This document shows positions 1 through 64,000 of a stretch of 64,000 nucleotides of DNA, piece by piece. Origin of the DNA: Verrucomicrobiota bacterium. GTDB lineage: Bacteria > Verrucomicrobiota > Verrucomicrobiia > Limisphaerales > J093. Position 1 is the stretch's first letter. The number at the start of each line of letters is the position of its first letter. The position numbers and the translations under genes were made by a program. The stretch lies in NCBI GenBank assembly GCA_022710935.1, contig JAKLFY010000001.1:62001-126000 (forward strand), in the 5' to 3' direction. The notes under the pieces were generated by a model. That model searched no databases and was not told where the DNA came from. It was given only the letters and a program-made list of their open reading frames with translations.

Positions 1-3000
1 GCCAGGTCAGCTACGTTCCCGCCGCGGCGACGAACCTGATGGCGATCGCGGCCACCTTCGACCGATGTCTGGCGCTGCGCCGCGACGGGCGCGTGTTCGA
101 ATGGTTCGCCGACGCGGATCTCGAAGTTCCGCCCCAGGCCACGAACGTTGTGGCCATCTCGGGCGGCGCGTCTCACTGGCTGGCCTTGCGCCAGGACGGA
201 AAGGTGGTGGCATGGGGACTGAGTCCCGAGCCGGAGACGATTGTGCCGGCGAGCCTGGCGGATGTCACCGCCATCGCGGCTGGGGGCAATCATAGCGTCG
301 CGTTGCTCGGATCCACGGCGCCTTCGGTCTTTGTGGCGCCGCCCGGCGCGACGGTGCTGGCCGGGGATTCGCTTTTGTTCCGGGGTGAGCCGCGCGGATT
401 GCGTCCGGTCAGCCGGCAATGGTTTCTCGATGGGTCGGCTGTGGCAGGGGCGACCGACAGCACGCTCTTTCTCGACAATGTCCAGGCCGTGCATGCCGGA
501 GGCTACACCCTGGCGATGACGCGGGCGACCGGGACGGTGACAAGCGACTTGCTGAGGCTCGATGTGATCGAGTCACCGCCGCGTTTTGCCGGATCGGAGC
601 GCGCGTTCGGCTTACTCAAAGGCCAGGAGCTGCTGCTCGCGCCTGAGGTGCGGGGGACGGAGCCGATGGCGTTTCAGTGGCGCAGAGACGGCATGGTTCT
701 GGAGGGTGAAAACGGGCCGACACTGGCCAGAGCCGCCGTGACGGGGACGGATGCGGGCGTTTACGAGCTTGTGGCGAGCAATCGGGTGGGAGTGACATCG
801 AGCCCGGCCCAGACTGTGTCGATCGTCCACGTCGCGGCCTGGGGGTCGAACACGATGGGACCAACCCAGGTGCCGCACTCGGCCACAAATCTCGTGGCGG
901 TGGCGGCGGGCGTGAACCACAGCCTGGGTCTGCGCGAAGACGGAACGGTCCTGGGCTGGGGCGACTCGACCTTCGGCCAGACAATGCCACCCGATGCCGC
1001 CACCAACGTTGTCGCCATCGCCGCTGGTGACGGCGTGAGCCTTGTGTTGCGGGCCGACGGCGGCCTGATCGCGTGGGGCTCGAACGACCATGGCCAAATG
1101 ACCACGCCCGCCGACGCGACCAATCTGATCGGGATCGCCGCTGGACCCGCCCATTGCCTTGCGGTGCGCCAGGATGGGAAGGTGTTTGCCTGGGGAGCAA
1201 ACTGGGCCGGGGAATGCACGGTCCCGGAGTCGGCAACCAACGTTGTTGCGGTGGCCGCGGGTGGCGGGCACAGTCTGGCATTGCGTGCGGATGGGACCGC
1301 GGTGGCCTGGGGCTCCGGTTCATACGGCATGAACAGCGTACCGGAGGCGGCTACGAACGTGGTGGCCATCGCCGCGGGAGGCGAACACAACCTGGCCCTG
1401 CGCGCCGACGGGACAGTGGTGGGGTGGGGGAGCAACGATGCTGGCGAGTCCGCGCCTCCCGAATGGGCCACGAACCTCGTGTCGATTTCCGCCCACGGCT
1501 GCAGCAGCCTCGGGGTGTGCGCCGACGGCACGATTGTCGAGTGGGGTTGCGGTTTCTCTCCTGAGGCGCCAATTCCCGCCCAAGCCACCAACGCGATCGC
1601 TGTGTCAGCGGGCCGAGGGTTCAATTTGGCGTTGCTTGATCGCGACGTGTTGCAGGTGTCTCAGGCCCCGAGGAACCCGGTGACGGCCGCCGGCGAGACG
1701 CTGATTCTGCGGGGAGCCGCCTTCGGTTATCCCGCACCGAGCTATCGTTGGCTGCGGAACGGTGTGCCGGTTGCAGGCGCGACCAATGCCTGGCTCGTCT
1801 TGTTGAATGTGCAGGCCGACGCGGCCGCGGAATACTCGGTCGAGATACGGAGCGGCGGTCGAGTGGCGAGGAGTCTGGCGGCGCCGCTTGTTGTTGTTCC
1901 GGCCGCACCCACGATCACGATGAATCCGGTGAGCCAATTGGCGCTTCTGGGCACCGAGGCGGTCTTCTTTGGGGGCGCGAAGGGGACCGAGCCGATCGCG
2001 TTCGAGTGGCAGTTCAACGGGCAGTCTCTGCCTGGGGCAAACGAGTCGGTCCTGTGGCTGTCGTCGGTCGGACATGCACAGAGCGGTGAGTACCGCGCGG
2101 TGGCCGCCAACGCCCTGGGCCGTGCGACCAGCCACGTGGCGACCTTGACGGTCTTCGAGGCGCTGGCGTGGGGCAGTCCCTGGCAGGGCCAGACCGATGT
2201 GCCGTTGGACGCGACCAATCTGGTCGAATTGGCCGCCGGCACGGCGCACACGTTGGCCTTGCGCGAGGACGGCACAGTGGTGGCCTGGGGCGATAACGCG
2301 TCCGGCCAATGCACCGTGCCGCCGGCGGCAACGAATGTCATGCACGTCGCGGCGCGCGGCGAACGCAGTCTGGCGCTGCGTCGGGACGGCGCGGTGGTGA
2401 CCTGGGGTGCCACGGGATATGATCTGGAAACGGTGCCTGCATCCGCGACAAACGTCATTGGCATCGGGGCGGGCACGTCGCACAGCCTGGCCGTGCGCCG
2501 GGACGGTTCCGTGGTGGCTTGGGGGAACAATGCAGCCGGGCAAGCAACGGTCCCGGCGACTGCGGCGAACGTGGTCGCCGTAGCCGGCGGCGTCAACCAC
2601 AGCCTGGCCCTGCGCGCCGACGGCACACTGGTCGGGTGGGGGACCGGTGTCTACGGTTTGACGAATCCGCCCGCGTCCGCGACCGGGATTGTGGCGATCG
2701 CGTGCGGCTCGCTGCACAACCTGGGGTTGCGGGGCGATGGCACGGTGGTCGCCTGGGGGATGACCAACCAGGGCCAGTGCAATGTGCCGATCGAGGCCAC
2801 GAACCTGCTGGCGATCGCGGCGCAACAGACCACCAGCATGGCCCTGCGCCGGGACGGCCGGGTGTTCGTTTGGGGTTCTGTCGCGAATGGCATGGATCAA
2901 GTGCCAGCCAACGCAACGAACGTGGCTGCTATTGCGCTTGGCGCGATGCATTGTGTGGCGTCGATCGACCGGGGCGCGGCGGTGGTCTACGCTCCGCCGC

Positions 3001-6000
3001 TCGATCACAGGGCGCTGGTCGGGGAGAAGCTCATCCTGCTGGCGGATGCCTGCGGGGCGAATCCGCACGCCGCCCGGTGGTATTGGAACGGGCAGTCGGT
3101 GGCCGGCGCCACAAACCGGTGGCTGGTCCTCCCAGACGTGCAGGAATCGGCGACCGGCTCTTACACAGTGGCCTTCGCCCGCGGCGAGAATTGGATCAGC
3201 AGCGCCGCTGCACAGGTGACGGTGGTGCCGTCGATGCCGGTGATCCTAACCCAGCCTTCGAGCCAAACAAACTGGGTGGGAGCGCAGATCGCACTCGAAG
3301 TCCAGCGCTTGGGGTCTGAGCCCATGGACTACGCGTGGTTCCGCGATGGGGCGCGCATCGAGGGGGCGGCGGGGCGCCGGCTCGATTTCCCTGACCTGGC
3401 ATTTGCGGACTCGGGTTTGTACCATCTGGTTCTTTCGAACGCGTTGGGGTCTGTGACCAGCAATCCGGTCCGATTGGGCGTGCAGCAAATGGCCGCCTGG
3501 GGATCCAATTCATCGAGCCAGACCAACGTGCACAGCGGCGCCACGAATGTGGTGGCGCTGGCGGCGGGAGACCGCCACACACTCGCGCTCCGATTGGATG
3601 GGAGCGTGGTGGCGTGGGGCGCCTCAAACTCAGGGCTGACCAATGTCCCTTCGACGGCCACCAACGCCGTCGCCATAGCAGCAGGGACATCCCACAACCT
3701 GGTGGCGCGCGCCGACGGTTCGGTGGTGGCCTGGGGGAGTTCGCTTTACGGAAAGACGACCGTGCCGGTTCAGGCGACGGGCGTCGTGGCCGTTGCGGCC
3801 GGAGGCAACCACAGTCTGGCGCTGCGGCGCGATGGCCGGTTGGTGGCGTGGGGAAACACGAACAACAGCCTGCTGAATGTGCCGCCGCGCGCGGTCAACG
3901 TCGTCCGAATCGCAGCGCCTGCGTTCCTGGGCAACTACTCGCTGGCGTTGCGTCGAGACGGGCGCGTATTCGGATGGGGCGAGAATGCCAACGGCTTGAC
4001 GAATCCGCCGGCGGCGATCTCGAACGTCGTCGGGATCAGCGCTGGTCCGGTTCACGCCCTGGCGATCCGCGGCGATGGTCGTGTTGTCGGCTGGGGCTCG
4101 ACGACGGGCGGCGGTCTCAACATACCCGAATCAGCGACAAATATCGTGGCTGTGGTGGCGGGCGCCAACTCGACGGGGCTTGGCTTTTCGTTGGCCCTGC
4201 GCAACGACGGCGCGATCCTCGGCTGGGGTGCGACCAGCCAGGTGCAGTTGGCCCAGATCCCAGCCAACCTCTCGAGCGCCTTCGCCCTGGCCGCTGGTTC
4301 GAGCCACGCGGTGGCGGCGACCGCGTCACGCGCCCCGCGATTCGTCGACCGATTAGGCGATCTGGTGGCCTATGAAGGACGCGCCTTCGCGTTGAACGCG
4401 CTGGTGATAGGAGCGCTGCCGCTGACGTACCAATGGCGTTTCAATGGAACCGAGCTGGCTGGCGCCACCCAGCCAACCTTGCGGTTGACCAATGTGACGA
4501 GCGCCAACGCAGGGCTGTATTCGGTCGTCGTCAGCAACCGGTTGGGTGTGCTCGAAGGCGAAGTGGCGCAGTTGGCGGTCGAGCCGGTGCCCTTTGCGCC
4601 GGCGATTGTCAAATCGCCTGCCAGCCAGGCGGTGTGGGCGGGAACGAACGTCACGTTGAGTGTCGAGGTGACCGCCTCGCCGGCCCCAACTTTCCAGTGG
4701 CAGCGCAACGGTCAGGACATTTCAGGCGCGACCGGCTCCGCCTACACGATCCCCTACGCAGTGCCCGGCCACGCCGGGACGTATCGCGTGGTGGTGTCGA
4801 ATCTGGAAGGCACAGCCACGAGCGCAGACGCCCTGCTCACCGTCGACATTCCGCCCTGGCCGACGCTCGGATCGCTCGAATCGAATCGGACGGTTTCCGT
4901 CGGATCGCCGCTATTGCTTACGGTGACGGCGAACGGGACGGCGCCGATTCACTATCAATGGCGGCGCAACGGGACGGACCTGCCCGGGGTGACGGGTCCG
5001 AGCCTTTCGTTAGCGGCGTTCGAGTTCGAGGACGGGGGTGTCTACAGCGTCGTCATGAGCAACGCGTCTGGCGTGGCGGAGAGCCCGGGCGCATGGCTCG
5101 CGCCTTGCCCGGTGGCGGTGTGGGGCACGGGGCTGGTGACGAACCTGCCGAGCGCGCTCAGCAATGCGGTGGCGATTGCCGCGGGGAAAGCGCACGCATT
5201 GGCGCTGAAGGCCGATGGCACCGTGGTGGCCTGGGGCGAGGTCCGTCGCGGTGACGCCGACTCCGGCCAGGTGACCGTTCCGGCTGGCCTGAAGGATGTC
5301 GTGGCGATCGCCGCCGGGGAAAATCACAACCTGGCACTCAAGCGGGATGGCGCCGTGGTCGGCTGGGGATTGGACGTTTCCGGGCAGGCCACTGTGCCGG
5401 CGGAGGCGACAAACGTGATCGCCATTGCCGCCGGTTCGGAGCACAGCCTGGCGCTGCGCGCAGATGGATCGGTGGTCGCGTGGGGGACCAGCGTATATGG
5501 ACTGAACACCGTGCCGGCGGCGGCGGTCAACGTGACGGCGATCAGCGCGGGGAATTCTCACAGTCTGGCGTTGCGCGCGGACGGCGTGCCGGTGGCGTGG
5601 GGGACCCCTTACACAGGTGTCACGACTGTCCCATCGAGGGCCACCAACCTGGTGGCCATCGCTGCAAGGGACTACTACTGTCTGGGGATTCGCGCGGATG
5701 GCACCCGGGTCCAGTGGGGTCTGGCCCCCTCCTGGTACGTGTTTTCAGGCCGGGCAACAATAATGTCCCCACCCGCCGTCGACGATGACTACTGCGGGGT
5801 GGCCGCCGGTTGGAACCACTCGGTCTATCTCGATTCCAACGGCGGTCTTACGGTGTTTTCCGAATCGTCCAGTCTCACGGCACCCGCCTGGGAGATCAGT
5901 CCCCCCTGGTTTCACGATGGCATTGCCGTGGCGGCGGGCGCCGAGTTCAGCCTGGGCCTGATCCGTTCTGCCGGGGCACTGCCATCTCCGCAGATCACGA

Positions 6001-9000
6001 CACGCCGCGCTTACGAAGGGGGAACCGCCGTGTTCGCCGCGTTCGGCCCAGGACAGCAGGTCACGGGATGCCAGTGGGAGTTCGAAGGGGCGGATCAGTT
6101 GGGGGCCACTCGCCCGTTCCTGGTGTTGTCCAACGCGACTGGCGCAGCGACGGGCGCCTACACAGTTCGCTTGTCCGAGATCGGGGGCGGCATTCGGAGC
6201 GATGCGATGCGGCTCGATGTGGTGCCGCCGCCGCTGCCTCAGATCGTGCGGCAACCGGTGGCGCAGACAGTGGGGGCGGGGGGAGATGCATTGTTCAGCG
6301 TGACAACCGCCACCGGCGTGCCGGTGTCTTTCGCCTGGCAATTCAACGGGACAGACATGCGGGGAGAGACGCGCCCGGTTCTCTACCTGGCGGCAGTGCA
6401 GGACGCAAATGCAGGTGTGTACCGGGTGATGGTGCGAAATGCCGCCGGCACGGTGGTCAGCGACGGGGCGGCGCTCACAGTGACGGCGACCCCGCCGGCG
6501 ATTGTGACGCAGCCGGTCGATGTCGGTGCGATGCGCGGGGAGACGGTCTTGCTCTCGGTGATCGCTCGAGGTTCGGAGCCGATGGCCTATCAATGGGAAT
6601 TCAATGAAGTCCGGAAGGAAGGCGCGGACGCATCCACCCTGGTGCTGCCTGCGGTGCAACCCTCCGATGTGGGCGGGTACCGCGCGATCGTCACCAACTT
6701 GTACGGGGCGGCGACCAGCGCGGTGGCGCGCGTCCATCTGCCGCCGTTGTCGGTCTGGGGTGACCGTGCGTCCTATGTCGGCAGTCCGCCACTGAGCGCC
6801 TCGAACCTCATCGCGCTATCGGTGGGGGGCAGCCATGTGATCGGTCTGCGCGAAGACGGCACCGCAGTGGGCTGGGGTATGAACGATTGCGCGCAGGCGG
6901 CCGTGCCGGAGGGCTTGAGCAACGTCGTGCAGGTGTCGGCGGGAGAGTGGCACAGTTTGGCGTTGCGCAGCGATGGCACGGTCGCAGGTTGGGGTTCGGC
7001 TTCCTACGGCGGTTCCGTCCCCGAGGCCGGTCTCTCGAACATCGTCCAGGTCTCCGCCGGGGCGATGTTCAGTCTCGCCCTCGATGCCGAAGGCAACGTT
7101 TACTCGTGGGACAAACCGGAGAGTTTCCAGATCGAGCCGGTGGCTGATGCGGTGGCCATTGCCGCGGGCGGGGTGCACTGCGTGGCCCTGCTGCGGGACG
7201 GTTCCGTGACAGCATGGGGGATCAATCCGCTTGGGCAAACCTCGGTGCCGCCCGAGGCGACCAATGCGGTGGCGGTCACGGCCGGACGTGGATTCAGTGC
7301 GGCGTTGCGAGCCGATGGCCATGTGGTGGCCTGGGGCACCTTCGAAGAGTCGCCGTTGATGGTCCTCGACCTGCGCTGCTACGGCCCCAACACCAGTTGG
7401 AGTGGCACGGCGGGTGAACGCCGATTGCCTGTTCCAGCCGAGGCGACGAACGTCGTGGCGATCGCCGCGGGCCGCCACCACCTGGTCGCGCTGCGCGCGG
7501 ACGGGGTTGTGATTGCCTGGGGCGAGAACACCGCCGGCCAGACCGAGGTTCCCGGACTCGATGAGGTGATGACCATTGCGGCCGGCGGTGACCTGAGCGC
7601 GGTGCTGCACGGCGCACTGGGAGCGCGGTTTGGGGCGATTCAGCCGGTCAAAATCGTGGGTGAGGACGCGTCTGTCCTGTTGAATTTGGCCCGGGCGGGT
7701 CGTCCGCCGTTTGGACAGCAGTGGCAGCACAACGGCACGGATTTGCCGGGTCAGACAGGTCCATTCCTCTGGCTGCCGGCCGGACGCGTCGTTGCCGGCG
7801 AGTATCGGGCCGAGTTGACGAATGGCTTTGGCGCCGGTTCAGCCGTGGTTTCGCTTGTCGTGAACCAAGCGCCTCCGGTCGTCACGGTCTCGCCCGCGAG
7901 GCAGGTGGTGGCCGAGGGTGGGGAAGCGGCATTCACTGCACGCGCGAGCGGTTCGGCGCCTTTGAACTATCGGTGGCGGCGGGACGGGGCACTACTGGCG
8001 GATGGGGCGGGGATCGGGGGAACGACGACGCCGGTGTTGACGCTACGCAATGTCACCCCGGGCGATTCCGGCGCCTACAGCGTCATCGTCACAAATGCGT
8101 TGGGGAGCGCCACAAGCGCGGACGCCAATCTGGTCGTTGTGCCTGTCCTGCCGTTGGCGGCGGCGCTGGATACGACGAACCTGGTGTGGACTACAGGCGG
8201 CGACGCCGCCTGGGAGTGGGAGACGAGCTGGACACACGACGGCCTGGATGCGGCGGGGAGCGGGCCCTTCGATGTGGCGCGGACCAACTGGATCGAGACC
8301 ACGGTTACGGGACCGGTGGTGATTGGGTTCTGGTGGACGACATCGGGTTGGTACAACGACCGGTTGGGGTTGTGGGTCGATGGCGTCGAGCAGATAGCCA
8401 TCGGGAACGACATCGCCTGGGAATGGCGCACGATGGCCGTCCCGGCCGGCGCCCACACCCTGCGGTGGGTACATGGTTGCCGGCCTTTCTCGCGCACCTC
8501 GATGGCGGCGCTTGATGAGGTCCGTTTCGTCGAGCCCGAGCCGCCGACCGTGGTCACTCAGCCGAACTCGCGCAGTGCAATCGAAGGTGCGACCGCGACG
8601 CTCAGCGGGGCGGGGAGCGGCACATTACCGCTGTTCTACCGTTGGCTGTTCAACGGCGCCAGTCTCCCGAGTGCCACCAATGCCGTGTTGACTCTGACCG
8701 GCGTGGGACCGGACCAAGTGGGGGACTACAGGCTGGTCATTGGCAACCTGGCCGGCTACGCGACCAGCCAGGTGGCCACGCTCACCCTGACTCCGTCCGC
8801 GCCTTTGGTTGCCGCCGCGCCTCAATCGGTGGTCACCGCACCGGGGTTGACGGCGGTTCTCAAAGCGGACGTGCGTGGGACCACGCCGATGGACATGCAA
8901 TGGCAGTTCAACCGCGCGGATCTGGCCGGGGCGCGGCAGGCGGCTCTCGAAATCCCGGATGTTGGGGTGGCTGACGTGGGATGGTACCGGATCGTGGCGC

Positions 9001-10376
9001 GCAACGGACTGGGAACCGCGTTCAGCGCCGAGGCCGCGCTCGCGCTGGTGCCGGTCGCGGCGTGGGGGCTGAACACATACGGTCAAACCTCAGTGCCGGT
9101 CGACGTCGGCGAAGTCGTCGAGGTCGATGCGAGTTACAGCGGCAGCCTGGCTCGGCGCAGCGACGGTTCGCTGCGGTTCTGGGGGCTGCTCCACACCTAT
9201 CCGCCCTGGCCGATGGATGAGAGCGAGGCGGTCGGGCCGTTCGTGGCGGCATCGGCGGGCTATGACCATTTCGTGGCGCTGCGCGCGGATGGAAAGGTGG
9301 TTGTCTGGAGCCTGGTTCAACTGGAACTGGCGAACGTGCCGTTGGACTTGGGATACGTGGTGGCGGTCGACGCCGGCCGACATCACAACGTGGTCTTGCA
9401 GTCGGACGGCAACGCGGTGGCCTGGGGGCGAAATGACGAAGGTCAATGCGCTGTGCCCTCTGCAGCCAGCAACCTGGTCGCTGTCGCTGGCGGCCGGGCG
9501 CATAGCGTGGCGCTGCGCGCCGACGGCCATGTCCTGGCCTGGGGCGGGAACGATCACGGCCAGACCGACGTCCCCTCCGATCTCACCGATGTCATTGGTA
9601 TCGACGCAGGCGCGGACTATAGCCTGGCGCTGCGGGCGGACGGCACGGTTGCGGCGTGGGGCGATATCGTTTCGCCGCCGTCAGATCTGGATGATGTGGT
9701 GGCCATTGCCGCCGGCGCCGATTTCGCACTCGCCTTGCGCGCGGATGGCACGGTGGTCCGATGGGGAGGAGATGCCGACGTGTTGGAGGTGCCGAGCGGA
9801 CTGTCCCATGTGGTGTCCTTGGCGGGTGGCTGGTGGCACGCGCTTGCCCTTGTGGGTGACGGGCGGCCGGTCATCACGGTGCAGCCGTTTCACCTCGCGG
9901 CTCCGCGGGATGGCAGTCTGACGTTGCACACGCGCGCTGTTGGTTCAGGCCCGCTGCAGTACCAGTGGCAGCGCGATGGGGTCAATGTCCCGGGGGCGAC
10001 CGGGCCGACGTTGACGCGCATTGGTGAGGATGCCGACCTGGCGGGCACTTACACCGTTCGGGTCGCCAATACCCTCGGCGCGACAGAGTCCACGCCCTGC
10101 CAGGTCGGTCCGTCGCCGGGGCCGTGGTTCGACACCGCGCCCGGGGCGATTCGGCTCGACGCGGACGGCTTGCACCTGGTGTTGCGTGGCTTGTCTGGAA
10201 GCGGGACCGTGCGTGTGTGGGCGACGAGCGATCTGCAGGCGTGGGAATTGGTCCTCACGCACGCGCCGGTGATGGGCGCTCTCGATCTGGTCGATCCGAG
10301 CGCGCTCGAATGGCCGGTGCGGTTCTATCGCGCCATCGAGGCCAGGGAATCGGTCACACGCAACCCGCAGCCGTGA
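1..10376 (+). CDS. Giant RCC1-propeller / Ig-like repeat protein, 5' end outside window
   Basis: The frame is open from base 3 and the sequence before the first ATG (39) already matches the RCC1 repeat, so the start lies outside the window; more than 3,450 codons are visible. Six complete blocks of RCC1-type repeats begin near 832, 2162, 3490, 5110, 6748 and 9057, and the end of a seventh lies at the left edge. Each complete block holds seven 'AAG..HSLALR.DG..AWG' units, which fits a seven-bladed propeller. Between blocks lie runs of 1-4 Ig-like domains (about 85 residues, with 'QWxxNGxxLxGAT' and 'Y.V.VSN' cores), about 17 in all. A jelly-roll-like domain is inserted around 8150-8540. The last ~80 residues resemble the terminal domain of verrucomicrobial Ig proteins ('VRFYRA'). 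Probably secreted or surface-attached, with a role in adhesion or binding; no catalytic motif was seen. Confidence 0.9.
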   Translation, partial: QVSYVPAAATNLMAIAATFDRCLALRRDGRVFEWFADADLEVPPQATNVVAISGGASHWLALRQDGKVVAWGLSPEPETIVPASLADVTAIAAGGNHSVALLGSTAPSVFVAPPGATVLAGDSLLFRGEPRGLRPVSRQWFLDGSAVAGATDSTLFLDNVQAVHAGGYTLAMTRATGTVTSDLLRLDVIESPPRFAGSERAFGLLKGQELLLAPEVRGTEPMAFQWRRDGMVLEGENGPTLARAAVTGTDAGVYELVASNRVGVTSSPAQTVSIVHVAAWGSNTMGPTQVPHSATNLVAVAAGVNHSLGLREDGTVLGWGDSTFGQTMPPDAATNVVAIAAGDGVSLVLRADGGLIAWGSNDHGQMTTPADATNLIGIAAGPAHCLAVRQDGKVFAWGANWAGECTVPESATNVVAVAAGGGHSLALRADGTAVAWGSGSYGMNSVPEAATNVVAIAAGGEHNLALRADGTVVGWGSNDAGESAPPEWATNLVSISAHGCSSLGVCADGTIVEWGCGFSPEAPIPAQATNAIAVSAGRGFNLALLDRDVLQVSQAPRNPVTAAGETLILRGAAFGYPAPSYRWLRNGVPVAGATNAWLVLLNVQADAAAEYSVEIRSGGRVARSLAAPLVVVPAAPTITMNPVSQLALLGTEAVFFGGAKGTEPIAFEWQFNGQSLPGANESVLWLSSVGHAQSGEYRAVAANALGRATSHVATLTVFEALAWGSPWQGQTDVPLDATNLVELAAGTAHTLALREDGTVVAWGDNASGQCTVPPAATNVMHVAARGERSLALRRDGAVVTWGATGYDLETVPASATNVIGIGAGTSHSLAVRRDGSVVAWGNNAAGQATVPATAANVVAVAGGVNHSLALRADGTLVGWGTGVYGLTNPPASATGIVAIACGSLHNLGLRGDGTVVAWGMTNQGQCNVPIEATNLLAIAAQQTTSMALRRDGRVFVWGSVANGMDQVPANATNVAAIALGAMHCVASIDRGAAVVYAPPLDHRALVGEKLILLADACGANPHAARWYWNGQSVAGATNRWLVLPDVQESATGSYTVAFARGENWISSAAAQVTVVPSMPVILTQPSSQTNWVGAQIALEVQRLGSEPMDYAWFRDGARIEGAAGRRLDFPDLAFADSGLYHLVLSNALGSVTSNPVRLGVQQMAAWGSNSSSQTNVHSGATNVVALAAGDRHTLALRLDGSVVAWGASNSGLTNVPSTATNAVAIAAGTSHNLVARADGSVVAWGSSLYGKTTVPVQATGVVAVAAGGNHSLALRRDGRLVAWGNTNNSLLNVPPRAVNVVRIAAPAFLGNYSLALRRDGRVFGWGENANGLTNPPAAISNVVGISAGPVHALAIRGDGRVVGWGSTTGGGLNIPESATNIVAVVAGANSTGLGFSLALRNDGAILGWGATSQVQLAQIPANLSSAFALAAGSSHAVAATASRAPRFVDRLGDLVAYEGRAFALNALVIGALPLTYQWRFNGTELAGATQPTLRLTNVTSANAGLYSVVVSNRLGVLEGEVAQLAVEPVPFAPAIVKSPASQAVWAGTNVTLSVEVTASPAPTFQWQRNGQDISGATGSAYTIPYAVPGHAGTYRVVVSNLEGTATSADALLTVDIPPWPTLGSLESNRTVSVGSPLLLTVTANGTAPIHYQWRRNGTDLPGVTGPSLSLAAFEFEDGGVYSVVMSNASGVAESPGAWLAPCPVAVWGTGLVTNLPSALSNAVAIAAGKAHALALKADGTVVAWGEVRRGDADSGQVTVPAGLKDVVAIAAGENHNLALKRDGAVVGWGLDVSGQATVPAEATNVIAIAAGSEHSLALRADGSVVAWGTSVYGLNTVPAAAVNVTAISAGNSHSLALRADGVPVAWGTPYTGVTTVPSRATNLVAIAARDYYCLGIRADGTRVQWGLAPSWYVFSGRATIMSPPAVDDDYCGVAAGWNHSVYLDSNGGLTVFSESSSLTAPAWEISPPWFHDGIAVAAGAEFSLGLIRSAGALPSPQITTRRAYEGGTAVFAAFGPGQQVTGCQWEFEGADQLGATRPFLVLSNATGAATGAYTVRLSEIGGGIRSDAMRLDVVPPPLPQIVRQPVAQTVGAGGDALFSVTTATGVPVSFAWQFNGTDMRGETRPVLYLAAVQDANAGVYRVMVRNAAGTVVSDGAALTVTATPPAIVTQPVDVGAMRGETVLLSVIARGSEPMAYQWEFNEVRKEGADASTLVLPAVQPSDVGGYRAIVTNLYGAATSAVARVHLPPLSVWGDRASYVGSPPLSASNLIALSVGGSHVIGLREDGTAVGWGMNDCAQAAVPEGLSNVVQVSAGEWHSLALRSDGTVAGWGSASYGGSVPEAGLSNIVQVSAGAMFSLALDAEGNVYSWDKPESFQIEPVADAVAIAAGGVHCVALLRDGSVTAWGINPLGQTSVPPEATNAVAVTAGRGFSAALRADGHVVAWGTFEESPLMVLDLRCYGPNTSWSGTAGERRLPVPAEATNVVAIAAGRHHLVALRADGVVIAWGENTAGQTEVPGLDEVMTIAAGGDLSAVLHGALGARFGAIQPVKIVGEDASVLLNLARAGRPPFGQQWQHNGTDLPGQTGPFLWLPAGRVVAGEYRAELTNGFGAGSAVVSLVVNQAPPVVTVSPARQVVAEGGEAAFTARASGSAPLNYRWRRDGALLADGAGIGGTTTPVLTLRNVTPGDSGAYSVIVTNALGSATSADANLVVVPVLPLAAALDTTNLVWTTGGDAAWEWETSWTHDGLDAAGSGPFDVARTNWIETTVTGPVVIGFWWTTSGWYNDRLGLWVDGVEQIAIGNDIAWEWRTMAVPAGAHTLRWVHGCRPFSRTSMAALDEVRFVEPEPPTVVTQPNSRSAIEGATATLSGAGSGTLPLFYRWLFNGASLPSATNAVLTLTGVGPDQVGDYRLVIGNLAGYATSQVATLTLTPSAPLVAAAPQSVVTAPGLTAVLKADVRGTTPMDMQWQFNRADLAGARQAALEIPDVGVADVGWYRIVARNGLGTAFSAEAALALVPVAAWGLNTYGQTSVPVDVGEVVEVDASYSGSLARRSDGSLRFWGLLHTYPPWPMDESEAVGPFVAASAGYDHFVALRADGKVVVWSLVQLELANVPLDLGYVVAVDAGRHHNVVLQSDGNAVAWGRNDEGQCAVPSAASNLVAVAGGRAHSVALRADGHVLAWGGNDHGQTDVPSDLTDVIGIDAGADYSLALRADGTVAAWGDIVSPPSDLDDVVAIAAGADFALALRADGTVVRWGGDADVLEVPSGLSHVVSLAGGWWHALALVGDGRPVITVQPFHLAAPRDGSLTLHTRAVGSGPLQYQWQRDGVNVPGATGPTLTRIGEDADLAGTYTVRVANTLGATESTPCQVGPSPGPWFDTAPGAIRLDADGLHLVLRGLSGSGTVRVWATSDLQAWELVLTHAPVMGALDLVDPSALEWPVRFYRAIEARESVTRNPQP

Positions 10377-10612
10377 AGCAAGCAAGCGACGAGGTTCGTC
10401 GGGCATCCTCCCACGTTTCCGACGGCTTGCAGCAAGGCCCGGGTCTGGATTAGAATCGGGGCATGACGCAAGTGAACGGGCCGCGTCGCATGGGGGGGCG
10501 CTTCCACGTCATGCAACGGAGTCCCCAGGACGTCCTTGGAGAAGAAGGCGATGGCGTTGAACGCTCCGGCGTCCGATGGATGGCTTCCTTCAGGTGTATA
10601 ATGCGTTGACCA

Positions 10613-11210
10613 ATGATTACACGCCGTCGGTTCATTGAGGCCTCGGCTGCGGCGCTGGGGTTTGGGGCGGCTGCAGGAGTCTACACGTGGCGAATGGAGC
10701 CACATTGGCTTGAGGTCGTGGAGCGGCGGCTTCCCGTGGCAGACCTGCCGCAGGATCTGGCCGGATCGCGGTTGGTGCAGTTGAGCGACCTACACATCGG
10801 TCCACGGGTCGATGACGATTACCTGCTGCGAAGTTTCCAGCGCGTGAAGGAGATGGCTCCGGAATTTGTCATTTATACCGGTGACTTCACGAGCTACGAA
10901 GCCCAGGTGTTTGAGCATGCCCAGCGGATGTTCTCACATCTACCGCTCGGGAGCCGTGGCACGTTCGGCATCCTTGGCAATCACGATTATGGACTTCGTT
11001 GGTCTCAGGCAAACGTCGCGGAGCGGATCGCGGGACTGGCGACCGACGTGGGGGTGCGAGTTCTCCGAAATGAGCTGGTAGAGTGTGGTGGCCTTCACAT
11101 CGTTGGTCTGGACGATATCTGGGCCAGACGATTCGACCTTGCGGCTGGCATCGGAGCGCTTCCTGCGAGGGCGGCGGCCATTGTGCTCAGCCGAAGATTG
11201 GACACCAGTG
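10613..11210 (+). pseudogene. Truncated calcineurin-like metallophosphoesterase
   Basis: Residues 1-193 read as a Tat- or membrane-anchored phosphoesterase of the YkuE/YaeI type. There is an 'RRRF' motif with a hydrophobic stretch at the N-terminus, then metal-ligand motifs SDLH (58-61), GDF (90-92) and GNHD (122-125). Family members continue with a HNPD-like motif and GHTHGGQ, which supply the remaining metal ligands. Here similarity stops at 'IVLS' (about base 11190) and the frame runs on to 11632 through unrelated sequence containing a dispersed palindrome. A perfect TATAAT lies at 10597-10602, ten bases before the ATG, but no convincing -35 was found. Very likely inactive because of the lost C-terminal ligands. 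Confidence 0.75.
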
Positions 11211-11280
11211 GTCCGGCGTCGGCGAGCCGGGACGTTCGGCTTATGAGCGCAGCCGCGACTGCACAGGGCCGGGCAGGACA

Positions 11281-11354
11281 CCGCGGAGGCACGAAGAGCG
11301 CGGAGATTCCCAACCCCGTGTTCTCTGCGTGTCTTCGTAGTACTCTGCGGTTGA
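11281..11354. repeat. Dispersed imperfect palindrome (GGCACGAAGA family)
   Basis: The left arm (11281-11306, 'CCGCGGAGGCACGAAGAGCG...') and right arm (11321-11351, '...GTGTCTTCGTAGTACTCTG') are imperfect inverted copies around a short spacer. Sequences of this style, spelling out 'gaggcacgaag...cttcgtg' in opposite orientations, are common interspersed non-coding repeats in environmental Verrucomicrobiota and Planctomycetota genomes (recalled, not searched). It sits just downstream of the point where the phosphoesterase loses similarity. Confidence 0.6.
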
Positions 11355-11673
11355 ATCGGGCCGCCATCCGTGAGCCCATGCTGACGTTGATGGCCGAACT
11401 GACGCTGGAGACGAACTGCCGCCCCGCCTCTCCGCTCGATGCCGAGCGCGATTTCGGTCGTCCCGTGTGCGCTCGATCTTGCGTTTCCGGCGGCAGTCGC
11501 TCAGCTCTCCGTTCTGCAACAATCCGAGTCTTAAGGTGCGTGATTACCAAATCATTGACACCAATGCTGAGAACGTTGGCGGTCGCAGCCACTGTGGCAA
11601 CGAGAACGCCAACAACCTCGGACATCGTCTGAAAACGCGTTGGCGCGTGAGCTGCCGATCATCAGCATCGTTC

Positions 11674-11871
11674 GGCAAGCGGCAGGAATACGTTGCGGTC
11701 TCCGAGCTTTTGCGGCAGGGCTTTGGCGTTTACATGGCGTTGGCGGATGACCTGCAGATCGACTGCATCATCCGCCAGGAGCAGAACGGTGCTGAATCCG
11801 TGGAGCGAATTCAGCCGCTGATACTCAGCCGTCAGGAGACGGAGATGGTGCAGGATGAACCCGGCCCGTGA
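11674..11871 (+). pseudogene. Remnant of a PD-(D/E)XK-like / group I intron endonuclease-like protein
   Basis: The translation has 'GKRQEYVAVSELLRQGF' followed by 'VYMALADDLQIDCIIRQEQNG'. This resembles the N-terminal part of small proteins that begin 'GK..EY.A..ELL.RGF.VY...VDD.GID.I.R' and belong to the PD-(D/E)XK nuclease-like group. The downstream part expected of that family (a beta strand with Q-x-K) is absent, and the frame ends after about 65 codons at a TGA at 11869-11871. The sequence upstream in the same frame shows no family similarity. Family assignment is from memory of the motif. Confidence 0.45.
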
Positions 11872-12046
11872 ACAGTGAAGGAGGCTGAGGCGGCTTGCGG
11901 CAAAGAAATGGGTCCCAAAAGCGGCGCTAAGGTCTGCAATCGACCACAGTCTCGATGCAACCTGCGAACAATTAAATACTTATCCAGGCGACACCAGATC
12001 GACCAGATCGACAACATTCGTGGTCGAGACTCGGCGGGAAGACGAG

Positions 12047-12078
12047 AACCACGAATCGCACGAATCACACGAATGGCC
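12047..12078. repeat. ACGAAT(C/A) short direct-repeat element
   Basis: The stretch contains 'CACGAATCGCACGAATCACA' and then another CGAAT, giving three near-identical ~10-base units. It reads as ESHESHE-type peptide in one frame and resembles an interspersed non-coding repeat frequent in verrucomicrobial intergenic DNA (recalled). It lies in the decayed interval 11211-12371, in which no intact gene was recognised. Confidence 0.4.
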
Positions 12079-12371
12079 GGGCCGGATCCTGGCAGACGGG
12101 TGGCGGGAATTCGTGAGCGCACCGAGCGCTCCACCGCCGCCTCCGAGGCCGTCGCTGAGATCGTTCGGCCCATGAGGTCCGATGAGCACCGAGACGACAG
12201 AGAGGCTTGTATGCCTGTCAGCGGGATCACAGTCTGGGCGCCAATCTGTGTTCCGTCCTGAATCGGTGAGGGGTTCCACACAGATTCGAGGTGGAACATG
12301 CATGAACGGGGAGAAAGCCGGTTGGCGCTCCTCCGCGCTTCAGGCCGCTGGCCTGGTGGGCAGTGCCGTCC

Positions 12372-14630
12372 CTATTCCATGGCGGCGGTGACCGTCTTAA
12401 GCTCGCCATTGACCCGGACCCTGACCGATCGGGGCTCGGGCGAGCGAATGGAGTAGTCGGTGACCTTGCCGTCCTTCCACGTGGCGTTCACGGTGAAGTT
12501 ACCGCGAGCCTTGAGGCCGCGGAACGAGCCGTTTTGAGCCCAGGCATCGGGGATTGCGGGCAGAATTGCGATTTCGCCGGCGTGGGACTGCAGGAGCATC
12601 TCCGCGATGGCGCCAGTGATGCCGAAGTTGCCGTCCATTTGGAATGGAGGGTGGTTGCAGAACAGGTTGGGCAGTGTGTTGTAGGTGAGCAGGCCGCGCA
12701 CCATGATCCCGGCCCGGTTCCCTTCACCCAACCGCGCCCACATCGCGCCGCGCCAGGGCCAGGTCCACGAGCGCCGGCTGTCGCCGATGGTTGTATCGAC
12801 CCCAAACGGTTTGTCGCCCCGGTCGCTGCTGCGCGCCTTGAGTGAGACGATCGCGGCCCGCGCAAGCTCCGGCGTTCGGGCCGGGCTGATCTGGCGTCCG
12901 GGGTAGACGGCGAAAAGGTGCGAGGTATGCCGGTGTGTGTTGTTGGGGTCGTCGCGATCGGTTTGCCATTCCTGGAGTTGACCCCATCGTCCGATTCTGT
13001 TGGGGGCCAGGCGGGCCTGGAGATCGGCGATGCGCGCCTGGTCGTCGGCATCGACGCCGAGGGCCTTGGCCGCGTCGAGATAGTTCTCGAAGAGATCCCA
13101 GATCAGTTGCTGGTCATGCATCACGCCGTCCTCGCGCGGGCCGTGTTCGGGCGACCAGCCGTCGGGAGCGACCAGGGTGCCATCGGGCAGGCGCTTGAGG
13201 CGGTCTTCCCAGTAGTGGCAGATCTCCTTGAGGACCGGGTAGGCGGTCTGGGCCAGGTAGTCCTTGTCCTGTGTGAAGGCCCAGTGTTCGTACAGATGCT
13301 GAGCGTACCAGGCGCTGGCAGGGATGTTCCATTCCCACCCGTTGCCGCCGAAAATGTTCTGGCTGGTGCGCGCCGTCCAGCCGCGTGTTTTCTCGCCGAA
13401 GGCTTTGCGGGTGGCGATGCGGCACGGCTCCTGGGCAGCGACGACGAAGTCGATGAGCGGGACATGGCATTCCGAGAGGTGGGTCGGCTCCGCGCCCCAG
13501 TAATTCATCTGGACGTTGATATTGTTGTGATAATCGCTCGCCCAGGGCGGAGTGTTGCTGTCGTTCCAGAGACCTTGGAGGTTCGCGGGGAGGCCGCCGG
13601 GGCGCGAGCAACTGGCCAACAGATAGCGTCCATAGCAGAACATCATCGATTCGAGCTGCGGGTCGGCGTGTCCGTCCGCATAGCGCTTGAGGCGCGCATC
13701 CGTCGGGAGTCCGAGAACATCGGAGGGGGTGGCCCCGATATCGAGTGCGACGCGGTCGATGAGGGACGCGAGATCGGCGATGTGCGCGCGCCGCAGCGCG
13801 TCGTAGGATTGGGTCTGGGCTGCGGCCAGTTCCTTTTCGATGCGCGGCAGCGGATCTTCGCCTCGCCAGCCGGCGCTGTAATCGGGCTTGTAGTCGGTGC
13901 GGGCATCGAGCAGCAACGTCAGAGTGTCGCAGCGGTCAAACACGATCTCGTCGCCGGAGGCGGTGACCGTGCCTCCCGTGTGGAGCACGCGGACCACGGC
14001 GGCATGCCTGAGGGTGTTGGGCATCTGGCCGGCGAACGAGAGGCGTTGCGGGGCGGCCTCGGTCGTGGCTTTCTGGCCTGACTTGAGTCCGAGCCTGCCG
14101 GACAGCGCGCCGGCTTTGTCGGCGGTGTAGCGAAAGACCATGACCTGATGCGGACGGCTGGCGAACGCTTCCCGGGCAAACGCGATGCCGTGTCGGGTGA
14201 AGGTTGTTCTGTGGACGCCGGTCGCGATGTCGAGCGCGCGGCGGTAATCGCTGGGCGTCGAAGCGCTTCCCGCGGCACTTGGGGGCATGGAATTGGCCTG
14301 GTTGGCGGGGCCTGCATCATCGCCCCGAGCGTGCCAGAGGATTGTCAGATCGCCAAAATGGCGGTAGGCGCCGAATCCGTGGTCGCCGCACTCGTACTCG
14401 CCGTCCCAGTTGTTGTCGCCGGACCACAGGCTCTGCTCGTTGAATTGGATGCGCTCGAGCTCGATGCCGCCGGAGAGCATGCAACCCATGCGTCCGTTGC
14501 CCAGCGGCAGCGCTTCTTCCATGTGCTTGTTCGCGGCGCCGGGCTGGCGGTACCAAAGGACCTGATCAGAGGCTATGCCCGGCCCAACACAGAGCGCCAG
14601 CGACAGGATGAGGATTGGCGGATGCGTCAT
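12372..14630 (-). CDS. GH95 family alpha-L-fucosidase, exported
   Basis: About 752 residues, normal for glycoside hydrolase family 95, which cleaves alpha-1,2-linked L-fucose (some members act on L-galactose). The start chosen is the ATG at 14630, which gives a short signal peptide ('ILILSLALCVGPGIAS'); an in-frame ATG at 14660 only lengthens the n-region, and neither has a clear Shine-Dalgarno. The mature protein opens with the family's 'LWYRQPA...W.EALPLGNGRMG' type sequence. The 'NNINVQMNYWGAEP' motif (near residue 373) carries the paired asparagines, and 'DGNFG' (near 661) carries the aspartate that make up the catalytic centre in characterised GH95 enzymes. Likely periplasmic or secreted. 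Confidence 0.93.
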   Translation of the reverse strand: MTHPPILILSLALCVGPGIASDQVLWYRQPGAANKHMEEALPLGNGRMGCMLSGGIELERIQFNEQSLWSGDNNWDGEYECGDHGFGAYRHFGDLTILWHARGDDAGPANQANSMPPSAAGSASTPSDYRRALDIATGVHRTTFTRHGIAFAREAFASRPHQVMVFRYTADKAGALSGRLGLKSGQKATTEAAPQRLSFAGQMPNTLRHAAVVRVLHTGGTVTASGDEIVFDRCDTLTLLLDARTDYKPDYSAGWRGEDPLPRIEKELAAAQTQSYDALRRAHIADLASLIDRVALDIGATPSDVLGLPTDARLKRYADGHADPQLESMMFCYGRYLLASCSRPGGLPANLQGLWNDSNTPPWASDYHNNINVQMNYWGAEPTHLSECHVPLIDFVVAAQEPCRIATRKAFGEKTRGWTARTSQNIFGGNGWEWNIPASAWYAQHLYEHWAFTQDKDYLAQTAYPVLKEICHYWEDRLKRLPDGTLVAPDGWSPEHGPREDGVMHDQQLIWDLFENYLDAAKALGVDADDQARIADLQARLAPNRIGRWGQLQEWQTDRDDPNNTHRHTSHLFAVYPGRQISPARTPELARAAIVSLKARSSDRGDKPFGVDTTIGDSRRSWTWPWRGAMWARLGEGNRAGIMVRGLLTYNTLPNLFCNHPPFQMDGNFGITGAIAEMLLQSHAGEIAILPAIPDAWAQNGSFRGLKARGNFTVNATWKDGKVTDYSIRSPEPRSVRVRVNGELKTVTAAME

Positions 14631-14734
14631 GGGCGGTCGTCGATAGCTGGTGGATTTCATGGGATTTGCGGGCTGGGACCAGTCTTCTTGCGAAGTCTGG
14701 CAGCCATGTGCACTGGGGGGGGGAAACATGCGGG

Positions 14735-15628
14735 TTAGGGGGGCGAGGTTTGCTGGAGCGGGGTTGCCGCGTGCTCTTCGTGTTCGTGTTCGTGCGCATG
14801 CTCCGGGTGGCCGAATCGGGCGATCCCGATCGCCACACCCACGCCGACCATCAGCGCTACGGAGAGGGCGAAGCGGTCATGGGTGTGGAACTGGAGTTCC
14901 GGCAACAGATCCGAGCAGGCGATGCACAGAAATGTTCCAGCACAGAAGGCCAGGGCGGCGCCGAGCCAGGCCGGATGGGTCTGTGCCCAGGGGCCGGCCC
15001 CCAGGTAGAAGAGCAGGGCGCCCAGCGGGGTCACCAGGGCGAACGCCAGATTGACCATGTGCCGCGAAGAGTGAGCTGCCCCGCTGGCTGCCATGAGCGT
15101 GGTGATGGCCAGCGCGCCGAACGGTTTATGCAGGATGACGGCCAGCGCGGTGCCCAGGCCCAGCGCTCCGCCGTGTCCATGCGCCTCGGACGCCACGGCG
15201 GCGGCCATGGCGAGACCGTCGAAGATCGAGTGGAGCGACAGGCCGAGGGCGACGCCGATCCAACTGAGGCTGCGTGCCGAGCGTTCAGCCAGGGCGTGGG
15301 TGTGGCCGCACGGCTCGAGCGGGCTGCCCGCCTCGACATCGTGATGGTGGAACGGGAGGAAACGCTGAAGGAAGAACATAGCCAGGAACCCAGCCAGCAA
15401 CCACCCGGCGCTGACATGGACGGAGGCCAGTTCGTTCATCGAGTGGGGCAGGAGGCCCAACACAGCCAACCCGAGCATCAGGCCCGCGACGAAGCTGATG
15501 GAAACCTGCAGACGGGTATGTGTCAGCTTGAACAATGTGGGGAAGGCGCCGCCGGCCAGGGCGGCCAGCAACGCGGCGAGGCAATAGACGAGCAGGATCA
15601 GAGTCGGGGATTCGTGGAGCGCATTCAT
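14735..15628 (-). CDS. ZIP family divalent metal transporter
   Basis: A 297-residue membrane protein with about eight hydrophobic segments. The ZIP metal-site motifs are visible: 'HSIFDGLAMAA' in the presumed fourth helix and 'HKPFGALAI' in the fifth. There is a histidine-rich loop ('FHHHDVEAG...CGHTHA') and a His/Glu-rich C-terminal tail ('HPEHAHEHEHEEHAA'), both typical zinc-binding stretches. Predicted to import Zn2+, Fe2+ or a similar divalent cation across the inner membrane; substrate cannot be settled from sequence. About 100 bases separate it from the fucosidase gene downstream, and no functional link between them is apparent. Confidence 0.9.
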   Translation of the reverse strand: MNALHESPTLILLVYCLAALLAALAGGAFPTLFKLTHTRLQVSISFVAGLMLGLAVLGLLPHSMNELASVHVSAGWLLAGFLAMFFLQRFLPFHHHDVEAGSPLEPCGHTHALAERSARSLSWIGVALGLSLHSIFDGLAMAAAVASEAHGHGGALGLGTALAVILHKPFGALAITTLMAASGAAHSSRHMVNLAFALVTPLGALLFYLGAGPWAQTHPAWLGAALAFCAGTFLCIACSDLLPELQFHTHDRFALSVALMVGVGVAIGIARFGHPEHAHEHEHEEHAATPLQQTSPP

Positions 15629-15766
15629 GGGTTGGCGATTGAGGTTATGCGTGAGGGGCGGACCGCCGTTCGAGAGCCCATTGGCGGCCTGAGGGCGTTT
15701 CGAAGCGATGAGGCCATGTCGGACAGATCAGCGGTTCCTCGTCAGGCTCGGTGGTCGCTCACGGCA

Positions 15767-16180
15767 TCATGCCGCCCGCAGCCGCGTGCGGACGACCGGG
15801 GTGTTGTTCTCATCGACGTGGACGATCCGGGGCACCAGGCGGCGCGCCGCGGCGTCCGTGTAGTGGCCGTAGGCAATGATCACGACGAGATCTCCGGGCT
15901 CGCCGAGGCGCGCGGCGGGGCCGTTGAGCATGACTGTCCCGGAACCGCGGGGCGCTTCGATGACGTAGGTGATGAGGCGCGATCCGGTGTTGACGTTGAG
16001 CACGTGGACCTGCTCGCCGGCCAACAGATCCGCCGCGTCCATCAGGCGCCGGTCCAGTCCGATGCTCCCCTCGTAATCCAGGGCCTTGCTGGTCAGGGTG
16101 GCCCGGTGGATCTTGGATTTGAGCATGACGCGGGAGCCGTCCGTCGGGGCGGACCGGTGTGCTGAGGCAGTCTTCTTCAT
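15767..16180 (-). CDS. panD: Aspartate 1-decarboxylase (pantothenate synthesis)
   Basis: Converts L-aspartate to beta-alanine for pantothenate and CoA. The core begins '[20 protein letters not shown]' and contains the Gly-Ser self-cleavage site in 'YEGSIGLD', whose serine becomes the pyruvoyl cofactor. Later motifs ('[20 protein letters not shown]') match the family. The ATG at 16180 adds 18 residues compared with usual PanD proteins, and the ATG at 16126 would give the typical length; neither has a clear ribosome binding site, so the true start may be 16126. About 80 bases separate it from the potassium regulator gene upstream on the same strand. Confidence 0.93.
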
Positions 16181-16261
16181 GGCACAATCGAAAGTTCCAT
16201 CACCGCCAGCTTCAACGATTGGCAGCGCGCCCGCAATCGCAATTCACTCGTCGCAGCGCAC

Positions 16262-16942
16262 TCAGGAGTCCTCGCCGACGAACCGGGCCAGGTCGAGCAC
16301 GCTGCCTGCGAGTGCCAGCACGTCGTTGGCTTGAATGACGTCATCGGCCATCGGGACCGCTTTGAACTCCTTGACCATTTGCCCGCCATCCGGTCCGGAT
16401 CCCATGCGTTTGATGGCGACCAGGTTCAGACGAAACCGCTTGCGCAGGTCCAGATCGCGCAAGGCGTGTCCGGCGGTCCAGGGCGGCGCCTCGACCTCGA
16501 CCAGGCTGAAGCCGTCGGCGAGTTCGAAGTAGTTGCGGATGTGCGAGATCGTGAGGCGCTGCACCATGATGCGCGCCGCTTCGTCATCGAGGTTGAAGAC
16601 CTCGGTGGCGCCGACCGCTTCGAGCACGCGTCGATGGTCTTCGCTGATGGCGCGCGCGACGATGCGTTTGACGCCCATGGCGCGCGCGTGGACGACGACC
16701 AGGACTTGGGCCTCGAAATTCTGACCGATGGCTGTCACGAACACGTCGGCTTTGCCCAACCCCTGCGCTTCGAGGGCCTCGCGATGCGTGGCATCCATCC
16801 GCACGGCGAGCGCCACCTCGTCCTTCACCAGATTCAGGCGGTCCATGTTCCGGTCGATGGCAATCACCTCCGCCCCGGCGCGCGCCAAGCCGATGGCGGC
16901 GGCGCGTCCGAAATCGCCCAACCCGATCACTGCGCATTTCAT
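16262..16942 (-). CDS. KtrA/TrkA-type potassium channel regulatory subunit
   Basis: A 226-residue cytosolic RCK protein. The N-terminal Rossmann fold has 'VIGLGDFGRAAAIGLARAGA' and the acidic end of beta-2 ('AIDRN'), which bind NAD(H), ADP or ATP in this family. The C-terminal half is an RCK_C domain ending in 'VIQANDVLALAGS'. It lies 41 bases downstream of the membrane subunit gene on the same strand, the usual ktrB-ktrA arrangement, and should gate that transporter by forming an octameric ring. Length and domain order are normal. Confidence 0.93.
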   Translation of the reverse strand: MKCAVIGLGDFGRAAAIGLARAGAEVIAIDRNMDRLNLVKDEVALAVRMDATHREALEAQGLGKADVFVTAIGQNFEAQVLVVVHARAMGVKRIVARAISEDHRRVLEAVGATEVFNLDDEAARIMVQRLTISHIRNYFELADGFSLVEVEAPPWTAGHALRDLDLRKRFRLNLVAIKRMGSGPDGGQMVKEFKAVPMADDVIQANDVLALAGSVLDLARFVGEDS

Positions 16943-16983
16943 GGCAGGATGGTATCCCAGTTCGGCGGCAGACTGTCCAGAAC

Positions 16984-18801
16984 CTACCCGACCACCAGAT
17001 CCTCCTCGGGGAACTGGTAACGGGCGGGGCGGCGGATCCGGACCACGGTCAGGACCATCGAGATGGGGCCGACGCGTCCGATGAACATGAGCAGGCAGAG
17101 GATGATTTGGCTGGCTGGGCTGAGCTGGGCTGTGATGCCGGTCGACAGCCCGACGGTGCTCAATGCGGACACCACCTCGAACATCTCACTGCGCAGAGGG
17201 ATTTGGGGGTCGTACAAGGCAAGGGCGAAGAGGCCCAAACCGGCGATGATGACGTACAAGACCACAACCGCCAGCGCCGCCAGCAAAACCCGCTGGGGCA
17301 GGGCGCGTCCGTAGATTTCGACACGATCGCGCCCGGTCAGGAGCGAGCGCAGGGCCAGCAGCAGCACCGCAAAGGTCACGGTCTTGATGCCGCCACCGGT
17401 CGAGATGGGGCAGGCGCCTATCACCATGAGGGCCATGATCAGAAGCAACGTCGCTGCCTGGAGTTGGTCCATCGGAACTGTTGTGAGTCCGGCGGACCGG
17501 GGGCTGACCGAATGAAAGGCGGAAATCAGAAACTGGGTGAGAAGGGGTTTGTCCGCTAAAACGCGACCGGCTTCCAACACCCAAAAAGCCGCCAGTCCGA
17601 CACCAAACAGGATGGCGGTCACCAGGACCGAGAGCCGCGTTTGCACGGGGAGCCGGTAGACCGGCACACGCTGGTTGTAACGGCGGACCCACGGGATTCG
17701 GCGGATGAGCGGCAGCCGCGACACCTGCAGGCCGAGAATATCCGTCACGACCAGGAACCCGAGGCCGCCCAGGACGATCAGCCCCATGAACGTCAGCATG
17801 GCGCCGACATGCGACTGGAACTGTGCGAGACTCTGGGCTGAGAAAGCGAAGCCGGCGTTGCAGAACGCGGAGACCGAATGAAAGACGCTCCATCCGAGTT
17901 TCACGAGCCGGTCCTGTTCGGGGGGCAGGCAGGCGTAGAGACAGGCCGCGCCCGCGGCCTCGACGAACACTGTGAAGACAACAATGGCCGAGACCTGGCG
18001 TTTGAGAAGGGCGGGCGTGCGCGCTCCGACCATCTGGCGGAAGGCCAGCATTTGCGGCACGGGGAGCGATTCGGCCGATGTGACAGCCAGAAAGGCGACG
18101 AACGTCATGATCCCGAGGCCGCCCACCTGAATCAGGCCGAGCACGATGACCTGTCCCAGCGGGGTGAACTCCGTGCCTGTGTCCCGGACGGCGAGCCCGG
18201 TCACGCAACTGGCGCTGGTCGCTGTGAATAGGGCGTCGAGGAGCCCGATCGGCCGATCCGGAATGGCGCTGGCGCGCGGCAACTGCAGGAGGAGTGTTCC
18301 GGCGAGAATCAGCAGGGCGTACGAGCCGGCCAGAATCCACTCGGGACGCGCGCCGCGAAAGAGCAACCGCTGCCACAAGCGCAGCATTTGGACCAGGACG
18401 TTGGCGAGCAGGAAGAGCTTGCAGAGATGGATGCCGAGTCTCCAGGGCTCTTCGGTGTGGAAGAAGCGGGCCGCCGCCGCCGCGGCGGGCGGGGAAAAGA
18501 AGAGGCTCGAAGCCAGGATGCCGAACAGGAGGAGGACCGCGAACTCGAACTGACGCTGGCGCGCAATCTCCCGGCGCCTTGGCCCGCGGGCCAGCATCAG
18601 GGCGCGGTCGGCAATGTACGCGCCGGCAAGGAGGAACTCGATGAGCTGTATCCAGTAGGTCGCCGCCGATTCGATGACAAATCCGTGCTCAGCCAGCAGC
18701 GCGGCCGCGGACAGGAGTCCGATGCCGAGCAGCACCCTTCGCGGCAGCCCGGTCGGCCTGGCCGGAGCGCGATTGAAGAGGTTGAAGACTTTCGTGGTCA
18801 T
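16984..18801 (-). CDS. KtrB/TrkH-type potassium uptake membrane subunit
   Basis: About 605 residues. Four pore-loop motifs with the selectivity glycine are visible in order: 'SASCVTGLA', 'FCNAGFAF', 'SPRSAGLTT' and 'LSTVGLSTG'. The N-terminus carries extra hydrophobic helices before the first repeat, making it longer than classic KtrB. The start is the ATG at 18801 because a strong GAGGAG lies just before it. The frame is open farther upstream, but that extension would run through the tRNA-His gene. With the following RCK gene it forms a K+ (possibly Na+-coupled) uptake system. Confidence 0.93.
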   Translation of the reverse strand: MTTKVFNLFNRAPARPTGLPRRVLLGIGLLSAAALLAEHGFVIESAATYWIQLIEFLLAGAYIADRALMLARGPRRREIARQRQFEFAVLLLFGILASSLFFSPPAAAAAARFFHTEEPWRLGIHLCKLFLLANVLVQMLRLWQRLLFRGARPEWILAGSYALLILAGTLLLQLPRASAIPDRPIGLLDALFTATSASCVTGLAVRDTGTEFTPLGQVIVLGLIQVGGLGIMTFVAFLAVTSAESLPVPQMLAFRQMVGARTPALLKRQVSAIVVFTVFVEAAGAACLYACLPPEQDRLVKLGWSVFHSVSAFCNAGFAFSAQSLAQFQSHVGAMLTFMGLIVLGGLGFLVVTDILGLQVSRLPLIRRIPWVRRYNQRVPVYRLPVQTRLSVLVTAILFGVGLAAFWVLEAGRVLADKPLLTQFLISAFHSVSPRSAGLTTVPMDQLQAATLLLIMALMVIGACPISTGGGIKTVTFAVLLLALRSLLTGRDRVEIYGRALPQRVLLAALAVVVLYVIIAGLGLFALALYDPQIPLRSEMFEVVSALSTVGLSTGITAQLSPASQIILCLLMFIGRVGPISMVLTVVRIRRPARYQFPEEDLVVG

Positions 18802-18864
18802 TGCTCCTCGCGTTGCCCGGCATCCAAGACCCGCCGCTCGCAGGAGCGAGCCGAGGGCAAGGGA

Positions 18865-18943
18865 TGGGGTGACTGACGGGATTTGAACCCGCGACAACCA
18901 GATCCACAATCTGGGGCTCTAACCAGGCTGAGCTACAGCCACC
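18865..18943 (-). tRNA. tRNA-His (GTG)
   Basis: Read on the minus strand, the gene starts at 18943 with 'GGTGGCTGTAGCTCAG', has the anticodon loop TTGTGGA (anticodon GTG) between CCAGA and TCTGG, a T loop GGTTCAAAT, and ends CAGTCAC-C-CCA. The extra 5' G(-1) opposite C73 that marks histidine tRNAs is encoded, and so is the 3' CCA. All four stems pair, with one G-U in the acceptor. Confidence 0.97.
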
Positions 18944-19108
18944 GACCGGACGAAATGTTAGGGGTCTTGACGCCGGGCGTCAACCTTGAACCCCGCCCTG
19001 GATTCGCCGGCAGGAATCGGCGCTCGAATCTCCGGGAACTCAGTGCGCCGCGTTTTGCTCTTTTGCAATGGCGCGGCGCCCGATAGGGTCGATCCCAGTC
19101 GAACTGCT

Positions 19109-20533
19109 ATGGCCCTGCAACTCTACAACACAATCACCCGCTCGGTGGAACCGTTTGTCCCGCTCGATCCGGAGGGGAGGCGCGTCGGCCTCTATTGCTG
19201 CGGCCCGACGGTCTACGATTTCGGGCACATCGGGAACTTTCGGACCTTTGTATTCGCCGACCTGGTGCGGCGCTACCTCGAATTCAAAGGCTACGCTGTC
19301 ACCGCGGTCATGAACATCACCGACGTCGAGGACAAGATCATCGCGCGCGTTCGGACGGCCGGGACCACCTTGCGCGAATACACCGGCCGCTACGAGACGG
19401 CGTTCTTCGAAGACGCGCGGGCGTTGAACCTGCTGCCGCCGCACCATTGTCCACGGGCGACCGAGCACATCGGCGACATCATCGCCCTCATCGACACGCT
19501 CGTTCGGCGAGGCCTCGCGTACCAGGCGGCGGACGGCTCGGTCTATTTCAGCATCGAGAAGTACCGGGCCGCGGGCGGACGCTACGGACGCCTGGTGAAT
19601 CTCAACTTCGATGAGATGCGGATCGGGGAGCGGGTCAAAAGCGACGAGTACGCCAAAGACGCGATGGCCGATTTCGCGCTCTGGAAGGCTCGAACGCCCG
19701 AAGATGGCGCCGTGACATGGGCCAGTCCCTGGGGCGAGGGCCGCCCGGGATGGCATATCGAGTGCAGCGCGATGAGCATGAAGATCCTCGGGCCGAGTTT
19801 CGATCTGCACCTGGGCGGCGAGGATCTGGCGTTTCCGCACCACGAGGACGAGATCGCCCAGAGCGAAGGGGCGGGGGTGCAGGCCGGCGGCCGACCTTTT
19901 GTCAAACACTGGCTGCATGGCGCGCACCTGCTGGTCGAAGGCCGGAAGATGAGCAAGTCGCTCGGCAACTTCTTCACCCTCCGCGATCTGCTGTCCAAAG
20001 GATTCGCCGGTCGCGAAATCCGCTACCTCCTGCTCACAGCCCACTACCGCGAGTCGTTCAACTTCACGCTCGGCGGACTCCAGGGCGCCCGCGCCGCTCT
20101 GGCGCGGCTTGACGAATGCCTGGCCAAGTTGCGGGATGTCGCGGGGGCCATTCGAGCCGAACCGGACGCCGAACTTCTGCGCGGTTTCGAACTCGCCCTG
20201 GACGATGACCTGAACGTCTCAGCGGCGTGGGCCGCCGTGTTCGATTGGATCCGGCGGATGAACCGGGCTTCGACGGACAATGAACTATCCCCGGCGCGCG
20301 CGGCTGCAGCCCTCGCGGCCTGGAACCGACTCGATACCGTGTTGGGGATTGGCGAGCGCCCCGATGCGGAAGCTCCGCCGGAGATTGTCGCGCTTCTCGA
20401 AGCCAGGCAACAGGCGCGCAAGGCCAGGGAATTCCAGAAAGCCGACGCCATCCGCGGGGAAATGAAAGCCCGCGGCTGGCTGATCGAAGACACCCCCAAA
20501 GGCCCGCGGCTCAAACAGGAGACACAGGCTTGA
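19109..20533 (+). CDS. cysS: Cysteinyl-tRNA synthetase
   Basis: Charges tRNA-Cys with cysteine. The class I signatures are present: HIGH-type 'FGHIGN' near residue 37 and 'KMSKSLGN' near residue 280. The zinc site cysteines and histidine are seen in 'YCCGPTVYD', 'ECSAMS' and '[10 protein letters not shown]'. The start is the ATG at 19109 (MALQLYNT), which gives about 474 residues, the usual length; an upstream in-frame ATG at 18986 adds 41 unrelated residues. It is transcribed divergently from the tRNA-His/potassium gene group. Confidence 0.97.
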
Positions 20534-20608
20534 CTCCAGCGAGGTGGCGCCTCGGACCTAGGCGGCAGGTCACCAGGGAACCTGGAACCGTAGGCCGGTA
20601 TTCGCTGA

Positions 20609-20989
20609 CTACAGCGAAGTCTTGCCGGCGGCATGGGCCGCAGCCCATCGCGCTTTGGCCAGCGCAGAGAGACGTTTTCGCCCCGCCGCGGAGAGCTTGC
20701 GCTTTGGTTGGGACACAGGCTTGGCGGGAGCCTTGGGCGCAGGCTTGGCCGAGGTCGTTTTCTTTCCCTTGCGCTTTGCCCAGACCGCCTTCTGAGAGGC
20801 GGCAATCTTGGCCCGCGCCTCGGGGGACATTGTGCGTTTCTTGGCTGCCTTCTTCGAGGGGGCGGGAACCGGGGCCGGGCTGAGGCCCTGGATAGAAGCC
20901 AGTTCCTTTTCCAGAGCTTCGATCTTTTCGCGGATGGCAATAGCCCGCCGGAGTTGCGCCACTGACAGACTGCTCAGCGTTTGATTCAT
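20609..20989 (-). CDS. Lysine/alanine-rich basic protein, histone H1-like
   Basis: A 126-residue protein. The N-terminal 35 residues form a likely helical segment ('LRRAIAIREKIEALEKELAS'). The rest is very rich in Lys, Ala, Pro and Arg, with a NUMOD3-like motif 'SPEARAKIAASQKAVWAKRK' and a second related copy 'KLSAAGRKRLSALAKARWAA'. Similar small basic proteins occur widely in Verrucomicrobiota, where they are unannotated or described as histone H1-like. DNA binding is likely from composition and motif; its actual role is unknown. A standalone gene with no evident operon partner. Confidence 0.75.
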   Translation of the reverse strand: MNQTLSSLSVAQLRRAIAIREKIEALEKELASIQGLSPAPVPAPSKKAAKKRTMSPEARAKIAASQKAVWAKRKGKKTTSAKPAPKAPAKPVSQPKRKLSAAGRKRLSALAKARWAAAHAAGKTSL

Positions 20990-21084
20990 GATGTGAACTT
21001 GTATAGGATAAGAGTATCCTCGTCAACGGTAGATAACACGGCAGTTCACTTTGAGTCGATGTAGGATGGCGACTGCCTTGACGC

Positions 21085-21180
21085 GGCGCTGGGGCATGGA
21101 CTCCGTGGCGCTCAGGAGACTGACCGCTCTGCCTTGCGGTGTTGGCGCAAGGTAGACTGAAAAGCGCTGGGGAGTGCAGC
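21085..21180. repeat. Structured non-coding segment with hairpin and repeated GCGCTGGGG
   Basis: In the 229-base gap between the lysine-rich gene and the MscS gene there is a perfect 7-bp stem, CCTTGCG (21132-21138) with CGCAAGG (21146-21152), and the word GCGCTGGGG occurs on both sides (near 21086 and 21164). It resembles interspersed verrucomicrobial intergenic repeats, but no second copy was noticed in this window. Role unknown. Confidence 0.35.
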
Positions 21181-21218
21181 CTCGATGCAGTCTCAAAGCT
21201 CAGGCTGAAACTTCGGTC

Positions 21219-22490
21219 CTATTCCGTTCCCTCCTGTTTGACATAGATGGTGCGGGTGGGGAACGCGAACTCGATTTTCTCGGCATCGAAGCGTTCCTTG
21301 ATGGCGAGGTTCATCGCCTGGAGTCCGGCCAGGTAGTCCTTGTAGACCGTCGAGTTCCACCAATGGATCACAAGCAGGTTCAGCGAGCAGTCGGCGAACT
21401 TGTTGAAACTCAGCAGGACGTCGGCAGTCATCGGATGCCCGCGGTATACGTCTTCGAGAATGCGCAGGGCGCGCTGCACCTTCTCGGGGGGCGTGTCGTA
21501 CGTGATGCCGATATTCATGACCGTCTTGATGTTGGGGCGCTTGCTGATGTTCGTGATGGCGGCGTTGGCCACGGTCCGGTTGGGAATCGTCACGAGATGT
21601 CCATCGAGATTGCGCACGCGGGTGCTGCGCAATCCGATGGCTTCAACGGTGCCGTCCAGGTTGTCCAACTGCACGCGGTCGCCCACGCGGAACGGCTTGT
21701 CCACGAAGACAGCCACCGCGCCGAAGAGGTTCGAGAGGGTGTCCTGGGCGGCCAGACCGACAGCCAGACCGCCGATCGAGAGCGATGCGAGGAGTCCGGT
21801 GACATTGACGCCGAGGTTCTGGGTGGTCACCAGGATGGCCACAATCACGACGAACGTCTTGAGGCTCTTCCGGATCACGGGAAAGAGCTGCTTATCCAAC
21901 AGGGCCTCCTGTGTGGCTTCCACGCGCCGCTGCCATTCGCCCATCGCCAGGTCGACGATTCGGACGGCCACATAGGTCAAAGAACATGCCACCACAATCT
22001 TGAGCCCCGTCGAGAGAAAGGTGTTCGCGTAGTCGGGCCACTGGAACAGGTGCAAGCCGATATGGAGCAAGACGACGAAGACGACCACCTTCACGGGGCC
22101 TCGAGCCAACTCGACCAGCAAATCGTCGAACTTGGTCGTCGTGCGCGCGGTGACGGACTTGAGCGCACCCTGGAAAATGCGATCGACCAGTTTGGCCGCG
22201 TAGAATGCCAGAATGACGTAGAGCAGCGACGCGATGTACTGCCAGAGGGGGTTGCCCAGGACTTTCGTTTGCAGCCAGGCCACGCGATCGAGGCCAAAGG
22301 CCGACCAGACGGCATGTGTTTCGGGCGCCGGGGAGGCTGCGCCGGCCGCGGCCGCCGCATCGAGCCCGTTGGTGCCGGCCGCCTGGACAGCCAGCGTCAC
22401 GACGAGCCCGGCGATTCCGATTGCCACAGGCGCAGCGGCGCTCAGGGCGCAAAGGGAGTGTCTCGAGGATTCAGGTCGATATGCATTCAT
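21219..22490 (-). CDS. MscS-family small-conductance mechanosensitive channel
   Basis: A 423-residue membrane protein with an N-terminal hydrophobic segment or signal peptide and several transmembrane helices. The pore helix and beta domain of MscS follow: 'SIGGLAVGLAAQDTLSNLFG' and 'DKPFRVGDRVQLDNLDGTVE', then 'IGLRSTRVRNLDGHLVTIPN'. The C-terminal alpha/beta cage domain ends at 'RTIYVKQEG'. It should release osmolytes on hypo-osmotic shock, or act as a related channel. A GGAAG-like sequence precedes the ATG at 22490. It lies 115 bases downstream of the P-type ATPase start region but runs in its own unit. Confidence 0.93.
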   Translation of the reverse strand: MNAYRPESSRHSLCALSAAAPVAIGIAGLVVTLAVQAAGTNGLDAAAAAGAASPAPETHAVWSAFGLDRVAWLQTKVLGNPLWQYIASLLYVILAFYAAKLVDRIFQGALKSVTARTTTKFDDLLVELARGPVKVVVFVVLLHIGLHLFQWPDYANTFLSTGLKIVVACSLTYVAVRIVDLAMGEWQRRVEATQEALLDKQLFPVIRKSLKTFVVIVAILVTTQNLGVNVTGLLASLSIGGLAVGLAAQDTLSNLFGAVAVFVDKPFRVGDRVQLDNLDGTVEAIGLRSTRVRNLDGHLVTIPNRTVANAAITNISKRPNIKTVMNIGITYDTPPEKVQRALRILEDVYRGHPMTADVLLSFNKFADCSLNLLVIHWWNSTVYKDYLAGLQAMNLAIKERFDAEKIEFAFPTRTIYVKQEGTE

Positions 22491-22605
22491 GTCTTCTTCT
22501 TCCTACTCGATGATGTCAACAGTTTGTGGATGTTCGCCTAGCCCGCGTGTTTCATGGCTGTGACCATGGCAAAGTCGAGAACTCTGGAGCATGAATCAAT
22601 GCGGG

Positions 22606-25350
22606 CTAGCGAGTCGCGTCCTTTGCCATCGCGCGTCGGCGCGCATCGACCCACTTTTTCAGTTCAACGGCCAGGAATACGAACAGGCCGACACCGACGA
22701 TCTTGAGCCAGACAAGGGCGTCGATGGGCGCGCTGTGGAACAGTCTGTTCATGAAAGGGAGGTAGGTGAAGGCCAACTGGGCGGCCATCATGACTGCCAC
22801 ACCGCCCACCACCCACGGGTTCGAAAAGACGCCCAGAGACAGGAACGGGCGGGTGAGGGAGCGGCAGTTCAGCAGATAGAACGCCTCGACCATGACGACA
22901 ACGTTGACCACCACCGTGCGGGCCTCCGGGAGCGGTGTGCCGCGGAGATCCTCCCACTCGAACAGGCCGAATCCGCCGGCCATCATGATGAGCGACACAA
23001 GAACGATGCGGACGATTAACCGGGGCGTCAGGATTGGCTGGGCCGGCTCACGGGGCGGGCGCGCCATAAGGCCGGCCTCCTTCGGCTCGAACACGAGGGT
23101 CAGACCGAGCAACAGGGCGGTGCTCATGTTGATCCACAGGAGCTGCACCGGGAGCACCGGCAGGGCCGTCCCCGCGAGGACCGCGGCCAGGATCAGCAGG
23201 CCCTCGCCGCCGTTGGTGGGCAGGGTCCAGGCGATGAACTTGGTCAGATTGTCGAACACGTTGCGCCCCTCCTCGACGGCCGCCTCGATCGAGGCGAAAT
23301 TGTCGTCGGTCAGAATCATGTCGGCCGCATTCTTGGAGACGTCCGTGCCGGTGATGCCCATCGCCACACCGATGTCCGCCTGCTTGAGCGCCGGAGCGTC
23401 ATTCACGCCATCGCCGGTCATGGCGACGATGTGCCCCCGCTTCTGGAGCGACTGCACCAAACGCAGTTTTTGCTCCGGCGCGACACGCGCGAAGACCGCT
23501 GCGCGCTCGGCGACATCGGGCATCGCGTCCTCCGAGACCTGTTCCAACTCCCGTCCGGTGACGGCCGCCGGCTCCGCGCCGCCGCCCTTGCCCCCGCGCA
23601 GGCCGAGTTGCCGGGCGATGGCGACGGCGGTGCCCTTGTGGTCGCCCGTGATCATCTTGACCTCGATGCCCGCCGACTGACATCGGGCGACGGCGCGAAT
23701 CGCTTCGGCGCGAGGCGGATCGATCATTCCCTGCAAGCCCAACAAGGTCAGGCCGCCCGCCACATCCTCCCGTGCGAGGCGGGCGTGGCCGACAGGCAGA
23801 CGGCGGCAGGCGAACGCCAGCACGCGCAGCCCTTCAGAGGCCATCGCATCAACCGCGCGGTGGACCGCCACCGCGTCGATGGGCACTTCATTTCCACCGG
23901 CATCGAGGACTTGGCGGCAACTGTCCAGCAGACGTTCGACCGACCCTTTCTTGTAGATGATGCGCCCGTCGCCGTCGCGGTGGAGCGTGGCCATATACAT
24001 GTGCTCGGACTCGAACGGGAGAACGTCGACGCGGGGCTGCTGTTCGTTGACCTCCTGCAGATCGAGGCCGGCCTTTTGCCCGGCAACGATCAGCGCGGCT
24101 TCGGTCGGGTCGCCTTCGACCTGGAGTCGATCTTCTTTGCGGACGAGTTGTGTGTCGTTGCAGAGGAGGCCGGCGAGCAATGTCTTGCGCAGGGCCTGGT
24201 TTGCGCCGATGTCGGCCTTCTGGCCATCGCGCTGGAGATCCCCCTTGGCTTCGTAGCCGCCGCCGGTCACTTCCCAGATCTGCCCGCCGGCCCAGATCCG
24301 GCTCACGGTCATCTGGTTTTCCGTGAGCGTGCCGGTCTTGTCGGAGCAGATGACCGTCGTGCTGCCCAGGGTTTCGACCGCCGGCATCTTGCGGATGATG
24401 GCGTGGCGTTGGGCCATGCGGGCGACGCCGATGGCGAGCGTGATCGTGACGGCGGCGGGGAGGCCTTCGGGAATCGCGCCCACGGCCAGCGCGACCGCGG
24501 CCATGAACATGTCGCCGACCGACTCGCCGCGCAGCACGCCAACAACGAAGGTGAGGGCCGCCAGGCCAAGGATGACATAGAGCAACAAGCGGCTGAACTC
24601 GGCGATCTTGCGTGTGAGCGGGGTCGAGAGATCAACCGCGCTCTCGATCATGGTCGCAATGCGGCCCATCTCGGTCCGGTCGCCGATGGCGGTCACCACA
24701 CCCTCGGCCTGTCCATAGGTCACGAGCGTGCCGGCATACCCGAGGTTCTTTCGATCGCCCAACACGGTGTCGGACGGCAAAGGCTCGATCCCTTTCCGCG
24801 CCGGGACGGATTCGCCCGTGAGCGCGGCTTCCTCGACCTGCAGGCTGCGGACATCGAAGAAGCGCATGTCGGCGGGCACGCTGTCCCCGGATTGGAGCAG
24901 CACGACGTCTCCAGGCACCAGTTCGGCCGAGGGCACGCGCTGCTTGCGCCCTCCGCGCCGGACGGTCGCCTCGGTGCGGACCATTCGGGCCAGGGCCTCG
25001 ATGGCCCGCTCGGCCTTGGACTCCTGAATGAAACCGATGACGGCATTGATGAAGACGACGCCGAAGATGACGGCCGCGTCCACCCACTCGCCGAGCGCGG
25101 CGGAAACAACTGCGGCGGCCAGCAGGATGTAGACGAGCGCCTGATTGAACTGCTGGAGGAACTTCATCCATGCCGGCGTGCCGCGGCGCGCGGTCATTTG
25201 GTTTGGCCCATACTCCATCTGGCGCCGATTGACCTCGTCCGGATCGAGGCCCGATCTCAAGTCCACCTCCAATTGGCGAGCCGCGTCGTCGCGGGAGATT
25301 TCGTGCCAGCGAATCTCTTCGGTCTTATTCATAGGCGAGTCTGCAGTCAT
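22606..25350 (-). CDS. P2-type cation-transporting ATPase (CtpF/PMR1-like)
   Basis: About 914 residues with the full P-type layout: N-terminal cation ATPase domain ('WHEISRDDAARQLEVDL'), actuator motif 'TGES', helix 4 'PEGLP' and phosphorylation motif 'DKTGTLTEN' (near residue 350). The hinge motif 'TGDGVNDAPAL' comes later. PEGLP points to the P2 group. In helix 6, 'LWINMSTALLLG' has Ala where SERCA-type calcium pumps carry Asp in 'N..TD'. This variant is known from CtpF-like mycobacterial pumps, so calcium is plausible but not proven. Starts at 25401 and 25332 are also in frame; none has a good ribosome binding site. Confidence 0.93.
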   Translation of the reverse strand: MTADSPMNKTEEIRWHEISRDDAARQLEVDLRSGLDPDEVNRRQMEYGPNQMTARRGTPAWMKFLQQFNQALVYILLAAAVVSAALGEWVDAAVIFGVVFINAVIGFIQESKAERAIEALARMVRTEATVRRGGRKQRVPSAELVPGDVVLLQSGDSVPADMRFFDVRSLQVEEAALTGESVPARKGIEPLPSDTVLGDRKNLGYAGTLVTYGQAEGVVTAIGDRTEMGRIATMIESAVDLSTPLTRKIAEFSRLLLYVILGLAALTFVVGVLRGESVGDMFMAAVALAVGAIPEGLPAAVTITLAIGVARMAQRHAIIRKMPAVETLGSTTVICSDKTGTLTENQMTVSRIWAGGQIWEVTGGGYEAKGDLQRDGQKADIGANQALRKTLLAGLLCNDTQLVRKEDRLQVEGDPTEAALIVAGQKAGLDLQEVNEQQPRVDVLPFESEHMYMATLHRDGDGRIIYKKGSVERLLDSCRQVLDAGGNEVPIDAVAVHRAVDAMASEGLRVLAFACRRLPVGHARLAREDVAGGLTLLGLQGMIDPPRAEAIRAVARCQSAGIEVKMITGDHKGTAVAIARQLGLRGGKGGGAEPAAVTGRELEQVSEDAMPDVAERAAVFARVAPEQKLRLVQSLQKRGHIVAMTGDGVNDAPALKQADIGVAMGITGTDVSKNAADMILTDDNFASIEAAVEEGRNVFDNLTKFIAWTLPTNGGEGLLILAAVLAGTALPVLPVQLLWINMSTALLLGLTLVFEPKEAGLMARPPREPAQPILTPRLIVRIVLVSLIMMAGGFGLFEWEDLRGTPLPEARTVVVNVVVMVEAFYLLNCRSLTRPFLSLGVFSNPWVVGGVAVMMAAQLAFTYLPFMNRLFHSAPIDALVWLKIVGVGLFVFLAVELKKWVDARRRAMAKDATR

Positions 25351-25446
25351 GGTTTGTGTCGGTGCCGTTGGCCTCGTCCGTGCTCTATTGTCGATCCTCA
25401 TTCTCTCGCTCGGGGCGCGTCCGGCGTCTGGCTTCAGCTCGCCGGC

Positions 25447-25965
25447 TCACGCCCGCACGCGGGCCGGGCGGCGGAACCGGCGCTGATGGTCGCGGGCGTG
25501 ACGGCGAAAATACGCCAGCGCACCGGGGCGAATCTGCCGGTAGATCAGTCGTAGAACCAGGTATACGGTGAGCCCGGCCAGCGCACTGTTGACAATCGCA
25601 CCGAGGGTGAAGGTCTGTCCCCACACCAGCGCATCCATCGTCTTGGGAGTCACGTCCTCGAATTCGTCGATCATCACGGGCGGGCGAATGAACAAGCTGC
25701 CCGCGCGCATGTTGAAGTAGAAAAGAAGCGGCCAGAAAAAGGTCAGAGAGGCTGCTCCGACCAGGCCGGCCACCATGTTGCCTCCGAGCAGACGGGCCAG
25801 GGCGGCCGAGATCACTACGCCGAATCCGAACGTCGGGAAGAAGTTGACCACGAGCCCCAATGCAAATCCGCGGGCCACCCGTTCGCTCTGTCCGCGAATG
25901 CGGAAGAGGCGGATCAGGTTCAACACAAAACAGCGCTCAACGGTCAGCCAGAGCCGGACTCGCAT
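25447..25965 (-). CDS. DUF2062 domain membrane protein
   Basis: A 172-residue protein with three or four hydrophobic segments. The sequence 'ARGFALGLVVNFFPTFGFG' and the following 'LARLLGGNMVAGLVGAASL' match the DUF2062 pattern, in which a short cytoplasmic region precedes helices with conserved Gly/Pro. The C-terminus is strongly basic. DUF2062 proteins have no settled function; some are fused to or encoded near glycosyltransferases. Its neighbours here (an ATPase and an endonuclease-like gene) give no hint. Confidence 0.85.
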   Translation of the reverse strand: MRVRLWLTVERCFVLNLIRLFRIRGQSERVARGFALGLVVNFFPTFGFGVVISAALARLLGGNMVAGLVGAASLTFFWPLLFYFNMRAGSLFIRPPVMIDEFEDVTPKTMDALVWGQTFTLGAIVNSALAGLTVYLVLRLIYRQIRPGALAYFRRHARDHQRRFRRPARVRA

Positions 25966-25998
25966 CGAGCAGGATAGTGTTTCGTCCCGACGCTTGGT

Positions 25999-26712
25999 TC
26001 AAGAGCGAACGCCCCCGCCGCAATCGCGCGGAAGGGCAGGGGACCGGGGCAGGAGGGTGCGGAGGGGGCAGCGTTCACATCGCGGTTGACGCTTGCGGCA
26101 GTATTCCTTGCCCACCATGACGAGCTGAGCATGGTAATCCCGCCAATAGTCAAGTCGGGCCGATCGCGGCGTGTGGCTGAGGGAGCGGACGCAGACGGAC
26201 TGGAGATCCGAGTAGGTCGCCTCCGCGGGACACCATGCGTGCCGGAGGAAGATCCGCTTGGTGTAGGCGTCGATGACGAAGCTCAAATGGCCGCTCGCGT
26301 ACAGAAGCATGCTGTCGGCGGTCTCGGGGCCGATGCCGTGAATGCCGAGCAGGCGCTTGCGGACCTGCTGAGTCGGGCCGGCGAACAGGCGCTCGAGATC
26401 CGCGTCGAATTCGTTGACCAGCACCGAAAGGAATGAGCGCAGCCGCCGTGTCTTGACGTTGAAGTAGCCCGCGGGCTTAAGCAGTGCGGCGAGCTTGGGC
26501 TGGTCGAGGCGCAGGAGTTGGCGCGGGTCGATCGAGGCGGCGTGTTTGAGGTTGGCGATTGCGCGTTCGACGTTATTCCAACTTGTGTTTTGGGTGAGGA
26601 TGGCGCCGAGACAGACTTCGATGGGGGAAGAGGCGGGCCACCAATGGAGGTGGCCGTGCGTGGCGCGCATCAGGCGATAGGCTTGACGCAGATCATGAAT
26701 TAAATATAACAT
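25999..26712 (-). CDS. Endonuclease III-like HhH-GPD protein (COG2231 type)
   Basis: About 237 residues. The HhH-GPD fold is visible: 'EVCLGAILTQNTSWNNVERA', then the helix-hairpin-helix 'LLGIHGIGPETADSMLLYA' and the catalytic Asp in 'FVIDAYTKR'. Endonuclease III has a Lys in the hairpin (GVGRKTA); here that position is Glu (GIGPETA), so a beta-lyase reaction is not expected. The C-terminal Fe-S cysteines fit C-x6-C-x2-C ('CRKRQPRCERC'), but the fourth Cys is 15 residues on rather than five. The start at 26712 is chosen because it leaves 17 bases after the preceding gene, whereas an ATG at 26781 would overlap it by 52 bases. Confidence 0.85.
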   Translation of the reverse strand: MLYLIHDLRQAYRLMRATHGHLHWWPASSPIEVCLGAILTQNTSWNNVERAIANLKHAASIDPRQLLRLDQPKLAALLKPAGYFNVKTRRLRSFLSVLVNEFDADLERLFAGPTQQVRKRLLGIHGIGPETADSMLLYASGHLSFVIDAYTKRIFLRHAWCPAEATYSDLQSVCVRSLSHTPRSARLDYWRDYHAQLVMVGKEYCRKRQPRCERCPLRTLLPRSPALPRDCGGGVRS

Positions 26713-26729
26713 ATATTGTGCGAATAACA

Positions 26730-27971
26730 CTACCGCACCGACCAGCCTGTTCGCACGCTCATAGGCCAATACACCATCCAAAATCGACCTGTCACCAGGT
26801 CCGCCCTGAAATCACCCCACCTCCGCCCATCCAGACTCGTCAGTGTGTTGTCGCCCATCACCAGACAATGACCCCGACGCACCACAAACTCCGTTCGCTC
26901 GTTCGGAAACCTCGGCGCAACCGTCCCTGGGCGAATCCGGTACCTCCGCGCCGTGCCATCGTTCATGTGGCCCGAGTATTGGCTGTCACGTGGCGGACCC
27001 GAGAAACTGTAGATCTGGTCGAAGCCCGGCGTGTCGGTATCGAGACGGACGCCATTGATCACGAGATGGCGATCGTTGCCAATGCGCACCCTTTCACCGC
27101 CCGTCGCGACCAAGCGCTTCATGAAATGCGTGCCTTCCTGCACGTTCGTGATGCCGGTCGTCCTGAAAACGATGATCTCGCCCCGGCGCGGCCTCCGGAA
27201 GTTGTAGGTCAAGCGATCGACCAGGACCCGGTCACCCGCGGTGCAAACCAGTTTCATCAGGTCTTCCCCGGCTCGGTAGTGGCGATTGGGGTCCAGGCGG
27301 GCGTGGGCAAAGATGGCACGGTCCTGCGGAGACGGGAACGGATTGGGGATCTCGGGCGGAGGCGACCAGATCCGGTAGTGTGTCCCGCCCACGACAAAAT
27401 CCTGTTTGTGACAGATTGGCACAAACCACAACCATGGGAATGCCGGCTCGACCGGTCCGATCCAGCTCAGTTGACCGTTGGTTTTGGCGACGAAATGGAA
27501 ATAGCGTCTGCCATGGACCAGCCGTTCGATGAGACGGTTCAGGCCTGTCGGCACGGCGACATCGGGCGAGGATTGGAGGTTTTCGACGGTGATGCCGTAG
27601 AGCGTTGGCTGCATCGACCCCGATGGGATTGTCATGGGCTGCACGAAGAATGTCCTGGCTGCCAGGACAAGGACGCAGGCCATGACGACGAGTTCGAGAG
27701 ACTCGCGATGCAGTCGGCGCGAGAGTCCGTCGAGCCGGAGTGCGGCGACGGCCTTGAGCCGTTCGGAGCAGGCGTGGATTGCGGTCAGGGATTCCGCGGT
27801 CGCGAGGGCATGTCTGAGGTCGTCGAGGGCGCCCTGCACCTCGGCGGCGTTTTCTGGAGGGAGTCGATCGCGCTGGAAGGCGTGGAGGCGGCGGACGATC
27901 CGATGCTGATCGACGGCCTGGCGGACGATGCGCGAGGTCAGCCAGTGCCAGATGCCCCGAGCCAGCTTCAC
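26730..27971 (-). CDS. lepB: Signal peptidase I, paralogue a
   Basis: A 413-residue type I signal peptidase with a long cytoplasmic N-terminus and one transmembrane segment ('LVVMACVLVLAARTFFV') directly before the catalytic box 'IPSGSMQPTLYG'. The second Ser of SGSM is the nucleophile and the Lys of 'HFMKRLVATGGE' is the general base. Box E is 'MGDNTLTSLDGRRWG'. The start is a GTG whose bases overlap the TGA of the upstream paralogue (GTGA), implying translational coupling. It is larger than E. coli LepB because of insertions between the Ser and Lys boxes. Confidence 0.93.
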   Translation of the reverse strand: MKLARGIWHWLTSRIVRQAVDQHRIVRRLHAFQRDRLPPENAAEVQGALDDLRHALATAESLTAIHACSERLKAVAALRLDGLSRRLHRESLELVVMACVLVLAARTFFVQPMTIPSGSMQPTLYGITVENLQSSPDVAVPTGLNRLIERLVHGRRYFHFVAKTNGQLSWIGPVEPAFPWLWFVPICHKQDFVVGGTHYRIWSPPPEIPNPFPSPQDRAIFAHARLDPNRHYRAGEDLMKLVCTAGDRVLVDRLTYNFRRPRRGEIIVFRTTGITNVQEGTHFMKRLVATGGERVRIGNDRHLVINGVRLDTDTPGFDQIYSFSGPPRDSQYSGHMNDGTARRYRIRPGTVAPRFPNERTEFVVRRGHCLVMGDNTLTSLDGRRWGDFRADLVTGRFWMVYWPMSVRTGWSVR

Positions 27972-29137
27972 CAGTAGATCAGACCAAACCGTTCAGTGAA
28001 TGGCCAGAAGACGAAGAGCCCCTTGCCCACGACCTTGTCGCACGGGAAGTCGCCCCAAGCCCGGCCGTCGAAGCTGTTGAGCGTATTGTCTCCAAAGGCC
28101 AGGTAATGGTTCGGCCGCACGATCACCTCCCTGTGCTCGTCGGGAAACAACGGGGCGATGCTGCGGCCCAGGACTGCCATGGCCACCTTGTCGTTCACGT
28201 GACCGGAAAACACGCTCTCGCGCGGCGGCGTGCTGAACGCGTAGACGCGCTCGAAATGGCGCATGTGGCGGTCGAGTCTCCGCCCGTCGACCACCACATG
28301 CCGGTCGTCGCCGATGCGGACCCGCTCGCCTCCCATTGCGATGAGGCGTTTGATGTAGTGGGTGTGCTGGATGAGCCCGGGAATGCCGGTCGAGGTGAAC
28401 ACGATGGTCTCTCCGCGCTTGGGTCGGCGAAAATTGTAGGTGAACCGGTCGACGAACAGGCGGTCGCCGCTCGAGACCTTGAGGCGCAGCACGGTTTGGC
28501 CCTTGTCGAAGTGCCGGCCCGGCTCGGCGCCGCAGAAGCGATCGAGGTTGTCCGGCGGCCAGTAGAACGTGTAGGAATCCTTGCCTACCACAAAGCGCTG
28601 GAATCTGACGAATCCGAGCATGCGCGACACGGGCTTGATTTGGAGAGGGCCGCTGTCTTTGGCGATCCAATGGTGGTAGTCGATGCCCTTGAACCAGTGC
28701 AGGATGCGGACCGCGCGCGGCGGGATTGGCGCCTCTGGATTGCCCTCGGGCAGCGGGGTGATCACGTTGCCGTACAAGGTCGGCTGGGCGGATCCGGACG
28801 GGATCTTCATGGGCTGAAGGAAGAAGCAGAAGATGGTCAGGATCAGCACGCCGCTTACAAGAAACTCCTTGATGTTCTCTCGAGCGCTGGCGTTGGGATA
28901 GGGCTGGAGCCATCGCGCGGCGCATTCCTCGAGCCGGCTTGCGGCGGACCGGATGGCTTGGTTGTCTGAGGCGGCTTTCAGTTCGTCGCCGAAAGCCGCC
29001 AGCCCGGTTTCGAGCTCGGCGATGGCCCTGGGCGGGAGAAGATCGCGCTGCGAATTCAGGACCATGCGGACCTGCTTGCGCAGTTCGGTGGCATCGCGGA
29101 ATGGGCGGGAGAGGAACCAACGGAAGATGGCGTGCAT
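27968..29137 (-). CDS. lepB: Signal peptidase I, paralogue b (SGSA variant)
   Basis: 389 residues, same architecture as paralogue a: N-terminal cytoplasmic region, one membrane helix ('FLVSGVLILTIFCFFLQP'), catalytic box, Lys box 'HYIKRLIAMGGERVRIG' and box E 'FGDNTLNSFDGRAWG'. The Ser box reads 'IPSGSAQPTLYG', with Ala where nearly all signal peptidases have Met after the nucleophile; the codon is GCC. Ser and Lys are both intact, so it may be active with altered substrate positioning. It starts four bases after lepA and overlaps paralogue a by four bases, giving a lepA-lepB-lepB operon. Confidence 0.92.
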   Translation of the reverse strand: MHAIFRWFLSRPFRDATELRKQVRMVLNSQRDLLPPRAIAELETGLAAFGDELKAASDNQAIRSAASRLEECAARWLQPYPNASARENIKEFLVSGVLILTIFCFFLQPMKIPSGSAQPTLYGNVITPLPEGNPEAPIPPRAVRILHWFKGIDYHHWIAKDSGPLQIKPVSRMLGFVRFQRFVVGKDSYTFYWPPDNLDRFCGAEPGRHFDKGQTVLRLKVSSGDRLFVDRFTYNFRRPKRGETIVFTSTGIPGLIQHTHYIKRLIAMGGERVRIGDDRHVVVDGRRLDRHMRHFERVYAFSTPPRESVFSGHVNDKVAMAVLGRSIAPLFPDEHREVIVRPNHYLAFGDNTLNSFDGRAWGDFPCDKVVGKGLFVFWPFTERFGLIYW

Positions 29138-29141
29138 GGGG

Positions 29142-30932
29142 TCAGGCTTTGAGGACCTCGATGAAGGCCTGCTGCGGGATATTGACCGAGCCGATCGATT
29201 TCATCCGTTTCTTTCCTTCCTTCTGTTTTTCAAGGAGCTTGCGTTTGCGGGAGATATCGCCTCCGTAACACTTGGCGGTCACGTCTTTGCGGAAGGCGCT
29301 AACCGTCTCCCGAGCCACGACCTTGCCGCCGATGGCCGCCTGGATGGCGACGGCATACTGTTGCCGCGGGATGACCTCCTTGAGCTTGGCTGCCAGAGCA
29401 CGGCCCCGGCTTTCGGCCTTGGACCGATGCACGATGCACGAGAACGCGTCGACCGGTTCGCCGTTCACCAGGATGTCCAGCTTGACCATGTCCGACACCT
29501 GGTAGCCGCCATGCTCGTAGTCCATCGACCCGTAGCCGCGGGTGAGGCTCTTGATCCGGTCGTGGAAGTCGATGAGGATTTCGTTGAGCGGCAGCCGGCA
29601 TGTGAGCATGACGCGCTTGGTATCGATGGTCTCGGTGTGATCGAGCAGACCCCGCTTCTCGGAGACCAAGGCCATCATGTCGCCGATATACTCGTTCGGG
29701 CAGATGATGAACGCCTGGACGGTCGGCTCCATGATCTCGGCGACGAAGGCCGGATCGGGCAGGAAGGCCGGGTTATCGATCTCCTTGATGGAGCTATCGG
29801 ACATGCGGACCCGGTAGATGACGCTCGGATAGGTGGCGATGATGTCGAGATTGTACTCGCGGCGGAGGCGTTCCTGGACGATTTCGAGGTGGAGGAGGCC
29901 CAGGAAACCGCAGCGAAAACCAAATCCCAGGGCCACCGAGCTTTCCGCCTGGTAGACAAATGCGGAGTCATTGAGCTGGAGCTTGGCCATGCTCGCCTTC
30001 AGATGCTCGTAGTCCGCGGTGTTGATCGGGTAGATCCCGCTGAACACCATCGGATGGATCTCCTGATACCCCGGCAAGGGCGGCGAGGGCACTCGGGCGT
30101 CCGTAAACGTATCCCCCATCCTCACGTCCTTCGGGCTCTTGATGTTCGCTGTGACGTAGCCGGTTTCGCCCACTTCGAGTTGGGGGCGCTCGTACGGTTT
30201 GGGATTGAAGCTGCCGACCTCTTTGACCTCGTAGTTCTTGCCTGAATAGAGCAGCTTGACCTGCATGCCCCGCCGCAGTTCGCCGTTGAAAATGCGCACA
30301 TGCGTGACCACGCCCTTGTAGGTGTCGAAATACGAATCGAAGCAGAGCGCTTGGAGCGAGGGCGCGCCCGTGGGCTTCGGGGGCGGGATGCGGGCCACGA
30401 TGGCTTCGAGGATAGGCTCGATCCCGATCCCTTCCTTGGCGCTGGCCTCGATGGCGCTGTCGGCGGGGATGGCCAGAATGTCTTCGAGCTGCTGTTTGGT
30501 CAGGGGCACGTTGGCGTGCGGCAGGTCGATCTTATTGATGACGGGAATAATGGTGAGGTTTTGCTTCATCGCCAAATGAACGTTGGCGACCGTCTGGGCC
30601 TCGACCCCTTGAGCTGCGTCGACGATCAGGAGCGCCCCTTCGCATGCGCTGAGGCTGCGCGAGACCTCGTAACTGAAATCGACATGGCCCGGAGTGTCGA
30701 TCAGGTTCAGTTCGTAGTCCTCCCCGTTCCCGGCGCGATACATCATCGTGACCGGGTGAGCCTTGATCGTAATCCCGCGCTCCCGCTCGAGATCCATCGA
30801 GTCCAGGTGCTGCGCCTCCATATTCCGGGTGGCGACAGTCCCCGTGCGCTGCAGAAGCCGGTCGGAAAGCGTCGTCTTCCCATGATCGATATGGGCGATA
30901 ATGCTGAAATTCCTGATGTGTGCCAAATCCAT
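29142..30932 (-). CDS. lepA: Elongation factor 4 (LepA), ribosomal back-translocase
   Basis: About 597 residues, standard for LepA. GTPase motifs in order: G1 'AHIDHGKTT', G3 'DTPGH', G4 'NKID'. The LepA-specific C-terminal domain is present ('RHYAVAIQAAIGGKVVARET'-like sequence and 'KRKLLEKQKEGKKRMK'). The start is the ATG at 30932 (MDLAHIRNF), which matches the conserved N-terminus; an open frame extends to 31136 but encodes unrelated Pro/Arg-rich sequence. First gene of the cluster leading into the two signal peptidases, the same lepA-lepB order seen in E. coli. Confidence 0.96.
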   Translation of the reverse strand: MDLAHIRNFSIIAHIDHGKTTLSDRLLQRTGTVATRNMEAQHLDSMDLERERGITIKAHPVTMMYRAGNGEDYELNLIDTPGHVDFSYEVSRSLSACEGALLIVDAAQGVEAQTVANVHLAMKQNLTIIPVINKIDLPHANVPLTKQQLEDILAIPADSAIEASAKEGIGIEPILEAIVARIPPPKPTGAPSLQALCFDSYFDTYKGVVTHVRIFNGELRRGMQVKLLYSGKNYEVKEVGSFNPKPYERPQLEVGETGYVTANIKSPKDVRMGDTFTDARVPSPPLPGYQEIHPMVFSGIYPINTADYEHLKASMAKLQLNDSAFVYQAESSVALGFGFRCGFLGLLHLEIVQERLRREYNLDIIATYPSVIYRVRMSDSSIKEIDNPAFLPDPAFVAEIMEPTVQAFIICPNEYIGDMMALVSEKRGLLDHTETIDTKRVMLTCRLPLNEILIDFHDRIKSLTRGYGSMDYEHGGYQVSDMVKLDILVNGEPVDAFSCIVHRSKAESRGRALAAKLKEVIPRQQYAVAIQAAIGGKVVARETVSAFRKDVTAKCYGGDISRKRKLLEKQKEGKKRMKSIGSVNIPQQAFIEVLKA

Positions 30933-31166
30933 CGTGCGCGTTCCCCATTCCCCGTCGTGAGCTCTCGCCAACCCGGGTCGCGGGAGGGCCAACCCTCCCC
31001 TGCCCTGCCCAGGGCGTTTCCCGCCTGGCGAATCGTCGGGGCGTCTGCCCGTCGTTCCCGCTGGGGCAGCGGCGGGCAAGAATACCGCGCGGCACGGGCC
31101 TGGAAAGGGCAAAGTTGCCCGGGACCAACTTGGCAATGCATCTGGTTGTTGTCGGTGTTCTTCCGT

Positions 31167-31433
31167 CCGGTGAGGGCACCGGGCCTACAACGGATGGAGA
31201 CTCCCGCTGTAGGCCGCGTGCCCCCACGCGGCGCAAGGACAGACATCGGTGCGGGCCGGGTCAGGGGACCCGGCCTACAAGCTGAGGATGCCCATTCTGT
31301 AGGCCGCGTGCCCCCACGCGGCGCAAGGACAGACATCGGTGCGGGCGCCGGGTCAGGGGACCCGGCCTACAAGCTGAGGATGCCCATTCTGTAGGCCGCG
31401 TGCCCCCACGCGGCGCAGACTCGATTCCCACCG
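31167..31433. repeat. Tandem array of REPIN-like two-hairpin elements
   Basis: The unit (31208-31279; second copy 31298-31371) begins TGTAGGCC and ends GGCCTACA. Inside are two hairpins: GCCGCGTG-CCCC-CACGCGGC on the left and CCGGGTC-AGG-GGACCCGG on the right. The units repeat every 90-92 bases with a shared spacer 'GCTGAGGATGCCCATTC', then a left half only at 31390-31415 with an extra tail to 31433. A right half with a changed but still paired stem (CCGGTG/CACCGG) precedes the array at 31167-31189. The whole 30933-31654 gap otherwise shows no gene. Confidence 0.85.
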
Positions 31434-31654
31434 AAAACGTCCAGATGCACCGCCCGCTCGGGCGCGCCGACCCTGGCGCGATGCGAGCCCGAGCGCGAGC
31501 GCGATTGCCGCATTGCCGCCGCGCCGTTCTTCGCGGCTTGATCGAGTGGGCCCGTTCCTGTAGTATGATTATTGGTTTGTCGGTCTGCGTCTTGGATCCG
31601 GGAAGGGCCCGCGGGCGCCGGCCCTGAATTGAGCGGGCGGAACTGATTTAGACA

Positions 31655-32899
31655 ATGTCGATTCATTTTGGTGGGGGCAATCGCCAGCACGGCGTGCTCC
31701 TGGGGATCTTGGCCGCGATGGCGCTGCTGGCAACCGCGTTTGCCTACCAGCGGATCCGGACCGGACCGCACGCGGGCAACGGTCGTCCCGAGCCCTCGAA
31801 CGGGGCGGATCGGGACTGGACATTGTGTCCGCCCGGACTCTGGGGGAACCTTCAACATGTGCGCATTGCGACGGAACGTCCCGACGAGTTCATCACGCTG
31901 AACAGGACCTTTGCGGGCCAGGACAGGTGGGTGTTTCAGGGATACTCGACGAACCAGCTCGACGACCTTTTCGCGACGAACGATCTGACACAGGCGCAGC
32001 GCGCCCTGCTCATGGACCGCGGCCGGTGGGAGGTCCAGGCGGGCGCCATCGCCCTCACGCCCGACCGGGAGACCATCCTCGGCCTGGGCCCCCAGGCCCG
32101 TGAGCGGATCTACAACGTTCTTGCCGAGTTCCCGGAGAATTACTACCAGCACCTGGGGTTCCGGTATCGCGAGGACGGCTTCAACGAATGGTTCAGCCGA
32201 AGCGGCCTTTCCCTCGAGACGCTGGCATTGGTCAGAAAGCTGATTTATCGCCGGGGCACGGCGATTTGTTTCTCGGATCTGAACGAGGTCCTTGCGGGTA
32301 TCAGCTCGCCTGCCGAACAACGGCGTCTGATCAAGACGCTCTCGCGCGTCTCCACGCTCCTGGTGAGGTTGAATGTCGGTCCGGACATGGATGTGGGGCC
32401 GCTGGTCAGTTACTGGGGCAAAGTCGGCCAGGCCAAAGCAATCAAGCCGTTGCTCGAATCGCTGGCGAGCCTCCCCCGGGGCGGTTCGCTCGATATCGCT
32501 CACCTGCTTCCCCCCTTTGCCCGGATGCGTCTCTACACCTATCCCCTGCCCTCGGAAGATCCCCTGGCGATCCATCGCGATTGTCTCTGGACGGCGATGA
32601 ACTTCTTCGCCGAGACGCCTGACGATCGCTTTTGCGAATTCGCCCATGCCCAGGAGGTGATCCGTTCGCAGTATTACCCGATCCAGGACGACCCAACCTT
32701 CGGCGATCTCCTCTGGATCACCAATGATCGTGGCCGCATGGTGCATGTCGCCGTGTACATCGCCGCCGACATCGTCTTCACCAAGAATGGGGCCCACTTC
32801 GCCCAGCCGTGGGTCCTGATGCACATGCGCGACATGCTCGCCTTCTTCACCTCGGGCAAGCCCCTCCAGATCGTCGCCTACCGCCTCAAGAGCAAGTGA
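31655..32899 (+). CDS. Membrane-anchored hypothetical protein, possible NlpC/P60-like fold
   Basis: A 414-residue protein with an N-terminal anchor ('GVLLGILAAMALLATAFAY') and an extracytoplasmic remainder. No named family was recognised. The last ~130 residues have 'HRDCLWTAMNFF', then 'FGDLLWITNDRGRMVHVAVY' and 'DIVFTKNG..FAQPWVLMHM'. A helix-borne Cys followed by a strand-borne His in a 'GDL...HVAVYI' context is the arrangement of NlpC/P60 (CHAP-like) hydrolases, so a peptidoglycan or amide hydrolase is a reasonable guess. It is divergent from lepA, across the REPIN array. Confidence 0.7.
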   Translation: MSIHFGGGNRQHGVLLGILAAMALLATAFAYQRIRTGPHAGNGRPEPSNGADRDWTLCPPGLWGNLQHVRIATERPDEFITLNRTFAGQDRWVFQGYSTNQLDDLFATNDLTQAQRALLMDRGRWEVQAGAIALTPDRETILGLGPQARERIYNVLAEFPENYYQHLGFRYREDGFNEWFSRSGLSLETLALVRKLIYRRGTAICFSDLNEVLAGISSPAEQRRLIKTLSRVSTLLVRLNVGPDMDVGPLVSYWGKVGQAKAIKPLLESLASLPRGGSLDIAHLLPPFARMRLYTYPLPSEDPLAIHRDCLWTAMNFFAETPDDRFCEFAHAQEVIRSQYYPIQDDPTFGDLLWITNDRGRMVHVAVYIAADIVFTKNGAHFAQPWVLMHMRDMLAFFTSGKPLQIVAYRLKSK

Positions 32900-32915
32900 A
32901 CCGCCGCCCGGATGC

Positions 32916-33722
32916 TCAGTGGCCGCCGCGCCCGATCAAATCGTCCGCCGCCCCGGCCAGATCCTCCAGGTAGAGGTCGCCTGTCTCGTGGTGAGTGAGA
33001 CCGATGAGGATGTAATGCCGTTCCGGCCCCGTCACGACGGCGGTGTCGTGCAGCCAGTCCTCCCAGGAGCCTGATTTGCGGCGGATCTTCACAGGGCGTC
33101 CGGTCAGCCCTTTCACGAACTTCATCCGGTCATGCGGAATCTCGGGCGACGCGAACACCTCGCGCATGGCCCGCGAAGCCGCGGGCGACACAAGCCTCCC
33201 CTGCTCCAACAGCAGATAGTAGCGCAGCAATTGACGCACCGTGGCCGCATGCGAATGGCCACCCACGGGATCGACCCAGCGCTCCGTGCTGCGCCCGTAG
33301 TGCTTGCCCATCCAGAGGCCGCCCCCCCGCCTCGCATCATAGAAGCTGTATCGCTCGACAACGTGTTGAATACGCTGCAGACCCAATTCCTGTGAAAAGC
33401 GCGTCGCCATCGCGTTGTCGGACACCTTGATCATCAGCCCCAGCTCGTGACGGGTCCGCGTGTCCAGCCGCGCGGTTGCGTCCGGATGCTCTTCGAACCA
33501 CGCGAGCAGGATGACGATTTTCGGCACGCTGGCCCCGTAAAAGATCAGGTCCGGGTTGATCATGGCAAGCCGACCGCCCCGCAGATCCAACAGCCCAACC
33601 GCTGTCTGCCGCGGCGTCAAACCGTGACGCCCCCGCAACCGGGCGTCGATGGATTCGAGCGCCGTCTGCAAGGGGGCGTCGACGGGTGTTGTGAAGTCCA
33701 GGGACAGGGAATCGAGAGCCAT
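32916..33722 (-). CDS. Class A beta-lactamase-fold serine hydrolase
   Basis: 268 residues. All three active-site motifs of the penicillin-recognising fold are present: S65-V-P-K68 in 'YGASVPKIV', S101-D-N, and K216-S-G. No signal peptide is seen ('MALDSLSLDF' starts directly), so it may be cytosolic, which is odd for a beta-lactamase. It matches the broad beta-lactamase2 family, whose members include esterases and peptidase-like enzymes, so antibiotic hydrolysis should not be assumed. It lies six bases after the FucI-like gene on the same strand and is probably co-transcribed with it. Confidence 0.85.
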   Translation of the reverse strand: MALDSLSLDFTTPVDAPLQTALESIDARLRGRHGLTPRQTAVGLLDLRGGRLAMINPDLIFYGASVPKIVILLAWFEEHPDATARLDTRTRHELGLMIKVSDNAMATRFSQELGLQRIQHVVERYSFYDARRGGGLWMGKHYGRSTERWVDPVGGHSHAATVRQLLRYYLLLEQGRLVSPAASRAMREVFASPEIPHDRMKFVKGLTGRPVKIRRKSGSWEDWLHDTAVVTGPERHYILIGLTHHETGDLYLEDLAGAADDLIGRGGH

Positions 33723-33728
33723 CGGACT

Positions 33729-35270
33729 TCATCCCAGTGCGGGTGTTGACAGGTCCACCCACTGCAGGCCGAGCTTGCGGGCGGCGTATCCCGTCTCGCG
33801 CAGGAAATCCCCATAGACCATCATCCAGTGCGAGTCGCGCGCCTCGTCGATCAGCCGGCGCCAATCGCCCTGGATTTCAACGTCCTGTTGAGACCGGCAG
33901 ATTGCGTAATCGGGGTTCGCGCGCACGATGCCTCTGAATCCCAACCACCGTGTCGTGCTGTATTCCGGATCGATGAATGTCACCTCCTGGCCCAGGGGCA
34001 TGTCCACTTTGGTCGCGGCTCCATAATCCGATTCATAATGGGTCACCAACCGCGTCGGTTCGTAGCGGCGTCCATCGAGCCGGCGCGGGCAGGTGCAATG
34101 GGCGCAGGTCACCGTCTTGCGATGCGGGAACGTCGAGTTGTGAAGGAACACCGGGCGTCCGGCGATGTAGCGGAGCAGGAGCCCCGCGGGGATGATGACG
34201 AAGTCCGACTCGCAGAAGGCGATCGCGCCCTCGTCATTGAGCAGGCCCAGGGTGAGGCAGGCCGTGGTCTCGGACATCGGGATGATCGTGCCCATGCAAC
34301 TCCTGATGGTGAACGCCGGGGCCTTGTGCTCGGCCATCAGCTCCTTGAACACGCGATACAGGACAAACGCGTTGACCACGAAGCGGCGCTCGGTGGCCAG
34401 CCTGGTCCTGGGCAGCCGCAGGTAGCGGTCGACCGCCCGCTCCGCCTCGGCCCGGACTGCGCCGTCCTCGCGCGCGCGCCGGAGCCGCGGCTCAAACTCG
34501 TCGTAACCGACCTCGACGATGTCGAGTTGATAGCGTTCGCGCGCCTTCCGCGGGGCGTCGGCCGCGTACTTGCCCCAGGCGCCCCCGAGGGCCACGATGC
34601 GGGCGCCGCGCAGGTTGTTGACCGCAAAGAGCGCGCGCAATCGCCAGAGCAGTTCATCCGGATCGTCCACCACAACGTCGTCCACGTGCGCGGCCGGCGC
34701 CGGGCTGCCGCCCATCGTCGCCCCGTCCGCATCCCGCCGCGCCAGGAACCGCGTGCTCAGGGCCTCGTACCAGTAATACACGGGGCCGGAGCGATGCCTG
34801 ACGAAGATCAAGGCATCGGGCTTGGCCGCGAGACAGGCCTCGAGGAGGTTTCCACCGCCCGTGCACGCGTACACAAGCGTCACATCCCAGTCCCGTTGCG
34901 CGAGGGCGCGCGCGGCGTCGACGGACGTCACCCGCGCCAGGGGCAGGAATTCGTGTGGAAACTCCGCGCGCCGCCCGATCGCCGTCAGTTCCCTCTCGAT
35001 GCGCCCGATCTCGTCGGTCACCGCCGCTTCCGTCTGCACGCCGCCCCAGGACTTCCAGGAGGCCTGGTCCCGGCGGGTCGGCAGGTGATACATCAGGACG
35101 GGCTGGATCCGCAGTTTGCGTCCGATCGCCGGGAAAGGCCGGGTCGGGTCCCATCCGTCGGTGTCGGCGTTGTGCGAGGCGCGCGCAAGGTCCAGGGGTG
35201 TCAGCGCGCCGAGCAAACCCAAGCCTCCCCGAATGACAAAGTGCCGCCGGTCGATTCGTTGCGTCTGCAT
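33729..35270 (-). CDS. Tat-exported L-fucose/L-arabinose isomerase-like protein
   Basis: 513 residues from the ATG at 35270, which yields a twin-arginine-type leader ('RIDRRHFVIRGGLGLLGA'). The frame is open upstream but there lacks similarity to anything recognised. The C-terminal half has 'ETTACLTLGLLNDEGAIAFCESDF' type sequence, characteristic of FucI/AraA C-terminal domains, followed by 'HNSTFPHRKTVTCAHCTCPR', where a Cys/His cluster could bind metal. Export argues against a classic intracellular isomerase. Similar Tat-tagged proteins occur in Verrucomicrobiota and Planctomycetota without known function. Probably an operon with the downstream serine hydrolase. Confidence 0.75.
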   Translation of the reverse strand: MQTQRIDRRHFVIRGGLGLLGALTPLDLARASHNADTDGWDPTRPFPAIGRKLRIQPVLMYHLPTRRDQASWKSWGGVQTEAAVTDEIGRIERELTAIGRRAEFPHEFLPLARVTSVDAARALAQRDWDVTLVYACTGGGNLLEACLAAKPDALIFVRHRSGPVYYWYEALSTRFLARRDADGATMGGSPAPAAHVDDVVVDDPDELLWRLRALFAVNNLRGARIVALGGAWGKYAADAPRKARERYQLDIVEVGYDEFEPRLRRAREDGAVRAEAERAVDRYLRLPRTRLATERRFVVNAFVLYRVFKELMAEHKAPAFTIRSCMGTIIPMSETTACLTLGLLNDEGAIAFCESDFVIIPAGLLLRYIAGRPVFLHNSTFPHRKTVTCAHCTCPRRLDGRRYEPTRLVTHYESDYGAATKVDMPLGQEVTFIDPEYSTTRWLGFRGIVRANPDYAICRSQQDVEIQGDWRRLIDEARDSHWMMVYGDFLRETGYAARKLGLQWVDLSTPALG

Positions 35271-35366
35271 GTGATTGACGCGCCAAACCCTGCGCTTTCC
35301 GCCAGGATCGTCAACCGCAATTCCATTGGGCTCGACTCGCCCGTCTCCCCGCCCTACCCTCGCCTC

Positions 35367-36701
35367 ATGATCACACGCTATTCGCGTCCGGCCATGCGGG
35401 GCATCTGGACCGAGGAGAACAAGCTGCGCATCTGGCTTCAGATCGAGTTGCTTGCCACGGAGGCGCTGGTGGCCGAGGGGATTGTGCCGGCCTCGGACTT
35501 CGCCAGGATCCGTGCCGGGGTCGACCGGTGGCTGGGCGATCTCGAAGGGCTCGTCAAACGCCAGAAGGAACTCGAGAAGACGCTGAATCACGACGTCATC
35601 GGATTCACGACCGCCGTCGCCGAGGCGATCAACGATCCCGCCAGCCGCTGGTTCCACTTCGGCCTCACATCAAGCGATGTGATCGACACCGCGTTCGCCC
35701 TCCAGATGGTCCAATCGGCCGATCTTCTCATCGAGGATGTCAAGGCGCTGCGCCAGGCCCTGGCCCGGCGGGCGCGCGAGCACCAGTTCACGCCATGCAT
35801 CGGCCGCAGCCACGGCATTCACGCCGAGCCGACCACGTTCGGACTCAAGCTCGCGCTCATGCACGACGAGTTCGGCCGCAACCTGCGGCGGCTCGAGTCG
35901 GCCCGGCAAGCCGCGGGCGTCGGCAAACTCAGCGGCGCCGTGGGCACCAACGCCCATCTCTCGCCGGGGGTCGAGACGGCTGTGTGCGCGCGGCTCGGCC
36001 TGAGGCCGGCCCCGATCGCGACGCAGGTTGTGTCCCGCGACATTCACGCCGAGTTTCAAGCCGCGCTGGCGATCGTGGGGGCCAGCATCGAGCGCTGGGC
36101 GGTCGAGTTCCGCCACCTCCAGCGCACCGAGGTGCTGGAGACCGAGGAGCCCTTTGGCAAGGGGCAAAAGGGCTCGAGCGCGATGCCGCACAAGCGGAAC
36201 CCGATCACCTGGGAACGGCTCACCGGGCTGGCCCGCGTTTTGCGCGGCAACGCCCTCGCCGCGCTCGAAAACGTCGCGCTGTGGCACGAACGGGACATCA
36301 GCCACAGCTCGGTCGAGCGCATCATTTTCCCCGATTCCTGCACGTTGCTCGATTACATGTTCGGCCTGCTGATCCGGCTCATCGAGGGCTTGAACGTCTA
36401 TCCGGACAACATGCGCAAGAACCTCGGGCTCAGCCTCGGGATGTGGAACAGCCAGACGGTGCTGCTGGCGCTGATCCGCAAAGGCCTGACACGCGAGGAG
36501 GCGTACGCCCTGGTGCAGGACGCCGCGATGAAGACCTGGGAGGTGAAGCACGCCGGGCGCGACGACGCCGATTTCCTGGCGCAGCTCAAGGCCAACCCGG
36601 GGGTCGCACGCCACTTCGATCAAGGCGAACTCGAACGGCTTTGTTCGGTGGACTTCCATCTCAAGGCGGTCGAAGACCGCTTCCGAACTCTGGGATTGTG
36701 A
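35367..36701 (+). CDS. purB: Adenylosuccinate lyase
   Basis: A 444-residue enzyme of purine synthesis that releases fumarate from SAICAR and from adenylosuccinate. Fumarase-superfamily signatures are seen: 'TSSDVIDTAFALQM', the general acid His in 'GRSHGIHAEPT' (near residue 150) and the signature 'GSSAMPHKRNP' (near 270), whose Ser is the catalytic base. The start is the ATG at 35367 (MITRYSRPAM), the conserved N-terminus; a much longer open frame upstream is antisense to the FucI-like gene. Divergent from that gene across 96 bases that must hold both promoters. Confidence 0.96.
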   Translation: MITRYSRPAMRGIWTEENKLRIWLQIELLATEALVAEGIVPASDFARIRAGVDRWLGDLEGLVKRQKELEKTLNHDVIGFTTAVAEAINDPASRWFHFGLTSSDVIDTAFALQMVQSADLLIEDVKALRQALARRAREHQFTPCIGRSHGIHAEPTTFGLKLALMHDEFGRNLRRLESARQAAGVGKLSGAVGTNAHLSPGVETAVCARLGLRPAPIATQVVSRDIHAEFQAALAIVGASIERWAVEFRHLQRTEVLETEEPFGKGQKGSSAMPHKRNPITWERLTGLARVLRGNALAALENVALWHERDISHSSVERIIFPDSCTLLDYMFGLLIRLIEGLNVYPDNMRKNLGLSLGMWNSQTVLLALIRKGLTREEAYALVQDAAMKTWEVKHAGRDDADFLAQLKANPGVARHFDQGELERLCSVDFHLKAVEDRFRTLGL

Positions 36702-36862
36702 ATGCGCGAGGCCAATTGGGGCCAAATTTGCGATTGCCAGCCGTGGCCTTTCGGCCGAAAAGAACGTGAACCAGTGAGTCTATGAAGCCAATCCCTTCCG
36801 TGGATGCGCCGAATGACGGCTTTCGGCGCCCAGCCGCCGGCTGTCCTGGAGTGGAGAACTCG

Positions 36863-37633
36863 ATGCATGGCCCGAGCGCCCGCCCCCCTCGCGCAGGAAC
36901 ACCGGCTGCCGTCCATCGCGACCAGCGTGAAGAGGCGCCCGCCTTCACTCTGATCGAGTTGCTTGTGGTGATTGCGATCATCGCCATCCTTGCGGCGATG
37001 CTCCTGCCGGCGTTGTCTCAGGCCAAAGAGCGCGCCCAGCGGATGTCGTGCATGAACGCCATCAAGCAACTCACCTACGGTGTGCTGATGTACGCGGATG
37101 ACAATCAGGGGAAATTCATGCCCGATGGCGATGATGATCCGCACTGGGTCAAGCGGCCGTTCCGGGACATGTTGCAGACGAACTACGCCATCACGCGCAC
37201 CCAGTTCTACTGTCCATCAAATCGGCTCTGGAACCGGGACGATTTCTGGAATTGGCCCGACAACGTGAGCGTGGTCGTGGGCTATGTCTATTACGTGGCT
37301 GAGCCCTCGTACAACACCACCAAATCATACTACCCGACTCCGATCACGCAGCAGCCGATCTTCGCCCAGAACAACACCGACGTCCCCTATTACCCCCTGC
37401 TCTGGTCGGACATGAACCGGAAGTACAACGATTCGTGGATGCGCCCGGGCGATCCGAACCCCATGGTCCGCGGCGTCAACCACTACGATCCCCGGGCCAG
37501 GCAACCGGCTGGTTCAAATGAGGGCTACCTCGACGGCCACGTGGAATGGGTGCCCGGCATCAAGTTCGTTCGCCGCCACAAGATGGACCTGGGCGGGCTC
37601 AAACTTTACTTCTACGCCGGATTCAACGAGTAA
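36863..37633 (+). CDS. PulG-like prepilin-type protein (DGH C-terminal motif)
   Basis: About 256 residues. A type IV pilin-like N-terminus '[20 protein letters not shown]' follows a charged leader, so prepilin peptidase should cleave before the Phe. The end of the protein has '[12 protein letters not shown]', the 'DGHVEW' motif common in this very large verrucomicrobial/planctomycete family (related to DUF1559). Function is probably as a pseudopilin or surface fibre subunit. The start at 36863 is preferred because GGAG lies six bases before it; an ATG at 36782 is in frame but has no such site. Its last 22 bases overlap the end of rnr, which runs the other way. Confidence 0.88.
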
Positions 37634-39897
37634 CCTTCGCCCCGGTCCGGATGGTTTGTCGCGCGGCAAAGCCGCAACCCACGTGTGCAACAACCGACTC
37701 GATGTCTGGCTGGCGGCTTCGGACGCCCCGCGCGTTGCCCGCGATGGAATGACTGAGCGGCGCGACTGCCGCGCGGGCGATGCGGGGCGGCCAACCGGAA
37801 GTCCACCTGCTTCTTGAACCGGTCCACCTTGGCCACCTGCACGGTCACCTGGTCACCCAGGCGAATACGGCGGCGCGTGCGGCGTCCGACAAGATGATTG
37901 CGCGCGGCATCGAACACAAAGAAATCGTCCTCGACCGTGGACAGGGGCACGAGGCCGCTCATCGCCAAACCCGGCACGTCCACGAAGAAACCGAAGTTGC
38001 GCACGTCCGTAACGAGCGCCGGATACTGCTCAGGGCGTCCGGATTTCAACTGCGCGCCCAGGAATGCGAACAGTTTCACATCCTTGCTGTCGCGCTCGGC
38101 GTCGGCGGAGTTGCGCTCGGTCACGGAAATGTGTTCCGCCGTCTCCTTGAGCGCGGTCGGCGCACCGGCTTTCTGATCGAACAGCGCGCGATGCACAATC
38201 AAGTCGGCATAACGGCGGATCGGCGAGGTAAAGTGCGCATACTTTTTCTTCGCCAGACCGTAGTGCCCCAGCGGCTCGATGGCGTAACGCGCGCGCATGA
38301 GCGACTTGAGAAAACCAATCTTGAGCGCCGGGCCGATGGGCAGCGCGTTGAGACGGGTCAGCAGTTTCTGCACCTCCGGGCGATGTTCCAGATTGCCGCA
38401 CGGCACGTCGTGGCTCAGCACCTCCTCACGGTATTCCTGCAAGCGTCGCGCGTCCGGCGCTTCGTGGACGCGATGCACGGCGGGCCGCCGCAGGTGAATC
38501 AGCCGCTCGGCCACGGCTTCGTTGGCGAGCAGCATGAACTCCTCGATTAACTGATGCGACACGTCGTTTTCCGTCCGTTCGATCCGCAGCACGCGGCCAC
38601 GTTCATCGAGGCGGATCTTCGACTCGGGGAAATCCAGGTCCAGCGAACCGTTGCGGAAGCGCAACCGCCGGATGCGTTGGGCCAGATCATGCGCCTGATG
38701 CAGCATCTGCGTGATGGGATCGTTGGCGGGCTTGCGTTGCAGGACGGCGAGCACCTCCTGATAAGTGAATCGGCGCCGCGAACGAATGACTGCTGAATAG
38801 AACTTCGCGCTCAGCACCCGGCCCTCGTTGGACACCAGGAGCTCGGCACACTTGGTCAGGCGGTCCACGCCGGGCTTGAGCGAACAGAGCTCGTTGCTCA
38901 ACGCCTCCGGCAACATCGGGATGACGCGGTCCACCAGGTAGGTGGAATTGCCGCGCTTGCGGGCCTCCGCGTCCAGCGCTGTGCCGGGCTTCACGTAATG
39001 CGACACGTCGGCGATATGCACCCACAGCCGCCAGTGGTCGTGCTCCGCACGTTCCAAACCGATGGCGTCGTCAAAATCCTTCGCATCATCGGGATCAATC
39101 GTGATGACCCGGTGCGGGCGGCAATCCACCCGGCCACGAAGGTCGTTCGGGTGCACCGCCGTGCCGATGGCGTGCGCCTCGCGCAGGGCGGCTTTCGGGA
39201 AGTGCAGCGGCAGACCGTATTGGCGCAGCACCGACAGCATGTCCACGCCCTCCGCGTCCGGCGCGCCCAGAACTTCGACGATCTCGCCCTCGGGATTGGT
39301 GTGGCGCGTTTCCCATTCCTTCAACTCAACCACCACCTTGTCGCCGATGCGCGCGGGACGGACCATCCCGCCCCTCCCGGACGGCTCGGGAACGTAGATG
39401 TCGTGTGGGATGCGCGGGTCGTCCGGAATTACGTAGAGAAACCGCCGCCCGCGTTGCAGCGTGCCGACCATCCGCGTGCGATGACGTTCCAGGATGCGAA
39501 CCACCGTGCCCGTGTCCGGGTCGGCTTGAACGTGGCGCAGTCCTTTGGGCCGGACATCGCGCCGCACCAGCACGCGATCCTCGTGCAACGCAGTGCCCGT
39601 CGCGCTTTCGGGGATGGCAATCTCTTTGAGGTCGGGATCATCCGGTTGGAGAAAGCCCTTGCCCTGACGGTTCATCCGGATTCGTCCGGGAATCAGGTCC
39701 GCCTCGCGCGGTCGGATGTAGCGGTTGCCCTTGATGCGGGCCACGCGACCCGTCTGTTCGAGTCCGCGGAGGGCGCGCTGCAACTCCTGCTGGCGACCAG
39801 GCGAAAGGCGGAGCAAACGCAGCAGCTCCGGTACGTTGGCCGGCACATAGTCCTTGCGACTCAATGCCTCCATCATCGTCAGTTCTAAATCATTCAT
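37612..39897 (-). CDS. rnr: Ribonuclease R
   Basis: 761 residues from the ATG at 39897. Domain order: N-terminal winged helix ('[20 protein letters not shown]'), cold-shock domains, the RNB exonuclease domain with the metal-binding '[12 protein letters not shown]' near residue 270, and a C-terminal S1 domain ('[20 protein letters not shown]'). The tail is short and Arg/Pro-rich. A 3'-5' exoribonuclease for structured RNA and RNA quality control. The open frame extends to 40344 but the extension has no similarity. It converges with the prepilin-like gene, overlapping it by 22 bases tail to tail. Confidence 0.95.
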
Positions 39898-40178
39898 GGC
39901 ATCGGAATCTCCTGCTGGTTCTCCTTCCCGTATGGGCTTCAAAGCGGCGCAAAGCCAAAGGGCAAAGCCGCAAAGGCACACAGGACGCCGGAGCAATTGG
40001 GCAGGGGACGAGCGAAGGGCGAGGAGCGCCCGGCACACCCGAGCCGGCCAGGGAGTGAAGTTTACGGTGGAGTCAACGCCGGAAGGTTCGCGCCGCGGCC
40101 CGTCGAACGGACGAACGGCGCGCACCAGAGCATTGTCGCCGTCACGAATGTCACAAACCGAACGGAGGCTGTCAATGG

Positions 40179-40409
40179 CTAGCCCGTGACCAGAATCGCC
40201 TTGCTGTCTGTCAGGTATTTCTCGAGGGCGAGCTTCGAACAGAGCGTGGTCTGAACGCCCTTCGGTTGCGTCTTGTAGCGCTTGTAATGCACCAGGGTCT
40301 TGCCCACGGACGTCACGGCCAGATTCACATCCCCGATCTTCCACATCTGGCCAACCTGAAAGCCGTCCGGGGTGATCCGTGCCTGCCGCGCTGTTTTCTT
40401 ATTCTTCAT
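40179..40409 (-). CDS. Small hypothetical protein, possible beta-barrel
   Basis: 76 residues from the ATG at 40409, beginning with a basic segment ('MKNKKTARQARITPDGF') and continuing 'VGQMWKIGDVNLAVTSVGKT' and 'LVHYKRYKTQPKGVQTTLCS'. The alternation of short hydrophobic strands and turns suggests a small SH3-like barrel. I believe similar proteins occur in other Verrucomicrobiota, but no function is known to me. It lies eight bases after the second prepilin-like gene and 282 bases before rnr, all on the minus strand, so it may be co-transcribed with either. Confidence 0.65.
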   Translation of the reverse strand: MKNKKTARQARITPDGFQVGQMWKIGDVNLAVTSVGKTLVHYKRYKTQPKGVQTTLCSKLALEKYLTDSKAILVTG

Positions 40410-40416
40410 CGACCGA

Positions 40417-41295
40417 TCAGCGGATGCGGCGGGTTGTGCGCTCCCAGATCCAGAGCACATCCTTGTTGTTCGGCTGGGATGCGGCCGGCATGGTGGCATC
40501 GCCCTTGTAAGTCACTTTGGGCGCGGTGCGCGGGTCCTGCCACTTCTTGATCTCCGAGTGCCCGTCGACGAACGAAAAGCCGCAAGCCTTGTTGTGCGCG
40601 CTCGAGGGGGTGTCGGGGAGGGATGTGGCCGCGGGATTGGGATAGCCGTTCATATCGACGCAGAAGAAGCCGTCGTTGATGCTGTCGGGGTGTTCATCCA
40701 CCAGCGCCCATGTCATCGCGGGACCCGGGTCGACAACGTCGGACATCCGCAGATAGGCGCGGAACTCGGGACCGCCGAACCAAGTGTGGACGCCCTCATT
40801 CATACCCAGCCAGGAATTCATGGAGAGGCTGCGCAGGCGCGGAACCAGCTTGCCGGCCATGCGGGTCATGCTCATGTCCGCGGGACACTTGTAAATGCCG
40901 GCCGAACCGCCCGTGTAGGGCCAGATGCATCCGGCAGCCAGGGTGTTGGTGATATCCCAATTGTCCCGGCCGTTCGAGAAATCCATGATGCCATGCACCC
41001 AGGCGTACTTGTAATTGGGGTGGCTCGGATTGCCCTCCTGGGCGTATGCGAAGGGGAGGCGGTCGTCGGCATCGGTGACATACATCGCCCACGCCAGCAT
41101 CAACTGCTTGGTGTTGGACATGCAGAGGATGCCTTGGCCCTTGGCCTTGGCCTTGCCCAGCGCAGGCAGCAGCATCCCCGCCAGAATGGCGATGATGGCA
41201 ATGACTACCAGCAACTCGATCAGAGTGAAACCGCCCGCCACCCGCGCGCGGACCGTCTTTTCCGCCGATCGTTCTCGAACGCTTACTCGATACAT
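40417..41295 (-). CDS. PulG-like prepilin-type protein, second copy
   Basis: 292 residues from the ATG at 41295, which has AAAGGAAG six bases upstream; an in-frame start at 41361 lacks one. After a basic leader comes '[19 protein letters not shown]', with prepilin peptidase cleavage expected after the Gly. The C-terminus has 'GFSFVDGHSEIKKWQDPRT', the conserved DGH motif of the family. It shares the family with the gene at 36863-37633 but the two differ widely between the ends, so they are not a recent duplication. Probably exported and assembled or anchored by its N-terminal helix. Confidence 0.88.
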   Translation of the reverse strand: MYRVSVRERSAEKTVRARVAGGFTLIELLVVIAIIAILAGMLLPALGKAKAKGQGILCMSNTKQLMLAWAMYVTDADDRLPFAYAQEGNPSHPNYKYAWVHGIMDFSNGRDNWDITNTLAAGCIWPYTGGSAGIYKCPADMSMTRMAGKLVPRLRSLSMNSWLGMNEGVHTWFGGPEFRAYLRMSDVVDPGPAMTWALVDEHPDSINDGFFCVDMNGYPNPAATSLPDTPSSAHNKACGFSFVDGHSEIKKWQDPRTAPKVTYKGDATMPAASQPNNKDVLWIWERTTRRIR

Positions 41296-41455
41296 AAGTC
41301 GCTTCCTTTCGCACATTTGCCGCAAATCGCCATCTTGCCCGCGAGGCGATTGCGACCCCAAGTCAATTCAATGGTCGGACTTTAGCGCAAGCTTTCGGCA
41401 CTCACAAGCCTTGATTTCACAAGCTTGCAGGAGGTCCAGTCCTCTCTTCACCTGC

Positions 41456-43747
41456 TCAGCGCGCCGTGGACAGCTCCCAGGCCTGGATCGACTGGGGCGG
41501 GAACTCGATGGTCTGGGAAAAACCGCCCGAGAACCGCGCGGCATCGACGCCCGGCTGGCCGTCGCGGCTGATCGCAAGCCGGCAGAGGCGGTCTTCGAGA
41601 CCGTGCGCGCGCGGGTCGCATTGCCAGGCGGCTTGGACCGGCTGATCGCCGACATTGACAAAGAGCACTAGCGCGCGCTCCTCGCCCGGCAGCCGCCAGG
41701 CGCCTGTCAGAACGGCGTCGGTGGTGACCCACCATTCGCCCGACCATTGCCAATCGGCCTTGACCCTGGGCACTTCACCCGTGAGGCGCGGCGGACGCGC
41801 CATTTCGCCTGCGTAAAAGAAGCGGCGGAATTGGGACCGGGTCTGGATGAGTTTGCGGAGGAACGGGAGGTTCCGCGGTTCGAGGGCCTGGCTTGGATCG
41901 AACCAGCCGATCTGTTCGCCAAAGACCAACTGTTGGCCGGCCTTCATCCGGAGCGCGAGATCCTTGGTCGCGCCGCCCCGATAAGCGCGTCCGAACATCT
42001 GGATGGTGCCGCCGTAGACTGCCGGGAAGGCCGGCACCTGGCCGTCGAATTGCCAGTGCCATGTGAGGTAGCCGTCGAACCAGCGGATGAACGGCTCGGC
42101 ATTGCATTCGGTGGTCAACATGCAGTCCGGAGGCATTTGACGCCGAATCCCGTCGAGCAAATTCCAGTAACCGCGCGTCCACCAATGCCCGCCGCCGAGC
42201 GGGTGCCCGTGGCCCGGATCCATGCAAAGCTTGGGCGCGGCTGCCGCGATCTGGTCGATGTACACGCCGCGCGTCCCCTCGTCGCGCTGCAGGCGGAGAA
42301 CGATTTCGCGAACCTTCTCCTGCCAAAGGCGCGTCGTCGGGCACATCACACCGAGCCGGACCGGTTCGCCGTTGGTTTCCTTGCTGCCGTAGGTTTCGAC
42401 GAAGGGCTTGCCATCCTCCTGTTTGGTGGCCGCCGGCAGGGCGGACGAAGTGAAGGCGAAATCCTCGGCGCCCCGGTCGCAGGTGTCCCAGAGCCGTCCG
42501 TTGATGTAGGGCATCACGGACACGCCCGCCTGCTGGAGTTCCGCCACTGCGGCGGCGAAGTTGGTCTTTGTCGGGAAGTAATGGGGATAGTCATTGTCGA
42601 ACGGGATCTGGTGCCAATTGTACCAGTGAAACCCGATCGGCATGTCGATGGCCTCGCGAAAACGCGTCACGGACGGCACGCAGTCGGGCGGCGCCCCGCC
42701 CGTCATCACCCAGGCGCTCAACTCGCGCATCCAAAGCGGCGTGTCGGCCCGCCCCTCAGCGGCCAGGCGAGGCCACCAGCGGGCGTTCTCTCGAGCCCAC
42801 GCCCTGTAAATCGTCGCCGCATCGAACCAGTCGCCGCGCAAGAGCTGCCAGACGGCTTCGCCATTCAGGTCGAAGTCGTTTCCTGAGGCGTGAAAATCAC
42901 TCGCCGGCACTTCGAAGGCCAGGCGGACGACTCGGTTGGTCGGTGTGCTCGAAGCCTCGATCCGCTTGGTGCCGCCCCAGGGGTCATGGAACCCGAGATA
43001 GACGCCGACGGGACTCTCCCCTCCCCGGTAGGCCGCCAGAAACTGCATCGCGCACCAACCGTCCGGATAATTGCCCCGGTAAGTGAAGGCGCGTCGCCAG
43101 AGCCCGCGCTGCACTTCGCCGGGGCCGCGCGGAAAGAGCACGGCCGCGTCCTGGGCCAGTTCGGGCACGGCGAGTTGGGGGAACACCACCTGGTGGACCG
43201 CCCAGGCGGCGGACCGGTTGTCAACGCGCAGAGTCCAGCGCAGGGCGCTCTGGCGTTGATCCAGCGCGGCGATGGCGATGACGGCGACGTCCGCCAGTCC
43301 CTCGCCGAGAGGGGCACCCCAGCGAAGCCTGAGGCGATGGCGGTCGGCGCGAAGATCGACTTCGCCCCAGCCGTCGGACGCCGTCATGATCCGGTGCTCG
43401 CGGGTGGTTGCGTTGGTCAGCGTCAAGGTGAAGAGTGGCACGGCATTTGTGGCCAGAACCGTTGTTGTCGAGCGATCGCGCAGGTGATCGAGCCGGATCC
43501 CGTTGCCCGCGACATCAAACACGGCCTCGAGATCGCCCGCGACGACTTCAACCCTGCGGGGAGCTTCGTTCGCGGCGAGCGGATCGGCGCTGCATGGAAG
43601 CGTGGGCGAGATCGCGGCGAGCGCGGCCAGAGCAAGCGCGATGCGGGCGGTCTGCACTGCAATGGCTGAGATCGCTCGCAGTCTGCGAGCGATCTCTGAG
43701 ACCGAGTCCTTTTCCTTTTCACACCTTTCTTTGCGCGTCAGCGCCAT
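41456..43747 (-). CDS. DUF6259 glycoside hydrolase-like protein, exported
   Basis: About 763 residues with a hydrophobic export segment ('ARIALALAALAAISPTLPCS', possibly a lipobox ending at Cys). An N-terminal beta domain is followed by a TIM-barrel-like part: 'WVMTGGAPPDCVPSVTRFRE', 'GFHWYNWHQIPFDNDYPHYF', 'VMPYINGRLWDT', 'GVYIDQIAAAAPKLC' and 'TTECNAEPFI'. The Asp of 'YIDQ' and Glu of 'TTECNAE' are candidate catalytic acids by analogy with GH36-like clans. Substrate unknown. Starts at 43747 (ATG), 43885 (overlapping the sulfatase end) and 43657 (GTG, directly at the hydrophobic core) are all possible. Lies downstream of a sulfatase in the same direction. Confidence 0.82.
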   Translation of the reverse strand: MALTRKERCEKEKDSVSEIARRLRAISAIAVQTARIALALAALAAISPTLPCSADPLAANEAPRRVEVVAGDLEAVFDVAGNGIRLDHLRDRSTTTVLATNAVPLFTLTLTNATTREHRIMTASDGWGEVDLRADRHRLRLRWGAPLGEGLADVAVIAIAALDQRQSALRWTLRVDNRSAAWAVHQVVFPQLAVPELAQDAAVLFPRGPGEVQRGLWRRAFTYRGNYPDGWCAMQFLAAYRGGESPVGVYLGFHDPWGGTKRIEASSTPTNRVVRLAFEVPASDFHASGNDFDLNGEAVWQLLRGDWFDAATIYRAWARENARWWPRLAAEGRADTPLWMRELSAWVMTGGAPPDCVPSVTRFREAIDMPIGFHWYNWHQIPFDNDYPHYFPTKTNFAAAVAELQQAGVSVMPYINGRLWDTCDRGAEDFAFTSSALPAATKQEDGKPFVETYGSKETNGEPVRLGVMCPTTRLWQEKVREIVLRLQRDEGTRGVYIDQIAAAAPKLCMDPGHGHPLGGGHWWTRGYWNLLDGIRRQMPPDCMLTTECNAEPFIRWFDGYLTWHWQFDGQVPAFPAVYGGTIQMFGRAYRGGATKDLALRMKAGQQLVFGEQIGWFDPSQALEPRNLPFLRKLIQTRSQFRRFFYAGEMARPPRLTGEVPRVKADWQWSGEWWVTTDAVLTGAWRLPGEERALVLFVNVGDQPVQAAWQCDPRAHGLEDRLCRLAISRDGQPGVDAARFSGGFSQTIEFPPQSIQAWELSTAR
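43668..43696. other. Perfect 13-bp inverted repeat with 3-base loop
   Basis: GAGATCGCTCGCA (43668-43680) and TGCGAGCGATCTC (43684-43696) are exact reverse complements around GTC. On the minus strand the hairpin falls just before a possible GTG start (43657) of the DUF6259 gene, or inside its first 30 codons if the ATG at 43747 is used. There is no T-run, so it is not an intrinsic terminator. It could be an mRNA structure near the start or a protein-binding site. Confidence 0.6.
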
Positions 43748-43842
43748 CGCAGCGCGGCGACCAGGAAGACTGCCGGAGCCAGGCGCTTGCGGAGATTCCA
43801 TTGCCTCGGTTGCGGTTTGGCCGCGCTGCGTGCTGTGTCTTT

Positions 43843-45318
43843 TCATAAATCGAAGTACTTCTTCACGATCCATTCGGGCTGCCACTGGTCCGGCACCCGC
43901 GGACGCCCGGTCAGATCGATCGGATCGGGTTGCTTATGGGAATCGGGGATTTCGAGCGCATCCCCGACGCGGGCCTGCCATTGCTTCATGAGGAGGCGGA
44001 GGCGCGCAACCTGGGCGGCATGCTCGGAATGGTCCACGAGGTTGGTGATTTCGTGGGGATCCGTCCGCAGGTCGAACAACTGGGCATGCCCGGTTTTGGG
44101 ATTGACAATCAGCTTCCAGCGCTCGTCCCGCACGGCGCGTTGAGTCTGCATGAACGGCAGGAACACGGAGTCGCGAATGCGATCCCTGGTCCCCTCCCAG
44201 AGCGGGCGCAGGCTCTCGCCCTCGAGCCCGGAGGGTTGCGGCACGCCGAGCACGTCGCACAGGGTCGGGAAGAGGTCCACCAGCGAAGTCAGAGCGGTGG
44301 TGGACTTGCCCGGCGGAATGCCTGGTCCGGCCAGGATCAATGGCACGCGCGCGCTGTGCTCGAACACGCTCTGTTTGCCCAAAAGACCGTGGCTGCCCAG
44401 GGCGAGACCGTTGTCGGCGGCATAAATGATGAGCGTGCGGCGGGCGTGCCCTGCGGCTTCGAGTGCCGCCAGGATGCGTCCGATCTGTTCATCCATGTGC
44501 GTGATGAGCCCGTAGTATTCCGCGAGTTGAGCGCGAATCATCGGTTCGGTCCGCGGCCAGGCCCCGAGATTCTCGTCCCGCCCGCCGGCCATCATGCCGT
44601 TGTCGAACGGCAACTGGGGCAGGAAATTGGGCGGCAACGGGGGGAGCCGCCGCTCGTACATCTCGCGAAAGGGCGGCGGCGGCATCCGCGGATCGTGCGG
44701 AGCCGTGAAGGCGACATAGGCGAAGAAAGGCCTCTGCCTGTCATGGGCCTCGAGAAACTCGATCGCCGCGTCGGCAAACAGTTCGCTCGAGAACTTCTCT
44801 CCAATGCGCTCGCCTGTCAGTGCGCCGTCCGGACCCAAGTCCCGGACCGGCACCTTGGTGTGGTCCGACATGCCGCCGAACATGACGGCTTTGCCGCGCA
44901 TGAATGCGCGCCGCCAGGAGGGCTGGCCGTTGTGCCACTTGCCGGTTCCGAAGGTCACATAGCCGTGTTCACGCAGAATCTCAGGCAGCAACCGCGCGCC
45001 CGAGAGCGCCGCGGTGTCGACATTGAACCACGATCGCCCGCTCATCAGCATGGCTCGGCTGGGGATGCAGACCGCGCCGCTGTTGCCACCGAGAACATAA
45101 TTGGCCCGGAAGCTGAAGCCGGCAGCCGCCAACCGGTCGAGGTTCGGCGTCGTGATGTGCGGGTTGCCGTGCGCGGCGATGGTGTCCGCCCGCTGGTCGT
45201 CCGCGAAAAGGAACAGAACATTCGGCCTCGCCCCCTCGGCCGCACCCAGCGAACCGCCGCAGCCGATCGCCGCGGCCGTCCAAAGGATGGCGAGGCAACG
45301 CCTCAGCCTGGAGATCAG
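43843..45318 (-). CDS. Sulfatase (formylglycine-dependent), unusual start
   Basis: An arylsulfatase-family enzyme. The conserved N-terminus 'RPNVLFLFADDQRADTI' gives the DD metal ligands, followed by the formylglycine motif C-I-P-S-R in 'GAVCIPSRAMLMSG', then 'GKWH', 'APHDPR', 'YAADNG' and 'GKQS', all active-site elements. An export segment 'LAILWTAAAIGCGGSLGA' precedes them in frame. Between the in-frame TAA (45349-45351) and TTG 45132 there is no ATG, GTG or TTG. Starting at TTG 45132 would delete the signal and the DD ligands. I therefore place the start at a CTG (45318; CTG 45306 is the alternative). The DUF6259 gene follows downstream. Confidence 0.82.
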   Translation of the reverse strand: MISRLRRCLAILWTAAAIGCGGSLGAAEGARPNVLFLFADDQRADTIAAHGNPHITTPNLDRLAAAGFSFRANYVLGGNSGAVCIPSRAMLMSGRSWFNVDTAALSGARLLPEILREHGYVTFGTGKWHNGQPSWRRAFMRGKAVMFGGMSDHTKVPVRDLGPDGALTGERIGEKFSSELFADAAIEFLEAHDRQRPFFAYVAFTAPHDPRMPPPPFREMYERRLPPLPPNFLPQLPFDNGMMAGGRDENLGAWPRTEPMIRAQLAEYYGLITHMDEQIGRILAALEAAGHARRTLIIYAADNGLALGSHGLLGKQSVFEHSARVPLILAGPGIPPGKSTTALTSLVDLFPTLCDVLGVPQPSGLEGESLRPLWEGTRDRIRDSVFLPFMQTQRAVRDERWKLIVNPKTGHAQLFDLRTDPHEITNLVDHSEHAAQVARLRLLMKQWQARVGDALEIPDSHKQPDPIDLTGRPRVPDQWQPEWIVKKYFDL

Positions 45319-45464
45319 ATTTGAATGGCGTGTGTTCGTGACCGGATCTTAGCGTGCCACAGGGCGGAGTCGAAGCGAAAACCGCCTTCACGGGCAACCG
45401 CGCGGTTGGCTGATGGCCGGTCTTTCCGCTTGTCCGGACATCCCGTCGGGTGTAGTCGAAAGGC

Positions 45465-46871
<1,407 letters not shown>

Positions 46872-46877
46872 CCGCGT

Positions 46878-47210
46878 TCACTCATCCTCAGTGGGTGCCG
46901 CTTGGTCAAGCCTCAGGCGTCGGCCGTGCCGTACGTGCAGAACGAAGACAGCACGCTCGGTAACCGTGTAGAGGACGCGATAGCGCCCCACGCCTTTCCC
47001 ATAGACGAGTTGCCGTATTACCAAGCCGAAGTGCGCACTTTCGGTCCGCGCCACGGGATGCCTGTGAGGCAATCGCCCCAAGCCTTCGATAGCTGCGAGC
47101 AGGCCCCAATACCAACGTCGCGCGGCCTCGGGGTTGCGGGCCTGAATCCAAGCAGTCGCCTCGTCGATCTCGGCCGCCGCAGGTCCAGCGATGTGGACCG
47201 GGCAGGTCAC
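46878..47210 (-). CDS. RelE/ParE family toxin
   Basis: 110 residues. 'AAAEIDEATAWIQARNPEAARRW', a central 'LGRLPHRHPVART' and the C-terminal 'YRVLYTVTERAVFVLHVRHGRR' follow the ParE/RelE fold pattern, including the conserved Arg/His near the end of the barrel. Members either cleave mRNA at the ribosome or poison gyrase; the sequence alone does not decide which. The start is GTG and overlaps the antitoxin stop as GTGA, so the two are translationally coupled. Confidence 0.87.
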   Translation of the reverse strand: MTCPVHIAGPAAAEIDEATAWIQARNPEAARRWYWGLLAAIEGLGRLPHRHPVARTESAHFGLVIRQLVYGKGVGRYRVLYTVTERAVFVLHVRHGRRLRLDQAAPTEDE

Positions 47211-47494
47211 GGATGGGGGATGCGGCGATCCGACCCAATCTGCTTGAACACCGACCGGGCCGGACGGTGATCACCCGCCTGAACCGCCGCGAGACCGCGG
47301 GCGACGCCCGCGAGCGACTCCAATCGATCAACCATCTCCTCGAACGCCGCGGCGTTCTGAACCACCACGGCCGCCCTGCCGTTCACCGTCAGCAACTTGG
47401 GGCGGCCGGTGCGAGCCAGAGCCTTGAGTTGTCGACTGGTATCGCGGCGAAAGGCCGTCAACGAATCGGTTTCCTGAAGACGGACGAGACTCAT
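47207..47494 (-). CDS. Phd/YefM family antitoxin
   Basis: 95 residues from the ATG at 47494 (a GTG at 47512 adds six). The N-terminal DNA-binding part has 'SLTAFRRDTSRQLKALARTG' and 'LLTVNGRAAVVVQNAAAFEE', the standard Phd/YefM pattern. The C-terminal tail should wrap around and neutralise the toxin. Upstream of the toxin and overlapping it by four bases; autorepression of the pair is expected from the family. Confidence 0.87.
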   Translation of the reverse strand: MSLVRLQETDSLTAFRRDTSRQLKALARTGRPKLLTVNGRAAVVVQNAAAFEEMVDRLESLAGVARGLAAVQAGDHRPARSVFKQIGSDRRIPHP

Positions 47495-47605
47495 AACGCT
47501 GCGAATTTGCACCGTTAAAGATGCGACGTCAAGCAGCCGGTCATGGCGTCAGAGTTCAGAACACGATGGCCCTTCTCCTCTCCTGGCCCGGCAAGCGCGG
47601 CCTCC

Positions 47606-48790
47606 TCAGAATCGCATCAACGGATTCGTGCGGTCGGCGAGCGGGAAAGGCACGCGGCTCCGGGTGCGTTCGGACTCGTAGACGGCGGCCACCATTTCGA
47701 TCGTCCAGCGACCGTCCTCACCGCTCGAAAGGGCGGGCGAGCCGGTCTCGATCGCCCGAATCAACCCCTTGATCGGATGCCGGGCATGCTCGGGCCAGGT
47801 CCAGTTGGCCGGTTCCGGGGCCGGCTTCCAGACGGGCGCCTGGTCCTTGTGGGCGAAGAACGGAGAATCGAGCCAGACGAATCCCACGGCGGATTGGTAG
47901 GCGAGGATGCCCTTGGTCCCGAGGATCTCGATGGCCCACTTCTCCCGTCCGCCCACCGAGGTGTTCCAGCCATCGTCGCGCTTGACCGAGCTCCAATGCA
48001 GCATCAGGTCGCTCGGGAAGGCGAACAGGGCGTGGATTGTGCTTCCGGCAATGAGGATGGGCTCGCGTCCGCGCCCTACGTCCGCGCGAGTGATCGGGCG
48101 TCCATCCTGGGTGACACTGGCCTGGCACCAGAGCGGATCGCCGAAGTAGAAGCGCATCAGGTCAAAGTCATGCACGCCCAGCACCATCAGGTCTTCGCCG
48201 CCCACGCGGGCATCCTGTTTCCCGTGGATCTCGACCTGCCGCACCTGCCCGATGAGTCCCTGGTCGAGCAGGGCCTTGGCCTGGACGAACTCGGCCGTGT
48301 ACCGCCTGTTGTGGGCGACGTGGATCGGCACGCCGCGCGCACGCGCTGCTTCGAGAATCGCATCGGCGTCTTCGACCGTTTCGGTGAACGGCTTCTCCAT
48401 GAACACCCCGCGGCACACCTCGATCGACGCCAGGGCCATCTCGCGGTGGCAGTCCGGTTGGCGCGGCGCGATGCTGACCAGGTCCGGTTTCACCTCGCGC
48501 AGCATGGTCCGGTAATCGGCGAATTGCTGCTTGGCGCCCGAGCGCGCCGCCGCCCGTTGACGGCCCTCGGGATCGGGGTCGGCAACAGCCTCGACCGAGA
48601 CGTTGGCCAGATCGTTGAAAACCTGGTCGTAGCCGTGCCCGTAGTCGCCTCCGCCAGTGCGTCCGATCACCGCGGCGCGATAGTGGCGCGGCGACGCCCC
48701 CGTCTCGTCCGCACGTGCGATCGGCATCAACGCGGCCGCAGCGGAGAGGGCGGACGCGGCGCGAAGGAATTCCCGGCGATTGGTGTTCAT
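47606..48790 (-). CDS. Gfo/Idh/MocA family oxidoreductase, second copy, Tat leader
   Basis: 394 residues from the ATG at 48790. The leader 'NRREFLRAASALSAAAALMP' has the RR motif. The Rossmann segment is unusual ('AAVIGRTGGGDYGHGYDQVF'). The 'GVFMEKPFTETVEDADAIL' motif with EKP and the C-terminal 'LMVLGVHDFDLMRFYFGDPL' support the family. It is only distantly similar to the gene at 45465, so the two probably act on different substrates. Sits on the minus strand with the TA pair just downstream; its upstream region holds a REPIN half-element. Confidence 0.9.
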   Translation of the reverse strand: MNTNRREFLRAASALSAAAALMPIARADETGASPRHYRAAVIGRTGGGDYGHGYDQVFNDLANVSVEAVADPDPEGRQRAAARSGAKQQFADYRTMLREVKPDLVSIAPRQPDCHREMALASIEVCRGVFMEKPFTETVEDADAILEAARARGVPIHVAHNRRYTAEFVQAKALLDQGLIGQVRQVEIHGKQDARVGGEDLMVLGVHDFDLMRFYFGDPLWCQASVTQDGRPITRADVGRGREPILIAGSTIHALFAFPSDLMLHWSSVKRDDGWNTSVGGREKWAIEILGTKGILAYQSAVGFVWLDSPFFAHKDQAPVWKPAPEPANWTWPEHARHPIKGLIRAIETGSPALSSGEDGRWTIEMVAAVYESERTRSRVPFPLADRTNPLMRF

Positions 48791-48884
48791 GTGGAGCGTT
48801 GACATTCAATGAGTTTGTGGTTCTTTGATTCTGACTGGCCGTTGAGGTGTTGTCGAGGCAGGAGACACGCTTGGATGCTCATGG

Positions 48885-48928
48885 TGTAGGCCGCGTGCCC
48901 TCACGCGGCGCAGACTCGATTCCCACCG
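48885..48928. repeat. Left half of REPIN-like element
   Basis: Begins TGTAGGCC and carries the GCCGCGTG/CACGCGGC stem with loop CCCT instead of CCCC. Its tail 'GCAGACTCGATTCCCACCG' is the same as that following the last half-unit of the array at 31390-31433: 44 bases with one mismatch, located in the loop. It lies between divergent genes (oxidoreductase and histidine kinase). Confidence 0.85.
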
Positions 48929-48991
48929 GCGCCATCCGGATACACTGTCTTGCGCTCGGCGCGGGCCTCGGCTAACACAGGGGCACGCCGC

Positions 48992-51900
48992 ATGAATCGC
49001 CCGACCATGCTACGCGCCTTGTTGGCCCTGATCCAGGCAGGTTCCGTGCTTGCACCGGCATTTGCCGCTCAGGAAGGCGGCATCGCTCCGTTACCTCGAG
49101 TGAATGCGGGCCGAATGTACCGCCAGCGTGTCTGGACGCGCGAGCACGGCCTGCCCGACAACCGCATTCTTTCCTTGCTCCAAACGCGCGACGGTTACCT
49201 CTGGATCGGGACATCGAAAGGACTGTCGCGCTTCGACGGTCTGGACTTCGCGGTGATCGACAGCGAGACAGTCCCGGACCTCGTCAGCGAAGAATGCACG
49301 GCGCTGGCCGAGGATCCGCGAGGCGGCCTGTGGGTCGGCACCACCGAGGGCCTGGTCCACCTGGCAGCCGGCGACTCCCAGCGGTTCACCACGAAAGACG
49401 GCCTGACCGATAACCGGATCTTCGCGTTGTGCTGCGCTCGCAATGGCGACCTGTGGGTCGGCACAGCGACGGGCCTGAACCGCCGCCGCGCCGGACGGTT
49501 CGAGGCGATTCTCGTGTCCATGAACCAGTCCCGCTTCAACCCCTACGACCGGGAAGTCCGCGCGCTTTTCGAGGACGCCGCGGGTTGTGTCTGGTTTGCC
49601 AATCGGTCTTGCGTACGGCGATGGGACCCAGTCACCGATCAGGTCAAGGAAGTGCGATTGCCAGGAAAGGTTCAACTGGCAATGCAAATCACCGGTGATG
49701 CCCACACCAACGTCTGGCTGCGGGGGGTGTCGATCTTTCACTGCACACCCCAGCGGACCGTGACCACGTTGCCTGACATCGACCTGCAGACGCGTTTTAA
49801 CAGGACCCTGGGGATGGATGAACATGTCCAGGCGCTGCTTGCCGATCGGGCCGGCCACTTGTGGCTCGGCTGGGAAGGATCGGGCCTAACGCGCTACCGG
49901 GATGGCGAACCGGTCGAGTTCGGCCTCGACGACGGTCTCTCGGACACGGGCATCACCTGCCTGCTCGAGGACCGGGAAGGGAACCTCTGGATCGGCACTC
50001 GATCCGGCGGTTTGAACCGCTGGCAACCGCGGCGTTTCACCGTCTATTCCGCTGCCGATGGCCTCCCCCACGACGACACCCGCGTGGTCTATCCCGCCCG
50101 CGACGGTGGCGTCTGGATCGGAACCGAACGGGGTCTCGCCCTGTGGCGCGATGGGCAGATCCTGCCCAATCCGATTCCCGCCATTCTCTTCGATAGCCGC
50201 ATTCGATCCTTGCACGAGGATGCCAATGGCGCGCTTTGGATCGGCACGATGGACTCGATCGAGTATTGGGCGAATGGCCGACTGACAACGCATCGCTGGT
50301 CGGAGCCGGTGGATACCGATCGAGTGCGCGCCATGATCGCCGATCGCGCCGGCAACCTGTGGGTCGGACGCAGCGCGGGCTTGACGCGGTACCGCGGCGG
50401 ACAATGGACCCATTTCACGAGGTCCGACGGTTTGCCACATGATGACGTGCGCGCCATCCTCGAAGACCGCGTCGGACGGCTCTGGCTCGGCACCTACGGA
50501 GGCGGGCTCTGCGCGGTCGCGCCGACCCCGACATTCCAGGTTCAACTCATCCTGAGCGCGACCAACGGCCTGAGTCACAACTGTGTCTATGCTTTGCACC
50601 AGGACGACGAAGGCGTGCTATGGGCTGGCACGCACGAGGGGCTCAATCGCATTGAATTCGCTCCCAACCAGGGCAGCCCCGCGAGTCCCAGATGCAGCGT
50701 CAGCAGGTTGGATGAACGCAGCGGGTTGCCGGATGACCTGGTCAATTCGATTGTCGAGGACGATCTGGGCCATCTCTGGATCGGGTGCGACCGAGGCATT
50801 TCCAGGGTCGCCCGGACCCAACTGAATGCAGTGGCGTGCGGACGGGCAGCGCAGGTTCAATGTGTCGTCTACGACGAATCGGACGGGTTGCCCACCGGCG
50901 AGTCCAAGGGACAGCGCAGTCAACCGGCGGCGTGCAAGACGCCCGACGGCCGGCTCTGGTTCGCCACCGCCAAAGGCGCTGTCGTGTTCGATCCCGCCCA
51001 ACTCATCCAGAACGATCTCGCTCCGCCGGTCCATATCGACTCGGTCGCCACCGGCGATGAGAGGCGCATCAGGCTGGCTGGCCCCCCGTCTCCCCATGTC
51101 GCGCTCCCCCTCCTTGCCTCGCAGAGTGGGTCAGTAGCCCAGTTGCTCCATTCCCATATCCCGGCTCCGAAGCTCGGCCGTGCGGCCCGGCTCGACATAC
51201 ACTTCGCCGCCCCCACGTTTCGCACCCCGGACAAAGTCCGCTTCCGCTGCCGCCTCGAAGGGTGGGACCGGGACTGGGTCGACGCCGGTACGGAGCGCGT
51301 GGCGCGCTACGTCAACCTGCCTCCGGGCGCCTATCGCTTTCAGGTGCATGCCGCCAGCAACTTCGGGCTCTGGAACGATGCGCCCGCCGAAGTGTCTTTC
51401 ACCGTGGTCGTGCCTTTTCTCGAAAGACGATGGGTCTGGGCAGCCTGCGCGCTCGTCGCGACCGCTCTGGCCGCAGGGGTCGTTTTTTGGCGCTACCGCG
51501 AACTGCAGCGGATTCACGATCTCCAACGCCAGCACGCGCTGGATCGCGAGCGCGCCCGCATTGCCCGCGACATTCACGACGATCTGGGCACCGGCTTGAC
51601 TCGGTTAGCCATGCTCGGCGAACGGGTCGCGCGAGAGAGCGGCGATCCGGCGATGCAGGCCACCGCCGGGCGCTTGGCTGGCGAAGCCTCGCTCCTGATC
51701 GATAACCTCGATGGCCTGGTCTGGTCCGCCGACCCGAAGCGCGACCGGCTTCCCGACCTGTTGGCCTTCCTGCGTGAGCGCGCCGCCCTGTTCCTCGCAG
51801 ATGCCGGAATCGCCGCGGACCTCGATTTCCCGAACTCGGCTCCCGAGGTTCAAATCGGCGGATCGGTCCGCCGGGCCGTTTACCTCGCGCTTGCTGAAGC

Positions 51901-52321
51901 CCTGACCAACGCCGTCCGCCACGCCAGCGCCAGCCGTGTGGCTGTCACCGCTCGGGTGCGTGACACCGAATCATCGCCGAACCGGTCGGAGGAACTGCTG
52001 ATGCTTGAATTGACGGTCGAGGACGATGGATGTGGTTTGAGAGCGCCTGACGTCGAGCCGCGCCTGGAAGAGGAGGCGGACGCCGCGGCGCGGAATCGAA
52101 CGGTGCGAACGAAGAATGGGTCCTTCGAGGCGTCCGCGCAGGCAGGCCCTTCGCCGCGCCAGGGGTCCCGGGCGGGCGGCGGAGGGCACGGTCTGCCGGG
52201 TATGCGCGCGCGGCTCGAGGGATGTGGCGGAAGTCTCGAAATTCACAGCGGCATCGGGCAAGGCACCACCCTGGTCATGCGCGTGCCGCTCATTCCGAAG
52301 ACACCCGAGGGCGACCACTGA
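48992..52321 (+). CDS. Double-propeller sensor histidine kinase (HTCS-like, HisKA_3)
   Basis: About 1109 residues from the ATG at 48992, with a signal peptide ('RALLALIQAGSVLAPAFAA'). Fourteen two-component-propeller repeats ('GxLWIGTxxGLxRxxxG') fill the periplasmic part, enough for two seven-bladed propellers. A Y_Y_Y domain ('YVNLPPGAYRFQVHAASNFG') is followed by one membrane helix near residues 812-832. The kinase part has H862 in 'RIARDIHDDLGTGLTRL' (HisKA_3) and HATPase motifs 'EALTNAVRHASA', 'VEDDGCGL' and 'GGHGLPGMRARL', with an ~40-residue Ala/Arg-rich insertion between the last two. Likely senses an extracytoplasmic glycan signal and phosphorylates the adjacent regulator. Confidence 0.94.
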   Translation: MNRPTMLRALLALIQAGSVLAPAFAAQEGGIAPLPRVNAGRMYRQRVWTREHGLPDNRILSLLQTRDGYLWIGTSKGLSRFDGLDFAVIDSETVPDLVSEECTALAEDPRGGLWVGTTEGLVHLAAGDSQRFTTKDGLTDNRIFALCCARNGDLWVGTATGLNRRRAGRFEAILVSMNQSRFNPYDREVRALFEDAAGCVWFANRSCVRRWDPVTDQVKEVRLPGKVQLAMQITGDAHTNVWLRGVSIFHCTPQRTVTTLPDIDLQTRFNRTLGMDEHVQALLADRAGHLWLGWEGSGLTRYRDGEPVEFGLDDGLSDTGITCLLEDREGNLWIGTRSGGLNRWQPRRFTVYSAADGLPHDDTRVVYPARDGGVWIGTERGLALWRDGQILPNPIPAILFDSRIRSLHEDANGALWIGTMDSIEYWANGRLTTHRWSEPVDTDRVRAMIADRAGNLWVGRSAGLTRYRGGQWTHFTRSDGLPHDDVRAILEDRVGRLWLGTYGGGLCAVAPTPTFQVQLILSATNGLSHNCVYALHQDDEGVLWAGTHEGLNRIEFAPNQGSPASPRCSVSRLDERSGLPDDLVNSIVEDDLGHLWIGCDRGISRVARTQLNAVACGRAAQVQCVVYDESDGLPTGESKGQRSQPAACKTPDGRLWFATAKGAVVFDPAQLIQNDLAPPVHIDSVATGDERRIRLAGPPSPHVALPLLASQSGSVAQLLHSHIPAPKLGRAARLDIHFAAPTFRTPDKVRFRCRLEGWDRDWVDAGTERVARYVNLPPGAYRFQVHAASNFGLWNDAPAEVSFTVVVPFLERRWVWAACALVATALAAGVVFWRYRELQRIHDLQRQHALDRERARIARDIHDDLGTGLTRLAMLGERVARESGDPAMQATAGRLAGEASLLIDNLDGLVWSADPKRDRLPDLLAFLRERAALFLADAGIAADLDFPNSAPEVQIGGSVRRAVYLALAEALTNAVRHASASRVAVTARVRDTESSPNRSEELLMLELTVEDDGCGLRAPDVEPRLEEEADAAARNRTVRTKNGSFEASAQAGPSPRQGSRAGGGGHGLPGMRARLEGCGGSLEIHSGIGQGTTLVMRVPLIPKTPEGDH

Positions 52322-52429
52322 CCACTGATCACGACGCTTCCCACAAACCTCGAAACGGAGAGCGGTGCTGAAGCGCCGCACGCAAAAGGCGTTGCCTCTT
52401 CGCCTGCGGGCGTCGGGGCCGCGGAGCGT

Positions 52430-52465
52430 ATGGATTGCGGCGGTTCACCGCCGCTGTGAGTCCAT
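52430..52465. other. Stem-loop in the kinase-regulator gap
   Basis: GCGGCGG-TTCA-CCGCCGC forms a perfect 7-bp stem (52437-52454), flanked by ATGGA (52430-52434) and TCCAT (52461-52465), which can also pair. It lies in the 345-base gap between the kinase and regulator genes, where no other feature was recognised. It may be a dispersed repeat or an mRNA structure separating the two genes' expression. Confidence 0.45.
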
Positions 52466-52666
52466 GCTCACTGTACAACTCACGACGCAACAGGTCGCTC
52501 GCGATGAGTCTCCTCCCCCTTTTCGGAGGGCCAAGCTCCGCGAGGCCATGTATGGTGACGATGATCGGATCGAGTCCCCCTTACGCATTTCATATGACTA
52601 CCGCTCCTGTCTGCTCCTGGTGTAAACTGTCTGTCCAGATGCGTTGTAGCCCTTGGGAAGATTGAC

Positions 52667-53371
52667 ATGCACCCGGCGCCGTCATCCCGTCTCGAACCGC
52701 CTCCGACCGCGCATTCCATCCGCGTGGCGCTGGTCGAGGACGACCCCGTTCAAAGGGCCGAGATGCTCGAGTTTCTACGGACGGTGACGCACCTGGAGGT
52801 GGCGGGCGCCTGGCCGTCGGCCGAGGCGGCTGCAAAGGGGTTGCCGGGCGTGGCTGCCGACGTTGTGTTGGTTGACATCGGTCTGCCGGGCGCATCCGGC
52901 GTCGATCTGGTGCGGCAACTCAAGCCGCGCCTGCCGGACACGCAATTCATGATGCTCACGGTGTTCGAGGATGCCGACGCCATCTTCGGCGCCTTGGAAG
53001 CGGGCGCGACAGGTTACCTGCTCAAGAAGACAGTGCCCAGGCGCCTGGTCGAAGCCATCGAGGAATTGCACGCCGGCGGATCGCCGATGTCGGCAGCCAT
53101 CGCCCGGCGCTTGATCGATCAGTTCAAATCAGCCGCCACCTCTGGAACCTCCCCGTCCGCGGCACCGGATGCGTCCTCGCCATCACTCGCGACGCACCTC
53201 TCCCCGCGCGAGCGTGAGATCCTTGACCTGCTCGGGAAGGGACATCTCTACAAGGAAATCGCCAAAGCCCTCGGCATCGCCGAAGGCACCGTCCGCACCC
53301 ACATCCGCCGCACCTACATGAAGCTCCACGCGCGCAACCGCATGGAAGCCGTCCGCCGCGGGGGAGGTTGA
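52667..53371 (+). CDS. NarL/LuxR-type response regulator
   Basis: 234 residues. The receiver domain has the acidic pair in 'VALVEDDP', phosphoacceptor D70 in 'VLVDIGLPG', Thr in 'MLTVFED' and Lys in 'YLLKK'. A Ser/Ala/Pro-rich linker precedes a LuxR-type helix-turn-helix: 'LSPREREILDLLGKGHLYKE' and 'IAEGTVRTHIRRTYMKLHAR'. GGAAG lies seven bases before the ATG. Placed after the propeller kinase, it is the obvious partner; its target promoters are not evident from the sequence. Confidence 0.94.
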   Translation: MHPAPSSRLEPPPTAHSIRVALVEDDPVQRAEMLEFLRTVTHLEVAGAWPSAEAAAKGLPGVAADVVLVDIGLPGASGVDLVRQLKPRLPDTQFMMLTVFEDADAIFGALEAGATGYLLKKTVPRRLVEAIEELHAGGSPMSAAIARRLIDQFKSAATSGTSPSAAPDASSPSLATHLSPREREILDLLGKGHLYKEIAKALGIAEGTVRTHIRRTYMKLHARNRMEAVRRGGG

Positions 53372-53413
53372 GATTGGCGAGGCGCCGCCGCGCGACCTGT
53401 TCGCACTCGGCGG

Positions 53414-54220
53414 TCAGCCAGGGGACGGCAGGAGTTGCAGCAGATTGTCGCGGGTGAGGAGATCGGTCTCTTGCGGACGTTCCAGGAACGGGCGGATGTC
53501 GTCTTGGATGACCCGGAAGTCGACGGACTCGAGCCGGGCGCGCACCAGGTTGGCCCAACGGTGCGCGTCGCAGCGTCCGACTCCGCGCGTCTGGTCCAAG
53601 GCGCTCTGTAAGAACGGCAGATTGGGCTCGACCGGGGGCCGCTGCGAGAGATACCAGAGGAGATCGTACCAGTCCCGCCCTTTAGCGTACTTGCGGGTGA
53701 TGACCGCGTGCAGTTTGCCGGCCAGCAGTGAGGGCAAGTCGTGGTACTGCAGCAGAAAGGCCACGTGCCGGGTGACAACCCGCCGCTGGCAGCGCGCCCC
53801 GGCTGGCGGGCGTGTGTCGATCTCCACTTTGACGGCGAGTTTCTGTTGCGGCAGTGCGGACAATCCCGCCTCCCGGAGCAACCCGCTCACACGCACCCAG
53901 CCGACGTGTACCGTTTTGCGATCGTTCCACGTCACTTCGAGATCGAGGCCCGCCAAAGTGAGGTTCCGCTTCACCTTGACCATCCAGTCTTCGCCCGCAT
54001 AGCCGTCGGCGGACACGACGCAGAAATCCAGGTCTTCCGAGAATCTGGGCAAGCCGTAAAGAAAACGCAGCGCCGTCCCCCCCACAAAGGCCAACGGGCG
54101 AAAGGCCTCGCTCTCGTGGAACGATTGGAGCACGAGGACCTGCAGGTACTCGCGCAACCGGTTGAGTGCTTGTCCGGAATCCGCCGTGGCGCGGACAATG
54201 GCCAGCATCTGTTCTCTCAT
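53414..54220 (-). CDS. AbiEii/AbiGii nucleotidyltransferase toxin
   Basis: 268 residues. 'FVGGTALRFLYGLPRFSEDLDF' is the signature nucleotidyltransferase core (GG...S.DLD), and 'LLAGKLHAVITRKYAKGRDWYDLLWYL' type sequence supplies the conserved Lys and (R/K)D-x-YDL motif. In type IV systems of this kind the toxin modifies tRNA acceptor ends or other targets using NTP, blocking growth and phage spread. It overlaps its antitoxin gene by four bases (ATGA). No truncation seen. Confidence 0.92.
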   Translation of the reverse strand: MREQMLAIVRATADSGQALNRLREYLQVLVLQSFHESEAFRPLAFVGGTALRFLYGLPRFSEDLDFCVVSADGYAGEDWMVKVKRNLTLAGLDLEVTWNDRKTVHVGWVRVSGLLREAGLSALPQQKLAVKVEIDTRPPAGARCQRRVVTRHVAFLLQYHDLPSLLAGKLHAVITRKYAKGRDWYDLLWYLSQRPPVEPNLPFLQSALDQTRGVGRCDAHRWANLVRARLESVDFRVIQDDIRPFLERPQETDLLTRDNLLQLLPSPG

Positions 54221-54858
54221 AGCGTCACCGTGCCCTGTTTCGTCTGGCGGGCGAGTTGCAGCCAGCTCGAGACCGCCCGGTCGAGCCGTGGGCTCTGATA
54301 GAGCAGAGCGTAATCGCGCAACTGGCGCGCGCTAATCAACTCGACATTCTGATAGCGCATCTCCCCGAGCCGCTCGGCGGTCCATTCGCCCGCCGTCAGG
54401 TGCCAATGATCCAGCAGGGCTTTCTCCGGCTCGGCGACCAGGATTTCGGTTCCTCCGTGGGCCACCGTGCGGTAACCCAGGAACCACTCCTGCTTGATGT
54501 TCCGGTAATCGAACAGCCCCAACGGATTCTCGAACCGTCGTGGAACCCGCGGAGTCACGCTCGTAAACCAGACCACTCGTTCGGGAATCAGATCGTAGTA
54601 ACCGAGCGCCCACAGGCCGCTGAGGTAGGAGGGGCGATACATCCGGTTCGCCAACGCGGCGGGTGCCAGGGTGGCGCGGCGATACGGCTCGGCGAGCGTG
54701 TACCAACCGCGACGCAGCCCGATGACCCTGCCCTGCTTCATCCAACGGGACATCTGGGTCAGAACGACATCGCGCCGGTCATCGAAAGCCTGGACGATCA
54801 GAGCCAAGTCGAAGCACGGCAACGCCCCCACCAACCCAACCAACGCATCAAAACGCAT
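54217..54858 (-). CDS. AbiEi-type antitoxin / transcriptional autoregulator
   Basis: 213 residues. An N-terminal winged-helix part ('DVVLTQMSRWMKQGRVIGLR') and a C-terminal domain with 'PSYLSGLWALGYYDLIPE', 'FTSVTPRVPRRFENPLG' and 'VAEPEKALLDHWHL' match the AbiEi antitoxin family. These proteins bind operator repeats in their own promoter and counter the AbiEii toxin without a protein complex. First gene of the pair, preceded by a conspicuously AT-rich stretch. Confidence 0.9.
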   Translation of the reverse strand: MRFDALVGLVGALPCFDLALIVQAFDDRRDVVLTQMSRWMKQGRVIGLRRGWYTLAEPYRRATLAPAALANRMYRPSYLSGLWALGYYDLIPERVVWFTSVTPRVPRRFENPLGLFDYRNIKQEWFLGYRTVAHGGTEILVAEPEKALLDHWHLTAGEWTAERLGEMRYQNVELISARQLRDYALLYQSPRLDRAVSSWLQLARQTKQGTVTL

Positions 54859-55085
54859 TACTATTAATTAACATAGATGTTTATTATTGTAAATACATGA
54901 TTGGTGGGTGAGGAGTGCGGAGTGAGGGGTGCGGTCGGACTCGGTGCGCCTTGAACGGAGGCGCATGCGGCATGCCGGAATCTGCGTTGTTGAAGGCGGG
55001 TGCACAGGGCGCCGTTTCCTCCACCGACTGGTTCGCATAGCAATTCGCTTGCGGGGCTTGGGAGCTGCCGCAACAATTCTGGCCG
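54859..55085. promoter_or_regulatory. AT-rich divergent promoter region of the AbiE pair
   Basis: The bases next to the antitoxin start (about 54859-54900) are strongly AT-rich in an otherwise GC-rich window, with TTAATTAA and the imperfect palindrome TGTTTAT-tatt-GTAAATACA (54879-54898). These are candidates for -10/-35 boxes and the AbiEi operator. Nothing specific was recognised in the remaining GC-rich part up to the protease-GH172 gene. Confidence 0.4.
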
Positions 55086-57665
55086 ATGCGAATTCCATAC
55101 GCCTTCCCGTCTGCGATCACACTCGGTCTCCTGGTCGCGTTTGCGCGATCCGGTCAGTCGAGTCCGGGCGTCGAGGGGCCACCCAATCCAGGTCAGGCCG
55201 GAACGAGCGAAGCGATTGACCTTCGGTCCGAGTTCGACAAGCTGGGGTTGGATCGGCGTCGGCAGGGCAAACGCCCCACCTGTTCGGTGTTCACGGTCGC
55301 AGGGGCCCTCGAATTCGCTGTGGCGAAACGCCAGGGCCATTGTCCGCGTCTGAGCGTCGAGTTCCTGAACTGGGCGGCCAACACGGTGTGCGGAGACGCG
55401 GAGGACGGGGCCTTCTTCTCCGATCTGTGGAAAGGCTATGCGGCGCACGGCATCTGTCTCGAGGAGGATATGCCCTACGCCGCGGCGCTCGATCCGGCTC
55501 GCGCGCCGACCGCCGAGGCCATGGCCGATGCCATGACCCGACTCCCGCTGGCTTTGCGCCTCGAGTGGATCAAGGAGTGGGACGTCAAGACCGGCCTCAC
55601 CGAGGCCCACCTCGCCGCCATCAAGCAGACGCTGGCGGCGGGTTGGCCCATCTGCGGCGGCTTCCGCTGGCCCAAACAGGCCCAGTGGGTCGACGGTGTC
55701 CTGCAGATGTGTCCCGCCGACGTTGTCTACGATGGCCATAGCGTGCTGTTGGTGGGCTATCGCAACGATCGCGCTCAGCCCGGAGGCGGCGTCTTCCTGT
55801 TCCGCAACACGGCGAATGACGGGCGCGACGGGGCGATGCCATTCGAGTACGCGGCGGCTTACATGAACGACGCTGCCTGGATCGATTTCGAAAGTCGCTC
55901 GAACAGGCGTGCCGGCCAGAACGGCACTGAACCGGGAGCCAAGGGGGCGCAGAGGGCGGACGGGAACGAGGCGGGCTGCTCGACCGCCGTTTGCTCCACA
56001 GATGCGCTGGGCGCTTTGGCATCGCCGCCGACGGGCCGCAACCGTCGTGTTTCGAGCAACCAGCTCCCGAAATGGAACGACGCGAACCTGGATATGACTC
56101 TGCTGCCTCCGGGCAAGTCGCTCGAAATGCCGCTGCTCGAAGGACCGGGCGTCATCACGCACATCTGGTTCACCAGCCACGCCGGGCGGGTCAACGAACT
56201 CAACGCCCTCTCTCTGCGCATTTACTGGGACGAGCGCCCCGAGCCGGGGGTCGAGACGCCGGTCGGCGAGTTCTTCGCCGTCGGGCAAGGCCGTCCGGCG
56301 TCGGTCGAGAGCGTCCCGGTGCAGGTTTCGCCGACGGGATCGCTGACGTGTTTCTGGCGAATGCCTTTTGCCAAATCGGCCCGAATCGTGGTCTCGAACG
56401 ACAATCCCGATCGGATGGCGGGTCTGTACTGGCAGGTGGACTGGGTCGAGTTGGATGCGCTGCCTGCCGACACGGCTTACTTTCATGCGCGCTACCGCCA
56501 GGAATATCCGGCGGTGGACGGGCGCGATTATCTTCTGGCTGACATCGAGGGACAGGGCCGATACGTCGGCACGGTCATGTCCGTCACGCTGGCACAGGAC
56601 GGTTGGTGGGGCGAGGGCGATGACTTCTTCTACATCGATGGCGAGACGGTGCCGAGTCTTCAGGGCACGGGCAGCGAGGATTACTTCAACGACGCCTGGG
56701 GGTTCCGTCCGCGGACCGGTCCGTGGTTCGGCCAGCCGCGATGGCAGGGCGACAATGCCGGGGACAGCGGCGTCTGCTATCGCTGGCATGTGCTCGATCC
56801 GGTCGGGTTCCGCCATTCGCTCAAGGTCGCCATCGAGCACAAGGGCAATCGCGTCGACGACACCGAGGGTTTCTACATCGATCGACCGGACTTCATCAGC
56901 AGCGTGGCATTTTGGTATCAGACGGGCGAGCCAAAGCGGTGGGAGAAGCTGCCGCCGTTTGTCGAGCGGCGCATTCCCTGGCAGCACCATCACTTTGTTC
57001 GCGCATTCCGCGAGGCCCAAACGACCGGCGCGGCCAAAGCGCGGGTCGAGACCACGGGGATGTTCGGCGCTCGTCCGGTGCTGGGCTGGCCCAACACCGA
57101 AGCCGGCGCGCGGCTGACGCTGCCATTCGTTGTCGCCGAGGGCGGGCGTTACGCCGTGCGGTTGACGGCGTCAGCCGCCCCCGGGCAAGGCTTCTACGCC
57201 ATCGAGTTGGACGGGCTCAATGCGCTCGATCGGGCTGATTTCCGCGCGCCCGAATCCGAGGAACTCGATCTATCACTGGGCACACATGAGCTGGCCCCCG
57301 GTCCGCACACGGTCGCGTTTCGCGCCCTCGCGGACGAGCGAGGACAGGCCGGGCCGCTGGCGGTCGAGATGCTGCGGTTGCTGCGTCTGCCGCCAGAGGC
57401 CACGCGCGCGATCAAGACCCATCACGAGGCGCATTTCATCCGGCTGGGCATTGGCCGGGCGGTCTATGCGCATCGACTCGCTTACGGAGATGTGCCCGAG
57501 TCGCTCGAAAGACTCGTCCAGACAGGCCTGATGGACCCGCGGTATCTTAAGGATGAGAATCAGCAGCCGCTGCGCTCGCGGCGCGAAGGCGACTCGATCG
57601 TCGTCGAAAGCACCGGGCCGGGCCGGTGGACCCATCGCTGGCAAGGCCTCGATGCGCGGCGCTGA
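55086..57665 (+). CDS. Papain-like cysteine protease fused to GH172 (DUF2961) glycosidase
   Basis: 859 residues with an N-terminal export segment. Residues 45-270 are papain-like (C1): Q60 and C66 in 'QGKRPTCSVFTVAGALEF' are six apart, as in papain; H218 lies in 'YDGHSVLLVGYRND' and N241 in 'FLFRNTAND'. A ~55-residue low-complexity linker follows. From about 320 the DUF2961/GH172 domain starts ('LLEGPGVITHIW'). E510 in 'WWGEGDD' and E531 in 'GTGSEDYFNDAWGF' are 21 residues apart, the spacing I recall for the catalytic pair of the GH172 fructanase. A beta domain follows and the end is uncharacterised. Single open frame; no frameshift at the junction. Confidence 0.87.
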   Translation: MRIPYAFPSAITLGLLVAFARSGQSSPGVEGPPNPGQAGTSEAIDLRSEFDKLGLDRRRQGKRPTCSVFTVAGALEFAVAKRQGHCPRLSVEFLNWAANTVCGDAEDGAFFSDLWKGYAAHGICLEEDMPYAAALDPARAPTAEAMADAMTRLPLALRLEWIKEWDVKTGLTEAHLAAIKQTLAAGWPICGGFRWPKQAQWVDGVLQMCPADVVYDGHSVLLVGYRNDRAQPGGGVFLFRNTANDGRDGAMPFEYAAAYMNDAAWIDFESRSNRRAGQNGTEPGAKGAQRADGNEAGCSTAVCSTDALGALASPPTGRNRRVSSNQLPKWNDANLDMTLLPPGKSLEMPLLEGPGVITHIWFTSHAGRVNELNALSLRIYWDERPEPGVETPVGEFFAVGQGRPASVESVPVQVSPTGSLTCFWRMPFAKSARIVVSNDNPDRMAGLYWQVDWVELDALPADTAYFHARYRQEYPAVDGRDYLLADIEGQGRYVGTVMSVTLAQDGWWGEGDDFFYIDGETVPSLQGTGSEDYFNDAWGFRPRTGPWFGQPRWQGDNAGDSGVCYRWHVLDPVGFRHSLKVAIEHKGNRVDDTEGFYIDRPDFISSVAFWYQTGEPKRWEKLPPFVERRIPWQHHHFVRAFREAQTTGAAKARVETTGMFGARPVLGWPNTEAGARLTLPFVVAEGGRYAVRLTASAAPGQGFYAIELDGLNALDRADFRAPESEELDLSLGTHELAPGPHTVAFRALADERGQAGPLAVEMLRLLRLPPEATRAIKTHHEAHFIRLGIGRAVYAHRLAYGDVPESLERLVQTGLMDPRYLKDENQQPLRSRREGDSIVVESTGPGRWTHRWQGLDARR

Positions 57666-57750
57666 CCCGCCTGTTTCACACCTCGTATGTGCACATGGCA
57701 GTCAGACTTCGCATGATGTCTACAAAGGGGCAGACACCGATGTTCGATGT

Positions 57751-57826
57751 TGTAGGCCGCGTGCCCCCACGCGGCGCGAATGATGAGATCGGGAACAGCA
57801 CTGCGCCGATCCGGGGACCCGGCGGG
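57751..57826. repeat. REPIN-like element with degenerate right arm
   Basis: The left hairpin is intact (TGTAGGCCGCGTGCCCCCAC then GCGGC). The right part keeps 'CCGGGGACCCGG' but loses the final GGCCTACA (here GGCGGGTTGG). It occupies most of the 241-base gap between the GH172 fusion and the photolyase gene; nothing else was recognised there. Confidence 0.75.
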
Positions 57827-57906
57827 TTGGTGTGTGTCTGCGCATGATGCGGCTATAACGGGCATGAAACTCAACACCTGTTCGAGCGCACCCGCGTCCT
57901 TTGACT

Positions 57907-59361
57907 ATGAAGCGTCCCTCGATCCACTGGTTCCGATCCGATTTGCGTCTGGCGGACAACCCTGCACTCGATGCGGCCGTTCGGGAGGGCGGACCGGTTG
58001 TGCCGGTGTTTGTCTGGGCGCCGGACGAGGAGGGTTCGTGGGCTCCGGGCAGCGCGTCTCGGTGGTGGCTGCATCAATCTCTCGAGGCCCTGAACGCCGA
58101 CCTGCGAGCGCTCGGATCGAGGCTGATCCTGCGCCGCGGACCGAGTTTGCCGGCGTTGATCCAGTTGGCGAGGGAGACAGGCGCCAGAGCGCTGTTCTGG
58201 AACCGGCGCTACGAACCGGCTGTGGCGGCCCGGGATGCGCAGATCCGGGACGAACTCCAGCGCAGCGGCCTGAATGTGGAAATGTTCAATGCGGCGCTGC
58301 TGCATGAACCGGAGGCGATCCGGAATCAGAGCGGCAAGCCGTTCCAAGTCTTCACCCCCTTCTGGAAGCGCTGCCTGGCCGAGCCCGACCCGCCCGAGCC
58401 GACGAGCCGTATCGAGCGGCTGTCCGCCCCGGCCGCATGGCCTGCGTCGCTGCGGCTCGATGCGTTCGATCTCGAGCCGAGCCCCGACTGGGCCGGAGGC
58501 CTCCGGGACGCGTGGCAGCCGGGCGAGGCGGGCGCACAGGCGAATCTGCGCCACTTCCTGAGCAGCGCGTTTGCAGAGTATGCAGAGCAGCGGAACCGTC
58601 CGGATGTCCGGGGCACGTCGAGGCTCTCGCCCCATTTGCATTTCGGCGAGATCGGCCCGCGCCAGGTCTGGCATGACCTCGAGCGCATGGCGGCAGGCCG
58701 CCGTTTGCCCGTTGCAACCTGGCGCGGGTCGGCCTTTCTGGCCGAGGTGGGCTGGCGCGAATTCTCGCACCATTTGCTCTGGCACTTTCCGCACACACCC
58801 GAAGAACCGCTGCGGCCGGCATTCGCGAAATTCCCCTGGCGGACCGAGCCGGCGTTTCTCGAAGCGTGGCGGCGAGGTCGGACCGGCTATCCGATTGTGG
58901 ACGCCGGCATGAGGGAGTTGTGGGCGACCGGCTGGATGCACAACCGCGTCCGGATGATTGCGGCTTCGTTCCTTGTGAAGGACTTGCTCCTGCCGTGGAT
59001 CGAAGGCGCGCGATGGTTCTGGGACACGCTGGTCGATGCCGACCTCGCTCAAAACACACTGGGCTGGCAATGGGTCGCCGGCTGCGGCGCGGACGCCGCC
59101 CCGTACTTCCGGATCTTCAATCCGGTCAGCCAGGGGCAGAAGTTCGACCCGCACGGCGATTACGTCCGTCGCTGGTGTCCCGAGTTGGCGGAGCTGCCGA
59201 CCCAATGGATCCACCGGCCGCACGAGGCGCCGACCGAGGTGTTGCGCGCCGCCGGGATCGAGATCGGTCGCGCCTATCCCGAGCCGATCGTGAGCCACGC
59301 CATCGCGCGCGAGGTCGCCCTCGAAGCCTACGGGCGCATCAGCGCCACCAAAGGGAACTAG
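57907..59361 (+). CDS. phrB: Deoxyribodipyrimidine photolyase (class I)
   Basis: 484 residues from the ATG at 57907 (an upstream TTG at 57901 adds two). The N-terminal antenna domain begins 'IHWFRSDLRLADNPAL'. FAD-binding motifs are 'TSRLSPHLHFGEIGPRQVW', 'GYPIVDAGMRELWATGWMHN' and 'NTLGWQWVAGCGADAAPYF'. It repairs cyclobutane pyrimidine dimers using light. The Asn of 'DLAQNTLGWQW' region and the Trp-rich C-terminal half are as in CPD photolyases, though a cryptochrome-like role cannot be excluded by sequence alone. Confidence 0.94.
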   Translation: MKRPSIHWFRSDLRLADNPALDAAVREGGPVVPVFVWAPDEEGSWAPGSASRWWLHQSLEALNADLRALGSRLILRRGPSLPALIQLARETGARALFWNRRYEPAVAARDAQIRDELQRSGLNVEMFNAALLHEPEAIRNQSGKPFQVFTPFWKRCLAEPDPPEPTSRIERLSAPAAWPASLRLDAFDLEPSPDWAGGLRDAWQPGEAGAQANLRHFLSSAFAEYAEQRNRPDVRGTSRLSPHLHFGEIGPRQVWHDLERMAAGRRLPVATWRGSAFLAEVGWREFSHHLLWHFPHTPEEPLRPAFAKFPWRTEPAFLEAWRRGRTGYPIVDAGMRELWATGWMHNRVRMIAASFLVKDLLLPWIEGARWFWDTLVDADLAQNTLGWQWVAGCGADAAPYFRIFNPVSQGQKFDPHGDYVRRWCPELAELPTQWIHRPHEAPTEVLRAAGIEIGRAYPEPIVSHAIAREVALEAYGRISATKGN

Positions 59362-59413
59362 TTGCCCCAAACAAAAACTTGTATTTGGGCGAATCGGGTC
59401 GAGTGTCAGCATC

Positions 59414-59977
59414 GTGGGAAACAGTTGGTACCAAAAACTCTTTGGGCTCGAGCCGCGGGACCGTCATGACGACGTCCGGGTGAGGGCTGATCACGGCGAT
59501 GCGGACGCCCAGTTCTCGCTCGGGGTGCTGTACAGCGCAGCCGAGGGCGAGCAACAGGACCTGCCGCAGGCCGCGCGCTGGTACCAACAGGCGGCCGAGC
59601 AGAATCATCCGTTGGCGGAGTTCAATCTCAGCTTGATGCTCGCCGAGGGACAGGGTGTGCCGCGGGACGACGCCGGGGCGTTGCGCTGGATGCGCCGGGC
59701 TGCCGATCACGGCGATGCCGGCGCCCAATACAGCCTGGGAAACCTCTGTCACCGCGCCAGCCTCAACGGGGCGGAATTGGACGCGGTGGAATCGCGGATC
59801 GAGGCCTACAAGTGGCTCACTCTGGCTGCCGCCCAGGGCTACAAGGACGCAGCGATTTCATGCGCGGGACTGTCGCTGGTCATGAGCAGGGAAGAGCTTG
59901 CCGAAGCCAATGCGCGCGCGCAGCACCTGTTGCCGCCCGTCGTCGCTGAGTCGGAAGAGCGTCCCGGAGACGATTGA
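59414..59977 (+). CDS. Sel1-like repeat protein
   Basis: 187 residues, starting at GTG. Sel1 repeats of the form 'G.A.AQ..LG.LY..G.GV..D...A..W...AA' are visible: 'GDADAQFSLGVLYSAAEG', 'HPLAEFNLSLMLAEGQGVPR' and 'GDAGAQYSLGNLCHRA', plus a final 'YKWLTLAAAQGYKDA'. No signal peptide, so probably cytosolic. Sel1 proteins serve as protein-interaction scaffolds; the partner is unknown. It follows the photolyase by about 50 bases on the same strand. Confidence 0.88.
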   Translation: MGNSWYQKLFGLEPRDRHDDVRVRADHGDADAQFSLGVLYSAAEGEQQDLPQAARWYQQAAEQNHPLAEFNLSLMLAEGQGVPRDDAGALRWMRRAADHGDAGAQYSLGNLCHRASLNGAELDAVESRIEAYKWLTLAAAQGYKDAAISCAGLSLVMSREELAEANARAQHLLPPVVAESEERPGDD

Positions 59978-59985
59978 CAGGTTGG

Positions 59986-60606
59986 CTATGCCAGTTCCTC
60001 GCCCAACTCGACGTTCCAGTAAGCCAGGTCGAGGAAGTGCTTCCAACTGTCGTGGCAGGGAAGGCCGAGGTTGACCTGCACGAACGGACGCCACTTCGGC
60101 CGCTTGGGCTTGCGGATCAGGTGCATGCGGGCTTCCTGCGGCGTTCGGTTGGCCTTGAGTGTGTTGCAGGCCACGCACGAGCACACGATGTTCTCCCACG
60201 TAGTCGGCCCGCCGCGGTCGCGCGGGATGACGTGGTCGAGGTTGAGGTCCTTTCGCTCGAACGTGCGCCCGCAATACTGGCACATGTTCTTGTCCCGTTC
60301 GAAGATGTTGTGTCGGGTGAATTTGACCTCCTTCTTCGGAAGGCGGTCAAACATGAGCAGCAGGATCACGCGCGGCACCCGGATCCTGAACGAGATGGTC
60401 CCGATCGACTCCGCTTGCGGTTCCTGGCGCGAAAAGTCACGCCACTCGTTGAAATTATAGGTCTGGAAGTTCCCGTCGATCGTGTTGAGAACCACCTGGG
60501 CGTGCCCCTCGAACACCAAGGTCAATGCCCGCCGCACGCTGCAGACATTGACCGCCTGCCACAAGCGGTTGAGCACCAGCACATGTTCGCTGAGGAACGA
60601 ACTCAT
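59986..60606 (-). CDS. HNH endonuclease domain protein
   Basis: 206 residues from the ATG at 60606 (MSSFLSEHVLVLNRLW), which matches the usual start of this family. The HNH module has the zinc ribbon pairs 'CQYCG' and 'CVACN' flanking 'LNLDHVIPRDRGGPTTWENI'. Stand-alone HNH proteins with this N-terminus are widespread in bacteria and of unclear biological role (DNA repair, defence or processing). Convergent with the Sel1 gene. Confidence 0.92.
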   Translation of the reverse strand: MSSFLSEHVLVLNRLWQAVNVCSVRRALTLVFEGHAQVVLNTIDGNFQTYNFNEWRDFSRQEPQAESIGTISFRIRVPRVILLLMFDRLPKKEVKFTRHNIFERDKNMCQYCGRTFERKDLNLDHVIPRDRGGPTTWENIVCSCVACNTLKANRTPQEARMHLIRKPKRPKWRPFVQVNLGLPCHDSWKHFLDLAYWNVELGEELA

Positions 60607-60660
60607 ACCTGCTTCCAAGTGTGGCGACGCTATCACGGATGTCACAGCAGTGTCAATCGC

Positions 60661-60768
60661 ACCCTGACCCGGCGTACGTACCGGTGTCTGTCCTCGCGCC
60701 GCGTGGGGGCACGCGGCCTACAGGATCGATGACTGCTCCGCTGTAGGCCGGGTCCCCCTTGACCCTAC
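60661..60768. repeat. REPIN-like element, inverted, degenerate
   Basis: The left arm is present in reverse orientation (GCCGCGTGGGGGCACGCGGC then CTACA, ending 60722), including the internal 'GGTGTCTGTCCT' spacer (reverse of AGGACAGACACC in the other copies). After a gap, TGTAGGCCGGGTCCCC (60742-60757) is a right arm in the same reversed sense. It lies in the 409-base gap 60607-61015. Confidence 0.7.
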
Positions 60769-60819
60769 GTTCTGAGCGCTGTCAAAAGGAGACCTGGCGG
60801 TTTTCAAGCACGCTTTTCG

Positions 60820-60922
60820 CCCATGAACCGGTTCGTCGCCGGCGACGTGAGTCGGCGCTGATCCTTGTCTTCCGCAGAGCGAGATGGCGCGGACTGACGT
60901 CCGCGGCTACGAGGTTCATGGG
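60820..60922. repeat. Second dispersed palindrome (CCCATGAAC family)
   Basis: Ends in perfect inverted repeats CCCATGAACC (60820-60829) and GGTTCATGGG (60913-60922). The inner arms are imperfect but clear: 'CGACGTGAGTCGGCGC' against 'GCGCGGACTGACGTCCGCGG'. The whole 103 bases can fold on itself, in the manner of a MITE. I recall the same word (spelling MNLVAADVSP in one frame) in other verrucomicrobial intergenic regions. No second copy was noticed here. Confidence 0.65.
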
Positions 60923-61015
60923 CAGACTGCTGGCCCCCCGGGGGCGTGCCCGATGCGCGGAGCCAGCCCGATTGTCCAATTGCCAAACCTCCAGGCTCGG
61001 CTCTAGTATGCCGCC

Positions 61016-63136
61016 ATGAAATGCATGACCCGGCTCGGGGTCGGATTGCTCTCGATGTGCGCCGGCGCGCTCCTGGCGATTGCCCAGGCGCCGGACGACT
61101 TGTATGTGCGGATCTACAATTTGATCCAGCAGGCGGATTCCCTGCGCGCCACCGGGCGTGTCCAGGACGCCCTCGAGAGGTACGTTGAAGCCCGGACCGT
61201 GCTCGACCAGCTCGAGGCCAGCTATCCCAACTGGAACCCGAAGATTGTTAAATACCGCCGCGACTACATCGCCGAGCGCATGGGCCCCGGCGCCCCGTCG
61301 ACACCCAGTGCCCCAACGCCCGCGCCCGCCGCCAGCGCCCCCACCTCCATCGCGCCAGGGGTGAAGATCGACCCGGACTCCGGTCAGCGGATGACTGCGC
61401 TGCTGGAGGAAATCGCGAGCCTCAGCGCCGAGCGCGACACCCTCCAGGTCAAACTGCGCGAGGCCCTGACGGTTCAGCCCGCCGCGGTGGATCCGCGCGA
61501 GTTGTCCAAAGCCGAGCGTCGCCTTCAGGAGGCGCTGGCCGAGAACCAGAACCTCAAGGCCAATCTGGCTGAACATCAGGCCAAGCTGGCGCGGGCGGCC
61601 GACCCGGACGCCTACGACGAAGCGCAAAAGGCGCTGAAAGAAGCCAACGACGCGCTCAAACGCCAAACACAATCGGTCACCGTCCTCACCAAGGAGCGGG
61701 ATGCCTTGCAGCAAAAACTCCAGCGCGCGACCGACAAGGCTCAAGCGCGAGCGGCCCGCGAGGAATCGAGGCCGACCAAGGCCGATTCCGCCGCTTACGC
61801 CGAAGCCCAGAAGGCGTTCAAGGAGGCACGGGATTCGCTCCGCCGGCAGGCCCAAGCCCTCACTGGCCTGACCAAGGAACGCGATTCCCTGCGCGAGCAA
61901 CTCGATCGCGCGAACCGCAGGAGCGAGACGCGCGCCGCGCAGGACGATTCCAAGCTGATGGCGGAACTCAAAACCAAGGCCGATGACCTGAAAGCCAAAC
62001 TCGATCAGGCCCAGACAACTCTCGAAGCGGAACGGGGTCGTTCGGCCATCCTCGAGTCCGAGAAACTCACCCTCGAGAACCGGGTGATGACCCTGTCCGC
62101 TCGCCCCTCCGCTCCCGCGCCGGCCCCGGCCGCGCCCGCAACTGCCAGCGCCGCCCCCGCCCCCGCTCCAACGCCGGCCGCCCCAAGCCCGACTCCGGTG
62201 ACTGCAGCCGCGCCCGCTGTCAGCCCGGCACCCGCCGTGGCGCCCGCCACCAAGGCGGAGAAGGCCGCCGAAAAGGCATGGATCAAGCAACTCGAGCGCG
62301 AACGCAACGATTTGCGCAAGCGGGTGGCCGCGCTCTCGCGCGAGGTCCAGGACCGCAAAGTGCGCGGCGGAACCGCGCAGCAGGATCGGCTCGCGGAGGA
62401 ACTGGCCATGCTGCGGGCGCGCATCCAAGTCTATGAAGCGCGTCAAGTGCCCTTCACACCCGAGGAGTTGGCCCTCTTCAACACCAAGGCCGCCCTGAGC
62501 GATCGGGCCGAGCTGTCCGCGTCCAAACGCTCCGCGCGACAGATCCCGGCGGGCGCCGCGGCCCTCGTTGCCGACGCCAGGCGCGCCTTCCAGCGCGGCC
62601 AGCTTGCCGAAGCCGAGCAGAAATTCAAGCAGGCGCTGGTTCTGGACGAGAAGAACGTGAATCTTCTGACCGACCTGGCTGCGACGCATCTGCAGCAGGG
62701 CCAACTCGAGGCGGCGGAAGTGGCGTTGAACAAAGTGACCGCGCAGGAGCCAAACGATCCTGAGGCCCTCGCCCTGCTGGGTCTGCTGCGCTATCAGCAG
62801 GCCAGATATGACGAGGCTCTCGATGTCCTGAGCCGGGCCGCGCAATTCAACCCGGACAACCCGAATACCCAAAACTACCTTGGCATCACGCTCGGCCTCA
62901 AAGGCCAGCGCGGCCCCGCCGAACAGGCGTTCCGAAAGGCCATTCAACTCAGCCCCGACTACCCGGAAGCCCACTACAACCTCGCCCTCATCTACGTCCA
63001 CCAGAAGCCCCCGTTCCTCGAATTGGCGCGCTGGCACTACAACAAGGCCCTCGCGGCAGGCCACCAGGCCAATCCTGAGATCGAGCGATTGCTCAGCGGC
63101 ACCGCCTCGACGTCATCGGCGCCTCAGAATCCCTGA
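61016..63136 (+). CDS. Exported coiled-coil / TPR protein
   Basis: 706 residues. A signal peptide ('LGVGLLSMCAGALLAIAQA') precedes a first helical pair ('DLYVRIYNLIQQADSLRATG') that opens a set of similar verrucomicrobial proteins. Residues ~110-350 form a long coiled coil (Lys/Glu/Leu heptads), interrupted near 360-410 by a Pro/Ala stretch, then another coiled coil. The last ~180 residues hold TPR repeats ('FQRGQLAEAEQKFKQALVLD', 'YDEALDVLSRAAQFNPDNPN'). Probably periplasmic or outer-membrane associated with a structural or assembly role; function not known. Confidence 0.88.
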   Translation: MKCMTRLGVGLLSMCAGALLAIAQAPDDLYVRIYNLIQQADSLRATGRVQDALERYVEARTVLDQLEASYPNWNPKIVKYRRDYIAERMGPGAPSTPSAPTPAPAASAPTSIAPGVKIDPDSGQRMTALLEEIASLSAERDTLQVKLREALTVQPAAVDPRELSKAERRLQEALAENQNLKANLAEHQAKLARAADPDAYDEAQKALKEANDALKRQTQSVTVLTKERDALQQKLQRATDKAQARAAREESRPTKADSAAYAEAQKAFKEARDSLRRQAQALTGLTKERDSLREQLDRANRRSETRAAQDDSKLMAELKTKADDLKAKLDQAQTTLEAERGRSAILESEKLTLENRVMTLSARPSAPAPAPAAPATASAAPAPAPTPAAPSPTPVTAAAPAVSPAPAVAPATKAEKAAEKAWIKQLERERNDLRKRVAALSREVQDRKVRGGTAQQDRLAEELAMLRARIQVYEARQVPFTPEELALFNTKAALSDRAELSASKRSARQIPAGAAALVADARRAFQRGQLAEAEQKFKQALVLDEKNVNLLTDLAATHLQQGQLEAAEVALNKVTAQEPNDPEALALLGLLRYQQARYDEALDVLSRAAQFNPDNPNTQNYLGITLGLKGQRGPAEQAFRKAIQLSPDYPEAHYNLALIYVHQKPPFLELARWHYNKALAAGHQANPEIERLLSGTASTSSAPQNP

Positions 63137-63180
63137 CTTCCGGGCTCGCCAATCGCCGTTCCGCTGCCATAATCCTCAGC

Positions 63181-64000
63181 GTGCATGCATACGAGAACAC
63201 TCTGAAGCAAGCCGTGAGGACCATTACCGCCATGACGCTCAGCGTCCTGGCCTTGTTTGCCGTCTGGGCCGGGCGCGCGGCCGACGACCAGGCCGGGTTC
63301 GGTTTCCAGGGGCCGGAGATCTTCCCCATCGACAACCTGATCAGCCTCCTGCGCGCGGCGGATTTCGACGGCGACGGGGCCCAGGATCTGATCGTGGTGA
63401 ACAACGCCCGCTCGAAAATCAACATTCTCTTCAATCGCGCCGGCAAGACCAACGATCTCGCCGCCCAACCGATCAGGCGCGAGATCAATGAACTGCCGCC
63501 CGATGCCCGGTTTCGCATCGAGTCGCTGGCATCCGAGAAGACCATCTCGGCCCTGGTGGTGACCGATTTGAACCAGGACCAGCGGCCCGACCTGGCCTTC
63601 TTTGGCGCCCCCAAGGAACTTGTCGTCCAGTACAACGAGGGCGCCAACACATGGAGCGCCCCGCGCCGTTGGAGCCTGGAAGACGGCCTGCTGGATCCGA
63701 ACGCCCTGACAAGCGGCGACCTCAACGGCGACGGACTCGAAGACCTCCTGCTGCTCGGGGAGAGCACGCTCTACTTCCTGGCCCAACAGCCCGACCACGC
63801 CCTCGCCGAGCCGGAGAAGATCCCGTACAGCGGAGTCGTCAAAGCGGCGCAGATCATCGACATCGACGGTGACGGGCGCTCGGATCTGATGCTGGTGAAT
63901 TGGGAGCATGCCAATCCGTTCCGGTTCCGCCTTCAAAATGCAGCCGGCCAGCTCGGCCCCGAGGTCCACTTTACCCTCCCCGCCATTCGCTCCTATGCCA
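63181..64000 (+). CDS. FG-GAP/VCBS repeat protein, 3' end outside window
   Basis: The frame runs off the right edge with no stop. Starts in frame: GTG 63181, GTG 63214, ATG 63232; all give a signal peptide ending 'SVLALFAVWAGRAAD'. Four calcium-binding DxDxDG-type loops are visible: 'DFDGDGAQD', 'DLNQDQRPD', 'DLNGDGLED' and 'DIDGDGRSD', each followed by a hydrophobic strand, as in integrin-alpha/FG-GAP beta-propellers. Likely a secreted or surface protein. The remainder of the gene cannot be assessed. Confidence 0.87.
   Translation, partial: MHAYENTLKQAVRTITAMTLSVLALFAVWAGRAADDQAGFGFQGPEIFPIDNLISLLRAADFDGDGAQDLIVVNNARSKINILFNRAGKTNDLAAQPIRREINELPPDARFRIESLASEKTISALVVTDLNQDQRPDLAFFGAPKELVVQYNEGANTWSAPRRWSLEDGLLDPNALTSGDLNGDGLEDLLLLGESTLYFLAQQPDHALAEPEKIPYSGVVKAAQIIDIDGDGRSDLMLVNWEHANPFRFRLQNAAGQLGPEVHFTLPAIRSYA

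Follow-up and report, generated by a model that had tools for sequence, protein, structure and literature searches.

Within the glycoside hydrolase family GH172 (DUF2961), catalysis has been assigned to two glutamates in alphaFFase1, in which Glu270 serves as acid/base and Glu291 as nucleophile (PMC8605356). GH172 enzymes were also found to cleave D-arabinofuranose (D-Araf) oligosaccharides from digested pili (PMC10115798), and bifidobacterial GH127 enzymes act on the arabinosides of hydroxyproline-rich glycoproteins (PMC7263609). That a GH172 domain can share a chain with a protease was recorded by Krupovic et al. in 2022, who listed a cysteine peptidase (PF00112) among the domain combinations of DUF2961 (PMC8812541). 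We found no paper in the open-access literature that analyses this C1-GH172 architecture, and a search of the same literature for protease-glycoside hydrolase fusions in Planctomycetes or Verrucomicrobia returned nothing. The gene described here is located in a stretch of 64,000 nucleotides from a Verrucomicrobiota bacterium, referred to below as the window. An initial annotation of this DNA had considered protease-GH172 fusions to be undescribed, which the listing by Krupovic et al. contradicts.

The gene occupies positions 55086-57665 of the forward strand as part of an open frame of 874 codons (55041-57662), from which an ATG at 55086 gives a protein of 859 amino acids that terminates at the stop codon 57663-57665. 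This single frame encodes, in order, a C1 peptidase, a GH172 domain, a carbohydrate-binding module (CBM)-like domain and a tail. Queried with the C1 alignment, the GTDB species genomes yielded 77 loci, distributed over Verrucomicrobiota, Planctomycetota, Lentisphaerota, Armatimonadota, Poribacteria and Bacteroidota, 36 of which carry C1 and GH172 in frame without an intervening stop (37 with the window). The fusion is thus shared by dozens of bacteria from soil and water. The fused loci belong to Verrucomicrobiota, Planctomycetota and Lentisphaerota, besides unassigned metagenome-assembled genomes (MAGs) and one MAG labelled Omnitrophota, and the cultured Aquisphaera insulae JC669 is among the carriers (L097). 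Full-length relatives share 64-76% identity with the window protein and contain no stops, and the uninterrupted fusion was also seen in several further genomes of the order to which the window genome belongs, where the C1 profile is matched by 33 of 320 genomes, 23 of them strongly. The proposal that one open reading frame joins both domains in a real fusion is thus borne out, including its recurrence in related genomes, and a chimeric assembly, a missed stop or a chance read-through are ruled out by the 36 further loci. It is confirmed that the gene encodes one protein joining a papain-type protease to a GH172 enzyme. A search against NCBIfam gave no match.

The papain-like C1 domain spans residues 45-268 (55218..55889). 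Its catalytic set was found where the initial annotation had placed it, with the oxyanion-hole glutamine Gln60 (55263..55265) six positions ahead of the nucleophile Cys66 (55281..55283), followed by His218 (55737..55739) and Asn241 (55806..55808). Gln60 and Cys66 are invariant in all 78 C1 domains and His218 is present in 77, with one gap; the position of Asn241 is occupied by asparagine in all 37 fused proteins and by aspartate in 17 of the 78 domains, exclusively in non-fused relatives. Together with both GH172 glutamates, the complete Q/C/H/N set is kept in 37 of 37 fused proteins. Family assignment was less straightforward: a Pfam search confirmed the second half of the fusion (DUF2961, E=1.4e-74), whereas Peptidase_C1 (PF00112) scored only 16.1 bits (E=0.012) where the cut-off is 20.7, and the C1 region by itself remained marginally below this value (E=5.6e-4, 20.5 bits). 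Taken alone, the window sequence thus comes close to lacking a C1 match, and the assignment needed its relatives. Matches to PF00112 were obtained at E<=0.01 for 51 of 60 relatives, the strongest with 2.5e-15, and the failure of PF00112 to match at threshold in a search of the window's own genome reflects the divergence of the family rather than absence of the domain. A profile built from ten relatives, aligned across the C1 domain and all retaining Q, C, H and N, identified xylellain (3ois, 5.8e-6) and cathepsin L (9.3e-6) in the PDB, the former as the best match. In an AlphaFold2 model computed from 35 aligned sequences (mean pLDDT 81, with most of the C1 part above 85), the N-terminal domain superposes on xylellain with Z 22.7 and an rmsd of 2.6 across 218 residues, and on cathepsins and plant papain-like enzymes with Z ~21. 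Judged from the Q-C-H-N set and the predicted papain fold, the C1 domain is genuine. An I29 inhibitor propeptide is common, though not universal, in C1 peptidases. The window protein gave no Pfam match to I29, and the 44 residues upstream of the C1 domain, about 25 of them signal-like, leave no room for one.

The GH172 domain (residues 316-640, 56031..57005) is recognized far more readily, with 251 bits against a DUF2961 (PF11175) cut-off of 27 for residues 374-612, and with alphaFFase1 (7v1v, E 2.9e-53) as the first PDB match, followed by 4kq7, 8ah3 and 8ic8. Its model, a double jelly-roll, aligns to 7v1v with Z 33.5 over 307 residues (rmsd 2.5), so that structure prediction agrees with the annotation for both halves of the protein. 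By alignment, Glu510 (56613..56615) and Glu531 (56676..56678), 21 residues apart as originally noted, are the equivalents of the acid/base Glu270 and the nucleophile Glu291 of alphaFFase1, and both are invariant in the 37 fused proteins. In a 35-row alignment, the -1 subsite residues Trp507, Asp532 and Trp538, the calcium-site positions Asn334, Asp336 and Asp512, and Tyr448, which is contributed by the neighbouring protomer, are invariant or nearly so. Retention of inter-protomer active-site residues suggests that the fusion still multimerizes. By sequence and predicted structure alike, the GH172 domain is genuine.

Two further parts of the chain go beyond the initial description. Residues 641-770 (57006..57395) form a CBM6/CBM35-type beta-sandwich in the AlphaFold2 model (pLDDT 93 for residues 641-859), which matches the fold of MiXBM (7ehg, Z 15.4), a xanthan lyase (6f2p, Z 14.4) and CBM35 structures (Z ~11), with a Pfam CBM_35 hit that stays under cut-off (E 0.2). 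It is followed by a helix-plus-sheet tail (residues 771-859, 57396..57662) that ends in GLDARR. In 34 aligned proteins, fused and unfused, the pattern HEAHFIRLGIGRA...WxGLD(A/P)RR or a near variant is found at the C-terminus, and the tail is common to fused loci (within L071-L134) and the unfused L115, L123 and L126 of the same GH172 clade. Pfam gave no match for residues 771-859, and outside this family of proteins the tail query returned only three weak matches (E 0.0009-0.003), with stop codons interrupting the translated frame at one locus. By eye alone, the tail looks like a pseudopilin head.

Between the two catalytic domains lies a linker (residues 269-315, 55890..56030) that is predicted to be disordered (pLDDT 34-39 over most of its length) and, in line with its earlier description as low-complexity, is unconserved: in relatives it measures 20-54 amino acids and shares 17-44% identity with that of the window. 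Strings such as MSVFEDALGALTQPPTGRNRR open the free GH172 proteins and recur at the C-terminal end of the fused linker, in the window as DALGALASPPTGRNRR, so that the fusion junction is still readable. Pairwise comparison of the window protein with ten fused relatives gave dN/dS values of mostly ~0.1-0.2 in the C1 domain (maximum 0.36), 0.04-0.17 in the GH172 domain and mostly 0.3-0.9 in the linker (full range 0.13-0.95), ratios that are rough since synonymous sites are near saturation. These values support purifying selection on both the C1 and the GH172 domain.

A tree of GH172 domains places all 36 fused copies used, that of the window among them, in one clade (SH-aLRT 89). The closest rows, attached by a branch with weak support (61), come from Armatimonadota and Poribacteria, where the GH172 gene immediately follows a free C1 gene; in L123, the C1 stop overlaps the GH172 start (ATGA), and in L115 the two are 12 bases apart. 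A gene pair is therefore the probable source of the fusion, and a single fusion event from an overlapping pair is the simplest reading. Fused and unfused rows are intermixed in the C1 tree, so that the fusion must afterwards have been lost or split, or have arisen more than once. The window genome contains 12 DUF2961/GH172 loci in 7.5 Mb, one of them fused to C1, a density at which repeated chance adjacency appears unlikely; another genome (G047) contains 20 such loci. The C1 gene has also found other partners. In two Verrucomicrobia (L076 and L084), the gene downstream of a free C1 gene begins after ~50 bases and encodes a GH172 lipoprotein that belongs to another clade. These pairs lie at about 5000-8700, and the C-terminal region of the L084 GH172 protein looks like HEAT repeats. 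In a planctomycete (L117, 1961-5167), a C1 domain with the catalytic set Q, C, H and D, thus with aspartate at the asparagine position, is fused to a complete GH127 including its middle domain. In L137, L141 and L147, distant relatives of the C1 domain have either FGE-sulfatase (SUMF1-like) domains or FG-GAP repeats as fusion partners. For many of the non-fused C1 relatives, the fetched flanks contain no GH172, which suggests that the protease also works without GH172.

Among the flanks compared, there was no conserved gene neighbourhood or carbohydrate cluster around the fusion, and most of the flanking open reading frames that recurred were shadow frames over the fusion gene itself. Its neighbours in the window are an AbiE-type pair and a photolyase gene. 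The former comprises an AbiEii-type nucleotidyltransferase gene (53414-54858, reverse strand) and the partner upstream of it, which is AbiEi-like by position; the two are oriented divergently to the fusion gene and probably constitute a type IV toxin-antitoxin pair. At the other end of the window, an open frame of 3457 codons (3-10373, forward strand) that codes for 20 RCC1 repeats as well as several Ig domains runs off the window start. The window genome also contains GH95 and sulfatase genes. As to localization, a hydrophobic stretch at residues ~1-25 (55086..55160) points to a probable Sec signal peptide. An N-terminal hydrophobic stretch is present in 34 of the 35 fused relatives with an untruncated start and is thus general in the fused proteins, which are probably exported. 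No obvious signal peptide is encoded by the C1 genes of the operon forms L115, L126 and L127, whose site of action may differ.

A plausible function, which we put at about even likelihood, is the breakdown of furanosyl-decorated glycoproteins or glycopeptides by a secreted protein with two enzymes on one chain, for which we infer secretion, multimerization, both activities and the glycoprotein substrate. The GH172 domain, probably multimeric like other GH172 enzymes, is predicted to remove terminal alpha-furanosyl residues of the D-arabinofuranose or D-fructofuranose type, while the CBM-like domain may hold it on the glycan and the papain-like domain, flexibly tethered by the linker, could cut the exposed polypeptide. 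Intact catalytic sets, purifying selection and a recurrent pairing of protease and furanosidase are what a glycoprotein-processing enzyme, the role put forward in the initial annotation, predicts, and this pairing occurs as the fusion, as genes that overlap or adjoin in Armatimonadota and Poribacteria, with the other-clade GH172 lipoprotein in the two Verrucomicrobia, and as the fusion to GH127 in the planctomycete. By analogy, such a role would also fit the action of GH172 enzymes on pili glycans and of GH127 enzymes on hydroxyproline-rich glycoproteins. The model does not explain the unfused pairs of L115, L126 and L127 without a C1 signal peptide, and both the missing carbohydrate gene cluster around the fusion and the many C1 relatives with no GH172 in their flanks speak against it.

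The conserved C-terminus makes self-processing a serious rival, even if a rather improbable one. Here, the protease would cut its own linker or tail and thereby bring about maturation, release or anchoring of the GH172 part, with no external protein substrate. Free C-termini are not usually kept as strictly as the near-invariant GLD(A/P)RR of the 34 aligned proteins, both fused and paired, which might mark a site of processing or sorting, and the C1 domain is not preceded by an I29 propeptide. Such a role fits less well with a linker that varies from 20 to 54 residues and has no conserved cut site, or with the persistence of C1 genes beside other-clade GH172 or with no GH172 nearby, in genomes where the tail query finds no strong match. 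Nor does it need to be assumed that both enzymes share a substrate: a general protease and a glycan exo-hydrolase might merely be co-secreted on one chain and attack separate polymers in detritus. We regard this as unlikely, albeit with some merit, as a single one of the twelve DUF2961 loci in the genome is fused to C1, GH95 and sulfatase genes are present as well, and C1 occurs alone or, in distant relatives, with FGE-sulfatase or FG-GAP partners. Yet one GH172 clade has kept its C1 partner across several phyla, and further links of C1, to a second GH172 clade and to GH127, have arisen in addition.

A further reading concerns the C1 domain itself, which might be a binding or transferase domain instead of a working peptidase. 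This would be compatible with the sub-threshold Pfam score of the window protein and with the serine that follows the catalytic cysteine, where papain has tryptophan. Invariant glutamine and cysteine and nearly invariant histidine throughout the family, an asparagine kept in every fused protein and the fold similarity to xylellain (Z 22.7) render it highly improbable.

Should the preferred reading of a glycoprotein-degrading enzyme be correct, one conserved enzyme would couple deglycosylation to proteolysis. Such coupling would account for the digestion, by widespread environmental bacteria, of glycoproteins resistant to ordinary proteases, point to furanosyl-decorated proteins as a real carbon source, and give a biological context to GH172, a family with few characterized substrates. 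The enzyme might also serve as a tool to strip D-arabinofuranosyl glycoprotein coats. A more far-reaching and distinctly tentative idea is that of an unrecognized enzyme class, in which a protease and a furanosidase of GH172 or GH127, fused or adjacent, act on one and the same protein, the one cleaving it and the other removing its furanosyl glycans. The class would extend over Verrucomicrobiota, Planctomycetota, Lentisphaerota, Armatimonadota and Poribacteria, and its existence would imply a glycoprotein, abundant in the environment and as yet unnamed, whose terminal residues are D-arabinofuranosyl or similar. The fusion is open to experiment, as it is carried by the cultured A. insulae JC669.

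Compared with known systems, the closest solved C1 enzyme by both profile and fold is xylellain from Xylella fastidiosa (PDB 3ois), a stand-alone protease with 22% identity to the window C1 domain in the structural alignment. On the GH172 side, the difructose dianhydride I synthase/hydrolase alphaFFase1 from Bifidobacterium dentium (PDB 7v1v, PMC8605356) has the DUF2961 fold (Z 33.5), both catalytic glutamates, the -1 subsite and the inter-protomer tyrosine in common with the window protein, but it carries no fused protease, has a C-terminal helix in place of the CBM-like domain and tail, and is described as lacking a Sec signal, which the window protein probably possesses. The GH172 exo-alpha-D-arabinofuranosidases 8ah3, from Dysgonomonas gadei, and 8ic8 (PMC10115798) are of the same family and fold (Z ~33) and, unlike the window protein, have no protease domain; some of these enzymes act on the D-Araf oligosaccharides of pilin. 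GH127 beta-L-arabinofuranosidases such as HypBA1 (PMC7263609) belong to a different glycoside hydrolase family, which is nonetheless fused to a C1 relative in L117. The architecture of Krupovic et al. (PMC8812541) comprises the same two Pfam families in one protein, given as a text list item and in a domain-organization figure without analysis of the combination. Beyond that record, the conservation of the fusion, its intact active sites, its single clade with a likely origin from a gene pair, the exchange of GH172 for GH127, the CBM-like domain and the tail are new.
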